Shown piece after piece: positions 1 to 64,000 of a DNA stretch of 64,000 nucleotides. The stretch comes from Zychaea mexicana. Lineage: Eukaryota > Mucoromycota > Mucoromycetes > Mucorales > Lichtheimiaceae. The translations under genes were made by a program, and so were the position numbers. Under the pieces are notes generated by a model. That model was not told the DNA's origin, ran no database searches, and worked only from the letters and a program-made list of their open reading frames with translations. Each line of letters begins with the position of its first letter. Position 1 is the first letter of the stretch. The stretch is taken from the NCBI RefSeq assembly GCF_025766255.1, contig NW_026516817.1:27955-91954 (forward strand). The letters are read 5' to 3'.

Positions 1-2032
1 CCTCATCCAGTGCAGATACAGCTCGCTCCAACTCTTCTCGATCCTTGGCTTGCGATTTAGAGGCCTCTTCGTAAACTTGTTGCAGCTCTTTTGCGTGGGC
101 ACGGCTCTTGTTCAATGCGCGGCGCAAGTGATTCACTTCATCGACTTGCTTTTCGCAGGTATCCATGGCATCACTATACAAACGCTCGAGTTCTTTTGTA
201 CGGGTGCGACTTTTGTCAAGCGCATGCGACTGGTCACCCACCCGAGTACTGTAGTCGACTTCGATTTGCTGTATCTGCCTAGTAATCTGGTCGACCTGCT
301 TTTCCGACTTGGCCAATCGTTCCGACGTCGCTGCTAAATCGTTTTGCGCTTCCGCGTACCGCTGACTTAGAATGTTGTTGGATTGTTCTAGTTTTTGGAC
401 CTGTGCCTTGCGTTCTCGCAGCGCGCGTTCGAGACTCTGCAAATGCGAGGTTGAGTCCTCTAGCATCGCTGAAAGCTCTTCAAATTTGTGCAGGCACGCA
501 TCCTTCTCCTTGATGGAAGCTTTCAGTTGTCGAATCTCGTCCGCAAGCTTTTCCTCCTTGGCCCGAGCCGCATCCATTTCTTTCTTGAATGAAATCTCAA
601 GACGTTCCTTAGATACAGAGCTTGCCTGGGCAGCAACAAGTTCGTCACTCAATTCCTTCTCCCGTATACGCAGTGTCTCGATCTCTTCTTGGTCCCTGGA
701 TGCATCGTTGGTCAACTCGTTAACTTTTTCTTGCAGCTCATCGCGGACATCTTCGGCTTGGCGCAAATTAAATTCGAGGTCGCTGTTCTCTTGAACCATT
801 GCATCGACCTTTACTTTGAGTTCCTCCTCGACGTTTTTGAGCTGGGCAGTTTGTTCCTCCAGTTGGTCCTTTTGTCTTATGGCGTCGGTAAGCTCGTCTT
901 GGAACATCTGCTCCAAGTCTGACACTTCTTTCTCCTTTATAGCAACTTTGCTCTCCAGCTGATCGACTGTCCTCTGAAGATCCTGCTCCTTTTGTTGTGC
1001 GAGTTCCAGTTCGGAGCGGTATTTGTCTTCGATGCGTTGGATGTCGACCTTGGATGAGCTGGCTTTATGTCGTTGCTCCTCGAGTTCGTTTTCAAAATCT
1101 TTTTCTATTTGTTGCAGTCGGCTAATTTCCTGCTCTTTGGATTCCATGGTATCCTGCAGAATGTTGTACTGCTTTTTGAGTTGCCGTTCAATTGATAGTG
1201 CCGTCTCATTCTGGCGCGAAACATGATCGAGTTTTTGCTCCGCCTGTTCTACAGCTCGTTGTAATACGTCGATCTTTTCATGTAGTTGCTTTTGTTGGTC
1301 TTCAGATGCCTGCACTTGCAAATCTCGTTCCTGATTAATGCGTTCGATCTCTTCGTTTTTGGCATCAACCTCGTCGACCATACGGTTCAGCTCTGCGGTC
1401 GTATTGTGCAACTGCTTTGATAAATCCGAGCCGTGCCCTGTCGCTTTTTGAAGCTCGTCCACTTTTTCCTCCATGCGTGCTTCGATATCATCAAGTAATA
1501 GTTGTAGCCGTTCGTTCTGTTGATCTCGTTCGCGCAGCAAATCCTCTAGAGCTGTGATTTCGGTCTTGTCCTGCTGGCGCTGTTGGCGCGCCAAGTCCAA
1601 CGCGTCCTCATACTCTTCCACCTTTTCTTTCAACGCTTGCAATTTTGTGTTGGACATGCGCCTTTCTTGATTGACCAACTCCAGATCATCAATATCGCCA
1701 AGTCTTTGGTACCGCATCAATTGTGCTGACTGTTGTTCTAGTCGATCAACTAGTGTTTTGATTTGGCGTTTGTGAGATTCGTTGAGATCCTTCATTTTGC
1801 TCTCCAATTCGTCGCGAGCCAGAGCCATGGTGGATGCTCGTCGATCAGCGTTTTGACCGTAATGATATAGTTCAGTTATTTGTTCCTTGGCCTCAGAAAG
1901 AACGGATGCATCGTCAGCGGATGCCGACACAATGGAAGCTGTGCGCGCATGTTTACGTGGGTTCAGTTCTTCCAGCACAGAGCGCCGTTTATTTGCTATA
2001 AGTTTGGAGTGTGAGAGATTACTTCTTTGAAA
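1..2032 (-). CDS. Long coiled-coil protein, C-terminal side truncated by window edge
   Basis: The minus strand is open in one frame from a likely 3' splice site (acceptor cttag, exon starting at 2032) to the window edge, about 677 codons without a stop. The translation is almost pure heptad-like coiled coil rich in E, K, Q, L, R and D; near its start it reads SNLSHSKLIANKRRSVLEEL, then a Ser/Ala-rich linker before continuous coiled coil. No motor, kinase or other globular domain is visible, so this is probably the rod of a cytoskeletal, tethering or spindle/septum scaffold protein. The true start is not resolved. An ATG at about 2090 with a GTAAGT donor lies just upstream but does not splice in frame, so at least one more 5' exon is likely. 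The plus-strand reading frames over this interval are antisense shadows. Family not identified; coding status is secure, function is not. Confidence 0.8.
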
Positions 2033-3180
2033 CTAAGGATGCTTGCTTTATATCTCTTCTTTTTACAACTTACAGTGAGCTGTAAACATGAAGCTCTTAT
2101 GTTAAGAAACTGTGCTCCAAAAAAGAGGGTATGTATTATTAAAGAAAGAAAGAAACGGTCTTTGAATGAAATCACGCCCCAAGAAAAAAAAAAGAGGTAT
2201 GACAGGGAACGGCTTTGAACCCTGAATAGACAACACAGATGCCAATACTTGTATCAATGCTCAAGGTACAGTCCTCGTCACTCCATCTTATGTCCTAATA
2301 CTAGTTCTGTCAGCTTCTAGTACATAATCCGTGTCCTTTTAGAGTCTGAGACAATCACATACGCAGCATAATACACTGCGCTGACCTTTGCAGATATATT
2401 TCTCTGCTCTCCAAGACCTAATAAATCATCATCAAGCGAGACCACCCATTCATTCGCTATATACGATATGCCTGCGTTGCTGTACATCCTTTCCTAACTT
2501 CTAAGAAATTGCTCTTTGGGCTCTTTCAACTTACAACTAGTATAGAGCTGCAAAATATGATTTAGGTTCAGGGCCAGCTTCTGTAGCAGCAAATTATATA
2601 GGAGAAAATGTTAATCCAACACAGCTTCATGCCAGAAGGAAGGTACTAATATTGCGGTGCGGACCGCTGCCATGAGGTCGTTTATATGTTCCTCTGTGTA
2701 AAGTACAGGAGTAAATATCGAGATACTTTGTTTATGTACTATTCTAACATACTAGAGTGAGTAACAGGAGCAGTCAAGGCACAAATCATTGCCGAAACTG
2801 TCAATCTGTAAAACTGCATGAATGAATCAGGTTTCCGAATAATTTCGCAGTGAAGATGGCGGCGGTGATCATTATTGTCTGTCTGACCGACTTTTTCGTT
2901 ACCCAGAACACTCACTCAATATCAAAAGCAACATCACCACGTAACACAAGCAATATATAGATAGTTGACATAGGATGTTGAAAAGAGGCTTACTAGACAA
3001 GCTTGCGTCGTCAACGTGTAGATGTTCTTGCTTATATCCTTTGCGAACATGTCCTTCCGGATTTGCTAAGCGACCATGGTAGTACAGATGCCAACTTCCT
3101 GCGTCTAAAGATAAACCGTGCAGAGAGAAATAGGATGGATGCTGCAAATGGATACAATGGTGTAAAAACACACAACCACT
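2033..3180. other. Intergenic/decayed DNA, possible MULE N-terminal remnant
   Basis: No convincing intact gene. On the plus strand near 2560-2645 a short open stretch reads GPASVAANYIGENVNPTQLH and ends at an AAG|gtact donor-like site. It may be a relic 5' exon of the MULE element that follows, but this is weak. The rest is low-coding, moderately AT-rich sequence. Confidence 0.3.

Positions 3181-3181
<1 letters not shown>

Positions 3182-3214
<33 letters not shown>
3182..3214. repeat. (TA)n microsatellite
   Basis: An uninterrupted run of alternating T and A, about 16 dinucleotides, sits upstream of the MULE remnant. Similar TA runs occur at about 9713-9737 and in an intron of NUP85. Confidence 0.95.
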
Positions 3215-3218
<4 letters not shown>

Positions 3219-3659
3219 CATTATTAACACATGTGTTAGAAGAAGGAGCCGCTGCCAAGATCCTTGGTCAACAAGATACCGCTGTGTGTGGTTGCTTCAT
3301 CACTGAAATTGATGTCGCATATCGTGTCTCAATTGGCATTTTTACCTATTCTTTGCTTTCCTATACCTGTTTGAATTTCGAAAATAGTGGCTCTCCACGC
3401 AAGCACATGTTTTTGGTATGCTTGTCGACAAGTAATTATATAATTGGTTGTTCCATGTCAGTTTCGTCCCATCGACGAAGTCAGTTATAGCGTTCCTTGA
3501 TCTTCTCGGGGCTAACAATTGTTGTAACCGTAACCGTAACTATAAGAGGGTTACCTCGGAAAAGTGGGTCACCTAAAAGGGTTCTTTTCATCTTTCCTTT
3601 ATCTGTAACCGTGATCCTTTAATTTTGCATCATCACAACTAAAATTCTTCCTTTGAGCA

Positions 3660-6068
3660 GCCACAAACTGCTGATCGGAACCCGGTAAAGCATCGATTTT
3701 GAGCAGTTTTTATACACATGCTATCTTTCCGAAATCGATTCATCTTTTATGCGGTTGGCACATGGCGCAGCATTTGATCTCTCAGTTCGGTGGCTGCTTT
3801 CCGAAGAAAAGCGAGAAGTACAAGCAAGTCAAGAGCGTTGTGAATTGCTTGATTTACAAGTACAAAGACGAAGAGAAATTCGAAGAAGCAATCAAGGAAT
3901 ATCGCCAACTAGCGGAGGATGCAGCAGCAGCAATGATCGAACAGGCAGAAAAACAAGACATCAAAAAGGCTGAAGCAAAAGAAAAGAAGCCGAACAAAAA
4001 AGAAGAAAACAAGAAAAGAAGCCGACTAAAAAAGAGGAACTGCGAAACAAAAAAAGGGAAGACAGGGAAATGAAAAAAAAGAAACAAAATCGCAGTTGCC
4101 CGTAAGACAAAAATCATCAAGTATCTCGAAAGGTATGTATCTCTTACTTTGTAACGGTTTGCTTGAAATCATGTAGATTAAGTATGTGATAAGGGTGATT
4201 TAATTAACTCAATGTACCCTCGCGTTATTTTACATCTAGTGTGCTCACCTACAAGGATAAATGGGCTGCACCGCAGGCTGGAAAGCAGTTCAACCTTAAT
4301 GTGCGAACCACATCACGAACAGAAGGGACTCATTGGATCATCAAAGATACTATGCAAACGACGGGCAGCCTCTATCGCACGTTTAAAGCTATTAACGAAG
4401 TCATGAAGAAGACAGTAAGAATTCTATATCCTCACTCATCTCCAGTGTTTGCTATTCAATTTTTATGTAGCGATATGCAAATAAGCTAACTTTGATGCTT
4501 AAAAGTTTAAAAAAGAAAAGATGGACTTCATAAAAGAGCTTCGCAACACTCCACTTTTCACAAAGCGTCAGAGTGCAGCTGTAAGAAACCTTTTCGGCCA
4601 TGTTAGTTTCTTTGCTTTAAACCGAATTCGAAAGGAGCTTGACCATGCGTGGAAAAAAGTAGGCAACCAAATCAATTGCGACACATTGGATTATATTTGC
4701 ACGAGTAGAATCAATTTCGGTTTACCACGCCAGCATATGATCAACCTAAACGGTCCTGCTGTTGACTTGAATGAGATTCCCAAACGTTGGCTCCTACAGT
4801 ATGATTCAGGTATGTACTATTATACAGCTTCATCTACTAACAATAGCATGTTGTGGATACCCTCTCATATGAATGTGCTTCCTGTGTATTATATAGCTCT
4901 ATTTGAAATTAGAGACCCAGCGGTATTAGTTGACCACCAGATGGAGAAGCTCGTTACAAACTTAAAGAACAAAATCATTTCCCTGGAAACCGAACAAGAG
5001 AAAGTCAATCTCTTATCCCGTTTTGAGGAGATCCTTGAGGAAGACGTTGAGACTGTTGATCTCACTGAAGTCACGTTTCCTGAGCCAGTTGCTACGAAAG
5101 GAAGGCCCAAGAATACGAAGGACAAAAGGATCCCATCTTCTTTTGAGACCGAAAAGAAAGAAGACTGCTTAATACTGCTGGTAACGATAAGCCTAAAAAG
5201 GCCCTTCAAACCAGCGAAGTACAACACGACGACTATGTCCTTTCAACATCGAAAAGGGATCAAGAAACTTTGTATTTGGAACGTGCTCGTAAAAGGTCAG
5301 TCTTTTTGTACTCAGAACAATTCTTCGTCATATGTACTATTCCCATTTTATACTAATAAATGTATATATGATTGTACATATAGAATTCGTATGTACCGAG
5401 CCTAAACGAGAGTCTTTCTCCTTTTTAGTTCACCCAGATATTCCGAGGGATTGCATTCATGAGACAGTTAATATTGCTTCTGACGGCTGGTGTGGCTTCC
5501 GCACCATCGCGCATTGCGTTAAAGGAGACCAAGAACAATTCATGACGGTCAAAAGGAAATGTTAGAGTGCCTGCACAAAAACAAGGACATATATTCGAAG
5601 TATTTCATCAGCATGTATGACCTTGCTCGCCTCGAGGAGACGATCGCCTTTGGCCTTGACTACACCCGCAACACTGAAGGCAAATATCCAAAGTGCCCCA
5701 GCAAGCATTGGTTCTACTACAGTCCTAGTTGTGCCCAACTTGCTGCTGTTACATACAGACGACCTATTGCTGTGTATCCGGACAGAGATGACAAAAACGA
5801 AAATGGAACGTACTGTACGGCGCCATTGTTAATTGTACCATTTGAAGGACCAAGAACGAATGCTCGACCGTTACCTCTTATCATGCAGTTCGTTTCAGGA
5901 TGTCATTGGGCGACATTAGAAATGAAAACTGCAAAGAAACTACAATGGCCTTTTATCGAACGATCGATTGTAACAGCTTGTGAAAAGATGGGTCACACGC
6001 ATGATTTGCACAAAAAACTTTGGAGATATTTGGACATTAAAAAGGTCAACATTGAGGAAAATGTTTAA
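3660..6068 (+). pseudogene. MULE-type transposase with C-terminal OTU-like cysteine peptidase, frameshifted
   Basis: Exon-like blocks carry a MULE transposase signature in order. A TADRNP block resembles the second-aspartate region of the DDE core but is out of frame with what follows. Next come FPKSIHLLCGWHMAQH (about 3728-3775), an Ala/Glu/Lys-rich insert, and KWAAPQAG..TTSRTEGTHWIIK (about 4259-4350). A SWIM-like tail with FGLPRQHM follows (about 4718-4740), then a KGRPKNTKDKR basic linker. The last part (about 5430-6068) is an OTU-like peptidase: DGWCGFR with the presumed nucleophile Cys, and GCHWATLEM with the presumed catalytic His. GT-AG introns separate the blocks (for example after 4131, 4410 and 4811). 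Breaks: a frameshift near 3690 and a 1-nt shift near 5556 inside the OTU domain. MULE transposases move DNA by cut and paste; the OTU part would be a deubiquitinase-like peptidase. The upstream DNA-binding region is not recognisable. Called as a decayed copy. Confidence 0.75.
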
Positions 6069-6820
6069 AAAGAAACAATTTTTTTAATAGTTTTTTCTTA
6101 TGCATCTGTGTGACACTTTCACATATCATTATCGATTTTCTCCTATTCCTTTTATATCAATATTAACATTTAATATACATATCCATGATAAAATCGATAA
6201 ATATCAACTCAAGCTTTATTTCGCTCTTAGCACTCCATTTTGCACTCTATTCTCTATTGTCTACATCCTGCACTCCAACATCAGAGGGTCCATCAAGCGA
6301 TATTTATAGAGCAGCTGTTTAGTTTTGTGCAACTATTTGGTTTATTTGAGGAAAAATGGAGTGTCGAGTCACTTTTTTGGAGTGTCCCTAGTAATACCCG
6401 TCAATAAAAGTTTCACTGCCTTCTTCCTCTTGTCGCCTTGTGAGAAGAAAAATAAAAATAGAAAGAACAACATTTGAACAATGTATATGCTGCCTAAACG
6501 TTAATGATGTTATAGCGTTATAACAGGCGGCGCCTATCAAATCGTAGCCTCTCTATCGTCTCTTGAAGCACCTCTTCCTTTTGCTCTCACAGCTGATTGT
6601 GCAATGGCAACAGCAATCTCTAGAATTTGACATTGTGGAATTGAGTTTTTTTTTTTGAAGGGGAGGGATGAATAAAACGTTGCTTTAGGCACGGTGGCGA
6701 AACTGAGTTGCTCTAACACAGAATATTGAGAAACAGCACGACCATCCTCATATGCAGTATGGTTGAAGTTCAATGATAGTTCAATCGGCGAACTTATTTA
6801 TGATGGTGGGTAAGCGGAAT

Positions 6821-6966
6821 TGCTGTTAAACGGGTTGAACAACAATTACACTAGGTGAATACTAGTCAAATATCAGTTGAATACGTAAAGAGCTGAATAT
6901 TAGTTGATTATTAGTTGAATATCAGTGTAACACGTACATGGTTGAATATTAGTTTAATACACACCG
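6821..6966. repeat. Degenerate TGAATATCAGT-type repeat, possible MITE
   Basis: Short irregular repeats of the type TTGAATATCAGT / TGAATATTAGT fill this interval and end in ACACACCGTTTTTTCCAGTGG. The same end, in inverted orientation, begins the related repeat at about 11427 (CTGGGAAAAACGGTGTGTG). The shared end suggests these are two copies of one mobile element in opposite orientation. Confidence 0.6.
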
Positions 6967-7869
6967 TTTTTTCCAGTGGATAGGACCACACGACCACAAA
7001 GGTAACCACAAAAAAATAGAAGAACTGAAAGATGATGTTTTATTCAAAAAGATGACCTATATTTATACTGTTTTCTAAGTCTAAAAATATACAAATGATG
7101 CTGCGGATATAATCGTGGTAATGACAAAGGTGATGATGTTGATGATTGATGTTGCGCATCAAGGAAGTACAAGAGTAAGTAGCTGCACATTACGTCAGGG
7201 ATGACTTAGCAACCACAGTAAAAGAAGTATCTATAGTTATTAAAATAACCGGATGTTGTACTACTGTCGAGTCGCTTTTTAGTAGGTGGATCCGTAGCCA
7301 ATGAGAAAGGATAAGAGCAAAGGGTAATCAGAGAGGATAGAGGGTTGTTAAAAGATACTTTTTATTGCTTGTGATAATGTGGCTACTTATAATCTTTTTC
7401 TAATAAAGTGTCTTCTCGTTTGCCATATGATACAACCATATAATGTGCTACAATTGCAATGCTGTTGGATCCTGAATTCTACTCGTTGCTTGTGTGTTCG
7501 TTTGTATGGTTCAAACTTTATAAATCTTTATTAAATGGCCGTATAAGCGCTTCGCCAATCGCATACTCACTAAAGCCTGGTCGCCGTGACTAGTGAACAA
7601 AAACCCCATGAGTCAGAAGGGGAAAATGTAGAGTAAAATGATACAGAGCTTGAGAGAAAACAAAAGGGGAGTATCTAGGGGTTACAAGAGTGCACAAAGG
7701 TTAAGAGAGATAAAAGGTGGGGCGGGAGCTTGCAGCTACAAAGTGGCAAGGGATAGGGAATCTTTTTTTTTAATGTGTTTCTTTTCTTTCTTTCTTTTTT
7801 TTGTTTGTAAAGAACTAGTATAAGTAATTAGGTGTGGGGGAGAGCGAATAGAAAAGAGATAGGTCATAG

Positions 7870-8305
7870 GTGTGATTCAGCATTGGTTTGATCAAGCCAC
7901 CGCAAAAAGTCGTCGCACGCGGTGGTGGCAATGCTAGTGTCTTTGGTGAATAAGTCGTCTTCGTGGCATAAACGATCGCTGTCTCAGAGTAAGCTGGTAA
8001 GTCGGCACCAATAAGAGCACCAATAATGTTTGGTAATGCTGCTGCGAGGGCAAGTTCTTAGTAACGAGCTGAGTATGAAGGAGATAGGATCCAGGATTAC
8101 AAAAGGAACTTGTAGACACACATATGCTTACAGATAGATGATGACATGGTCCTAAGATAGGTGATGGTGATCTGAGCAATTGTGGCAGATTGCCTCCAGA
8201 CGACCATTCGGCATCCAGCCAAGATGCCAATGTATGAGACGACTTTGATGATAGTATTGCATCGGCAGCTAAACAATTGGATCGACACCTAGTGTAGGAA
8301 GGCAA
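7870..8305 (-). CDS. Possible small spliced gene, function unknown
   Basis: Two minus-strand blocks look like exons. One (about 8290-8135) reads LAADAILSSKSSHTLASWLD and ends at a GTAAGC donor. The other (about 8055-7870) contains LPNIIGALIGADLPAYSETA. No homologue is recognised, the start is uncertain, and frames disagree between the blocks unless an intron lies between about 8134 and 8060. It may equally be a decayed fragment. Confidence 0.25.
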
Positions 8306-9116
8306 GCAGAGAGTAATTTAGCATACAGGCCAATACGAGTAGTTTCAAAAACGGCAGTATATAGGTTCCAATACCATGTGATAAGGGATATTAAACTATA
8401 ACAAGTAAACTTGCCAGGTTTAATTATCTACTCATGTAAGTGTGAACCACCCATAGTCCACATCTTACATCTCTAAATATCATTAATAAGTAACATTTCG
8501 TCCTTCGTCCTCATGTTAAGGAGATATTTACTCACTACTGTTGTTGCACTGCTACTAATTATCATATAATATCAGACTTTTAAAGGATTAATCTTAATCT
8601 TGGGAATCAACCACAGTTATAAGAAACCTAAATTCAGAAAATATTTAAAAAAATATCTAAAAATATTAAAATCATTATTATATCTTTTATTTTTTATATT
8701 ATAATTTGGATCTATTATTTTTCTGTAAATAATTAATTATTTTTTTTATCAATAGTTGAGGATTAATTCCCAAGGCTTCTTTCTTGATAAATGGCACCTC
8801 TTGAGGAGGGAGACGTTGCCACAATATGGTGTGTTGCAGGTGATGGTATTGGCTTGTAGAGACGACAGATAGTCGCAGGTAGATGAGCTTGTATATTTAT
8901 ATATTATCAATGTATTTTAGTGTGGTGGAATTCTGTTGTAATTGTTTACTGCCTGGCAAAAGTGTTGCGCCGCCAAAACAGAATAATTAAAGGCCAGTCA
9001 TTTTTACTACAACAAAACTATGGCTAGAACAATTCTTTACTACTACTACTATTTATGATGAAAAGCTGGGAGTATGGTGTAGGGTATGTCTGTCGTAAAA
9101 CCAATAACGACACGTT

Positions 9117-9189
9117 GGGGGATATGGCCTAGTGGTATGGCGTCTGCTTTGCATGCAGAAGATCCCGAGTTCGATCCTCGGTGTCTCCA
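9117..9189 (+). tRNA. tRNA-Ala (anticodon TGC)
   Basis: The 73-nt sequence folds as a complete cloverleaf. The acceptor GGGGATA pairs with TGTCTCC and the discriminator is A. The D arm is GCC/GGC around TAGTGGTAT. The anticodon stem TCTGC/GCAGA encloses the loop TTTGCAT, giving TGC. The T arm CCGAG/CTCGG encloses TTCGATC. The third acceptor pair is G-T, the G3:U70 identity element of tRNA-Ala. No intron; CCA is not encoded, as expected in eukaryotes. It stands alone in repeat-rich DNA. Confidence 0.95.
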
Positions 9190-9535
9190 TAACTTGAAGC
9201 AATTCAAATTCAATCTTTTTTCAGAGGTGGCGAATTTATTTTTTTTTGTGTTGTTGTCATTGTCGTGATTTATATAGATAGAAAACCACAGGAGTAGCCC
9301 ACACAGAGAGAACCACAAAGAAGGAGAAGACTATGAAGAGTAATACCGACAGGTGACCACAAAGATAATACGATAGTAGATAGATACCTTCTATTGTGAT
9401 TGTTGATCCAAGGTATTTATACCTTTTGATCAACTTATAGGAATCAATAAAATATACAATATCAACATTACTAATACGATAACAATCTGATGAAGGTTGA
9501 TGAATAATCGTGGAAGGAGTAAAGGGGATTGGTGC

Positions 9536-10378
9536 TAGGGGTCGCAATTGGATGGGTCGGGTTGGGTCAAGGGTCTGACCTGTTGACCTGTGGGTCAAAA
9601 AATCACGGACCCGACCCAACCCATTCAACCCGACGGGTCAAGACTGATTTCGATATGATGATAAAGGAAGTGTCAATCAACCTGAACTTGAGCACTCGAA
9701 GTACAAAACTCCATATATATATATATATATATATATAGCTCTCCAAGATGATGGCACACAAATTCCTAGCAGTGCTAGTAAGATCTACTTTCAAAGGTAA
9801 AGGGTTTTGTGCCATCACAAAAGAAATTGCTTGGGCTCACATGTATTAAAGAAAGCATAATATTTAAAGTGTGGTTGAAAATTGACTTCCCTATATGCCC
9901 CTTATCCTTTTCCCTTTTCCCTTTTCTTTTCACTTCTTTCTTCTTCCTTCAATTTTCTTTTCTCAATTCCTTTTCTGTCTTTTGTTAAATCGCGTCTCTT
10001 ACTGCTACCTATTATTGTATACTCTCATTGCACTATTGCTACTTCTTGACTCCTATCATATATATTGCTTATAGCTTACTTATCCTATACTGTTGAATAT
10101 AAAGTATAATCCCACAATAAGAAGAATTAAGTACGTTTTATGCTATAGTTTTATAGCAGACATATTGACAACTAATGATGTTTCCCAACAAGAAGATTGA
10201 CTACTTAAATATAAGTACCTCATACATATTATATGTATACACGGGTCACGACGGGTCAACAGGTCGGGTCAAGGGTTGGACGGGTCGACCCACGGGTCAG
10301 AAAAGCATCAACCTGACCCGTTGACCCGTCCTCAACCTGCGGGTTAGTTTTGACCCGCAGGTCAGATTGTGGCCCCTA
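9536..10378 (+). mobile_element. hAT-like non-autonomous element (MITE) with GGGTC subterminal repeats, copy 1
   Basis: The interval starts TAGGGGTCGCAATTGG and ends with the inverse of TAGGGGCCACAATCTG. Both ends are packed with GGGTC/GACCC words in both orientations, like the subterminal transposase-binding repeats of hAT elements. The interior has no transposase; it holds a TA microsatellite and pyrimidine-rich sequence. A highly similar copy lies inverted at 11768-12626. Confidence 0.75.
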
Positions 10379-11426
10379 GTTACTATAGTACTGAAAATAT
10401 TTATTATTCTTCTCTTTTCAATATAGTAATGGTCGTGCATATAATTTTTATAAAAATTGAACTTAGTATACAATTTAAAGGTACATTATCAAATATAAGC
10501 TATAAAAATGGAAAGTTTTATTGGAGTTGTGGGTGAATATATATATAAAGATAATGAAGATATTATAAATTATAAAAAAGATTAAAACATGAAATAAATA
10601 AGTTGATTATACATCAATGGTCTTTTCATAAATGAGTGGCTAAAAGTATTAATTATATATAAACATTATACATTAGTCTCTATTAGCAGTGTTGCATTTC
10701 TTTACTGCAAAAAGAACAAGTATCATTGTTGTATTAGTAACTAGTTATTAAAGGTAGTACTCAGCTGAGCCAATAAAATTTATTTAATCATAATCTTTGA
10801 TTATGACTAGATGAAAAAAAAAGAATTTTTTTCTTTATATAGTTATTGTTCTTTAGTTATTAAATTTTGATTTAGCTATTAAAATTATTATTTTTCATAA
10901 GATAATAATATTTCTGTAAACATTAAGGTAATGTAGTACCCACGTACTTATCCCCTGTCTTAGAGTTCAAAAGTCACTCCCACCAATATTAATGGAAGTG
11001 CAACTGAAGTATAAATAATATCTATAATATTTGTTATAAATAACAATATTATAATATTTTATTATACTGTCAAGCGTTCTAAAAAAAATCTAACTTCATT
11101 GATTTTTTATTGAACTGGGCGTCGTCGTACCTCCTAGCCTGTTTTTTCTCAAACATAATAGTTGAGATTAATCCTAATGTTGAGAATCTTATAGAGTTTG
11201 AGAAATTATTTTTTTAATTAAAAAATTAATTTCATTATTTATTATAATCTTTTTAAAATTATATTCTCTATAATTTTTTTATTTATTTATTATCTTATTA
11301 AAGACATAATATTAAGGTTTACCTTCCACTGGTTGTCAGTAAACCATTCATGCAACAAGTAGTCCAATATTGCTAAAGCATATTACAACTATACAATATA
11401 TATCTATTGGCTCTGATATTCTGTTA
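10379..11426. other. AT-rich spacer between inverted MITEs, no gene seen
   Basis: Strongly AT-rich sequence with homopolymer runs and no open frame of note. Confidence 0.6.
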
Positions 11427-11710
11427 CTGGGAAAAACGGTGTGTGTTAAATATTTAAAAGTGGTTGAGTACTAGTTGAATATTAGCTGATATTCAACTAG
11501 TATTCAACTGATATTCAACTGATGTTCGACGTTGAATATGTGCAATATTCAACTAATATTGAACCATTGAATATCTGCTGATATTCACCTAATACTCAAC
11601 TGATATTACACTGATATTCAACCTTACTTTGCTCCAACATTTACCTAGCATTCACCTAATATTACACTGATATTCAACTATCATTTTGTGCCGACGTTTA
11701 CCTAGTATTA
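11427..11710. repeat. TGATATTCAACT-type repeat array, inverted relative to 6821-6966
   Basis: It begins CTGGGAAAAACGGTGTGTG, followed by about 20 irregular copies of TATTCAACTGA / GATATTCAACC. Several internal copies are themselves inverted (TTGAATATTAGCTGATATTCAAC), so parts could form hairpins. Confidence 0.6.
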
Positions 11711-11767
11711 CCCTACTTTCATCCTAATCGTCATCATCATTACTTCCAACACCAACCTAGTGTTACC

Positions 11768-12626
11768 TAGGGGTCGTAATCTGACCTGCAGGTCAAAACC
11801 AACCCGCAGGTTGAGGACGGGTCAATGGGTCAGGTTGATGCTTTTCTGACCCACGGGTCGACCCATCCAACCCTTGACCCGACCTGTTGACCCGTCGTGA
11901 CCTATGTATATATATAATATGTATGAGGTACTTATATTTAAGTAGTCAATCTTCTTGTTGGGAAACATCATTAGTTGTCAATATGTCTGCTATAGAACTA
12001 TAGCATAAAACGTACTTAATTCTTTTTATTGTGGGACTATACTTTATATTCAACAGTATGGGATAAGTAAGCTATAAGCAATATATATGATAGGAGTAAA
12101 GAAGTAGCAATAGTGCAATAAGAATATACAATAGAGGGTGGCAGTAAGAGACGCGATTTAACAAAAGACAGAAAAGGAATTGAGAAAAGAAAATTGAAGG
12201 AAGAAGAAAGTAGTGAAGAGAAAAGGGAAAAGGGAAAAGGATAAGGGGCATATAGGGAAGTCGATTTTCAACCACACTTTAAATATTATGCTTTCTTTAA
12301 AGCATGTGAGCCCAAGCGATTTCTTTTGTGATGGCACAGAACCCTTTACCTTTAAGAAAAATCACTCAAAACGTAGATGTTGCTAGCACTGCTAGAAAAT
12401 TTGCCTGCCATCATCTTAGAGAGCTATATATATATAGAGTTTTGCACTTCCAGTGCTCAAGTTCAGGCTGATCGACACTTCCTTCATCACTACAATGAAA
12501 TCAGTCTTGACCCGTCAACCCGAGTTTTGACCCGTTGGGTTGAACGAATCGGGTCGGGTCAGTGTTTCCCACGGGTCAACGCATCAGACCCTTGACCTGA
12601 CCCGACCCATCCAATTGCGACCCCTA
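11768..12626 (-). mobile_element. hAT-like non-autonomous element (MITE), copy 2
   Basis: This is the inverse complement of the element at 9536-10378. It begins TAGGGGTCGTAATCTG and ends with the inverse of TAGGGGTCGCAATTGG. It shares the GGGTC/GACCC ends, the pyrimidine-rich interior (here read as purines) and the GGGCATATAGGGAAGT core. No transposase is encoded. Confidence 0.75.
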
Positions 12627-12830
12627 ATAGTAACTAATTAAATAATATAATTTTCTAAGTTATTAGATCAAAATAAAGCTATAGTATATTAGTGATAAAT
12701 GTTTTCAATTAAGATTATAAAAAAAGGTATAAATTTAAGATTATTTTCATATCAAGCTTAATATTTTAATATATAGTACACATAATATCATGATCTGTAA
12801 TTAATGTTTAGTCCCCTATATATTTTGATT

Positions 12831-13970
12831 ATAAGAATGGTTATACTCGATACAGACATTCCTTGTGGCTATATCACTAGGATAAGACATACTTCAGTAC
12901 TGAAGTACCCCACAGATGAAGAAGATTACATTATGAAGATGGTTCCACTCCTGAAGCTAGTAGTGTATGGTAAGATGGTAATGGAAAATATGCAGCAGCT
13001 ATGCAATAATATGCATGCTGTACCAGCTGTTGTAATGCTAGTAGAGCCGAGTCTCATTCCACCTTCGTTCGTAGCAGTAGAGGGAGGTAGACCCCTAGTT
13101 ACTATTTTTCATGTAAACAAAAACTTGAGAATTATTTAAGGTTGAGAAAAATCTTAATAGTTAAGAATTTATATAATAATCTTAAAACAAAAATACAAAT
13201 TTTTTTAATTTAATATTTTAATTATAATTATTATCTATATCACTTCAATAATTTTGTTTTTAAAAACATATTTCATCATATAAAGATTTTTTAGGAATTT
13301 AATTTTTGATTTAATTAAAAAACAGAACATTAATCCTTCTGTAATTCTTATTATTATATCATAGAGAAAGGAATTAATGTTATTAATTTTATAGAGTAAA
13401 AAGAATTACTTTTAATCTAGTAATATAAATATATAATTATTTTTTTAAATCTGTATAATAAAACATTAGTTATTTAAGAATATATTTATAATGAATAATA
13501 ATTTTCTGGAAATTAAAAAGATGAAAAATAAAAGTTTTTTACTTCTACTAGATATAGTATATCTTGAATTAATTTTTATTGTTTTTTAAGAGAAGATTTA
13601 TCAGATGATTAGTTTATAGGTAAATGTTTATCCATTTATTTACTTTTTAATTTTTATTTGATAAATCTATATTATTTATAAATATTTTATGTTTAAAAAA
13701 GAAAAACATTATATAATTCTAATAGTAGTAATTACAGATATTATTTTTAAATTTTAAAGCATTTAAGAACAATCTGAATGTTGATTTTTATAAAAAAATA
13801 ATAATAACTTAATATAATTAAATTTAAATTAATAATTTAAATAATCTTATTTTTTTCAAGAAATTTATTATAAAATCTCAAATATAAGCATAATGTTTAG
13901 CCCTTGCACAATCACCTACTTCATCAAAGCACTCTTGCTCAAAGTGAACTTTGCCTTATTATTCATCTTA
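12831..13970 (+). pseudogene. Fragment of the multi-copy DIP-GYVTRIRRT gene family, left inverted copy
   Basis: From about 12840 the frame reads LDTDIPCGYITRIRHTSVLK and continues to about 13088. It matches the last exon of the gene at 52553-54836 (MDMDIPDGYVTRIRRT). Compared with the nearly identical minus-strand copy at 20437-20670, it is interrupted at GTAGCAGTAGAG by about 815 bp of AT-rich sequence (about 13089-13904). The gene then resumes as CAATCACCTACTTCATC (about 13905-13970). Upstream exons are missing. Function of the family is unknown. Confidence 0.7.
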
Positions 13971-14300
13971 ATATATATATACTCATGAAGTTTTATCAGT
14001 TAGAATATTAAACCACAATAGCTAAAGTTGTTACATTTAACAATCCTATACATAAAAGGCTTGCACATCCCCATCAACCTTCCACCTCTATATATCATAA
14101 TCTAGCTATATTTCGTTGACAAGCTCCTCAAGTAGAGGAGGGGTTTACTCACTACTGTTGCGCTGGGTTTAATCATTTTAGCTAATAACATTTATAGTGT
14201 CTAAATAATTTCGATCTAAATTTGAAACTCTTTATCTAAACCAATTAAAATTATAAAATTAAAAAAAGTCTAGAAAATCAAGATTTTCTTATTTTTTTAT

Positions 14301-14484
14301 TTCTTTATAATTCCCTGTTAATATCAATTAATTAAAGTTTTAACAAATTTAAATTTGTTGAACCTTTAGTTATTAATAATTAACTCCCTTATTTCTTTAT
14401 AATTCCCTGTTAATATCAATTAATTAAAGTTTTAACAAATTTAAATTTGTTGAACCTTTAGTTATTAATAATTAACTCCCTTAG
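14301..14484. repeat. Two-copy tandem duplication of 92 bp
   Basis: The segment beginning TTCTTTATAATTCCC at 14301 repeats at 14393, essentially without change, giving two head-to-tail copies in AT-rich DNA. The lack of divergence suggests a recent event. Confidence 0.9.
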
Positions 14485-14489
14485 TAATA

Positions 14490-14935
14490 CAAAATTATTG
14501 GTTGTTCTGAATATATAATATCTTAAATCACTGAGCTCATTGTCGCTGTGAAGGATAGAAAACAATCTTGTTTGTATTAAATGACCAAATTTTAGCTATT
14601 CATTTTATTTTCAAGTAAATCCATATAATTATCATTAAAATCTTCTTACCAAATCCATTTATTATGTGAATTATCATAATCTTTCCATTTAACATAATAT
14701 TTCATTCGTTTTTTAAATTTCCTATGTTCTATAATTCTTTCAACTTCAAAACTATCATCATCTATATAATTATCATTTTCTATATCTATATTATTTATTG
14801 GTAATTCATTGCTATGATTATCATTAAAGTAGTTTCGATTAAATATATCTTGTTGATTAGTCATATCTGTAATTCTTAATATATCAAATTCATATATAAT
14901 GCTATTTATATTATTATTTCGACCAATAAAAAAAA
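14490..14935. repeat. Left arm of a large inverted repeat
   Basis: 14490-14560 is the inverse of about 20277-20340. 14561-14935 is the inverse of about 18270-18650. The two right-hand segments are separated by two inserted elements (18711-19767 and 19769-20276), so the arms were once continuous. Further out, about 13905-13985 is the inverse of about 20405-20480. Confidence 0.8.
14590..14935 (-). pseudogene. Inverted copy of the chromodomain tail of the transposase
   Basis: On the minus strand this encodes the same C-terminus as the transposase at 14970-18613, including FEVERIIEHRKFKKRMKYY and KWKDYD. After the WIW residues a TAA replaces CAA, and several codons are missing before the shared terminal KMNS. 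No DDE core is attached. It forms part of the left arm of the inverted repeat, so the chromodomain-coding region lies in what behaves as a long terminal inverted repeat. Confidence 0.85.
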
Positions 14936-14969
14936 ACTAAATTTGTATATATAATTAAAATAGACAATA

Positions 14970-17900
14970 TTATAAACAATGAACTTTCAAAAATAAATCA
15001 TAAATACTAGCAATTTTTGGATAACTATAAAGATATCTGAATATAAGTATAGAGAAGAAATAAAAAATATAACAAATATACAGAAAATTAAGCAAGAATT
15101 AGTAGATAAATTAGGATACATTCCCATTTTCTTTTTTCTAATAGTTATTTTTAATAAATATGATTATAAAGGTCTTAACTATAGCAGCATCCCTTTTTCT
15201 ATAACTGCATCCCTTTTTTCTATAGTAGCATCCCTTTTTCTATAGCAGCATCCTTTTTTCTATAGCAGCATCCCTTTTTCTATAGGTGCATCCCTTTTTC
15301 TATAGATGGATAATCAGTAATAGTAAAATATCCAAATAAGTTATATATAGAAAATATTATGTAGTTTATTATTTGAAATAGATATTTTATATATTTATAT
15401 TTATATATTAAAATTGTTGATAAAAAAAAATACTTAGAAAAAAATATTATAATTTATTTATTATTTATCTTCATGTTTAATTTTCTTTTAGATTTAAAAA
15501 ACTAAGTTTTTTGTTTTATAATTTTAATTTTGTTTTGTAGGATAATATTAAATTGGTAAAAAATAAAATACAATATATTAATTAGTGGTGGCAGAATGGT
15601 AATGAGCATATCCCTTCTTTAGGCAAGGAAAACTTGGACGCAGCCTAACTTGACAATGATATTTAGAGATGGAAGGTTGCAGAGGGAGGCAAGCCTTCCA
15701 TGGGTAATTAACATTACCAACGCCTTCCTTTAAATTAGAATTAAAAAAATATATATAAATAACCATTTATTCATCATAGTAGCATCCCTTTTTCTATAGT
15801 AGCATCCCTTTTTCTATAGCAGCATCCCTTTTTCTATAGCAGCATCCCTTTTTCTATAGCAGCATCCCTTTTTCTATAGCAGCATCCCTTTTTCTATAGC
15901 AGCATCCCTTTTTCTATAGCAGCATCCCTTTTTCTATAGCAGCATCCCTTTTTCTATAGGTGCATCCCTTTTTCTATAGGTGCATTCCTTTTTCTATAGC
16001 AGCATCCCTTTTTCTATAGGTGCATCCCTTTTTCTATAGGCGCATCCCTTTTTCTATAGGCGCATCCCTTTTTCTATAGGTGCATCCCTTTTTCTATAGG
16101 TACATCCCTTTTTCTATTATGGCATCCCTTTTTCTATAGGTGCATCCCTTTTTCTATAGCAGCATCCCTTTTTCTATAGGTGCATCCCTTTTTCTATAGC
16201 AGCATCCCTTTTTCTATAGCAGCATCCCTTTTTCTATAGCAGCATCCCTTTTTCTATAGCAGCATCCCTTTTTCTATAGCAGCATCCTTTTTTCTATTAT
16301 GGCATCCCTTTTTCTATTATGGCATCCCTTTTTCTATTATGGCATCCCTTTTTCTATTATGGCATCCCTTTTTCTATAACAGCATCCCTTTTTCTATAGC
16401 AGCATCCCTTTTTCTATAGCAGCATCCCTTTTTCTATAGCAGCATCCTTTTTTCTATTATGGCATCCTTTTTTATATAGCAGCATCCCTTTTTCTATAGC
16501 AGCATCCTTTTTTCTATTATGGCATCCCTTTTTCTATAGGTGCATCCCTTTTTCTATAGCAGCATCCCTTTTTCTATAGCAGCATCCCTTTTTCTATAGC
16601 AGCATCCCTTTTTCTATAGCAGCATCCTTTTTTCTATTATGGCATCCCTTTTTCTATAGGTGCATCCCTTTTTCTATAGCAGCATCCCTTTTTCTATAGC
16701 AGCATCCTTTTTTCTATTATGGCATCCTTTTTTATATAGCAGCATCCCTTTTTCTATAGCAGCATCCCTTTTTCTATAGGTGCATCCCTTTTTCTATAGC
16801 AGCATCCCTTTTTCTATAGCAGCATCCCTTTTTCTATAGCAGCATCCCTTTTTCTATAGCAGCATCCCTTTTTCTATAGCAGCATCCCTTTTTCTATAGC
16901 AGCATCCATTTTTCTATTATGGCATCCCTTTTTCTACTATGGCATCCCTTTTTCTATTATGGCATCCCTTTTTCTATAACAGCATCCCTTTTTCTATAGC
17001 ATCATCCCTTTTTCTATAGCAGCATCCCTTTTTCTATAGCAGCATCCTTTTTTCTATTATGGCATCCCTTTTTCTATAGGTGCATCCCTTTTTCTATAGC
17101 AGCATCCCTTTTTCTATAGCAGCATCCTTTTTTCTATTATGGCATCCTTTTTTATATAGCAGCATCCCTTTTTCTATAGCAGCATCCCTTTTTCTATAGG
17201 TGCATCCCTTTTTCTATAGCAGCATCCCTTTTTCTATAGCAGCATCCCTTTTTCTATAGGTGCATCCCTTTTTCTATAGCAGCATCCCTTTTTCTATAGC
17301 AGCATCCCTTTTTCTATAGCAGCATCCCTTTTTCTATAGGTGCATCCCTTTTTCTAATAACTACATCCCTTTTTCTATAGGTACATCCCTTTTTCTAAGG
17401 TCCATATGTATTTATAGAAAAAGGTTTATGTTTATTATATCATTTAATAACAGGTAAATCTATAAGAGATATGAATGACTTTATTCCTTATACATCATTT
17501 TATGCAATTTATAAAGAATTTTGGGAAAATAATAAGAATGAATTAAATAGAATTATAACTAAATTATTAGAAAATATGTTTTCATCCACTACTTTGAGAA
17601 TAATAAATGCAAAAAAGCTTAATCCTATAGGCTTTAAGAATATGACTTTACTTATAGATGGTCATGATAGTCGTATAGATTTTAACGATAAAGATATAAA
17701 GAAAAGAAATTTTTATTCATATAAATTCAAAAATTCAGGTTTACGAACACAAGTTATATATGATATTAATGAATTTGCAGTTAATGTATCTGATAGTAAA
17801 CTATACAGAAATTATAATGATGGGCAAATGTTTTTAGATATGAAGTTGGAAAATAAATTAAATGAAAATGATTGCATAGCATTTGATGGTGGTTACTACT

Positions 17901-18613
17901 ACTATATTGAAAAATTTATAGAAAATTGTGATAGAAAAAGAAATGATAAAATAAATCTTAATAATTTTATGTTTCCTATTAGAAAAAGTAAAAATATAGA
18001 CTTAAATAATAATGAATTACTATATAATGAAACTTTTGGAAGTTTTAGAAGTAAAATAGAATCATGTTTTAGATTTCTTGGCAATAAATTCAAAGGGTTT
18101 AATAATAATGAAAGTACTATAAAAGCTACAGATTTAAAAATATATAATGTACAATTAAAATTATCACTTCTATTATTAAATATTCAAAAGTTTTGTCAGT
18201 TATATAATATACCTAATAAACCAAATCATCTGTTATGGGTTAATGAAAACTTTGATTATCCTAATCCTAATAGAAATAATAATATAAATAGCATTATATA
18301 TGAATTTGATATATTAAGAATTACAGATATGACTAATCAACAAGATGTATTTATTCGAAACTACTTTAATGATAATCATAGCAATGAATTACCAATAAAT
18401 AATATAGATATAGAAAATGACAATTATACAGATGATGATAGTTTTGAAGTTGAAAGAATTCTAAAACATAGGAAATTTAAAAAACGAATGAAATATTATA
18501 TTAAATGGAAAGATTATGATGATTCACATAATGAATGGATTTGGCAAGATTTTAATGATACAGCAATTATTGATAATTATATAAATTTACTTGAAAATAA
18601 AATGAATAGCTAA
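14970..18613 (+). CDS. DDE_Tnp_4-like transposase with C-terminal chromodomain, copy 1, split by a 2.2-kb minisatellite insertion
   Basis: The main frame (open from 17403, first ATG 17471) encodes a DDE core, then a chromodomain. Counting from that ATG, D63 lies in IDGHDSRI, D139 in FDGGYYYY and E197 in FRSKIESCF. The chromodomain (about 325-372) contains FEVERILKHR and YYIKWKDYDD. The N-terminal part lies about 2.2 kb upstream (about 14985-15174, reading QKIKQELVDKLGYIPIFFFL). It matches copy 2 at 61630 and joins exactly in frame (DYKG|PYVFIEKG) if 15175-17402 is removed or spliced. A TAA lies five codons after the ATG at 14970, so the extreme N-terminus is damaged or starts later. Presumed role: cut-and-paste transposition, with the chromodomain possibly binding methylated histone tails to steer integration. 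The last point is inference. Codon use is very AT-rich, unlike the host genes. Confidence 0.8.
15580..15766 (-). other. Non-repetitive, GC-richer core between the two minisatellite blocks
   Basis: Within the core, about 15580-15730 is clearly less AT-rich than its surroundings and has an open minus-strand frame (about 60 codons, with NYPWKACLPLQPS). On the plus strand TGGCAGAATGGT resembles a Pol III A box, but no good B box follows. It could be a captured gene fragment or a SINE body; neither is established. Confidence 0.3.
15779..17396. repeat. 20-bp minisatellite, about 80 units
   Basis: Units of CATCCCTTTTTCTATAGCAG (20 bp) repeat with almost perfect period. Variants fall in the edge triplet (AGC, GGT, GGC, TATG) and in CCC/CCT. 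A composite block with CTATTAT followed by TTTTATATAGC recurs at about 16441, 16701 and 17121 (spacing 13 and 21 units), showing higher-order amplification. No protein frame runs through it. Confidence 0.97.
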
Positions 18614-18710
18614 AATTTGGTCATTTAATGCAAACAAGATTGTTTTCCTTCTAAATTTATTTCAAATTATAACCATATATTTTATTAATTTTATTAAGTA
18701 TATTAATGAA

Positions 18711-19767
18711 GGAGAACATTTATTTATAAATAAATTTAAAAATTATATTAAACATATAATGAATTGAGAATATTAAATTTTTTCAAAACACTGCAATATA
18801 TTAAGTACTAAAACATACAGCAAAAAATGAATAATTATTTTATAAGTATAGATTATATTTTTATTTTTTATTTTCATCTTCAATACTTTTTGCCAAGACT
18901 TTTTAATTCATCACATGACATGACATAAGCAATAATTTTACTTTTTGCATAAAAATTGAATTTCTTTAATGATAAAAAGATAAGCATGGAAACTATCAGT
19001 ATAAAGAATTATGATAAATATGAATTTTCTGTAAAGTCATTAAATGATTTTAAATATAATCTTAATTATAAACTTAAAAATTTTATAATTGATCCTACTT
19101 TTGCATTTAGTAATTGTAGCACATGGCTTGGTAAAAAACCTTATAAAATTAAAATAAATATTGATATGACTAAAGAAGATAATATAGATTTTGAGAATAT
19201 GATAAATGTTATGTATAATGAAATTAATTCTTATTTTAAAAAAATGGAAGGCTTGAATACAACATTAATTAATCCTCTAATAATTAAACTATATTAGAGA
19301 ATACAATAATATTATACTTAACAATAAGCGATATTACAGTTATTAAAAATATTGAAAATAAAGAAAAAGTTGATATTGATTTATTGAAAAGTAAAAAGTT
19401 TAATATATATCCATTGATATTTTCTATATCAATTACTAAGTCTAATGAAAAAATATATATAAACTTTAACATAAAAAGTGCTTTCATAGAATTTCTAGAA
19501 AGCAATACAGTAGATAATATATTGAAATTAATTATGATACAGCTATAAATGCATTTAGGAATATAAAATAAATTAATGTCATGTGATGAATTAAAAAGTC
19601 TTGGCAAAAAGTGTCAAAAATACAATCTATACTTATAAAATAATTGTTCATTTTTTGCTGTATGTTCTAGTATTTAATATATTGCAGTGTTTTGAAAAAT
19701 TTTAATATTCTCAATTCATTATATGTTTAGTAAAATTTTTAAATTTATTTATAGATTAATGTTCTCC
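18711..19767. mobile_element. TIR element with about 200-bp inverted ends and an unknown ORF
   Basis: The left end starts GGAGAACATTTAT. The right end is the inverse, ending ATAGATTAATGTTCTCC. The match extends for about 200 bp at roughly 90% identity by eye (left to about 18925, right from about 19567). Between them lie one clear small ORF (18956-19297) and a second open stretch. No DDE transposase is recognised, so the element may depend on the neighbouring transposase. Confidence 0.75.
18956..19297 (+). CDS. Unknown AT-rich protein inside a TIR element
   Basis: An open frame of 113 codons (first in-frame ATG at 18986, METISIKNYDKYEF). It contains SNCSTWLGKKPYKIK and an acidic stretch before its stop. 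After it, in another frame, an open stretch at about 19298-19545 (ILYLTISDITVIKN, KKFNIYPLIFSISITKS) may be the continuation after a frameshift. That would give a protein near 190 residues. No family is recognised. Its codon use matches the adjacent AT-rich transposase, not the host genes. A role in transposition as an accessory protein is only a guess. Confidence 0.4.
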   Translation: MNFFNDKKISMETISIKNYDKYEFSVKSLNDFKYNLNYKLKNFIIDPTFAFSNCSTWLGKKPYKIKINIDMTKEDNIDFENMINVMYNEINSYFKKMEGLNTTLINPLIIKLY

Positions 19768-19768
19768 A

Positions 19769-20276
19769 ATGGTATAGCAAACTACGTTTAGAGAACAGTT
19801 ATATGTTTTTATAATAACCAAATCATTCTAAACATAAAGAATCTATATATAAATTTTACAATTCCTAAAATAAAAAAATACATCAATTCTAAAAATTAAT
19901 TATTAAGCATTTTTTCATGTAAATATTTTTAAGATAATTAATGCTAAGATCTTCTTAGAAATGACATAATATCACTTTATTTAATCAACATATACTAATA
20001 TACATTAAATTACATATAAAAACATTACTTACCTAAAATAATATAATGCTATTTAGATGCTATGTGATTTCCAAGAAGATCTTAACATTAATTATCTAAA
20101 AAATATTTGCATCAAAAAATGCTTAATAATTAATTTTTAGAATTGATGTATTTTTTTATTTTAGGAATTGTAAAATTTATATATAGATTCTTTATGTTTA
20201 GAATGATTTGGCTATTATAAAAACATATATCATTAAGGATATATAACTGTTCTCCAGACGTAGTTTGCTATACCAT
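19769..20276. mobile_element. Foldback MITE
   Basis: The left end ATGGTATAGCAAACTACG is mirrored at the right end (CGTAGTTTGCTATACCAT). The two halves (19769-19965 and about 20056-20276) are near-complementary, leaving only about 90 bp of loop. No coding potential. Confidence 0.85.
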
Positions 20277-20404
20277 CCTTCACAGCGACAATGGGCTCAG
20301 TGATTTAAGATATTGTATATTCAGAACAACCAACAATAGTGTATTACTAACTAATATAACTTCAAGAGTATATATATAAAAAAGTGTGGTATAAAACAAA
20401 CAAT

Positions 20405-20903
20405 GCAGAAAAAAAAGATGAATAATAAGACAAAGTTCACTTTGAGCAAGAGTGCTTTGATGAAGTAGGTGATTGCTCTACTGCTACAAACAAAGGTAGA
20501 ATGAGACTCGGCTCTACTAGTAACACAACAGCTGGTACAGCATACGTATTATTGCATAGCTGCTGCATATTTTCCATTACCATCTTACCATACACCACTA
20601 GCTTCAGGAGTGGAACCATCTTCATGATGTAATCTTCTTCATCTGTGGGGTACTTCAGTACTGAGGATCCAGCCATTGTAACGCAATTGCACCATTTTCT
20701 CGCACACTGACATCTTGACCTACCAACACCGACAAATATTCAAAAAGATCGAGCTTGCTATCATCACCAACACATCGTCGTCGTTGTAGCTGGGAAACAT
20801 GGCGTTGTCGTTCTTCTCCTTCCAGACTTAGCCCCACACGACCAATTGCCGTACGTTTTCCCCATGAAGTGAGTGCTTCTGTGTGCAAGGCGGCGTCGTG
20901 CAT
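20405..20903 (-). pseudogene. Fragment of the DIP-GYVTRIRRT gene family, right inverted copy, joined to an unrelated segment
   Basis: On the minus strand, 20670-20437 reads SVLKYPTDEEDYIMKMVPLL and ends SPTSSKHSCSK before a stop. It is nearly identical to the plus-strand fragment at 12895-13088 but lacks the 815-bp interruption. Upstream of about 20672 the sequence differs: an open frame from 20903 (MHDAALHTEALTSWGKR, ending QWLDPQY) is out of frame with it. The shared part starts exactly at CAG|TACTGAAG, an exon-edge-like position. It looks like a truncated copy fused to foreign sequence. Confidence 0.6.
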
Positions 20904-21324
20904 CCAATCGTTGTTAGTGTGGTAAACTAAGATCCGGTACAGACAGATGTCTTGATAGAAGGTTTCTCTTTACCGCACCGGGATCCAATAAGGGACACGG
21001 TTGCGCACATGCACCTAGCTGGATTGAAATGTGAATCCTTCATATAACTCAGTAAAGAAACCAAGTATGAAACAACCGTTCAAAAACACATCTCAAACCA
21101 TCATAAAAGTTTTTTATTCGTTCTTACAGCAAAGCACCAGTAAGGTCCTTACTGACAAAGAAGTTGATAAGCTTTCCACCTTCAGATCTGTTTCTCCGTT
21201 AAGACCGAGTTCTCAAACAATGTTTGAAAGTTAGATATAAAAGAAGATAGTTTCTATAGCTGATATTGTACTTTGTTCAATCTTTTGAATATAATCCATT
21301 CTCAAACGACTTATTTGTCTTTGC

Positions 21325-23120
21325 TTATTTCGATTTACCACAGTTAGTCGCACTGGGTGGAGCAAACTGTCGTAAGATGTTATATAGTGGATCACGGCCA
21401 GAAATGTTCAATGCTGCCAAATTCATCGCACTTGCAAGATAACAGATATTCTTTGGTACACTCATCGCCCATTCTCGCCATAATGTTTCATTGTTTCGAT
21501 CAATATGCATATGTAGACACCGATCGTTTTTCTTCAACAACATACAAACTTGTTGACGACGTTCGGCACTTTCTGGTTCTCCTTCTGCTTTTCCATGTTG
21601 GGCCATGGTCTCTGATGCGATTCGTTGGCGGGTAGTGGTCGGCAAGGTGATTTGGCTACTTCGTTGGTGTTGTACTTTGTTGTCATAAGCGGTAATAAAC
21701 TGTGCTTTGGCTTCACCCAGCTACTGATAGAGGTTCGCAAGGCGTCCGCTAAGCATTTCTGAATCCGGGTGGCAGTGGTCAATAATACTCCGACAAATGT
21801 TATCGTGATCTTGTGGGAGAGGTGTAGCTATGTTCATGGCATACTCGGCAACTAAAATTGTGATCATCCAAGTTATATCCATCAGGCGTCGCATTTCAGG
21901 AAGCTGTTCGTCATATTTGTCGCGTCCAGGATCGAACGATGGAATAATGACGTTTGATGTTCCTTGTGGTGGTGCTTGCTGTTCGCCGTCATGAAGCCAT
22001 TCCTCTGTTGCGAAAGTTTGTAACGTCGGAATTCCCACAACGTCCAAGAATTGTGTGTTCAGAATTCCATGCTTAAAATAAAAGTTGCCCAGGGCAGTTT
22101 TTGTGACAGTGCGTGAAAACGTGACGGCAATGAGCGGTCGTGTTGCATAAAAATAGCGTCGCAGCTGTGAGATGGCTCCGTCAAAAGTGTTTTCTTTGCC
22201 ATACCACGGATACAAGTTGACAAAGGGGAAAATATTTGTATCCAATTCCTGGGGGCTCTAATTGGTATAGCCTTGTTCATATGCTTGCAAGCGTGCAAGA
22301 AAGTCTCGCGCAATATGACCAACTCTTGAAAATCCGGAAAGAAAAGGTTGGAAAGGAGGATTACCACGGTAGAACGAAATCGGTACATCGTGTCCAACGA
22401 GCGCAAGAATAGTATGTCCAAGGACGATCCTAGGTCGACCTTGGTCAAGGATTGCTTCAAGTGCTTGATTATTCAGTGGGCATCGGATGGTGTTGGCTGC
22501 TTGTTGGTTTTCCGTAACGTAATTTCGGATAAAATAAATCCAATCTTGGAGCCCAAGTTCAATATCAGCTGATGGTGGTACCGCACGCTTTTGAAATTCG
22601 TCAAAGAAATTGGTCTCCATATTCACAAAGAGTGTACGGTCATGGTCACTTGGTTTGTATGACGCAAAAAAACCACCATATTGCTGGTTGAGTAAGAGCC
22701 TTTGCTGAAAGATGGCGATCAATATACGCTCCTGTAGATCAAGGACGAATGTACTTGTCTGTGGTGGAAGTTGTGCGTTCGGGAATTCAAAGATACGGCA
22801 AGAAGCAAAACCGACTGGGCTAACTACTTTTAAGGCACGTAAAACTCGCCAAGTACATTATTGAGTTGCACTGCGCTTGCTATATCATTTTGGTGACGGC
22901 CGAAGGGAGTGGTTGGGTTGGTGCTGGTACCGATGTAGCGGATATGTAGCGGAGCTTTTGGATTTTGCTCAAGTTGTTTAAATCGGTATATACTGGAGAT
23001 AATTTTCCCGTAGTGAAAAGCCAGACTCTGACGAATACGCTTATGAACATCTCTAATTTTACCAATGCAATGTCCATCGTTCGACAACAAGAACCCTCTG
23101 CCCATCATTATGCAGCATCT
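21325..23120 (-). pseudogene. Conserved fungal protein of unknown function, broken by a frameshift and two in-frame TAG codons
   Basis: The minus strand encodes an otherwise continuous protein of about 590 residues. An N-terminal block (about 23100-22840) contains LHIRYIGTSTNPTTPFGRHQ, faintly like a GIY-YIG core. A middle block includes YKPSDHDRTLFVNMETNFF. The C-terminal block includes YPWYGKENTF, RPLIAVTFSRTVTK and SFDPGRDKYDEQLPEMRRL. Breaks: a one-base frameshift near 22845, and TAG in frame at 22258-22260 (between GYTN and SPQELD) and at 21721-21723 (between NLYQ and LGEAKA). The pattern with DPGRDKY and RRLMD resembles uncharacterised proteins seen widely in fungi; the function is unknown. 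Codon use and GC content resemble the host genes, so this is probably a host or domesticated gene that decayed recently. Confidence 0.6.
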
Positions 23121-23926
23121 CAATAACAATCATTGGGCTACAATCGATACATAATAACGCACTTCAGGATGGACTGGCGTATTATCAACTCGATGTGTAT
23201 AAAGGCATACCGATCAATGGGTAAGTTGATAATCTGCGTAAAACAAAGTGGCGTTATCTGCAAAAAAAAGCCTGACGACGAAAAGACGGTGCGTGCTGGA
23301 CCCTCTACACTAGATAGTCACTCTACTAGTAGACAAATTTTTACTTCCTGAACAGTATTTCCTCTCTCCTCGAACACCGCTCTCTTCATTTGATTGTTAT
23401 TTGATATAATGTAGTAGAGTTAAATAGCGATGTTGATCAGTTTTACTTTATACCTTAAAGGAACACTAATATGATATAGGAAACAAAAGAACAAACCACT
23501 TAGGTATACACAACCTTGCGGACACCCCCACAAGTATATATTGATAGGATGGGGTGTCCGTATCAAAGCCTCATAATAAAGCAGTTTAGATTCCTTTCGG
23601 TCTCGTTGACTTATTCTGTCTCTTTTGGTTCATTGAATATAACATAATGCAAAAGTAAGATACATAGGCTCTTTGGAACTTGTGAAACAGCAGGAGAATA
23701 GAGAAAAAGTATGGCACAAAAGCTAAAAGAAAAAGAAATATGCAAAAGTAGTTGAAGTTATGGATTTTAGCAGCAGTTTCTCTTTGTGCTTGTATAAGCG
23801 CCACTTGTGATACCCAGAACGCTTTGAGGCAGTTTAAATTTCTATACTCTACGCATATTCAAAATGGAACACACAATGTGAGTTATAAAAGAAATCGTGT
23901 TGAAAATAAAAAGTTAAACCTAACAA

Positions 23927-24251
23927 ATGCCAGCATTGCTTAGAAAAATAGAGATCCCGTTTCCAACCAATCGCTTGGCAACGATTGCTCAACGTGTATT
24001 AAATGTCGACAAAGAACTCAAAACTGATCAAGTCAAACGATCGCTGAGCGTCAATGACGATAAACTAGAAGCGTACGTTGTTTTGAGTGTAATGGCATTA
24101 TCATACTTTCAGACTAACAGAAGAGTTTATTGATAAAAGACTTTTCGAGTGTACGACGGCACGTATGATGCGCGTTTCGGTGAATTCCTTCCTGGAGATG
24201 CTAACCATGGTCACTCGAACAATGGACGAGTGCGACACGCTGAACGCTTAG
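23927..24251 (+). CDS. PCC1: Pcc1, subunit of the EKC/KEOPS complex
   Basis: Two exons, 23927-24072 and 24140-24251, split by a 67-nt GT-AG intron, encode 85 residues. Pcc1 is the small dimerising subunit of KEOPS, which makes the universal t6A37 modification of ANN-decoding tRNAs and also affects telomeres and transcription. The sequence has the family pattern: IEIPFPTNRLATIAQRVLNV and DKELKTDQVKRSLSV in exon 1, then TTARMMRVSVNSFLEMLTMV and TRTMDECDTLNA in exon 2. Length fits the family (about 80-100). The ATG at 23927 is the only sensible start. PGI1 starts 148 bp downstream on the same strand. Splice placement is supported by the exact join of the Leu-Glu-Ala-Leu-Phe-Glu segment. Confidence 0.92.
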
Positions 24252-24399
24252 CTTACATAACATTACCAAACAAGCAAAGAAAATTGGCGAGGGGAAACAA
24301 AATATGGAATAAACACACAAGCGGATTATTTTACTTTACTTTTCTTACGCGCGTTCTTTTTCTTCTTTATCCTCTTTTAATTTCTCAACGACAACAACA

Positions 24400-26126
<1,727 letters not shown>

Positions 26127-26256
26127 ATTTTTAGTACATTTTGCATACACAAAACCCATGCAATAAAAAAAGTGGCTAGCCCATTTTCTCCCTCTCTTCT
26201 AAGTTCTCCTTTAACCTTTTAGCTGTCGGCCTAAGATAAAGTTCAAACAAACCGAT

Positions 26257-26565
26257 ATGCCTGGCCTAACTACTCCACAGAATCAGCGTTTCGGTGTCCA
26301 TGACATGCCACCCAACGAATGCTATGATCGCATAGACGAATTCTTGGATGCCAACAAGAATGTTGCTACCAGTTTTATCGCCGACGATGACAACCAGAAC
26401 ATGGGCTTGCTCTGTGCTAATCTACCCAACAATCAAACACGGGCAACTGCAGTGGCTCTCAGCCGAAGGCAGATTGCTAACTATCTTATGACGCACGGTT
26501 ACGTATGCGAAGGACCCGTCAGTAATGACTCAACCGGTATCCGATGTGTACGGCCACAACAGTAG
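26257..26565 (+). CDS. Small protein of unknown function
   Basis: An intronless frame of 102 residues starts at MPGLTTPQNQRFG and ends CVRPQQ. Base composition and codon use resemble the flanking housekeeping genes. A pyrimidine-rich leader precedes the ATG and the PGI1 stop is 130 bp upstream, so it is likely a real gene rather than a shadow. No signal peptide or membrane segment is seen; it is mildly acidic with DDDNQN near the middle. Family not recognised. Confidence 0.6.
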   Translation: MPGLTTPQNQRFGVHDMPPNECYDRIDEFLDANKNVATSFIADDDNQNMGLLCANLPNNQTRATAVALSRRQIANYLMTHGYVCEGPVSNDSTGIRCVRPQQ

Positions 26566-26909
26566 TGAGAGAGGCTTTCAGCAATAACGACAGCTGTATG
26601 TCGCGGTAGAAACGTGCAGAATAGCTTGTTCCTTTTCTTGTGTACACATTCGTTGAATAGGTGATGCTCGTTTACTTGTAATAAATTCAAAAAAAAGTTC
26701 GGTTGCTTCTAATAAAAATGGCTTCCAGCAGCTTGGGTGTATAGACTATGGCTGCGTAATATCAAACAGCAAGGTCAAACAATCTGTCAATCGCTTGGAC
26801 TTTACTGCTCAGCTTAATTTCTAACAGCGGACAACTGTTATAAGTTATCTCGTCTCACTTTTTTCCTGCAGTTTACCTTTCACTTCTCTCTTTGTCAAAT
26901 ACACACTTC

Positions 26910-27752
26910 ATGTCCGCCCACGAGCATTGTCAATGCAACGTTTATAAATGCATTGCACAGATACCTATTGATCCGATCGATCGTGATCGATTCGAGGTAA
27001 GCATTTCACACAGAGCTTTGTCAAAAACTAGTTACTCGGTATTCTTACCTTGTGTTCTATCTTTCAACCCGTGGAACGTAAAACCAAAACAGATGTTTGA
27101 ACGATCTGCTATACTATTCCGCTCGATACACGAATCAACGCGACAATCACAACAACATTCTTTGAAAGAAACGCGTTCACAGTCAAAATTGCCGAAAATC
27201 AGTTCCGAGTACAAAGCAATGGTGCAAAACTATTTTGCGTCAATGACGACCGGAAAGTCGTTTTCAGAATTTGTTAAGGTTCGTGTAGTTACTTTTTCGT
27301 AAACTGTATACCAGCTTGAAAGGAGCAAGCGCTACACTCCTCTTTTGTACTTTTCTCACCTTTAATTTGGGATCATTTCCTATACTGTAGGCTCAAGGCC
27401 AGCTTGGCGTAGGCAAACTTAAAGAGTACAAACATCTTTTAGGAATGTGGGAGCTTTGCGATATCCTCTATTTTACAGATGGCGATAAGCGGAAAACAGG
27501 CACAAGGCTTTTACAATGGATAAATGATATTGATAAAAGTGAGACAACTAGAATCATACTAAGGAACATTGGAGGAAATTGTCTTCAGACGTGAAACTCA
27601 AACATTGTAACAATTGTTGTATTTTAGGTTCGCACAATTTTGATATTCAAGGAATCATGAGAAATCAGGAGGGTCCTATCGAACACCGAGATTTTTGGTC
27701 TTGCGTAAACAAGTAACGCTTTTTCAACATTTCTATTCTCTTTCCTGTGTAC

Positions 27753-27791
<39 letters not shown>

Positions 27792-29704
27792 AGCTAACGA
27801 AGTGTTATCAAACGCGTAGGCTGATCTTTCGACGAGATTTCCAAAACCTTATCCAACTCTTAAAAAAAGTCAAAAGTCAAGAAGCGACATCAAAGGAAGC
27901 AGCACAACTGATCGATTATCTTCTGTGGATCATCGTCGACATACCCCCGATACCCGACAATCTGGACGATATGGTACAGACAGACAAGTACTGGAGCGAT
28001 CGCACGAGATGGCGTGAAAAAGTGTATAAAACAGCAAATTCTTTGCAAAAAGCTCGTGTACCATCCGTCATGATGCACCAGAAAAGTCTCCTCAGCGCAC
28101 TCGGCATTCTCCATGGAGAACCGAAAACTATTGCCAATTGTGCCAGTAATGCAGCAGAAGCCATAATCAGTCTAATCGTCAACGCACATCCATTCGCCGC
28201 ACCAAATGACATACGAACTATTGCAAACAACGAACCAGATTTATCATTAAATCAGAAGGATGAACGCTTTTATTCATACGCCATGATGATTCAAGGAAAC
28301 ATTGGCTGTGCTTTGGAGACGTTCAAACTGAATGATTGGTGGACACTGGTGCATTTGGTGGACTTGTTCGGGCTGGTCGAAGAGTCAAACTATGTCACTA
28401 CGATCGATGTTCAACTTTTCAATCCTGATGATGATCGACGATACGATATGCATTTTCGATCGTTCCTTATACTTGTATATGTGCGCATGCTGAGCCAGCA
28501 AAGTAGTCTCTGGCACTACGGCTTGGACTACCTAAAAACGTGCGGAACACTTGGTCGAGCGGCACTTATGGATGTGAGTCTCGGTTGTATTTTCCATGAG
28601 CAAATAGTTCATTCTCGTACGTAAACCAAGCTAACAAATTAATTCATCAGTACATTCAATCGATGCCTGTTGACCATCATTTTCAAGCAAAGAAAGTAAA
28701 GCGTCTACTGGAACATTGTATGGAGCGTGATTATGTTAAAGAAGTCGTCGAGATCTGGAAGGTTGGTATTTCATTTACATATGTTGTTGCATGTAAGTGA
28801 TATTAACAAATTGATGTAATAGTGCTTGGCCGAACGTGGTATCGAAAACACCTACTCAGAAATCATACGTTACTTGTGCGGTGTTGGGGATTTTTCGTCT
28901 ATGGAGCAAATATGCGAATTGGCAGTCTATCATTTTGCGCGCACGGGTAAGAAAAATCAAGATAATTTCAATTGCAAGGAAAAAAAAGTATGGTTGCAAC
29001 CCTTACTAATATTGAAATTTTATGATAGGAGAGTTGACGGATATCGATACTTTGGAATCCCGGTTGGATAATTACAGTGAGCCATTGCCGCAAGTTTCAT
29101 TCTTCATCCAGTTTTACAAGCTGCATGTTCTATACGAAGTATGTGCCTTAAACTCTGAAATCCATTTCTGTTATCATACAGCGTTCTTACTAACCATGTG
29201 TATATATTTATCGATACACCAATTTAGAAGCAAGAGTTTGACGAAGCTATTGAGCTTTTGTATGATCTTTTGATGTCTGACGACACTGATCCCAAGTTTA
29301 TACCACTTCTCGTAGTCGAAGGAGGTAATGAACTTGAAGGTAAAGATAAAAAAAAACTAATGAATTTGTAAAAGTAAAGAGAGTGGTGCGAGAAGAACCT
29401 TCAAAATTGACCGCATCTATTAGAAAAATTCGCCCGGTACTCAGAAACTCAAATCATGTCGTTCCAATACATGCTGCATGATTTACTAAGCCGTGATCAG
29501 CTTCCTGGATTGGACTTGCTTGCACTCTACCTCCAACAAACCAAAACCTTTGCTGTTCAGAATGGTACCCAGTATCTCAATATAGTCAAGGAAACTTTTC
29601 GCGATTACGTTGAAAACGTGATATATCGATGTGATCAATATAAGCAAATGAATCTGGATGCAGCGACAACGAGGCAACCTTTGTATGGCCAGGAGCAGCA
29701 ATAA
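26910..29704 (+). CDS. NUP85: Nucleoporin Nup85
   Basis: Ten exons assemble in frame to 660 residues: 26910-26996, 27093-27278, 27391-27538, 27628-27712, 27820-28573, 28651-28761, 28823-28946, 29029-29138, 29228-29324 and 29424-29704. Nup85 is a scaffold of the Y-shaped (Nup84/Nup107) complex of the nuclear pore, built of alpha-helical repeats. Family-like segments are EHRDFWSCVNKLIFRRDF (the FW..v..LilRg pattern), WWTLVHLVDLFGLVEE, and YGLDYLKTCGTLGRAALMD followed by the helical C-terminus ending YGQEQQ. The ATG at 26910 is the first in frame after a pyrimidine-rich leader. Intron 4 holds a TA microsatellite. The gene ends 250 bp from the convergent MED14 stop. Assignment rests on pattern recognition, without a search. 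Confidence 0.85.
27753..27787. repeat. (TA)n microsatellite in NUP85 intron 4
   Basis: A run of about 17 TA dinucleotides lies inside the 107-nt intron, between the donor after AACAA and the acceptor CGCGTAG. Confidence 0.95.
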
Positions 29705-29953
29705 AAAGAAGCTATACACATATACCATAATCTCCACCCTTCACTCTGCACGACAACCTGAAATAAAGGAAAAAGCGGAATGGTATATGGACATATACTG
29801 TACTGGCCCGTAACCTTTGGCGGATGATCAGTTGAAGTATGATGGATGAAATGTATGTGGGTTTTTTATTATTATACAGAGGATACAGTGATGGTTTTGG
29901 TTTGTAGAAGGAGTGATACTATATGAGTGTTGGTTGCCCTTGATGGATTCTTT

Positions 29954-32900
29954 TTATTGTTGCTTTTTATCGTGGTTTAACGAACCTAATTGGGAAATGA
30001 CTTGGCGACACAGTGAGGCAGAACAAATAACACCGTGTTTGAACGGCACTGCGGTGGGTTCTGAGTCATCTGCGGAGGGTGGAATACAACGTGGTTCTTC
30101 TTGGCCATCATCGTCTTGGAAAATCCAGCTCTCTACCTCCCCCAACAAGCCTTCAAATTCTGCAAACGGTATAAATCTCTGGAAATCTTGTGACAATTTG
30201 ACAGGTTTTACGGCATCGGGATTATCCGACTGCTGCTGTTGTTGCCCAGAAGCAGCTGCCGGTGATGGTTGAGGTGGTGTTGCAGTGTTCTCGGGCCGTG
30301 ACGATAATGGTGAGGCGAGTTTGTGTTGGAATGCAGCGTCAGATACGCAAATGGTATTTGGATTCGTGAACCAGATATCCAATGCGTGTCTATCACAGCC
30401 GTCCTTTTCAGCACGTTTCACACAATTCCTCTAATTCACGACACATTATTTTAGATACATACCTTGATACATATATAATGCGGACCGAATCAACTGCACG
30501 TGGAATGATTGAAAGATCACCAATGGAGCCCTTGAGCGTATTGTGCAGCTCCAGTTTTTCCAAAGACATCATGAACGGAAGTGTTTGGAACAACACCTGA
30601 AAAATGCAATTTTAGCGAACCATCCACTCTATATAGGCGAGAGAGTATCTCATTATTACCTGTATGAGATATACGACATCGCGTTTATCGTTCAAAATAT
30701 CTTGTAGGAACGAAGCTACGCGCCAATGTGGGTTTCTTGTTACTGACAAATGCAGTAATGTAGGAGCTTCCGTGTCTTTTTTCGTGTCTTTCTCGTATTC
30801 CTCTTTCATGCCAACTTGGATAATGTACTGTCGTGCTCGTCCAGTGTTTGGAGAATCCCAGCGAATGACACAAGTAAAATCCTTGAAATCCATGTATCCA
30901 AAGGCATGTTAGCGATCGTATATATCACCAGTGATTGTTTTTTCTTATTACCTTGCCATAGGTAAACTTGAGTTCTTGCATGTTGAAACTGTCAAAGTCT
31001 AGCTGTTCTTTGTACTTCTCCAGCCATTTTGACGATGCTACAAGAAGACAAGGTACGTCAGTTTTTTACACAGCAAAACAGAGAAACAGAAAACAGCCGT
31101 TCAGTAAAAATGCAACAACTTACATTGCCGAGCCAAGTTTGCCATCATGTATATCCTTTCCCAGTCTATCAGAAATCTGTCAATGCATGAATCGATCTCG
31201 GTGTATGTAAAAGATAGGACGTTTGAAGGTCTGTCCAATGAAATGTGATCTGCTATAGACGAAAAGGAAATGTTAGTTCATCGTATCCACACGCACACAA
31301 TTAAGCATGCTTCTTCCTTTTTGTTCTTACCATTAAAATCCTGAATTGGCAGTGGTATATTCTTCCAGTCAAATCTATCTTGCATGACAACGAAGCACTC
31401 GTTTCGTCCACAGGCCCACCATCCAGATGCACGCATCAGGACGTCGTTCCACATGAGCGGTGTCATTCTGTCCACCCACGGTCGGACATGTAACGGTATC
31501 TCCTTGCCAACACCACCAGGATGCTGTGTATGAGTGTCGTCGACATTACGCGCTGCACAGGCCTTCAAAAGCTCGCGTTGTGGTACACAGAGAACCTCCA
31601 TTTTGTTGGCCGCAGGGTGATTTAGAACTTGCGATTCAGCAGTAGGTAGAGACTTAAGCAGTGGTCGTGACATATAGGTAACAGAGCTGAGCAAAAGTTG
31701 GGACTCGACTTTGCGATTGGTAATGAATGCACTAAGTAGGAATAAAACAGCAGCAAGTAAGTTATTAGCAAATTGCGTATTTACAGGTATAATGAATATA
31801 TACATACCGGCAGAGCGAGTCCAGTTTTGCCATGAAACGCAAATCAATTGATAAGCTATTATAATACGAGATAGGAGTGAGTTATCGATAGAAATGCAGA
31901 AAATAACGACAGCAGTAAACACATACTTGTCCACGTTTCGAACTACATCTGTCTTTCCACTAGCATCCACTCGGCCATTGTGTGTTTTCCGCCGCTTCTT
32001 CTGGGCATTTTCTTCTCTATCTTCAACTTCCTCCTCCTCAATTTCTTCCAGGTGACTCTTTCGCTTCTTGGTATGCACATCGGCACCACAAGAGTTCCCG
32101 GCGCTCTCCAGCTGGGGCATAAACTGTTCTTTCCACATTTCTTCGTAGTCCACATGCATCATATCAACGATCATCTGGAATAAACCATTCGCATCCCGTT
32201 TTTCGCTAAGTGACGAAACAACATGGTGAGTAAATTCAAAGGATGAAAAGATTTCCTACCAGCCCCTTTGCATATATATTCATTAAGCACTTACTTGATA
32301 CAACATAACCATGAATAAACCTCGTTTTGCACAATAGTAACAACCAGATACCAGTCTTTGAACTGGGCAAATTGTAAAAACACACAGTGTGATGGGTATT
32401 GTAGCCTGTTTGCTGGAGCGTGTGCTGCTGCTGTTGAATCTGGAGAGTGTTCTCGAGGCGTCTGATGGCTTGACAGGATATCACCAAAGAGTTTCACAAG
32501 ATCGTCTGCGCGTAGCGACATTTGTGAAGTGTGGAAGGGTTGCAGACTGAGCTGCTTGGCCAATGATACGATTTCACGAATAACGACTTCGGATCGTAGC
32601 CAGAGTAGATGCTTGGAGACATTGGATGGGTCGCTGTTCAGCCGCTCCTCAAGCTCTTTAAGTTTAGCTACAAATACAGAAAAATAGCCATTTGCTTAAC
32701 AAAACAGTCCACATGGCTATCTCTCAACCCTCTCCCGAATCTGGAGAATCTTCTCACCATCGCCTTCGCCAAGACGATATCCTGCCTCGCGAACTTTGAT
32801 GCGACCCGATCGCATATCCAAGTTGATATTGATGTAGCGATGGTGACGATATCTAACAATCACTGGCGAAATATCCATCTTCTTCTCGTTCATGTAAAGT

Positions 32901-35417
32901 TGATCTGTTGATTCATACATATGAGCGAGAAAAATCGATATATCACGGAGCGGCATGTTGGTATAAGAGATTAATGAAGTAAAATGATACCTTTAAGGTC
33001 ATCTGTAGCCGCAGTTTCCAAGTCAGAGATGACATCTTCAAGTCGACCTTCCACCAAATGTAATCCATTTTCATTGAGGAAAGACTCTTGCACTTTCAGC
33101 ACCGAACGTAATTTCTCAATGATGCATAAACTGTGGTGTCGTGTTACATGCCACAAGACACGCTCAACATCGATATCCGATGGATTCTAATTGATAGCAT
33201 CCAGCATTAGCGATTTTGATAAGCATATAAAGACCCAATGAAGTATTAAAGTCAAATAACAGATGAACCGTTCTTCCCTCCCTTACTTACCAATAATTCA
33301 GCGCTTGTGTGCAAGTTGCTATCGCCACCCCACAAAACATCCAGTTGGTTCTTTGGATATTTGAGAGCTGAAACAATCTTTGGCCGATCCGCATTATCCA
33401 TTTTTGAAAGCTCTACCGATGCTCCAAGTCCAGCTTGCTCAATAAGTCCTTTCAAATCATCTCGAATGCTGATGGCCATGTTGACTTGCGGTGAGAACGG
33501 TCCTCTCCGTTTGTCAGTTTCGTTGCTGATCGAGATCTCTAGCGCGGTACTGTTGTTATTGCTGTTGTTTGTCTGAGGTTCGCTAGATCGCTCTCCTTCA
33601 TCACGCTGCGTTTGGACAATAGATGCTTCAAGTGTTAGTATCACACCAGTGTCTACGCGTATATTGTACTAAATAATTATATATGCGAACCTGTGGACGA
33701 GCCCAATGAGCTGCTGGAGATCCGCCCTTCCAATAGATAAGTGTCAGCTTGGTTCTTGTCGCATCCATAAACACCTTAAGCTGATCCAACCATCGCGTTC
33801 TCGACACCATAACAGCCTGCATATATACGATCTCTAATTGCATGTTGAGACAGAACAGATGTAAATAGTCGTAAAGGTTGACGAGTGGAAAGTATACTGG
33901 GGTTGCTGTCGTATCGGGCGTTGTCGTTACTGCTGGTGGTGGTGGTAATAGTTGTTTTTGGGCGTTCATTCGTAAATTATGCAACTGCGCTTCATTCAAT
34001 GAAATATCCACATCTTTATACCAACAAAACATTTAAATTCAGTTCAGTTTCGTTTATTTTTCTTTACTTACATAACAGCATTTCTCCCCCTTTTTTTGTT
34101 CACTATTCTCCTCTATTATGTAAGCAAACTTACCAGCAGCACCACTGCCTGCCGTTGATTTGACTAACACATTTAACGCTACGATCCACCATCGCCGCTC
34201 GTTCGGAGCACCCATAAGCGTAAGAGAGACTTCGAATTCGTTCTGGATCAAGAACTTGATTCGGCCACTCTCTATCAAGGACATGTCATCTATTTGTGAT
34301 GCTGCTACTAAACGAATCACCTTACCTATTCGATAGTCTTTCATCGGTGAAGGTAGTACTTCTGTCGTCATCATTCGCATACGAATTACGTCGTTCATTT
34401 TACCGAAAGTGTCCAGTACATCGTTGTCCGTCAAAGGAACGGGTATACTCTAGGTACAAATAATATACACGTGATCCATAATTAGTTTGTGATCACGATT
34501 ATACACACCTTCCCTCTTTCCTTTATCCAACCTTCTCATTAATTGTCTGGCCCTCTTAGCCATCCAATATGCCGTACCTGAAACTTTGTCGGCATTCGCT
34601 GATAGGATCCAGTCGTTAGCACGTCGACTGCACTGAGAATATCGAAATTGCGTATCCTGGCTTTTGGCAATTCTGCATGAATCTTGTGCAAAAAGTGTGT
34701 CGAATCGCGAAAGATCTGATTTTGATTGGCCAAAAAAGCCATGATATTCTATACGCCAGTGCAGAAGCCATCATAATGAGTTTGCGTATTAGCAACATGA
34801 GAGAAATAGCCATGGTTATACAGCTCCCTCTACTCATTCTTTCATACCTGACACATTTGGATATCTTCTGCGTTGTCTGCCCATTTCACAAGCACTTGCA
34901 ATTTTATAATTTGTTTCCGAACTAACGTCGCATAGTTGAGAATTTGTCGTTTCTTTTCCACTTCACCTCGAGAAGGCAATCTAAAAATACAATTGTGAGC
35001 AATGTGTCAGCACAATAAAATAGCAACAAGACGCGAGCGAGCGTGCATGCACGAATCGAAAAAAACAGCGGCGACAACGACGACAACGAGGATGCAAAAT
35101 GTTTAGTGAAAATAAGGAAAAGAAAATAATAATTACGTGTCTGTCAATGTCATTAAATCAGCGTGAGCTTTACGAATCATCTTGCTAATGAGAGTTTGAA
35201 GAGGCACCATGCAGGCCATTTCGTTGGGTAACGTTATTTTTTCATCGATGTTATTACTGCTTCGTTCGTTGTGATTGCCATTTTGCTGCTGTTGTTTTGC
35301 ATCGTGTGTGTTACTACTGTTGATCGCTGTTGCTTTCTTTCCATTGCCGTTCTCTTGAGTGTGACCATTACTCTCCATTGGCCGTTGATTTTCATCAGAT
35401 TCTGAGATCGGTTGCAT
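29954..35417 (-). CDS. MED14: Mediator complex subunit 14 (Med14/Rgr1)
   Basis: A long minus-strand gene interrupted by more than ten short introns. It encodes the Mediator backbone subunit that links head, middle and tail and is required for RNA polymerase II transcription. The N-terminal Med14 domain is clear: MVPLQTLISKMIRKAHADLM, then after intron 1 (donor after 35137) LPSRGEVEKKRQILNYATLV, KLQVLVKWADNAEDIQMC and FLHKIHAELPKARIRNFDIL. The C-terminal half includes HPGGVGKEIPLHVRPWVDR and ends after a Gln/Pro/Ser-rich stretch. The chosen start, 35417 (MQPISESDENQRPMES), is the first ATG in this frame; it gives a polar, Asn/Gln-rich leader of about 65 residues before the conserved domain. 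Two low-complexity Gln runs are present. The gene diverges from the Gfd2-like gene across about 394 bp, probably a shared promoter. Individual internal exon edges were not all fixed. Confidence 0.88.
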
Positions 35418-35811
35418 TAATTTGTAAATAGAATGGAATGTATTGGAATTTAATGGTGCTTGTTGGCTCTTTTTATTCTTGTTTGGCAAGGAACAAAGAG
35501 AAGAAAAGAAAGCAGCGGAACAATTAATCTTCAGTGCCGACAATTGATTTATCTGCTAAATTTTATACTGCCAAATAACGAAAGCATTTCATTATAGTGC
35601 TAAACGACAGATGGTCGATGTCTTATGACAGCAGTATCTTTTTTTTCTAAAGATGGCCTTGTACACAATTGCTGGTGTAATAATGTAGTATGCAATACGG
35701 CATCCGATAACTGATGGTTATTTCAAATGACGCACAGCTCAGTGCAGCCGTTAAATTCTTTATCTTGCTTTACAATAACCAACGATACCCCTTTTTCAAA
35801 ATTACGTGCAA
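35418..35811. promoter_or_regulatory. Divergent intergenic region of MED14 and the Gfd2-like gene
   Basis: About 390 bp separates the two divergent starts. No repeats or other genes are present, so both promoters must lie here or extend into the leaders. No specific factor site is claimed. Confidence 0.5.
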
Positions 35812-36970
35812 ATGGATGACAAGTTCATTGAATGGTCTACCGTACAAAACACGTGGATAGACCAGTACAGCTCATGCGACGAACTCCCTCAAAAGCTCAT
35901 TACAGCCTTCTTTGACCCCAACAAGCTGTTTACCAAGAATGCCATTCCCCTATTTAAAGGTGAGAAACCTATTTTCCCGCGCATTGAGGACGCGTTGCAC
36001 GATTTTAGGCTAATGTACTAATATTGCGAAATAAATAACAGCCGTGGATGCCTCGACTGGAACATTCCAACTCGTAATGACAGCTGCAACTTGTCGTAAC
36101 TTTCAAGAAACGCTGACAATGTTAATGCAACGCATCGACCCGAAACTTCCCGTACCACAGCAACCGACCCCATTCTGCTCTCAATACATTGACGCTCAGG
36201 AATTCCAAGTCAACAGCAAAAATGCCTTCTCTCGGCTACAGCAAAAAGTGAAAAAAGCGAACAAAGCAGCCGACAAGTTACAGCGTGCCAAAGACGATTT
36301 GCGACGAGCAGCGGAACTGGTGCAAGGCAAGCACTATGTCTTTTGTGCCATTGATATTGAAGCCTGGGAGCAAGACCACAGTATCTTACTCGAGATAGGA
36401 TGGAGCTTGTACGATTCGAAAAGCGACCGATATATGGATCAGCACTATCTGATTAATTCATATCGACATCTGGAGAATGGACGCTACGTGAGCGATCAGA
36501 AAATGCAGTTTGCATTTGGTACGTCCGTATGGTGCTCGCTGGACCAGGCGCTCAAAGAGTTAAAAAAGGATCTGGATTGGTGCGTGCAACGCGACGGCGG
36601 GTTCGTTCTAGTAGGGCACGGATTGGATAGCGATTTAAGATATCTTCGAAAGGCCAAGTTCCTTTGGCCCGGGAGCAATGGCCGAGGTGATACGCTGGAC
36701 GTTAACCAAAGCGCATTGGTAACTATCTGCAACACCGATGAAATGTATGCAGCTTCGATCAGCAACTTGCATAACCCACCCTCGCTTGGAAGCACACTTG
36801 GAATACTCGGGATTGATTGTTGGAATTTACATAATGCTGGTAAGGCAGAGGAAATTACATTGTGCATATATTGGTTCTTTGAATATCCAGTAATCCTTGT
36901 TTGTACAGGAAACGATGCCCATTACACGATGCTGCTCTTTATGGAGCTTATCAAAAAAGCTAATGGATAA
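35812..36970 (+). CDS. Gfd2/YDR514C-like protein with RNase H-fold (DEDD exonuclease-like) domain
   Basis: Exons 35812-35959, 36042-36839 and 36909-36970 give 335 residues. The N-terminal third (to about 140) is poorly conserved and includes a Lys/Ala-rich helix (VKKANKAADKLQRAKDDLRR). The C-terminal two-thirds resembles the Gfd2/YDR514C family. It has FCAIDIEAWEQDHSILLEIG with the first D and E of a DEDD-type nuclease, GHGLDSDLRYLRK with the next D, and NAGNDAHYTM with the final H-D-A-x-Y-T pattern. All four acidic/His positions look intact, so catalysis is plausible. In yeast, Gfd2 was linked to mRNA export through Dbp5; biochemical function is not settled. The intron before the last exon is a multiple of three, so an unspliced reading stays open but inserts unrelated residues. 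The ATG at 35812 is preferred over an upstream GTG. Confidence 0.8.
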
Positions 36971-37223
36971 CAAAATATTATAGTACCCAATACTTTAGTT
37001 ACACACATGTTTAATAACAAGTCTCGATTGATTCATGCGACAAGCTTTTTTCATATTAGCAACATCAACAGTTGTCATAACTCTTGCCAAGTCCAAAGAG
37101 TTCAATTGATTGTATTGGCTATACAACCGTTTTGCTGGGCAAAAACACGATACGATATATATCTGGGAGATTCTTTTAAATTATGCAGAATTGCTTTTTG
37201 TACAGTTGAAGAGAAAATATACA

Positions 37224-38384
37224 CTATTGACGAGGTTGTTGCTGCACCACGGCTTGTCCATATCGGATAATCATATCCTTTGCAGACATATAGGCTCTGA
37301 CAACCACTGGAGGGACACGGGGATCCCGTGAGACATTGTCCAGTACAACTCGCAGTCTGGTGAAAGCTTGACGGTTGTAAGTCGAAAGATGGTAGCGGAA
37401 ACGCAAAAACTGGGCATACAAGAAAATGGACATGATTTGGAATCTACATTGAATATATGTTAGATATCGCTCTTCCTCTCTTCCATTTTTTCGAACATCT
37501 TCAATTCCCGGGGCTTTCACTATCCTTCGTTCTTTTGCAATCCCATCTTTTGGCTTTTACCTAAACACACCGAGCAACAGACGGCCCATGATACCAACAA
37601 CTTCGATTTGGGCAACAAAACGCATTGCGGCATCGTAATTCTTATCTGTCCACGACTTGATCCGTTGCTGAGTTTTGGCTTGCCAGGTTACTGGTCCACT
37701 GCCGGAAGACGATGACGCGGTCGAAGGTGGTACGGGGAAAACAGTTGGAATAATGTTGGATCGAACGTAGCCAAGTGCGTGGAACGTGGAGAAGGTGGCA
37801 AAGGGGACGAGAGTAACTAATGTTAAACTGTGTTTTAGCATAATCGCTATATGATTTCCTTTCCCCGGAAAGAAGTAATTATTCAATAAATCCGCTTTAT
37901 CCCTGTGCTATATTATTACCTGAAATAGGTTTCGAGAAAAACCAATACAAGGCAAGAAGAAGATACTGAACGTTTTCATCCATAACAAGACGTTGCGCAT
38001 AGTGAGTGTTGAGTTGTGGTGTCTAAATTGGGAAAAAAATAGTGTTAGTAACGGTACATAGTAACACTCTTACTCCAAATAAATAAGCGTTTCTTACTCC
38101 ATGGGTTTTATAAATAACAACACCATACGAAATGAGTGCTCCAACGTATGCGATAGTATAGGGTTTGCTTGCTGAACGGAACATCACAACTGACAAAAAG
38201 TGCAAAGCCGAGCCAACGAGTGTCAGCACATGGCCAGCAAACCAAGCAAACTGCAAGGTCTGGTTTTTTTTTACATATTTAGCTTGTCTAGAGCAATATA
38301 ACCGAGTCTGTAAAGAGTATAACTTACCTGTACCAAATTTAAAATGCGGTCCTGTAACGATGACGACGGCGATGGAGTAGGCAT
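37224..38384 (-). CDS. TMEM33/Pom33 family membrane protein
   Basis: Starting at 38384 (MPTPSPSSSLQDRILNLVQ), the protein is built from about five exons with short introns (intron 1 38327-38260; others after about 38087, 37922 and 37560). Family-like segments are FAWFAGHVLTLVGSALHFLS, TPQLNTHYAQRLVMDENVQY and VTLVPFATFSTFHALGYVRS, followed by a Ser-rich loop and a basic C-terminus ending QQQPRQ. At least four hydrophobic helices are visible. Pom33/Per33 (yeast), Tts1 (fission yeast) and TMEM33 (animals) sit in the endoplasmic reticulum and nuclear envelope and support ER shape and nuclear pore assembly. The gene is convergent with the Gfd2-like gene (254 bp between stops). The longer upstream frame from 38544 (MSGISGTCWMMM) is out of frame with exon 2 and is rejected as the start. 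Confidence 0.85.
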
Positions 38385-38544
38385 TTTTGAGAACCAAGAA
38401 GAATAGAGTTTGGAGAGAAAAACCGCGCGTGTCGCTTGTTCGCTTTCTATTTGGTGTCTCGCTTTCTTTATTTTTCTCATGACCTGATTGGTCGCCTATA
38501 ACTTCCCGCATCATCATCCAGCAAGTGCCACTTATCCCCGACAT

Positions 38545-41500
38545 CTACGGCAATAGTGTCTACTGTGCAACCTTATGTGCTTAAAGGCAATAGTATAGTT
38601 GCTCACATCCGATCATGCTTATAGAAAGAAGGAGCGCTTATACGAATCTTCTGCTTTTGTAATTAAATGGTGTGGTAGAGTTAGAAAACAAATTGCATCT
38701 AGTGAGAAAAACGTAAGGTGTGTGTGTTGTGTATATTCATCTTTGGTAGTATTTTGTCTATTGAACTCAAATTTCAATGAGCTATTGAGAGTAAGCATGA
38801 CAGTAAATAATTGGTTTTATACTGTGTTTTTGGTAAGTATAGTAACCGTTAGTTTTTTCTAACATAACCGTAAAAGGAGGTCATCTCCGTTGCTGCTAGA
38901 TCATCGAAGTCAAGCTACCATAGTGCAGCCCGCTTATAACTTCTGTTCTTTCGATCGTTGATCACAACTATCGAGTTTTCGAACACATACTCTCGACTCT
39001 GTCGGTATGCTATTATACATATCCCACTGCTTTTTACAAATTACGAGTTCATTTAGAATGATCTGAGCAGCACTCAATTAAAATAACAGAGTAACACAGA
39101 ACCAGAAGAAGGTTTGAGAACCTCTTGGTTAAATTCTGCACAGATCAACACTTCAAGGTCAATCCTACCCAATCTTGGCCAAGTCAAATTGGTAAGTGTG
39201 CCACCAGGATTTCGGATTTGTGATATTACTCTACAACTTAAGGGCCAATGTCTCAATTGTGGTGCATCACCAAACAACTATAAATAACGGAAGTCAAAGA
39301 GTTTAGGATGGGATTACTTTTGAAATGTTCTAGTATGTAAGACATAGACACAAAGCTTGATGAGTTTCTAGCGTCGAGATTTGGACAAGGTTGTACCGAA
39401 TTTTTTACCAGATTATTGCCCAAAGCTGTTGAGGTCTCAAACCTCTCAGATGGACCTCAAGCTGCTGAAGGTGGCGGGCCCGTTAGACCCCCCTCCCCTT
39501 TCTCCTTAAAGGTTCAACAGTACTGTCGATTGAAAAGCTCTACTGAATCCAGGGCAGTCTACTTGCTATTGGAAAGATTCAAAGAGCATAAAATGTCAGA
39601 TGCTCTCCTGATAGGCCATTTCTCAACAATGGCTTGAAAACCACCTGGGCTTCCTTGACAGTTATTTTTCAAAGACGCAGGACACGGTTGAGTTCTTTGC
39701 TTGACAATGTTGTCCTTGCACGGTGTGTATTCCAACCACCAATGCCACTTGAGCTTTAGATCAGGCTCTCCTCTGGTTTAAAGGTTTTAGAGTGCGTGAT
39801 GACGTCCTGGGTCCTTTAAATAGGGCTTCCTTTGGAGAGAACATAGGGCTCTTGGCCCTACAGGACATTGGAAGTTCGATTACAGACGGAAGGTCAGATC
39901 GAGACGGCCAAAAAGTTAGTTGGGGAGATCGTTAATAGTATATCTTTTACTTGAACACTCGTAATATAGATTTGAAATAGTGCCTATATGGAAAATCAAA
40001 AGACTACCTGAAAGTACACAAACCGTACCTTCTAGCCACTTTAAACAGAATCCAAAGTTCAAGACCGTAACAAAATACCTCAAAGGTATCAATTGATGAC
40101 TCTACCTTGTTCGCAAAGTAGGGAAGAATGTCATTTTGCTTTCTCAAGTCCTCGGTTATACGGTACGGTTTTATAGGTTACAAGACTGAATAGTTTGAGA
40201 TTTTATGAACGACAACCTTCAGGTCCTCTTTGTTGACTGACACGCTCAATTCAGATCTTGTCCACTATTACATACAGCCATCCAAATTCTCAACTTGAGT
40301 ATTGTTTCAGCCAGATTGATAGGTAGTTATCCCTGTATCGATGTGAGGATTAGAGCATAGAATTTTATTCTAGGGTTCAAAAGCATATATAGCCTAACGT
40401 AAAATAACTTTTGAATAGAAATGACTGCGGTTGACCAATTTGTTTGAGCCCAAAACCGTTTGACATGCTGCTAATGACACACAATCAACGGACAATACAT
40501 ACCTAATCATTTAAAAAAAGGTTCTTTGTGAATGGATGTTAAGAAGCTTATGATTTTTAAAGACTCTACTCATCGTCGTCATTATGATAATGTAAGACAA
40601 AAACGGCAGCAGCTATGTTTTTTTTTTTCAGGAAAACTCCTAATCGCATTATTGTCCACCATTTATTGTTGTGCCCGTTCGATATATGTACGTTTGACAT
40701 TTAATATCATGGGAACAATAAAAGTATTACCCAAATCTATAGTATCCCCGTCATTCGCTCTTTTTTCTTTTACCTAACCTGCATATCCATGTGCTTGTCG
40801 TTGTACATATTTTACTTAAGATACCACGTTGTGGGTATACTGTATAAGTCTCCACATAACACATCGGAAAGAAAATAAGAAGAACAAAATAGTTTTAATA
40901 ATAACTCTTTGAAAAGGTAATACACGTAATAGCAAGCTATAGCGTGCGTATACGCACATGAGAGTATTCACATATTATCCAGACGCACTTTAATGGAAAA
41001 CGTGTTTTGCAAGTGCTATACATGCCTTCAGGAGAACGTAAAAGAATGCGGTACGTACTATACGGTGGCACTTTATAATTCATCCTCTTTCGCAAATTGT
41101 ATATACTAGCAGCCGCCGTGCCTTTTTGCTTATGTTTGTTTTGTAACTCTATGTCGCTATAATGCAGGAGATTTGAGAATTTCTCGCCGCGAAAGATATA
41201 CGTGAAAACGGAAAAGATGGAATTTATGGGAATTAATCAAACGTACATGCTGGTGGTATAGTAGCAGCATAGCTTAAAAATATACAGACTCTTCTCCTTT
41301 TTTTTGCCTAAGAACATACTATAGAATACCAATTCAAAGTATAAGCAACGATAAATATTCACGCTATGGGTAAATGATGAACAGCAACAGTAGCAGTAGT
41401 AGCAACAGTAACAACAACAACAGTGGTATAATACGGGGGTGATGGAGGGGCGTGGAGTGAAGGGAGTTTTCCGATGTTGTGGACGATCTCACTCCTCTTG

Positions 41501-41590
41501 GTCCTTAATCATACAATCTCCTTGATGGAAAAAGCATGTCCTCACTCTTTCTCGTCCTTTTTCTTTTTCTAGGACTCTCTGTCTTTTCGC
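38545..41590. other. Gene-poor region with a possible old repeat relic
   Basis: No intact gene. Between about 39070 and 40000 both strands carry short open pieces with host-like composition, such as minus-strand FGDAPQLRHWPLSCRVISQI (39277-39100) and plus-strand SLKVQQYCRLKSSTESRAVY (39500-39560). These look like debris of a retroelement or gene, but no family could be named. Confidence 0.4.
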
Positions 41591-44500
41591 CCGCCCCTCG
41601 TCCTATGTTATCCCCACAGCATTTACACCCTCAAAAAAAAGGTTTTCTCTTTTATGGCCAATAGACTTTCTTCGTTTTGCCGACAGAAGAGCAACGCAAG
41701 CAACAGCCATTCCCTGTTCTCTCTTTCTCTCTCTGTGTGTATTATGTTCTTGCGTGTTTCTTATGTTGCACTTCTCCCATGTAAGCCTCACAGACATTAC
41801 TCACATGCTCACGCATGAACAACAAAACAGACACGCGCACTTGCATGAGTATGTATGTGCTTTTTACAGTACCAGCAATGTCGAATTAATAGCTCTGCAC
41901 TGCTACTATTACCACGCAATAAAGCCCCATTGTGGAAGATAAAGAAAAGGAAAAAAAAAGAAGGAGAAGGAGACTTTGTCAAAGATGTCGATGAGCTACA
42001 TAGAGATTTACATCGTATGTAGACTTTTAACCTAATAGCGGTTCGATTACCATCTGAATGTATACGTAATGCAAGGAGCTTTTACAATTTCCACACATAA
42101 AGACATCACATAGACGCAAAAACAAAGAGTAGGAGGATGGGGGCCACTGCCTGCTTTAAAGGATCGAGATGGTGTTGATAATCTCATTATTACCAGCATC
42201 TTTGCTATGATCGCTTTCAATAAAGAGACATCTCGATTCATGTAACAGCATCTTTATCATCTCCCTTATATTATTTGAGAAAGATGATGCGGCATATCAG
42301 ACCCTAGTAGCAGAGATGGTGCCACGCGTTAAAAGCAGCAGTACCTTTATTCTCATCAACATAGAAAATGGCTAGTGCAAATGATAAGCTCATGCATAGA
42401 AATTAATTAAAGGAATGTATGAAAGAGAGCATACCAACGGTTTTTGGTAAATGTATTTTATAATAGTGGCGATTTGTTTATTTCACTCTATATAGATCAG
42501 ATTACCATAGTAGTATTGAGCTCACGGGAGCTCCCGATTACTCTTTGCTAATTGCACGAAATTATGCCTAGTAGATCTACGTACTACTTTGACTACTGCT
42601 ATTGCTACGCACGACATTTTAATATGTCATTGTAGACGTACGGTATCATCTCCAGAGACCTTGTCATGTCCAAGATACATAATATATCATGTACTTAGTA
42701 ATAGATCAATCTGTATTAACCCTCCACCACCATTGTTCTCCTCACTTGGCTGAGCAGATGGATTCATTGTGAGACAATGACTTCAGGTAAATTGATAAAA
42801 CTTATTATTGAACGAAGATACGATACGGAAACAAAATATACACATCAATGTGATAAGGATCGCTACCACAAATTTTTTTTGAAATTAGCAACGTTCAAAA
42901 TGAGGAGAGCATATATCACGTCTAGTTACTTTGGTAATTCCCCAAACTTTATGTTTACAAAATAGCCCACAGGTCCTACGTAGTAATGGCAGTAGTGGCA
43001 GCCCTTTGTTTCTTTTTTTTTGTGTTTGTTCCTTTACAAGCAAATACAGTATCTATATATCCCTAGATAGGACAAAAAGGATAATATCTATCCGTAGTAT
43101 TGGCTGTAATGCTCACTCTCTCTCTCACACTCTCTCTCTCCTTGTTCTTCTCCCCAACTCCTGCCTCCCAGTAAATTCCAAGCTTAACATGGACAAACTA
43201 TTTGACAGATAAGATATTTTTGGGGTATTAAAGTTCTGCGCAGGGGACACGCACCATAGAACCTAGATTTATCTTTTATAAGATTTAGCTTTCAGGTACA
43301 TTTTGTTGTTCATATGCCATTGTAAAATAAAAGAAACAAGAAATACGTGCGGAATATTTATACTGTTAACAATGATGCGATTACCTTATCTATGGGAACA
43401 ATAAGATGATTGTAGTAAGATCTCGTTTACTGCTATGTATATGAAAACCGCTATGAGATAATGCTGGTTGAACTTTGATCACTTTATTGCAATAGATGCG
43501 GAAGATGGTCAGTGCATCTTTCGTTCTTTTGTTAAAAAAAAGCTTCGAGAATACCTTTTTGAGCGTATCTATTGTTGTTGCTATTGAAAATTACTATCAA
43601 ATACTTGGAGCTCCGTAAGCTCGTTACTTTCGTTTCTCGTCGACAACTTAAAACCCTTGTACCTTTTGTGAGAATTGCGTGATTTAATTAAGGACTGAGT
43701 AAGCAATAGATCAGCTACACGCGGTATAGTAGATCTAGCAAGTCATTGTTTGCTAATATAATAGTAAGGAACATTGAGATATCATATGTATGTTGCTTAT
43801 GTCTGCCATGCACTCGTCGTCCTGCTGTACAGTATCCTTCTATACGCATTCTTTCTGGTTGGTTGCCTTAGTATGTGCGGTTGCATATAAATGCATACTA
43901 TACACAGCTATTCATATTAAAAGTGCGGTCGAGCAGCAACTGTTGTTCTGTGTGTAGTAGGTAGTGATTTTGTTAAAAGTGAAAAAAAGGAAAGTCGTGC
44001 ATGTGTATCACTATGGTAAAGGCACCTTCACAGTTGTAGTGTAGGAGTGTTTAAGCTTCTGAACCTCTTTAAGGAAAGACATGGATGGACAGAAAACATA
44101 TTAAAAGAAGAATTTGTTGGATTATCTCAAGGAGACATGCTTTCAGGAGGCAAGCCGAATTGCAGCTAGAAAGAAGGCCCCCCCCCCACCCCAGCCTCCT
44201 TCTTCACTCAAAGTATACCCACGTAAAGGCAACATGAGAAAAAGAGAACTGAGCAACACTGTACAGTAGAACGGAGTGTGAGGGGAGGGAAAGAAAGACG
44301 ATCAACACGCATTACGTTCATCGGCTCACATCAATTGGGCGATGTGGATCAGTCTCTCTCTCTCTCTCTGTGTGCGTCTTCTAATCACATCATTTTTTCT
44401 TGTCCCTACTGTCGGCTTTTCCCCTCCCCTCCTCTCTCTCCCTTCGTTCTTCTGCTGTCAGTGGAAGAAGAGAAGGTGGTGTCAGTTGAAGTATAAATCT

Positions 44501-47318
44501 TTCTACTATGTCTTTTTTTGCTTTTCCTCCTTAATTGATAATTGTCGGCTTCAACGATCCGGTCTGGGCCGGAGGAATAGCCTTTTATCCTTTACACTAT
44601 CAGTCTGTACTCCTGCAACATTTGCCGTCTCTCTCGCTCTCTCTCGCTCACTTTCTCTATTTGGTACACTGCTACTTTATTATCGACTTATAAAGCAAGC
44701 GTTTCTTTTCTCCCTCTTTTGTCTCACGTACACCATCCACTCACGCTACATATTCTCTTTTTCCAGATACTTTTGGGAGAAGCAGACAAAGGGGTTCATG
44801 GCGAAAAAGAGAAGAGAGCAGTGCCTTTTTGCTAGGGCCCATCTCTTCCTTATTATCACAGTAGCACATACATCGATCAGCGAATTACTTATCCTATTAT
44901 TAGTGACCCATTGATGATGCGTCTCGACCAGCATTATGCATTTTTAATTAATATACTTGGCATCGACGACATCATCATTACGCTAGCTCTATACCATGCG
45001 GCCGATCACGCCAACCACCGGTAAAATAAAATAAAAAGAATTATTTACGTTCCATCTGTTGCCAAATTTGAATTTATACAACGTTTTTTATTCAAACATT
45101 GTTAAAGGAAGAAAACGGGCGCCCCACACGACGACGGTAGGAACATATTTCGTGTAGTCATGGGAGCTATCCCAAAATGCTTGTGTATCATAGCGATAAA
45201 TTTGCTAATACCACCCACCGTCTTGGGGGGTTGTGGGAAGGGAAGAAAGGGTTGGGGGGAGGTGGAGAAAGAGTGCCTTGAGGACGCTTCTCAATGATCC
45301 TATCACGAGTCGTACTTGGTGTTTGTTCATCAGATGAAGGACCCGATTTTGTGTAGATAACGGAAAAGTATAGAAAGAAGGTTTCAGGTGTGTGTGTGTG
45401 TGTGTGTGTGTGTTGTTCATCCACTAAAAAAAGAGCAGAGGTTCCAATGCACGCTTAATTCAAAAACTCGTGTAGTTTTCTTTTGACGATTGGAACAAGA
45501 AAAGTATACAACACAGAGGCAACGGGCTGCTCGATGAAAAAGTTAGCAGCAAGCACACAGCAGTCTCAGTAGCCGTTAAAGTATAATAGCACAATAGCAA
45601 GACAGAGTGCTTGTACACACATTTGCATAACATCACCACCATCATAGACGATCTTCACTGTCGGCTTTATCCCCTTAATTGACAAGCACCTGCTAATCCC
45701 ATATTTTCCGGTCGGGATAGGGATAAGGCATAGTTCTGGGTCACACAACAACAGTACGCAGCAGAGAGAGTGTTATGTGAGCAACAGTAAACTGAAAAAA
45801 GTCATATGATTTTGCATTGCAGCAATAAGGTCCGGGATCACAGACGCGAGTTTCTCCTCCCTTGTCTCCTGGTTTATAGCAGCAGCAGCAGCATCAGTAG
45901 TAGTAGTAGTAGTAGTAGTAGAGATGCTGCCCCTCCCTCTTCTTCTCTACATGCGGTCCTCGCCCCCCAAGAATTTTTCACGCAGATAGAAGAGAAGACA
46001 CCCCTTGAGCCTTTTTCCTAAGTAAAAGAATTGTTGGCCTCAAGAACGAGGGCTCAGCATCATGCCCGTCATGTTGATGTAAGAATGATGATGAATGTAC
46101 TACAAGAGTTGTTGCACAATTTAATAACCATTAAAAGATGCATGTAATTGTAACCTCTATGGGAGAGAAAGATGCGGTAGCGCAATGCTGATAGTATCAA
46201 TGAAATGAAGCAAGTCGAGTGATGTAGGATGGGTTTCGTAACAGGCCATTGCCTAGCAATTCATTCTTTCCAAATATGGAATTGGTCATGTACATACTTT
46301 ACGCTAGTGGGAAATGAGCCGTGCGTTGCAGGTGCCAGCAAGTGTAGCAGCGGCAAGTCTCTCTATCTAGGCTTATTCGATCTGGGCTGCGCACGGTCTC
46401 GGTGATTCTGATCGTTCTTGTGTTCCATTGAGGCACAGATAACAACTGTTATGTCACAATCGAGATAAACCAGACAATAGACGAATTTTGTATTACAAGA
46501 AGATGAGATATTTCCAGCAATGTATATTATTATTATTAGGATTATTATTATTATTATTAGAGAGAAGATGTGGAGATATAAAGGGAGAGAAGCAAAAAAA
46601 TGTATATGGAAAGAGGATGGTCAACAAAGTGTACCGTGATGAAAGATGGATGATAAATACTACTACTTTTTTTTGTAATTTTGTTTTGGGAGCGGGTTGG
46701 TGGAGTGTCACTTGTGTGTCTGCTTTGAAATGAACTAGAGCAAAAAAAGCATATACATAATAGTAGGATCTGGAGGGACGTACGATACGAGAGGGAGAAT
46801 AGAATCTATTTTGTTGTCGAACGACCCTTTTACAAAGTATGTGAGTGTGTGTAATGTGGTTGTAGTGACTAGGGCATAATGAGCATAAAATGAAAGAGAG
46901 GATGTGTATAAGCCAATTGAGTGAAGAGAGAGAGAGAGAGAGAGAGTATAATTGGGTGCATCACGGACCAGGCGATGGCATGAATAATCAAGATATATAC
47001 AAACATGCAAAGAGAAAAGAGATGAAACGAATAATAAAAAAACGATGGGCGCATGTGCACACGCACGCACATGGGCAAAAACACGCACAGAAAAGCACAT
47101 ATTAATGCATAGTCAAGTATGCAGAAATAGTAGTAGAGAAAGAGAAGAAACAGGTATTAAAGCGGCACGCCGCTTGCAAGAAAAGATGATAGGATGAAAT
47201 AGAAAAGATAAGATAGTATAGTAATATGAGGTGTGTGCGTTGGAAAGAAGGAAGAAGTATGGCAAGCGAGGAGATTAAAAGGGGATAGCAAAGAGGTAGA
47301 GAGCACAAGTCCGGACTT
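41591..47318. other. Gene-free microsatellite-rich stretch downstream of the C2H2 gene
   Basis: No ORF here has a recognisable domain or codon pattern. Simple repeats are frequent: CT runs near 43117-43141 and 44353-44369, GT near 45388-45413, AGT/AGC near 45880-45921, ATT near 46528-46558 and AG near 46926-46945. Pyrimidine-rich tracts of 100-400 bp (44340-44780) explain the long Ser/Leu-rich frames seen on the plus strand. Long UTRs, non-coding transcripts or regulatory DNA are possible but unproven. Confidence 0.6.
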
Positions 47319-48426
47319 TTACTTGATCTTGATCGAGTAAGCAGCTGCAGATGTGTTGTTTCGCGTGGTTGCATGCGCGTAAGGGTGGTAATGATGAGGA
47401 TGATAGTCGGGAGTCGAGGGTGTCATGGCGCACGAAGCAGGACGCTCTGCAGCTGGATGATGGAATGTAAATGCAGATGCTGGTGCAGACCATCTGTGCT
47501 GCTGCTGCAGGTGCAGGTGCTGGTGCTGGTGGTATGGATGCTGTCTCGTATCCGACATGTAAACTCGCTGTTGCTGCTGTTGCTGTTGCTGTGCCGAAGG
47601 TCTATAGACAATAGGTGCAACCAATGGCGGAGAAACGCGGTATTGCGAACAGTGATCGGTCGGAGTGGCAGGAGGACTTGGCGACCTGTCGGCTTCGGAA
47701 TCCTCGCTCGTTGCCGGGGAAGGCGGAGATTTGGTGGAGGCACTAGATACAAGTAAATAGATGATGACACGGTGAGTGGAACCTGGATAGGGTAGTAGTA
47801 GTAGTAGTAGCAGCTTATGCCAGAATACATACTTTACTGGCTTCCAGCTGGGGTCATGGCAGCGCTGATGACGAGACAAGGTGGTCTTGCGTGTGAAAGA
47901 TTTGCCACAGTCGGGAAAGTCGCATACATAGGGGCGCTTTCCAGTGTGGGTGCGTCTGTGTCTCGCTAAGGATGAGGACTAGAATAAGGGTGTCGTGTTA
48001 GCCGAGAATGTTATTACAAACAGATGCGAGAGAGTGTAATAAGGTCGTGTACATGTGGGAGAGCATTAAGCGGGTACATACGTCACTGAAGGATTTGCCG
48101 CAAGCGTCGTACTCGCACACGTGAGGACGTTCGCCAGTGTGTGTGCGGAAGTGTACGGTGAGTGCGCTGCGTTGTATAAACTGTTTACCGCAGCCGTCCC
48201 ATTCACAGTGGTAGGGACGTTCGCCGGTGTGGATCCTTCGATGTCTCGAAAGATCGGAGCGTCGCGAGAAGCGTTTGCCGCAATCATCCCAGGAGCAGAC
48301 GTACTGCTTGTCGTGGGGACTGTTGTTCTGCGCGTCGAAGGAGGAGGTAGTAGTAGTAGTGGTAGTGGTCGTTGCAAGGTGGGCGCCTTCGAGGTCTTGG
48401 GCGTTGAGTAGATTGCGAATATCCAT
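47319..48426 (-). CDS. C2H2 zinc-finger transcription factor with four tandem fingers
   Basis: Exons 48426-48082, 47978-47833 and 47742-47319 give 304 residues. After [16 protein letters not shown] and a Thr run, four canonical C2H2 fingers follow (about residues 40-155). They begin [45 protein letters not shown] and [15 protein letters not shown], and TGERP/TGKRP linkers join them. Intron 1 falls inside finger 3, between FSD and SSSLARH. The C-terminus is low complexity: a Ser/Pro region ([20 protein letters not shown]), a Gln run, and a His/Gln-rich tail ending YSIKIK, typical of a regulatory region. All zinc ligands are present. It is presumably a nuclear DNA-binding regulator; the target is unknown. 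It stands alone in about 13 kb of otherwise gene-free DNA. Confidence 0.92.
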
Positions 48427-51400
48427 CGGTTGAACGAATAAAATAAAAGAAGAAGCTGGAAAATTTGCAGCACAAGTGGGACAATGATTGTCGCTCCGTT
48501 TATATAATCGCGAGCCAACTGAGGAGGAGGGGGGGGGGGTGAAATATGAGTGAGAGAGGACAACCACGGGTGCAGTAAAAGTAATATTTTAGGTTTCCTA
48601 GGCAGGTGGCACAAACAGTTTTAGAATGACACACGCTCGTACACACGCTTGCCTAAATTCTGACAAGCTCTGCTCTGCTCTGCTCTGCTTCAACTACCCC
48701 CATTCATCCAAGCCCACCCCCCAAGAGAACGGCCCCCCTTTACCCATCCACCCACCCACTCACTCCCCCCCCCGAACGAACAGAGAGAGGTTCCCTACAT
48801 ACTGCACATCTTCATGATTCTTATAATCCCTTGTTTTTTCTTTTTCTTTGCTCCTGCTTTCTTCCTGCCTCCCCTTGCCATAGCCCCGTCCTGCCCAACC
48901 ACCCCCGGCCAAGTCTGTTTGTTCCTCGAGCCGACCTACAGCAGCAAGGGAAGGGGTGGACCACCGTATCTAGCAGTAACTGAGAAATAGGAAAGGCGAA
49001 TTGCAGTTCAGATAAGGAGCTTATTTTCACTATTTTTTTTTTAAAAAAATGCACGTAAAAACAAAAGTTAAGCTACCCCAGTTTTCTCTCTTTCTCGAGC
49101 GCAGCGATCGTCCATCGTTTGCCAATGCGCTGCTACTAAATTAGTGGTCGGCCATCGTGAAAGGCATGGAACACTTGTCTTTGGGTCGCCTTGTTCGCAC
49201 CTATCCTCTCTCTCTCTCTTTCTATCTATCTATCACTGATGCCGTTGCCATCACTACGACCACGCGCAGTATCCATGGTTGCAAGAAGACCGGTGCCCTG
49301 ACCACCATGGAGAACGAGGGCACTCACATGAGACGAAGATGATTGACATTGGTAAAAGATCAACAGCTTCATATCACACCATGGCAATGCTAAGAACCTC
49401 CAAGAAATGTAGTGTATGTTGTTCAAATACGCATACGCATATGCCATCGCATAGGTCGGAAAGCTTGTCGGGATATACAATGCAGCTGGTTACCCACACG
49501 AAAACCAAAAACTGATTGTTTTCCACAGTTTTAAATCGCCACGTTTTTCTGCTGACTGTGAATCTTATATCGCGTGTAGTTGTATACAGAGTGTGGGTGT
49601 CCTGTCGTACGACAGTGCGGGCTTTGTAGTAAAATAGACGTCAGCTGTATAACTGCGTCTGGCGGTTCGACAAGATTTCGTATAAGGTAGGTTGGGCAAT
49701 CGTTCGAGTACCTATCGGAAGCCAGGGCACGAGCCACTAAATAAATGAGCATTTAGCACACCCACCATGTCATAAGAATCCAATGCCGCAGCGCTAGCAT
49801 GCAACTCTATCTAGAGGTGCCTGCAGTTTATTTGTGAGGCACTTGTAGCAGCAGTTAGCTAAAGGTCATGTCTACTAACTAGTGTGGTCATTAACCTGGC
49901 AGCAGCGACCGGGTAATATGCTTACTCTCTCTCTCGCTACAACCTCGATCGTCTGCTGGAAGAAAGAAGAATTTTGGTGGAACGTTCATGGGTCTCTTCA
50001 GCCAACAGATAACATGTGCGACCGAATTGATCTCGTGCAACATTGAACAACATTAGGATATCTGCCCGATAAGTATTCGTTGGCGTCATACGTGCGCCGA
50101 CGCTATGACAAACCCCAACTCTAGTTGATCTTCGATGCACACGTCCATGCTTTTTTTAGACATTATGTTGCTTGCTTCACAGCGTACAAGCTTCCCATGC
50201 TATACGCTTTTGCGCAGTGGTCGTCCCATAAGGTGGGGTATAAGCTTTTTTTTGCAACACACACACACCTCCTTCCTTTATAGCCTATCAAATTATATAT
50301 ATTTTTTAAAAGAAGCGGTTATAAAACTGGTATGTGCCAGGGCCACAATAATCAATCCAAAATCGCCGACTCAATAGTGGACCCTTGCCTTGGCCAGACT
50401 TTGACTTTTAAAGTGGGTTGGCCAAAAGGAAGACAAGACATTCTCTCTTGATCCTTGTGAGCGCCGAAAGAAAAAAAGAAAATTAAACATTACGTGTCAT
50501 AGGGTCAAATTGAACTCCAAACCCCGCTTATATTACGTGATTCTTTGGATGATGTGCTGCTGTTATACATACATGGAGAGAGAGAGAGAGAGAGGACGAG
50601 AAAGACAGTGGGTAGTAGCTCTGGACAACAGCTAACCGGTAATCTCAATCAATATGGGTTCTAATACTTAAATTTAGAAACGCTCCCCCTTAATTTCTTT
50701 CATATTATATGGGACCTAAACCCATAAGCACATACAATATCCTACCCCGTGCTTCATGCAGAGAAATGGAACACGCATGCAACAATCTTATAACACACAG
50801 ACATTTTTCGTTATTGCCCGCGCAACGTGTCACAGGATCAGCTCCGAAAAGACACTCTGTGTTTACTAAATGCACGACTTTGTATCTTGGCTGGGCCTGT
50901 CTTTGTCCCTCTCTCTCGCTCTCTCTGGCTTAAATTCATCGAATACAATGATATGTTTTTTGGGGGGAGGGGAGGGTAGTCGATAATTAACCGATCGACC
51001 TTTTGCTGTTAGATAGATGAGAAAAAACACAGCATTCGTAGTTCTTTCATGTGGTAAGAAAGCTGGATGGCGCCAAAAAGACGTGCTATGTTTCTTCTGT
51101 TCTCGCATGTCCGGGTTCCTATTTGCCATGCTGATGATGGGGTGTGTGCACCACGCATGAACATCTTGAGAATGGGAAAAACAAAAAAAAATATGTGCAG
51201 AAGCGATAGAACCAAGGCCATGAGGGTCAAACACATGCGATCTAGCCATCTGCTCAAGGGGATAAACTGGCGAGTGAGTAGCACGTAGTAGTTGGCTGAG
51301 TACATCATGTATACTACATGCAAAAATATGAAGCAGTGTTTCATTACACAAAACATCCCTGCAGCTTAAACCACCTGCTTCACTTGTGGTTATAGAAGCT

Positions 51401-51850
51401 GGAGGAAGAGTCCGTCATACCATACTGCTTCTTTCATTTGATTTATTAGCAATCCCGCCGTCTCAACTTTTTCAAGTCATCGGGTCCTTGTAAATAAGGG
51501 AAATCCCTTCCCATCCTTCTTCCTACTATGTACCTCCTCGCCTTGCTTTTCGGATATCCCTTGAACCATATATGCAGGTAGATCACACAGTATGTATGTA
51601 TGTTATATGAGAAGCAAAAGTAGTCTTATATGTATGGTGAGCATGGAATGAAGCGTGATGATAAAAGCAAGGTTTCTAGGGCCCTCTTTACCCTTCTCTC
51701 GGAGCATCACTTGTTTAAGGGTTAGTTAAAAAATGGTCGACCCCGAAGAACGCTGATCCAAAGGTTTGTATCTCCTGACCGCAGCTGAAATGATGAACCA
51801 TTGCAATGATGCATTGAGAGTAGTAATATTTCTTTGTTTGAGCGAGCTAC
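48427..51850. promoter_or_regulatory. Long gene-free upstream region of the C2H2 gene
   Basis: More than 3 kb upstream of the start shows no credible gene. It contains poly-C/poly-G runs (48527-48538, 48767-48775), a CTCTG repeat (48669-48689), CT/GA runs (49207-49220, 50576-50594) and pyrimidine-rich leaders. It probably holds the promoter and long 5' leader of the zinc-finger gene; no specific site is claimed. Confidence 0.45.
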
Positions 51851-51857
51851 TACTAGT

Positions 51858-52380
51858 CTGCAGAAGAGAGAGAGAGAGAGAGCCGTGGGTAAAATGGTGT
51901 AACTGGATTTGTTCCTGAATGTTTCATCTATCTCCCAAGCTACTACATACTCCGTGACTGGAAAACCATATAAATGCCACTTATTACAAACAAAAAGCGT
52001 CATAACATGCATTTGAGTTGATAGGATGTTCAATATAAATATGAGATAAGGCTCATTTTAATTAATAAAAAAAAAAGAATTTGACAAACAAACAAAGAAA
52101 TCAGCATCACAGTTACAGCGTTGGAAATTAAATTTAGCGATACAAAATATAAACGGGCCATGATTTTGAAAATGGGCCCTTTTTCCAAATTGAGCTACTT
52201 AAACGAAATTGAGCCATCCCAAACCAATTTAAGCTATTCACTCAAAAGTGACATGGCTACGAATTCAAGCCAAGAAAACTTCAAACACAAATATATTTAT
52301 GCATACGGTGTAAAATATAATATCCAGGCAGAATAATTTTTATATAATTTTTACTGCTAGCATGAGAAGCGTCAGCTAGA
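51858..52380 (+). repeat. Dispersed repeat, copy 1 (matches 58422-58930)
   Basis: From GTCTGCAGAAGAGAGAG to about ACTGCTAGCATGA this segment matches 58422-58930 almost base for base. It includes a short peptide-coding block (about 52119-52336) beginning EIKFSDTKYKRAMILK, preceded by a CAG acceptor-like site. A third, inverted copy of the central block lies at about 55795-55960. Confidence 0.9.
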
Positions 52381-52552
52381 ATTACCCTCCGTGGCGAGCA
52401 TTACAGTCAGCGATAGAGGCTTGCGGTTTAGTGTTTTTTAGTCGAACCGCAAAACCGCAAACCGCATAGGTTCGGATGTTGAATGATCAAAATTAAATTG
52501 TCTCAGCCCACGGTTGATAAACTAATAGCCTTATTTTACACCCTTCATCTCG

Positions 52553-54836
52553 ATGCTTCCAATCAACGACATCACTCTAATTCCTTTCTACTCCTATGCA
52601 CTTTCGATTATCTCGAAGGCGGAGTACAACAGGGACGAATACGAAAAACGTTTTCTGGAAACAGACGAACATGTGGTGCGATTCCTTGAAAATTGCGCGG
52701 AGGAAGATATGGAGCGTGCGCTCATTAACGAAATTGCTCGCTTGAGATCTCTTCGCCCTGACGTCGAACCCGGATTGAGCAACAGCTCCATCCGTGTCCC
52801 TGAGGTTGACGCAGGAGACAATCTTGCCGAACCGAACACGGCAGTGAAAGCTGAACTGGCAGCAATGGAGAGCGAGCTGCTTGAGCATTGGAAGACCCGT
52901 CGTGCTGAAATAGCTCGAAAGCACGGGTATGAAGTGAAGTCCTTGGCTCCTGCGAAGCTACCATTTCTTCGCAAGAATACCGGAAAGGTTACCGGCTTTA
53001 ATGTCTTCCAAAAAGAACTCTACTGCGAACAAGGTTGCTAGTATTTCAATGAATTTGTCGTTCAATTATTCGAATATAGCTAATTGACACCTATGAAATA
53101 TTACTAGATCGTAAGCGATACAAAGAGGATCGTACCCAAATGGGTAACATCAGGTTGGTTATATTAGAATTAACTGTAACATCTGGTATCCAGCTCTGAT
53201 TATATCGACCTTAACCAACTATTGGATTAGGAACTTGAAAACAACCTTGAAAAAAAGCCAACACCAAAAACCAGTCCAAAATCCAGATCCCCAACTTTAA
53301 AAACTAAACTCACGGCAGACGAAAAAACGAAACTTAAAGCCATTTTCGAAGATCTAGATCCAAAAAACTTTTGGTATCTAAAATCAACAATCTCTGAACC
53401 AAATCAAAAAGCCAAGTCTGTGGAAGAGCGTATGATAAAATTTGCTCTTAATTGTAATTACTATCAGTAAGATGTGGTTTGATTTTATATATTGATTATG
53501 GTAGCGCTTTGTACGTAAATTCATTTGTTATTTCTTTGACTTTTGGTAGTCCAAGTCAACAACTTATACTCGATCTTACTGATTCCAACTGGGACGACAT
53601 ATTCACCAAGGCAGAAAGAAAAGAAATCGAAGATGCTGGATGCAAACTATTAAGACCAGTGGATGTGTCATTGACTCGACTACTAGGTGAATTATATAAA
53701 AAGGTAAATAGAACTAAAAGATGGGTTATAAACTTCAAGGCTATTTCCCTTATGATTCTCCTCAATACCTTCATATCATAGAAAACAGCAAAAGAAGCAT
53801 TTAATTTTGCACGTACAATCGAACTTGATCCTGAAGATGAGCCTATTCTCGCATGGTTATCGACATCCGTCCAAAACACTGCTCTTCTTTATCTCAAGAA
53901 AAATAATTTCAATATCCAAAATTACCTCGAATCGGATAAGATGTATTATCTCTGGAGTTTCTTGAATAAGATCTATGATGCATCGGACGACATTGCTGCC
54001 CTTGGGTAAGTAATAACACTATATTTTTCATGTATAAGTTCCATATTTATCTATCATGTAAAGCTTACGAAATCAATGTGTTGGATTATGGTGTTGTAGG
54101 AAGGAGAAACACAGTACTGCAAGTGCATCAGCAACAAACCAAAAACGAAAATTGTCGGCAGTAGACCCCGTGGAAAATTTAAAAATGGGAAGAAGAACTG
54201 ATACAACCTATATTGGAGGAAACGGTGTTGAACTAGGTTGCTTGGAAATTGGTAGAACAAACGATCAAACTAAAGAGTTTATCGATGGTTCAATTAAGAT
54301 GCCTATGGTAATGAGAGACATGCTGTTGAAATTGGTCGAAGAAAACCCAGCTCTTGTCAATCAACTTCATATTTTAGGATATCTCATCATGGGTAAGTTA
54401 CGATTAATAAATGCTATTTTTTTGGTATGATATTAACTACATGTCCCTCTGTACTACTTCAGGTGACAAAGTTAGCTTAATGGATATGGATATCCCTGAT
54501 GGATACGTGACAAGAATTCGTCGTACGAAACAAGTAGCATATCCTGACAGTAGCAAGAATTTCATAGTGCGTATTGGCCCATTATTAGAGCTGGCAGCCA
54601 TTGGAAAAGAAATTGTCGAAGATACCTATAAAAATTTCAGTAACAATATGATTCCGTTGTCGGCAGCTGCAGATGAACAAGAAAAACTGGTCATCCACCT
54701 CGTCTATCTGGATTATCATCATTCGCATTATCATCATCAGAATCATCAACATCATCATCGTCAAACAAACGCCAAAACACTGGTAGCGCGACATCCAGCT
54801 CATAGTCTCACCTTTGAATATACCTTTATATCATAG
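52553..54836 (+). CDS. Multi-exon gene of an unknown fungal family, possible PD-(D/E)XK-like fold, with a chimeric N-terminus
   Basis: The first exon (52553-53033, MLPINDITLIPFYS) ends in GKVTGFNVFQKELY, and a short exon (53108-53153) reads KRYKEDRTQMGNI; together they resemble part of an HMG-box. Exons 53231-53466, 53550-53703, 53782-54005, 54100-54392 and 54463-54836 splice in frame with each other. They encode NFWYLKSTISEPNQKAK, DSNWDDIFTKAERKEIEDAG, WSFLNKIYDASDDIAALG, GRRTDTTYIGGNGVELGCLE, KMPMVMRDMLLKL and MDMDIPDGYVTRIRRT. The pattern RRTD..Y...G.ELGCLE with a downstream K is compatible with a PD-(D/E)XK nuclease-like core, but this is inference. The join from 53153 to 53231 is out of phase, and the second copy at 60113 has a different N-terminus, so the first two exons look like a foreign addition. 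The end is a His-rich low-complexity tail. Confidence 0.6.
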
Positions 54837-55456
54837 TCTTATCAATTTTTTAATAATATAATGTAAAAAGTAGCAGTTTACGAAAAACAACGTTTATTCC
54901 TTCCCCCTTTATCTGTATATTATTTCATGTATCTTTTGTTGATACATGTATATCCAATTATCAAAAAAAATATGATGGGAGAATGATAAAAGAAATAACT
55001 GTACAAAATAGAAATTTTTTATGGAGAGAAATTGGTTGCATATATATGATATAGTAAATATATAAATGTGAAGGAAGGGAAAAAAAAGTAAAAGAATTTT
55101 TATAATCTATGTGCGTTGGAAGAAATAGGCTCACAAGAATGATAAATTGTTAACTTGTAGGAACCGGATATACAGGTTTTGTTTCTTTAATTTGAGAATC
55201 AGTCAGATGAATTATATACAAATACTGTAAACGTGAGGAATGATGATAACAAAGTTGATTTTTATGTACCACATATTAGATAAAGAATAGTGAGTACGAA
55301 CTTCGTTGGACAAGATGATTCACTACTTGTAATATTAAAATAATCCGAAGGGTCCCTATTCTTTTTTTTTTAGTTACAAATGTTGGTAACAAAGGAGGCA
55401 TCTTTTGAATTGCAATCCATTGGCATTGTTTTTTTTTTGATCTAATAACTGTCCAT
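54837..55456. other. AT-rich spacer, no gene seen
   Basis: Low-complexity A/T-rich sequence with poly-T runs; short open frames lack any recognisable pattern. Confidence 0.5.
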
Positions 55457-55765
55457 TCATGTTTCTCGACTAAAGTATTCTTCAATGGTTGGGGTTGACC
55501 TTTCCGTTGGATACTGAGACACGGAATTATGTATCGCCAAGTCATCATTGTCATATTCTTTCACAATATGCCTAACTTCATCAAAGAAACTTTTTCGTTG
55601 AGGTTTGGCACCAATATCTAAAAGTATAGTATTATCACTATCACTATCGTTATCATTATCAGGAAACTTGACCCACCATTGGAAAAAAAAAGGGCCCTTG
55701 ATCGTATATACATGCTCCTCGTTCAGATATCCAGGATTCACGAAGAATTTGATTATCAAAAAAAT
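55457..55765 (-). CDS. Small unknown protein or gene fragment
   Basis: A minus-strand frame of about 100 codons reads IIKFFVNPGYLNEEHVYTIK, then FQWWVKFPDNDNDSDSDN, KSFFDEVRHIVKEYDNDDLA and TPTIEEYFSRET. It begins without a clear ATG, directly downstream of the inverted repeat block at 55795-55960, which could supply an upstream exon. The acidic Asp/Asn/Ser stretch and lack of frame damage suggest real coding history. No family recognised. Confidence 0.4.
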   Translation of the reverse strand: MFLIIKFFVNPGYLNEEHVYTIKGPFFFQWWVKFPDNDNDSDSDNTILLDIGAKPQRKSFFDEVRHIVKEYDNDDLAIHNSVSQYPTERSTPTIEEYFSRET

Positions 55766-55794
55766 TATTACTTTCAGCTCACATCGGTCCTTCT

Positions 55795-55960
55795 TTGTTC
55801 ACGCTTGAATTCGTAGCCATGCCACATTTGAGTGAATAGCTTAAATTGGTTTGGGATGGCTCAATTTCGTTTAAGTAGCTCAATTTGGAAAAAGGGCCCG
55901 TTTTCAAAATCATGGCCCGTTTATATTTTGTATCGCTAAATTTAATTTCCAACACTGTAA
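55795..55960 (-). repeat. Dispersed repeat, inverted third copy
   Basis: Inverse complement of the block at about 52110-52270 and 58675-58840. The encoded peptide IKFSDTKYKRAMILKTGPF is conserved here; the homology stops just after ATGGCTACGAATTCAAGC. Confidence 0.9.
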
Positions 55961-56579
55961 AAGGAAAGAGGGGAGAGCGAGCCAGATATCCAAGGAGGAC
56001 GAGTATGACGCTGAGGAGATGCATAAACCAAGTGGATAGAGTGGGATTTACAATGAGAGTAAGCTCCTCTCCACCTCTGTTCTATGCGTCGTGCAGTTAG
56101 TTTTCGTGTGGCCTCCGACCGCATCGATTGTATCTTTTGCGAAACGTATAGCTTTTTACTGTAACAAACAGGCTGAGTTGAGCACAACCACATGGCAATA
56201 GGATCCCGACCTATTCAATACGTAATGGGGGGAGCGAAAGGGCGAAAGGAATGAGCGGACTGTGTAATGTTCGAAAATAAGGTTAGACGGTGTGTGGTTC
56301 GTTGTTGTTCCTGTAGAACCATTAAGCATGAATCGACTGACTTTTTTTTTTCAGGGTTTTCGTTTTTGGAATGGGTAGATCGTTTGTATTGGCAAAAACA
56401 AATATTCAAGTAAGGACCGTGCACACCCTGTCATCTGAGCCTCATCTATGTCTTTTGTAATCTCTCAATATAATATCTGGAAGCAGCAGTATTAGATGTT
56501 ACCTAATGGTTGGCGCTTCCCCATCTTGGCGTGACACGAGTTTCATGTGAACGACGATGCGCCATGGCAAAGAGAAAGA

Positions 56580-56610
<31 letters not shown>

Positions 56611-57876
56611 AGCTTTCTGGCAGTCTCGATTTTGTTTGCGGTTCTTGATGAACTCATGCGCATATCTGTTCTTCTATGGTTCAATCGTTCAATGGTTCGC
56701 AGTGGACTGAAGGCTTTCCTTTTTGCATGGGTTTGTCACGATTGCCTCTAAATGGCGCCAGAGAGTTAGGGATTGTGGCAAGTCGTGAAGGATATATTTC
56801 GATTTGAGATGCTGTACTGGTTGATCATGTTTGTACTTTTAAGCTAAGCAATGGAGACTTGCGCTCTTTCTGAACATATACACCAGAGGCTATATCCATT
56901 AACTGAGATGCGTCGTTGCTCATGGAATAGATGACTCCTTAGTCCGATTCCAACTCTTGTTCATTCTACGATGTAATGATATGACACTTGTCAAAGCACT
57001 AACCTAATAGTGTGTTTCTGAATCCAGCAGTATTTGGATTTATTCCAACTATTCTGATCCCATGGGTTGGGATGGTCAGTACATCGGGTTTGTGGGCGAA
57101 CGTTTCCCTCGGGAAGATCGGGTTTCAGATGTCACATGCACAGCAGCAACAGCAACAGTGGCAGCATCAATCAGATTGAAGGTATTACAGTACGGAGAAA
57201 GAAACGCCACTACAGTAGAGCTGTTAGATGGGAAGAAGAATGCTGTAGATGATTTATGCCTCGGTTATTGTAATATAAAATATACAGGCGAGCAACCCAG
57301 TGCGTGACACGCGTAAACAAACACGCCTTCTCGTCGTATCACCGAAACCACCCACTCCCCCCTTATCACAGTGAGAGTGGCTCGGTGCCACTGGACACCA
57401 CTGTTGTGCATTGTGTTGCCAGATGGGTCCCAGCGCTCTCACATGGTTGTCATCCATCCGAGAACGTAACGTTTCAGAAGAACAATGGAATGAGAGAGAA
57501 ACAAAAAGGCAAGAAATTACCATTGAAACAATTGTATTAAGTCATGAGGAAAGTTTAGCCGCTATGAGGAAGGAGGCGCGTGTTGTGCGGTCCAGTGAGA
57601 AGAAAACACAGTATCATCCTCATCATCGACATAACAATTTGGGGGTGGGGATGGGGGATGAAGAGCCGTTAGCTATTGGTGGCTGATGGCCGTGTTATTG
57701 GGTTTGGTGGGATGCCCGTATCATCGCGCCTTAACAATTTGTGTCACAGCAACCGAGCTCGATAAGTGGGGCAATTACGATGACAGTTCACTTTGTGGTT
57801 TGTGCACTCATGAACCAAGCCGGTGGCAAGAGAGAAAGAGAGAGAGAGAGAGCGCAGGTACGACTACAACAACGAC
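55961..57876. other. Gene-free stretch with microsatellites
   Basis: No supported gene. An ACT run at about 56581-56610 and a GA run at 57833-57852 are present. Short frames carry no recognisable motif. Confidence 0.5.
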
Positions 57877-57878
57877 TA

Positions 57879-58419
57879 AAGTGGGCATCAGCTAAAGGGG
57901 CCATTTTTTGCAAAAATCAAATCGACTTTAAACCCCGCGTCAGGTGATCAATAAGAGGGGATTCTTCCTCTTGTTGAATGTCTTGAACTTCGATCTCTTG
58001 TTGTTCGCGTTCTGCTCTTTCGCATTCTGCTTTTTCGCGTTCAAGTCTCAATCTTTTTCCTTGTTCGTAGTTGGCTTTACCAACTTTAGCTCTTCTTTTG
58101 GTTCCTGCCATTTAAATGCGTATTTAATTATGAAGTTGGTGAAAGATGACGTGAAAAAGATTTGCGATTCAAAATAGATGATGGGGAAATGGTGTACAAA
58201 AATTGTTCATTTCCTAGCTAAAAGTACTAAAAATAGTAGACTTCGAAACGTCATAGCTCAGCAACAAGTGAGCGCATTGAAAAAAAATTTAGTACGTTGT
58301 GTTCCTCTCCTCTAAAGCTATCGATTCTGCTATCTTTTGTGGCAATTAAGCATGCAGAGATAACTCTATGAAGGCTGGAAATCGGGTCTTAAATTGGCCC
58401 CTTTAGCTGACGCCCACTT
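57879..58419. mobile_element. Tc1/mariner-like MITE with TA target duplication
   Basis: The ends are inverted repeats: AAGTGGGCATCAGCTAAAGG on the left and the inverse of AAGTGGGCGTCAGCTAAAGG on the right, extending through GGCCA. They are flanked by TA at 57877-57878 and 58420-58421. At 541 bp it is too short to hold a transposase. It contains one small minus-strand ORF, listed separately. Confidence 0.9.
57917..58111 (-). CDS. Short basic, coiled-coil ORF inside a Tc1/mariner-like MITE
   Basis: It starts MAGTKRRAKVGKANYEQGKR and continues with Glu/Arg-rich heptads (REKAECERAEREQQEIEVQD), 64 residues to the stop. It may be the remaining N-terminus of the parent element's transposase or of an accessory gene. 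The position just inside the right TIR, reading inward, fits that idea. Confidence 0.4.
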   Translation of the reverse strand: MAGTKRRAKVGKANYEQGKRLRLEREKAECERAEREQQEIEVQDIQQEEESPLIDHLTRGLKSI

Positions 58420-58421
58420 TA

Positions 58422-58930
58422 GTCTGCAGAAGAGAGAGAGAGAGAGCCGTGGGTAAAATGGTGTAACTGGATTTGTTCCTGAATGTTTCATCTATCTCCC
58501 AAGCTACTACATACTCCGTGACTGGAAAACCATATAAATGCCACTTATTACAAACAAAAAGCATCATAACATGCATTTGAGTTGATAGGATGTTCAATAT
58601 AAATCTGAGATAAGGCTCATTTTAATTAATAAAAAAAAAGAATTTGACAAACAAACAAAGAAATCAGCATCACAGTTACAGCGTTGGAAATTAAATTTAG
58701 CGATACAAAATAAAAACAGGCCATGATAACGAAAATGGGCCCTTTTTCCAAATTGAGCTACTTAAACGAAATTGAGCCATCCCAAACCAATTTAAGCTAT
58801 TCACTCAAAAGTGACATGGCTACGAATTCAAGCCAAGAAAACTTCAAACACAAATATATTTATGCATACGGTGTAAAATATAATATCCAGGCAGAATAAT
58901 TTTTATATAATTTTTACTGCTAGCATGATG
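58422..58930 (+). repeat. Dispersed repeat, copy 2 (matches 51858-52380)
   Basis: Near-identical to 51858-52380, but the peptide block has TAA in place of a TAT codon (at about 58708) and ACG in place of TTG. This copy no longer encodes the peptide. Confidence 0.9.
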
Positions 58931-60112
58931 AGAAGCGTTATCACCACTAAGAATAATATTACTAACAGTACCGACGTGAGAATTGTACTTTTTCAAAACC
59001 ATATGGAATAGAACAGTACTGCAGAAATCAATTACAAGAAAAAAAAACGAAAAATAGTCTGTAGTAAATAAATCAAAGCTGAATGATCAGTATATCAAGC
59101 TAATATTTAAAGAGTCTTGACTATCTGTGGGATCAGATGAAAGTTAAATGATGCAGAAAAAGTAGCAGTAACAAAGGATATGGTTATTGAGAAAAAATGG
59201 TAGAATGTAGCAGATACAGATAGTGAAATGACATGTATAATTAAAAAAAGGCAATAATGACACCATCAGTTGTACTCATCAAAAACCATCATCTATAAAG
59301 TAATAGCGCCATCCGATCATTTGTTTGGCAATATAAGAATGAAAAGGATCAATACATGAGATAAGAGATCTAAAGGAGTTCAGCCTTCAAATGTTTTATC
59401 AACTAACATAAAAAACATTTCAAAAGATGGTTAGACCTTGTAAAATTATTGCAAAAGTATACTGAAGAAAAGAAAGGTTTTTTTTACATACCATGTTGTA
59501 TAGACTTTAACAACACCCAATACTTCGATTTAAGAAAAAACAGAAAAGGGTACTTGTTCGCTTGCATGTTTTAGATATTCTTTGATGCCATCACCTCTTG
59601 ATTATAACCTACGTGTTGAAAACTGGGCTATGCAAACAACAAAGCTATCATAATATTTTTCGATGTAATGAAGACACTTTACCTTTAAGTCATACGCTTC
59701 AATTACCATCTTCCATATTGAGAGTCTTGTACTTCCTTTCTTCTACAGGTTCAACTTAATTATAAAAAAAACTTTAAAGCAGAAACATAAAAGAAACTTC
59801 GCAATGCACCTCTGATGTTCGGCAGGGATATTACCCACTCGATACCCCAAAAGTACATTACTTGCAGCGGTATTACCCACTGCTATGATAACCAGAAGAA
59901 AAAAAAAGAACTATGAGGATAACTTGGGGAAAAAAATCTGTAATAACCGAATCTAAAAATCACGTCACACTCTTTCGTTTCTGTGACGGCAACCACCAGC
60001 ATTTTTTTTTGCGCTTTAATATAAATCTAAGTTTAGAACGCCCGCCAAAGCCAAGCATATAATCTTACTCTTCACTCCTTTGAAACCTGTAGCCAGAACA
60101 GTTGCCATAGCA
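58931..60112. other. AT-rich spacer, no gene seen
   Basis: No open frame of note; replaces the sequence found at 52381-53150 in the other copy of the duplication. Confidence 0.5.
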
Positions 60113-61629
60113 ATGGCAGGAAACATCGCAACAACTTTAACAAAGAGTAAGTAGTGTTAATAAATTACACATCCACATTCTACTGACGAGAACCATAATA
60201 AAATAACTTATGTATAGAATTCATCGAGTATTTTGACCAGGAGACCGAAGCTCCAAGTCTTGCCCATTTTTATTGTTATGACAATGAAGCCTTCATAAAA
60301 GGTACCCCCAACACTGAATACAAGGCAACCTGGTCAAATCGGTTTAAAAAAGCAGTCCAAGAAAGAAATATTGTGGTAAACAACACAGCTTCTATAATAA
60401 TAATCGTGACATGAAAAAGATCGACAAGTTACTTTATTGAAATAGGATTATAGACAAGACAAACCTAACTGGGAAGAAATACAACAGGTTGGTTACATTA
60501 GAATTAACTGTAACATCTGGTATCCAGCTCTAATTATATCGACCTTAACCAACTATTGGATTAGGAACTTGAAAACAACCTTGAAAACAAGCCAACACCA
60601 AAAACCAGTCCAAAATCCAGATCCCCAACTTTAAAAACTAAACTCATGGCAGACGAAAAAACGAAACTTAAAGCCATTTTCGAAGATCTAGATCCAAAAA
60701 ACTTTTGGTATCTAAAATCAACAATTTCTGAACCAAATCAAAAAGCCAAGTCTGTGGAAGAGCGTATGATAAAATTTGCTCTTAATTGTAATTACTATCA
60801 GTAAGATGTAGTTTGATTTTATATATTGATTATGGTAGTGCTATGTACATAAATTCATTTGTTATTTCTTTGACTTTTGGTAGTCCAAGTCAACAACTTA
60901 TACTCGATCTTACTGATTCCAACTGGGACGACATATTCACCAAGGCAGAAAGAAAAGAAATCGAAGATGCTGGATGCAAACTATTAAGACCAGTGGATGT
61001 GTCATTGACTCGACTACTAGGTGAATTATATAAAAAGGTAAATAGAACAAAAAGATGGGTTATAAACTTCAAGGCTATTTCCCTTATAATTTTCCTCAAT
61101 ACCTTCATATCATAGAAAACAGCAAAAGAAGCATTTAATTTTGCACGTACAATCGAACTTGATCCTGAAGATGAGCCTATTCTCGCATGGTTATCGACAT
61201 CCATCTAAAACACTGCTCTTCTTTATCTCAAGAAAAATAATTTCAAAATCCAAAATTAACTCGAATCGGATAAGATGTATTATCTCTGGAGTTTCTTAAA
61301 TAAGATTTATGATGCATCGGACGACTTTGTTGCCCTTGGGTAAGTAATAGCACTATATTTTTCATGTATAAGTTCCATATTTATCTATCATGTAAAGCTT
61401 ACGAAATCAATGTGTTGGATTATGGTGTTGTAGGAAGCAGGATGTGCAGTACCAAATTGGCTATAAATTTACAATAGTTTTCGATAAATCTAATAAATTG
61501 CTTGCTGCCATATTAAATTATATCATCTATTTTGATATTTTATCAATTTTATGACATCATGTGACCAAAATCATGCATTCAATGATTATAAAAATTAAAA
61601 AATCCATAATATAATAAAAGAACGACCTA

Positions 61630-63150
61630 ATGGATACAACAAACTATACACTACTGATTACAAATGAAGTAAACTCAATTATTGCAAATTATTGGCAATT
61701 CCTAGAATGGAATTGGCCTACTGTACATAATAAATATAAACATAGAACTGATTTGAGACATATTAAATTCATAGATAAAATTAAGGATGAATTGTTACGT
61801 AAATTAGGTTATATTGCTGTATTTTATTTTCTAGTATTTTTATATACAAACAAGGAATATCCCAGACCTTACTTTGAAATTGAAAAAGGATTGTTTTTAT
61901 TATATCATTTAGTCTCTGGAGTATGTGGTGAAAAATTCGAAAAATACTTACCACATAGCACATTTCATACATTTTATAAAAAGTTTTGGATGGATGAGGA
62001 CAACTACAAACGAATCAACAAAATAGTAAATGATTCAATGAATAACATGTTTTCATCTAACAAATTACGTATTCTATCTGCTAGAAAGCATAATCCCGAC
62101 TTATTTAAACATGTAACACTTGTATTGGATGGCCATGATTCAAGAATTAACTATGTAGATACTGAAATTGACCACTTTCAAAGAATGTATTCTTATAAAT
62201 TTAAGAAGAATGGAATACGTACCCAATTTATTAGTGATATGAATGATATGATTATTTATACTTCTAAAAGTGACTTTTGTTCTGATAGCTCAGATGGTAG
62301 CATGTTTTTAAATATGAAATTATTTAAATATATGCATGAGAATGACATAATGGCAGTTGATGGTGGATATACTTTATTTATCACGCAATTTACAGAGCTT
62401 GCTAATGAAAAAGGATATAACTTTAGCCATGATAATTTTGTATACCCTATACGTAAAAATGTAAATGAGCCCTTAACAATTACTGAAGATCATTTTAATA
62501 AGACATTTGGAAGTTTTAGGACAAAAGTTGAGAATCAATTTTCAGAAATTGGGAATAAATTCTGCCGATTCAATAATAACAAGTCAGTTGTTAAAATGGA
62601 TAACATAAAATACTATAATCTGCAATTTTGTGTAGCTTGTTTATTAAAAAATACTACAAAATTTGTAGTAATGTTCAATATTCCTATTTTACCACACCAT
62701 AAACTATGGCACAGTAATGATTTCGATTTTCCAGTAGAGCATAAACTAATTGATATAGTGGTTAGCAATGATAAACAAAATAAAGATAAACTAGATAAAA
62801 TGATCAGATTACAAAATGACCTGCTTAATATGGCTATATCAAATGAAGAAATGATTGTTGATAATGAATCTGATAATAATTCAAATTAGAGTAATAGTGA
62901 TAATGATGATGTTCCAAGATTTAATGAGCGTAGTAAAAAAAGAAAGCGAAATAAAGGGAAACAACAAGCAATGGCATCATATGAAATAGAAGAGATTATT
63001 AGGTATAAAACTGAAAATGGTACATATTTATTTGAAGTAAAATGGGTTGGATATAGTGCTGATGATAACAGTTGGTTATCAATTGATAAATTTAATCAAA
63101 AGGGTTTATTGAAGGAATATATCAATAAGCATAATCTTGGTATATTATAA
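61630..63150 (+). pseudogene. DDE_Tnp_4-like transposase with C-terminal chromodomain, copy 2, one in-frame TAG
   Basis: The frame starts MDTTNYTLLITNEVN and is open for 419 residues to TAG at 62887-62889. It then continues in the same frame to TAA at 63148-63150. Catalytic candidates are D167 (LDGHDSRI), D244 (VDGGYTLF) and E301 (RTKVENQF), all intact and with nearly the same spacing as copy 1. An acidic Asn/Ser linker follows and contains the TAG, then a basic patch (SKKRKRNKGK). The chromodomain (about 62977-63135) reads SYEIEEIIRYK, FEVKWVGYSADDNSWLS, with Tyr, Trp and Trp at the expected aromatic-cage positions. Similarity to copy 1 is obvious throughout but moderate, so the fusion is old rather than a chance join. 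The TAG makes full-length protein unlikely without readthrough. Confidence 0.85.
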
Positions 63151-63608
63151 AATTGCATACTCTAGGTAATATTCAATATATTCTTTTTCATTAAATATCT
63201 TTTTAATTATATTCATAAATAAAATTGGATCCACTATTTTAAATAAATTCTTATAATGATTAAATTTAATTAGCTTATATGCAATATATATAGGATCATA
63301 TATGATATTTCTAATTTTTGACTTGTAAATTTTAATATGCTTCTTTACAATATAATGCTCACCATCATAAATTTTATTACTTTTATGTACTAAATACTTT
63401 TTTGATGAACATATTCTAATAATAAATATTTTGCTATAAATTCAGTAATACTTACAATATTTTCTTCAACTGGTATATAACATAATGTGGATAAATACTT
63501 TGAATTCATACCTAGCATTCCTTTTTTACCAATTATTTTTATATATACACAAAATTCAATTTTTTGTACAATTTGGATTTTTACAGCCAATAGATTTCTT
63601 ACAGCCAA
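63145..63608 (-). pseudogene. Unknown second ORF of the chromodomain-DDE transposon, frameshifted
   Basis: Minus-strand coding blocks read GKKGMLGMNSKYLSTLCYIP and TEFIAKYLLLEYVHQK. After a one-base shift near 63390 they continue IYDGEHYIVKKHIKIYKSKI and KIFNEKEYIEYYLEYAIL to a stop at 63145-63147. Just upstream another frame reads IGCKKSIGCKNPNC, so a Cys-rich start may have been lost through a second shift. Total length would be about 150 residues. It is not recognised and not visibly similar to the ORF at 18956. Position suggests an accessory protein of the transposon. Confidence 0.5.
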
Positions 63609-64000
63609 TAGTATTATCTAATATCTAATTGGAGTTGGATGTCCCTAGAAGGAGAAACACAGTACTGCAAGTGCATCAGCAACAAACCAAAAACGAAAAT
63701 TGTCGGCAGTAGACCCCGTGGAAAATTTAAAAATGGGAAGAAGAACTGATACAACCTATATTGGAGGAAACGGTGTTGAACTAGGTTGCTTGGAAATTGG
63801 TAGAACAAACGATCAAACTAAGAGTTTATCGATGGTTCAATTAAGATGCCTATGGTAATGAGAGACATGCTGTTGAAATTGGTCGAGAAACCCAGCTCTT
63901 GTCAATCAACTTCATATTTTAGGATATCTCATCATGGGTAAGTTACGATTAATAAATGCTATTTTTTGGTATGATATTAACTACATGTCCCTCTGTACTA

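Follow-up and report, generated by a model that had tools for sequence, protein, structure and literature searches.

A PHIS-type cut-and-paste transposon family of Zychaea mexicana with a chromodomain fused to its transposase, and a branch that carries a geminivirus-like Rep gene

Results

Two broken transposase copies and a fragment in the window

The window, by which we mean the whole stretch of 64,000 nucleotides analysed here, lies at the end of one contig (C62) in the 50.3-Mb Zychaea mexicana genome of 305 contigs. It holds two copies of a gene for a DDE_Tnp_4-type transposase followed by a chromodomain, and an inverted fragment resembling the first (Table 1). Both copies are broken, copy 2 by a TAG codon at the junction of the two domains and copy 1 by an insert. 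A preliminary description of this DNA had placed DDE core and chromodomain in the same frame in each copy; this holds for both as a reading frame, but in copy 2 the frame is not open throughout. It had also drawn copy 1 as running from 14970 to 18613, of which only the part from 17399 onwards is one open frame, the insert breaking its continuity upstream. The catalytic spacing that it gave (D-76/77-D-57/58-E) was confirmed, at 76/58 in copy 1 and 77/57 in copy 2 when counted as differences, and the aromatic cage of the chromodomain reads F/W/Y in copy 1 and Y/W/Y in copy 2. As had also been remarked, the copies are widely diverged (45% identity over 290 aligned residues) with the same order of domains, both being present in each.

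Table 1. Features of the transposase copies in the window
Feature	Position	Strand	Evidence or remark
Inverted fragment of copy-1-like element (linker and chromodomain)	14595..14921	-	85% identical to copy 1; third fragment in window
Copy 1, N-terminal part of transposase, upstream of insert	15009..15173	+	tblastn to open copies
Copy 1, insert of ~2.2 kb, mostly 20-bp tandem repeats	15175..17396	.	TRF and sequence
Copy 1, DDE core and chromodomain, single open frame of 404 aa	17399..18613	+	Chromodomain match 18443-18538
Copy 2, 5' end, element leader of ~190 bp	61436..61629	+	Left boundary at 61436-61440
Copy 2, DDE_Tnp_4-type transposase frame	61630..62886	+	D-77-D-57-E (differences); DDE_Tnp_4 match 62167-62649
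Copy 2, in-frame TAG at transposase/chromodomain junction	62887..62889	+	Same site open in L046, L026, L047, L049 and L054 (506-517 aa)
Copy 2, chromodomain	62980..63126	+	PF00385, E 2.1e-8, residues 31-79 of frame 62890-63147; stop 63148-63150
Remains of ORF3 (third, convergent small gene), two frames	63172..63518	-	tblastn, 82-83% identity to L039 ORF3

A Pfam search of both frames found Chromo in copy 1 (37.8 bits, E 1.8e-9, 33 of 53 profile positions) as well as in copy 2 (34.4 bits against a cut-off of 25.1), and DDE_Tnp_4 in copy 2 (31.6 bits, E 1.5e-7, cut-off 24.8), but the DDE_Tnp_4 match of copy 1 (22.1 bits, E 1.3e-4) fell below the cut-off. The insert in copy 1 consists mostly of 20-bp tandem repeats, at 15179-15305 and 15776-17397 (TRF), and is flanked by a 6-bp repeat, AAGGTC, at 15169-15174 and 17397-17402; since open copies elsewhere lack the array, and since the 6-bp repeat flanks it, we rejected the possibility that it is part of the element. 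Comparison of copies places the start of similarity between copy 2 and the others at 1319-1323 of its locus (L009), which is 61436-61440 of the window, where copy 2 reads GCAGGATGTGCAGTACC and its counterpart in other copies reads GTGGGATGTGCA. The 3' end and duplication of copy 2 could not be placed because L022, the copy nearest to it, duplicates the entire region (99.7%).

A large family within and beyond the genome

The two window copies are decayed members of a large PHIS-type (DDE_Tnp_4) cut-and-paste family, in which we distinguish subfamilies A and B. Queries with the two transposase types gave at least 101 genome matches for A (99 of 697 candidates scored) and at least 92 for B (87 of 825 scored), which amount, after merging of neighbours and exclusion of 12 B-query rows belonging to A copies and of 11 second pieces, to at least 166 chromodomain-transposase places. 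Eight copies (L046, L026, L047, L049, L054, L056, L057 and L058) retain open frames of 494-517 aa that contain both domains.

In other sources we found 149 relatives of the transposase, of which 120 are listed; they come from named Mucorales and from metagenomes, the listed ones including Circinella minor, Lichtheimia corymbifera, Zychaea mexicana, Mucor hiemalis and Phascolomyces articulosus. A chromodomain was detected by phmmer in 56 of the 120 listed relatives (149 found); it is absent from 24 of at least 420 aa, and the remaining ones are shorter. A search for the fusion in Mucoromycota genomes had been proposed, and relatives with both domains were found in independent sources. In a tree of 86 rows (relatives plus two very distant outgroups from the same genome, rooted at the midpoint) 58 rows have a chromodomain and 28 do not, with eight changes of label, six of which are forced by well-supported branches, and the domain sits on early branches. 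An early fusion followed by repeated loss would best fit the tree with this midpoint root, and the fusion, which the preliminary description had called ancestral, does look old on the evidence of both its spread and its place in the tree. The domain is missing in several lineages and so is not indispensable.

Identity and conservation of the chromodomain

For a closer comparison 46 rows were chosen by hand, seven from this genome and 39 from the 120 listed relatives, 41 with a chromodomain and five without. All 46 match DDE_Tnp_4 (PF13359) at E <= 0.001, and 41 match Chromo, a proportion that reflects the picking of rows to include the domain. In a comparison with solved structures, the columns that cover the chromodomain matched those of the HP1 type (8uxq, E 1.2e-14; 1kna, E 1.0e-11), and HP1 is the closest solved counterpart of this transposase domain. 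The three positions that we take, by HP1 cage numbering, to form the cage are all aromatic in 39 of the 41 chromodomain rows, the exceptions being P0082 (H at the first position) and P0113 (a gap at the third), and the cage noted in the window copies is thus a property of the family at large. The domain combines the Chromo match with the aromatic cage that characterises an HP1-type chromodomain, and binding to methylated histone H3 is predicted.

Among 25 diverged pairs drawn from the eight open copies, dN/dS was 0.13-0.48 in the chromodomain, 0.12-0.41 in the DDE domain and 0.17-2.7 in the linker, values that are rough as dS exceeds 1 in many pairs. Three near-identical B pairs gave 0.50-1.67 for the DDE domain, with few changes and little information. 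We conclude that the transposase is under purifying selection, which has maintained its chromodomain over the long term.

Element ends and target-site duplications

Comparison of copies revealed sharp element ends with short, imperfect inverted repeats. The A-type elements are 2,291-2,365 bp long where bounded, and begin with GTGGG (5/8), GTAGG (2/8) or ATGGG (1/8) and end, in reverse complement, with GGCGC, AGCGC, GGTGC, GCCGC or GCTGC. They were sought at 15 loci, of which six (L010, L020, L023, L031, L034 and L035) lack a 3' end and one (L037) lacks a 5' end. Nine B copies were taken at both ends, two of which (C292 and C271) lack the transposase-side terminus, and C305 and C174 were examined at one end only. 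The transposase-side end of B elements is GGCGTCC (GGTGTCC in C57) and the opposite end GGGGACC (GGGGACT in C19); six of seven copies are 4,031-4,071 bp long and the seventh, C12, is 4,519 bp.

Matching 3-bp flanks were found in 14 of 16 copies (A 8/8, B 6/8), the two others being C262 and the first element of L056, compared with 15 matches in 112 pairings of flanks from different copies, a control inflated by the many ATT sites of A. The A duplications are ATA, ATT, ATA, ATT, AAT, ATT, ATT and AAA, and those of B are GAG, CAT, AAT, ATT, ATG and CTT. A 2-bp duplication was considered and rejected, as shifting the 3' boundary by one base produced a 3-bp match in all eight A copies. Spy elements are not known to make a target-site duplication, and insertion of that kind was rejected on the strength of the same 3-bp matches. 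Judged from their ends, these are bounded, mobile DNA transposons that generate 3-bp target-site duplications, in keeping with the transposon family first envisaged for this locus.

Partner genes of subfamily A

In A-type elements such as L046 and L026 a convergent gene, ORF2, faces the transposase and encodes a small Cys/His-rich protein of ~145-176 aa with the stretch C-x13-C-x16/17-C-C-x-H. It lies within 1.5 kb in at least 39 of the 68 A copies that keep the 3' end of the transposase gene, at 287-542 bp in 38 of them, as counted from the best 150 of 302 candidates. Seven relatives of ORF2 were found elsewhere, all unnamed. Some A-type copies, window copy 2 among them, have or had a third small convergent gene, ORF3, with 30 matches in the genome. 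Neither ORF2 and ORF3 nor the 188-aa partner in L056 belongs to a Pfam family above cut-off. In the window only the remains of ORF3 beside copy 2 were found, and neither an ORF2-type partner nor the Rep branch is visible there.

A Rep gene in subfamily B

In subfamily B the gene that faces the transposase encodes a geminivirus-like Rep, which combines an HUH nuclease domain with an SF3 helicase domain. A convergent Rep lies at 709-751 bp in 22 of the 42 B copies that keep the 3' end of the transposase gene; in five others it lies at 1.5-4.1 kb, and 15 have none within 6 kb. Rep at the fixed distance was seen with subfamily B only. Because the duplication flanks the whole two-gene unit in six of seven two-gene B copies, spanning both genes, the pair moves as one unit.

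Stops occur in many of the 93 Rep matches, and five are contained in frames of 710-772 aa and have no stop within the match. The frame in L059 has 764 aa from a TTG or 703 aa from an ATG at 885. This Rep matches the Rep structure 9pqf (phmmer E 1.1e-5), and a profile of 11 Rep rows matches 9pqf at E 1.6e-9 and 1l2m, which we take to be the structure of a geminivirus Rep, at E 4.3e-8. Gemini_AL1 is found in eight of the 11 rows (best E 2.3e-8); the L059 Rep by itself reaches 17.0 bits, short of the cut-off of 24. In the alignment columns to which we assigned the motif names, the first His of the HUH nuclease is present in 10/10 rows, the second in 9/10, and its Tyr and Lys in 10/10 each, and Walker A and motif C of the SF3 helicase are present in 11/11. 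On these motifs the B partner is a Rep of the CRESS type. Three pairs gave dN/dS of 0.07-0.10 at dS 0.18-0.49 (234-292 codons, with the N-terminal HUH part excluded), which points to strong purifying selection on Rep in these pairs.

Ten relatives of this Rep were found elsewhere, one of them from Rhizopus stolonifer. For another, P0122, and for the transposase P0056, which is without a chromodomain and shares a clade of the tree with B, the longest contig is reported as 4,459 bp in each case. This suggests that the two lie on one contig and that the pairing with Rep may predate this genome. Scans of IMG/VR with Rep and with the transposase found no relatives.

Discussion

Relationship to known elements

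The PHIS superfamily, in excerpts of Han et al. 2015 (PMC4482050), comprises PIF/Harbinger, ISL2EU, Spy, Pangu, NuwaI and NuwaII. The same excerpts characterise PIF/Harbinger by TWA duplications and a Myb/SANT gene, ISL2EU by AT duplications and YqaJ, Spy by having no second gene, and Pangu, NuwaI and NuwaII by duplications of ANT, CWG and TNA; duplications of 0, 2 or 3 bp are given for PHIS elements in excerpts of PMC12730594. The present family resembles these elements in its type of DDE transposase, its short inverted repeats, the usual presence of a second gene and duplications within the range of 0-3 bp. It differs from them in the chromodomain fused to the transposase and in its partner gene, which encodes a Cys/His-rich protein or a Rep in place of Myb/SANT or YqaJ. 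Unlike PIF/Harbinger it has TWA in none of its 14 duplications, and Pfam found no Myb/SANT in the L046 ORF2 or in the B partner pieces; unlike ISL2EU it has 3-bp rather than 2-bp AT duplications and no match to THAP or YqaJ; and unlike Spy it has matching 3-bp flanks, in 14 of 16 copies, and second genes. Seven of the 14 duplications are ANT, as in Pangu, and none is CWG or TNA, and no group consensus holds throughout. Compared by description, the family fits none of the PHIS groups by its duplications or its partner genes.

Chromatin-related genes are known from two other PHIS elements, PHISTA with a TET/JBP dioxygenase and HarbingerS with a SET methyltransferase (excerpts of PMC12730594). 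PHISTA encodes its chromatin enzyme apart from the transposase and makes TA duplications, whereas here a reader domain lies within the transposase and the duplication has 3 bp. The preliminary description named the integrases of chromoviruses as established carriers of chromodomains, which is correct, but not these alone, since Maverick/Polinton integrases have them too (excerpts of PMC10799480). Chromovirus (Ty3) and Maverick/Polinton integrases share with our transposases the arrangement of a DDE-type recombinase followed by a C-terminal chromodomain. Unlike those elements, the present ones are 2.3-4.5 kb long, have two or three small genes and use another DDE family; no match to a reverse transcriptase, integrase zinc finger or DNA polymerase was found in the frames scanned.

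In the literature searched we found no chromodomain on the transposase of a DNA transposon, whether Harbinger-like or of the DDE_Tnp_4 type, and a Repbase entry may exist. The fusion appears undescribed, as the preliminary description had supposed, within a search that had most subscription journals, preprints and Repbase outside it. Here a domain of the chromatin-reading kind forms part of a classical cut-and-paste transposase and has been retained throughout a deep family that includes open copies, so that whether a reader domain can steer a DNA transposon becomes directly testable.

For the combination of Rep and transposase the only precedent in the literature searched is the geminivirus-like transposon of Tuber melanosporum, in which, according to excerpts of Liu et al. 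2011 (PMC3198968), the Rep gene is interrupted, both of the two transposases are broken or truncated, the inverted repeats measure 37 bp, duplications are not obvious and copies are many. The B-type elements resemble it, as excerpted, in having a geminivirus-like Rep and a transposase within inverted repeats and many copies in a fungus. They differ from the element so described in that some Reps are open, 3-bp duplications are present and the transposase is a DDE_Tnp_4-chromodomain fusion. Set against that excerpted account, the Rep-bearing elements preserve more fully a combination with a single earlier report, of a broken element. With an open, selected Rep in a duplication-flanked unit, they offer a better-preserved example for the idea that ssDNA replicons and DNA transposons merge.

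Possible roles of the chromodomain

We propose that the DDE domain would cut and join the element ends, that the chromodomain may anchor the complex on methylated histone H3, thereby biasing the choice of landing sites, and that ORF2 or Rep would perform an accessory step. For Rep this step would most likely be to nick and unwind the element, or to copy it; as A-type elements move without it, Rep is not needed for cut-and-paste as such. Taken together, a PHIS-type family with DDE cutting, tethering of the chromodomain to methylated H3 and an accessory partner gene is the reading that we consider probable.

Targeting of heterochromatin by the chromodomain, which the preliminary description had put forward, is plausible but is not supported by the places where the elements now lie. 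Among the listed places, 41 of 166 with a chromodomain are within 20 kb of a Ty3 integrase compared with 16 of 74 other DDE_Tnp_4 places (Fisher p 0.74), a weak test as proximity to Ty3 is only a stand-in for heterochromatin. There was likewise no difference at 10 kb (17 vs 9) or 30 kb (46 vs 19). The 74 other places derive from 75 rows that remained once those judged to be A copies, B copies or second pieces had been excluded; a listed Chromo match lies within 2 kb of one of these 75 rows, C122 (150 of 429 Chromo candidates scored). Within 20 kb of another of their kind lie 76 of the 166 chromodomain places (~12% expected if uniform) and 23 of the 74 other DDE_Tnp_4 places (~6% expected). We rejected clustering as proof of targeting, since the other places cluster too and the contigs are uneven.

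The absence of enrichment near Ty3 relative to other DDE_Tnp_4 elements, and the loss of the domain from several lineages, would also be expected if the chromodomain served protein stability, nuclear retention or self-limitation via heterochromatin proteins instead of the choice of targets. This is possible, though we think it the less likely function, as the conservation of the cage in 39 of 41 rows points to ligand binding and the chromodomains of other integrases reportedly direct integration (Gao et al. 2008, as cited in PMC10799480).

Possible roles of Rep

The Rep of subfamily B is like those of CRESS-DNA viruses and plasmids in its HUH and SF3 motifs and in the Gemini_AL1 matches, and differs from them in its length of ~700 aa, in the long extensions at its N and C termini and in the lack of a capsid gene or origin nonanucleotide in the parts scanned. 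It is unlikely, in our estimation, that B-type elements are integrated geminivirus-like episomes, of virus or plasmid derivation, that captured a transposase as their integrase. The open Rep frame with its motifs and strong purifying selection would suit such an origin. So would the orientation of the genes: ambisense CRESS genomes have genes that diverge from a common intergenic region, and circularising the ends of a B element would produce this arrangement. However, Pfam found no match to a capsid gene in the pieces scanned, IMG/VR contained no relatives, and the transposase comes from a larger family with many A-type members that have ORF2 instead. The origin nonanucleotide NANTATTAC is likewise absent from 14 terminal stretches of B elements (L060-L067 and L072-L077), and a CRESS origin at the element ends was rejected on this ground. 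In L056-L059 it has seven matches inside or outside elements (raw count), and the inverted repeats at the ends of L058 and L057 are AT-rich.

Equally doubtful is the view of Rep as a mere passenger, a gene of viral origin that entered one transposon a single time and has been carried along since. Its occurrence at a fixed distance with subfamily B only, and the stops in many Rep matches, are what a passenger would show, but dN/dS of 0.07-0.10 in three pairs (dS 0.18-0.49) speaks against it, as do the related Reps elsewhere and the 4,459-bp figure shared by P0122 and P0056, from which the pairing may be older.

There is a similarly small chance that B-type elements are replicating hybrids, excised by the chromodomain-transposase, amplified by Rep as geminivirus-like circles and pasted back by that same transposase into chromatin with methylated histones; if they were, they would constitute a DNA transposon that replicates as an episome for part of its cycle and is guided by chromatin when it reintegrates. 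The absence of NANTATTAC from the 14 terminal stretches of B elements speaks against replication by Rep, as does the lack of tandem copies. Rolling-circle concatemers were looked for and rejected: no same-strand starts lie 4.0-4.1 kb apart among 71 of the 92 transposase matches and 50 of the 93 Rep matches, with pieces and A copies omitted, the nearest same-strand spacings being 3.65 kb for the transposase (C303) and 3.79 kb (C57) and 3.28 kb (C35) for Rep.

A chance joining of transposase and chromodomain in decayed copies, or an assembly error, is excluded, despite the broken state of both window copies, because open copies elsewhere in the genome and relatives from independent sources carry both domains.

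Partner genes of the chromodomain transposases

Within the 4-kb B-type elements, the chromodomain transposase is paired with a geminivirus-like Rep of ~700 aa carrying HUH and SF3 domains, which has 93 matches genome-wide and retains an open reading frame in some of its genes only. The 188-aa partner gene of the B-type element at locus L056 lacks the HUH and helicase parts; compared by eye, it has in common with Rep an N-terminal stretch and a C-terminal motif, YNWASKRKV..SFNMRFF, and on this resemblance is possibly a Rep-derived small partner. An additional transposase subfamily, 54–60% identical to the B-type transposase, was found among the genome matches listed (87 of 825 candidates scored), and no convergent Rep match was found within 6 kb of its copies.

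A third small gene, ORF3, is present in only part of the A-type elements and gave no match in a Pfam scan. The open frame adjoining the A-type element at locus L040 has a membrane-like segment rich in glycine and alanine, and had nothing above the Pfam cut-off.

Features of the transposase-bearing loci (L, fetched genome loci; C, contigs)
Feature	Location	Strand	Size
Rep	L059:885-2996		~700 aa
B-type partner	L056:2072-2638		188 aa
ORF3 (convergent)	window 63172-63518	-	
ORF3 (convergent)	L039:4254-4691		
ORF3 (convergent)	L040:4787-5146		
Open frame adjoining A-type element	L040:5226-5687	-	153 aa
Minisatellite insert	window 15175-17396		~2.2 kb
54–60% subfamily	C113, C76, C261, C267, C20, C54, C303:57050, C35:396347		

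Surroundings of the two window copies

The region holding copy 2 (window 60309-64000) is 99.7% identical over 3.7 kb, the transposase copy included, to C234:380419-384492, and judged by sequence is a recent duplication. Both loci lie near contig ends; the duplication is perhaps subtelomeric.

The transposase gene of copy 1 is interrupted by an insert holding ~87 copies of a 20-bp minisatellite unit; the insert is bordered on both sides by AAGGTC and looks as if it had arrived as a single piece. A 92-bp unit, perfectly duplicated in tandem (window 14297-14483), adjoins an inverted copy fragment.
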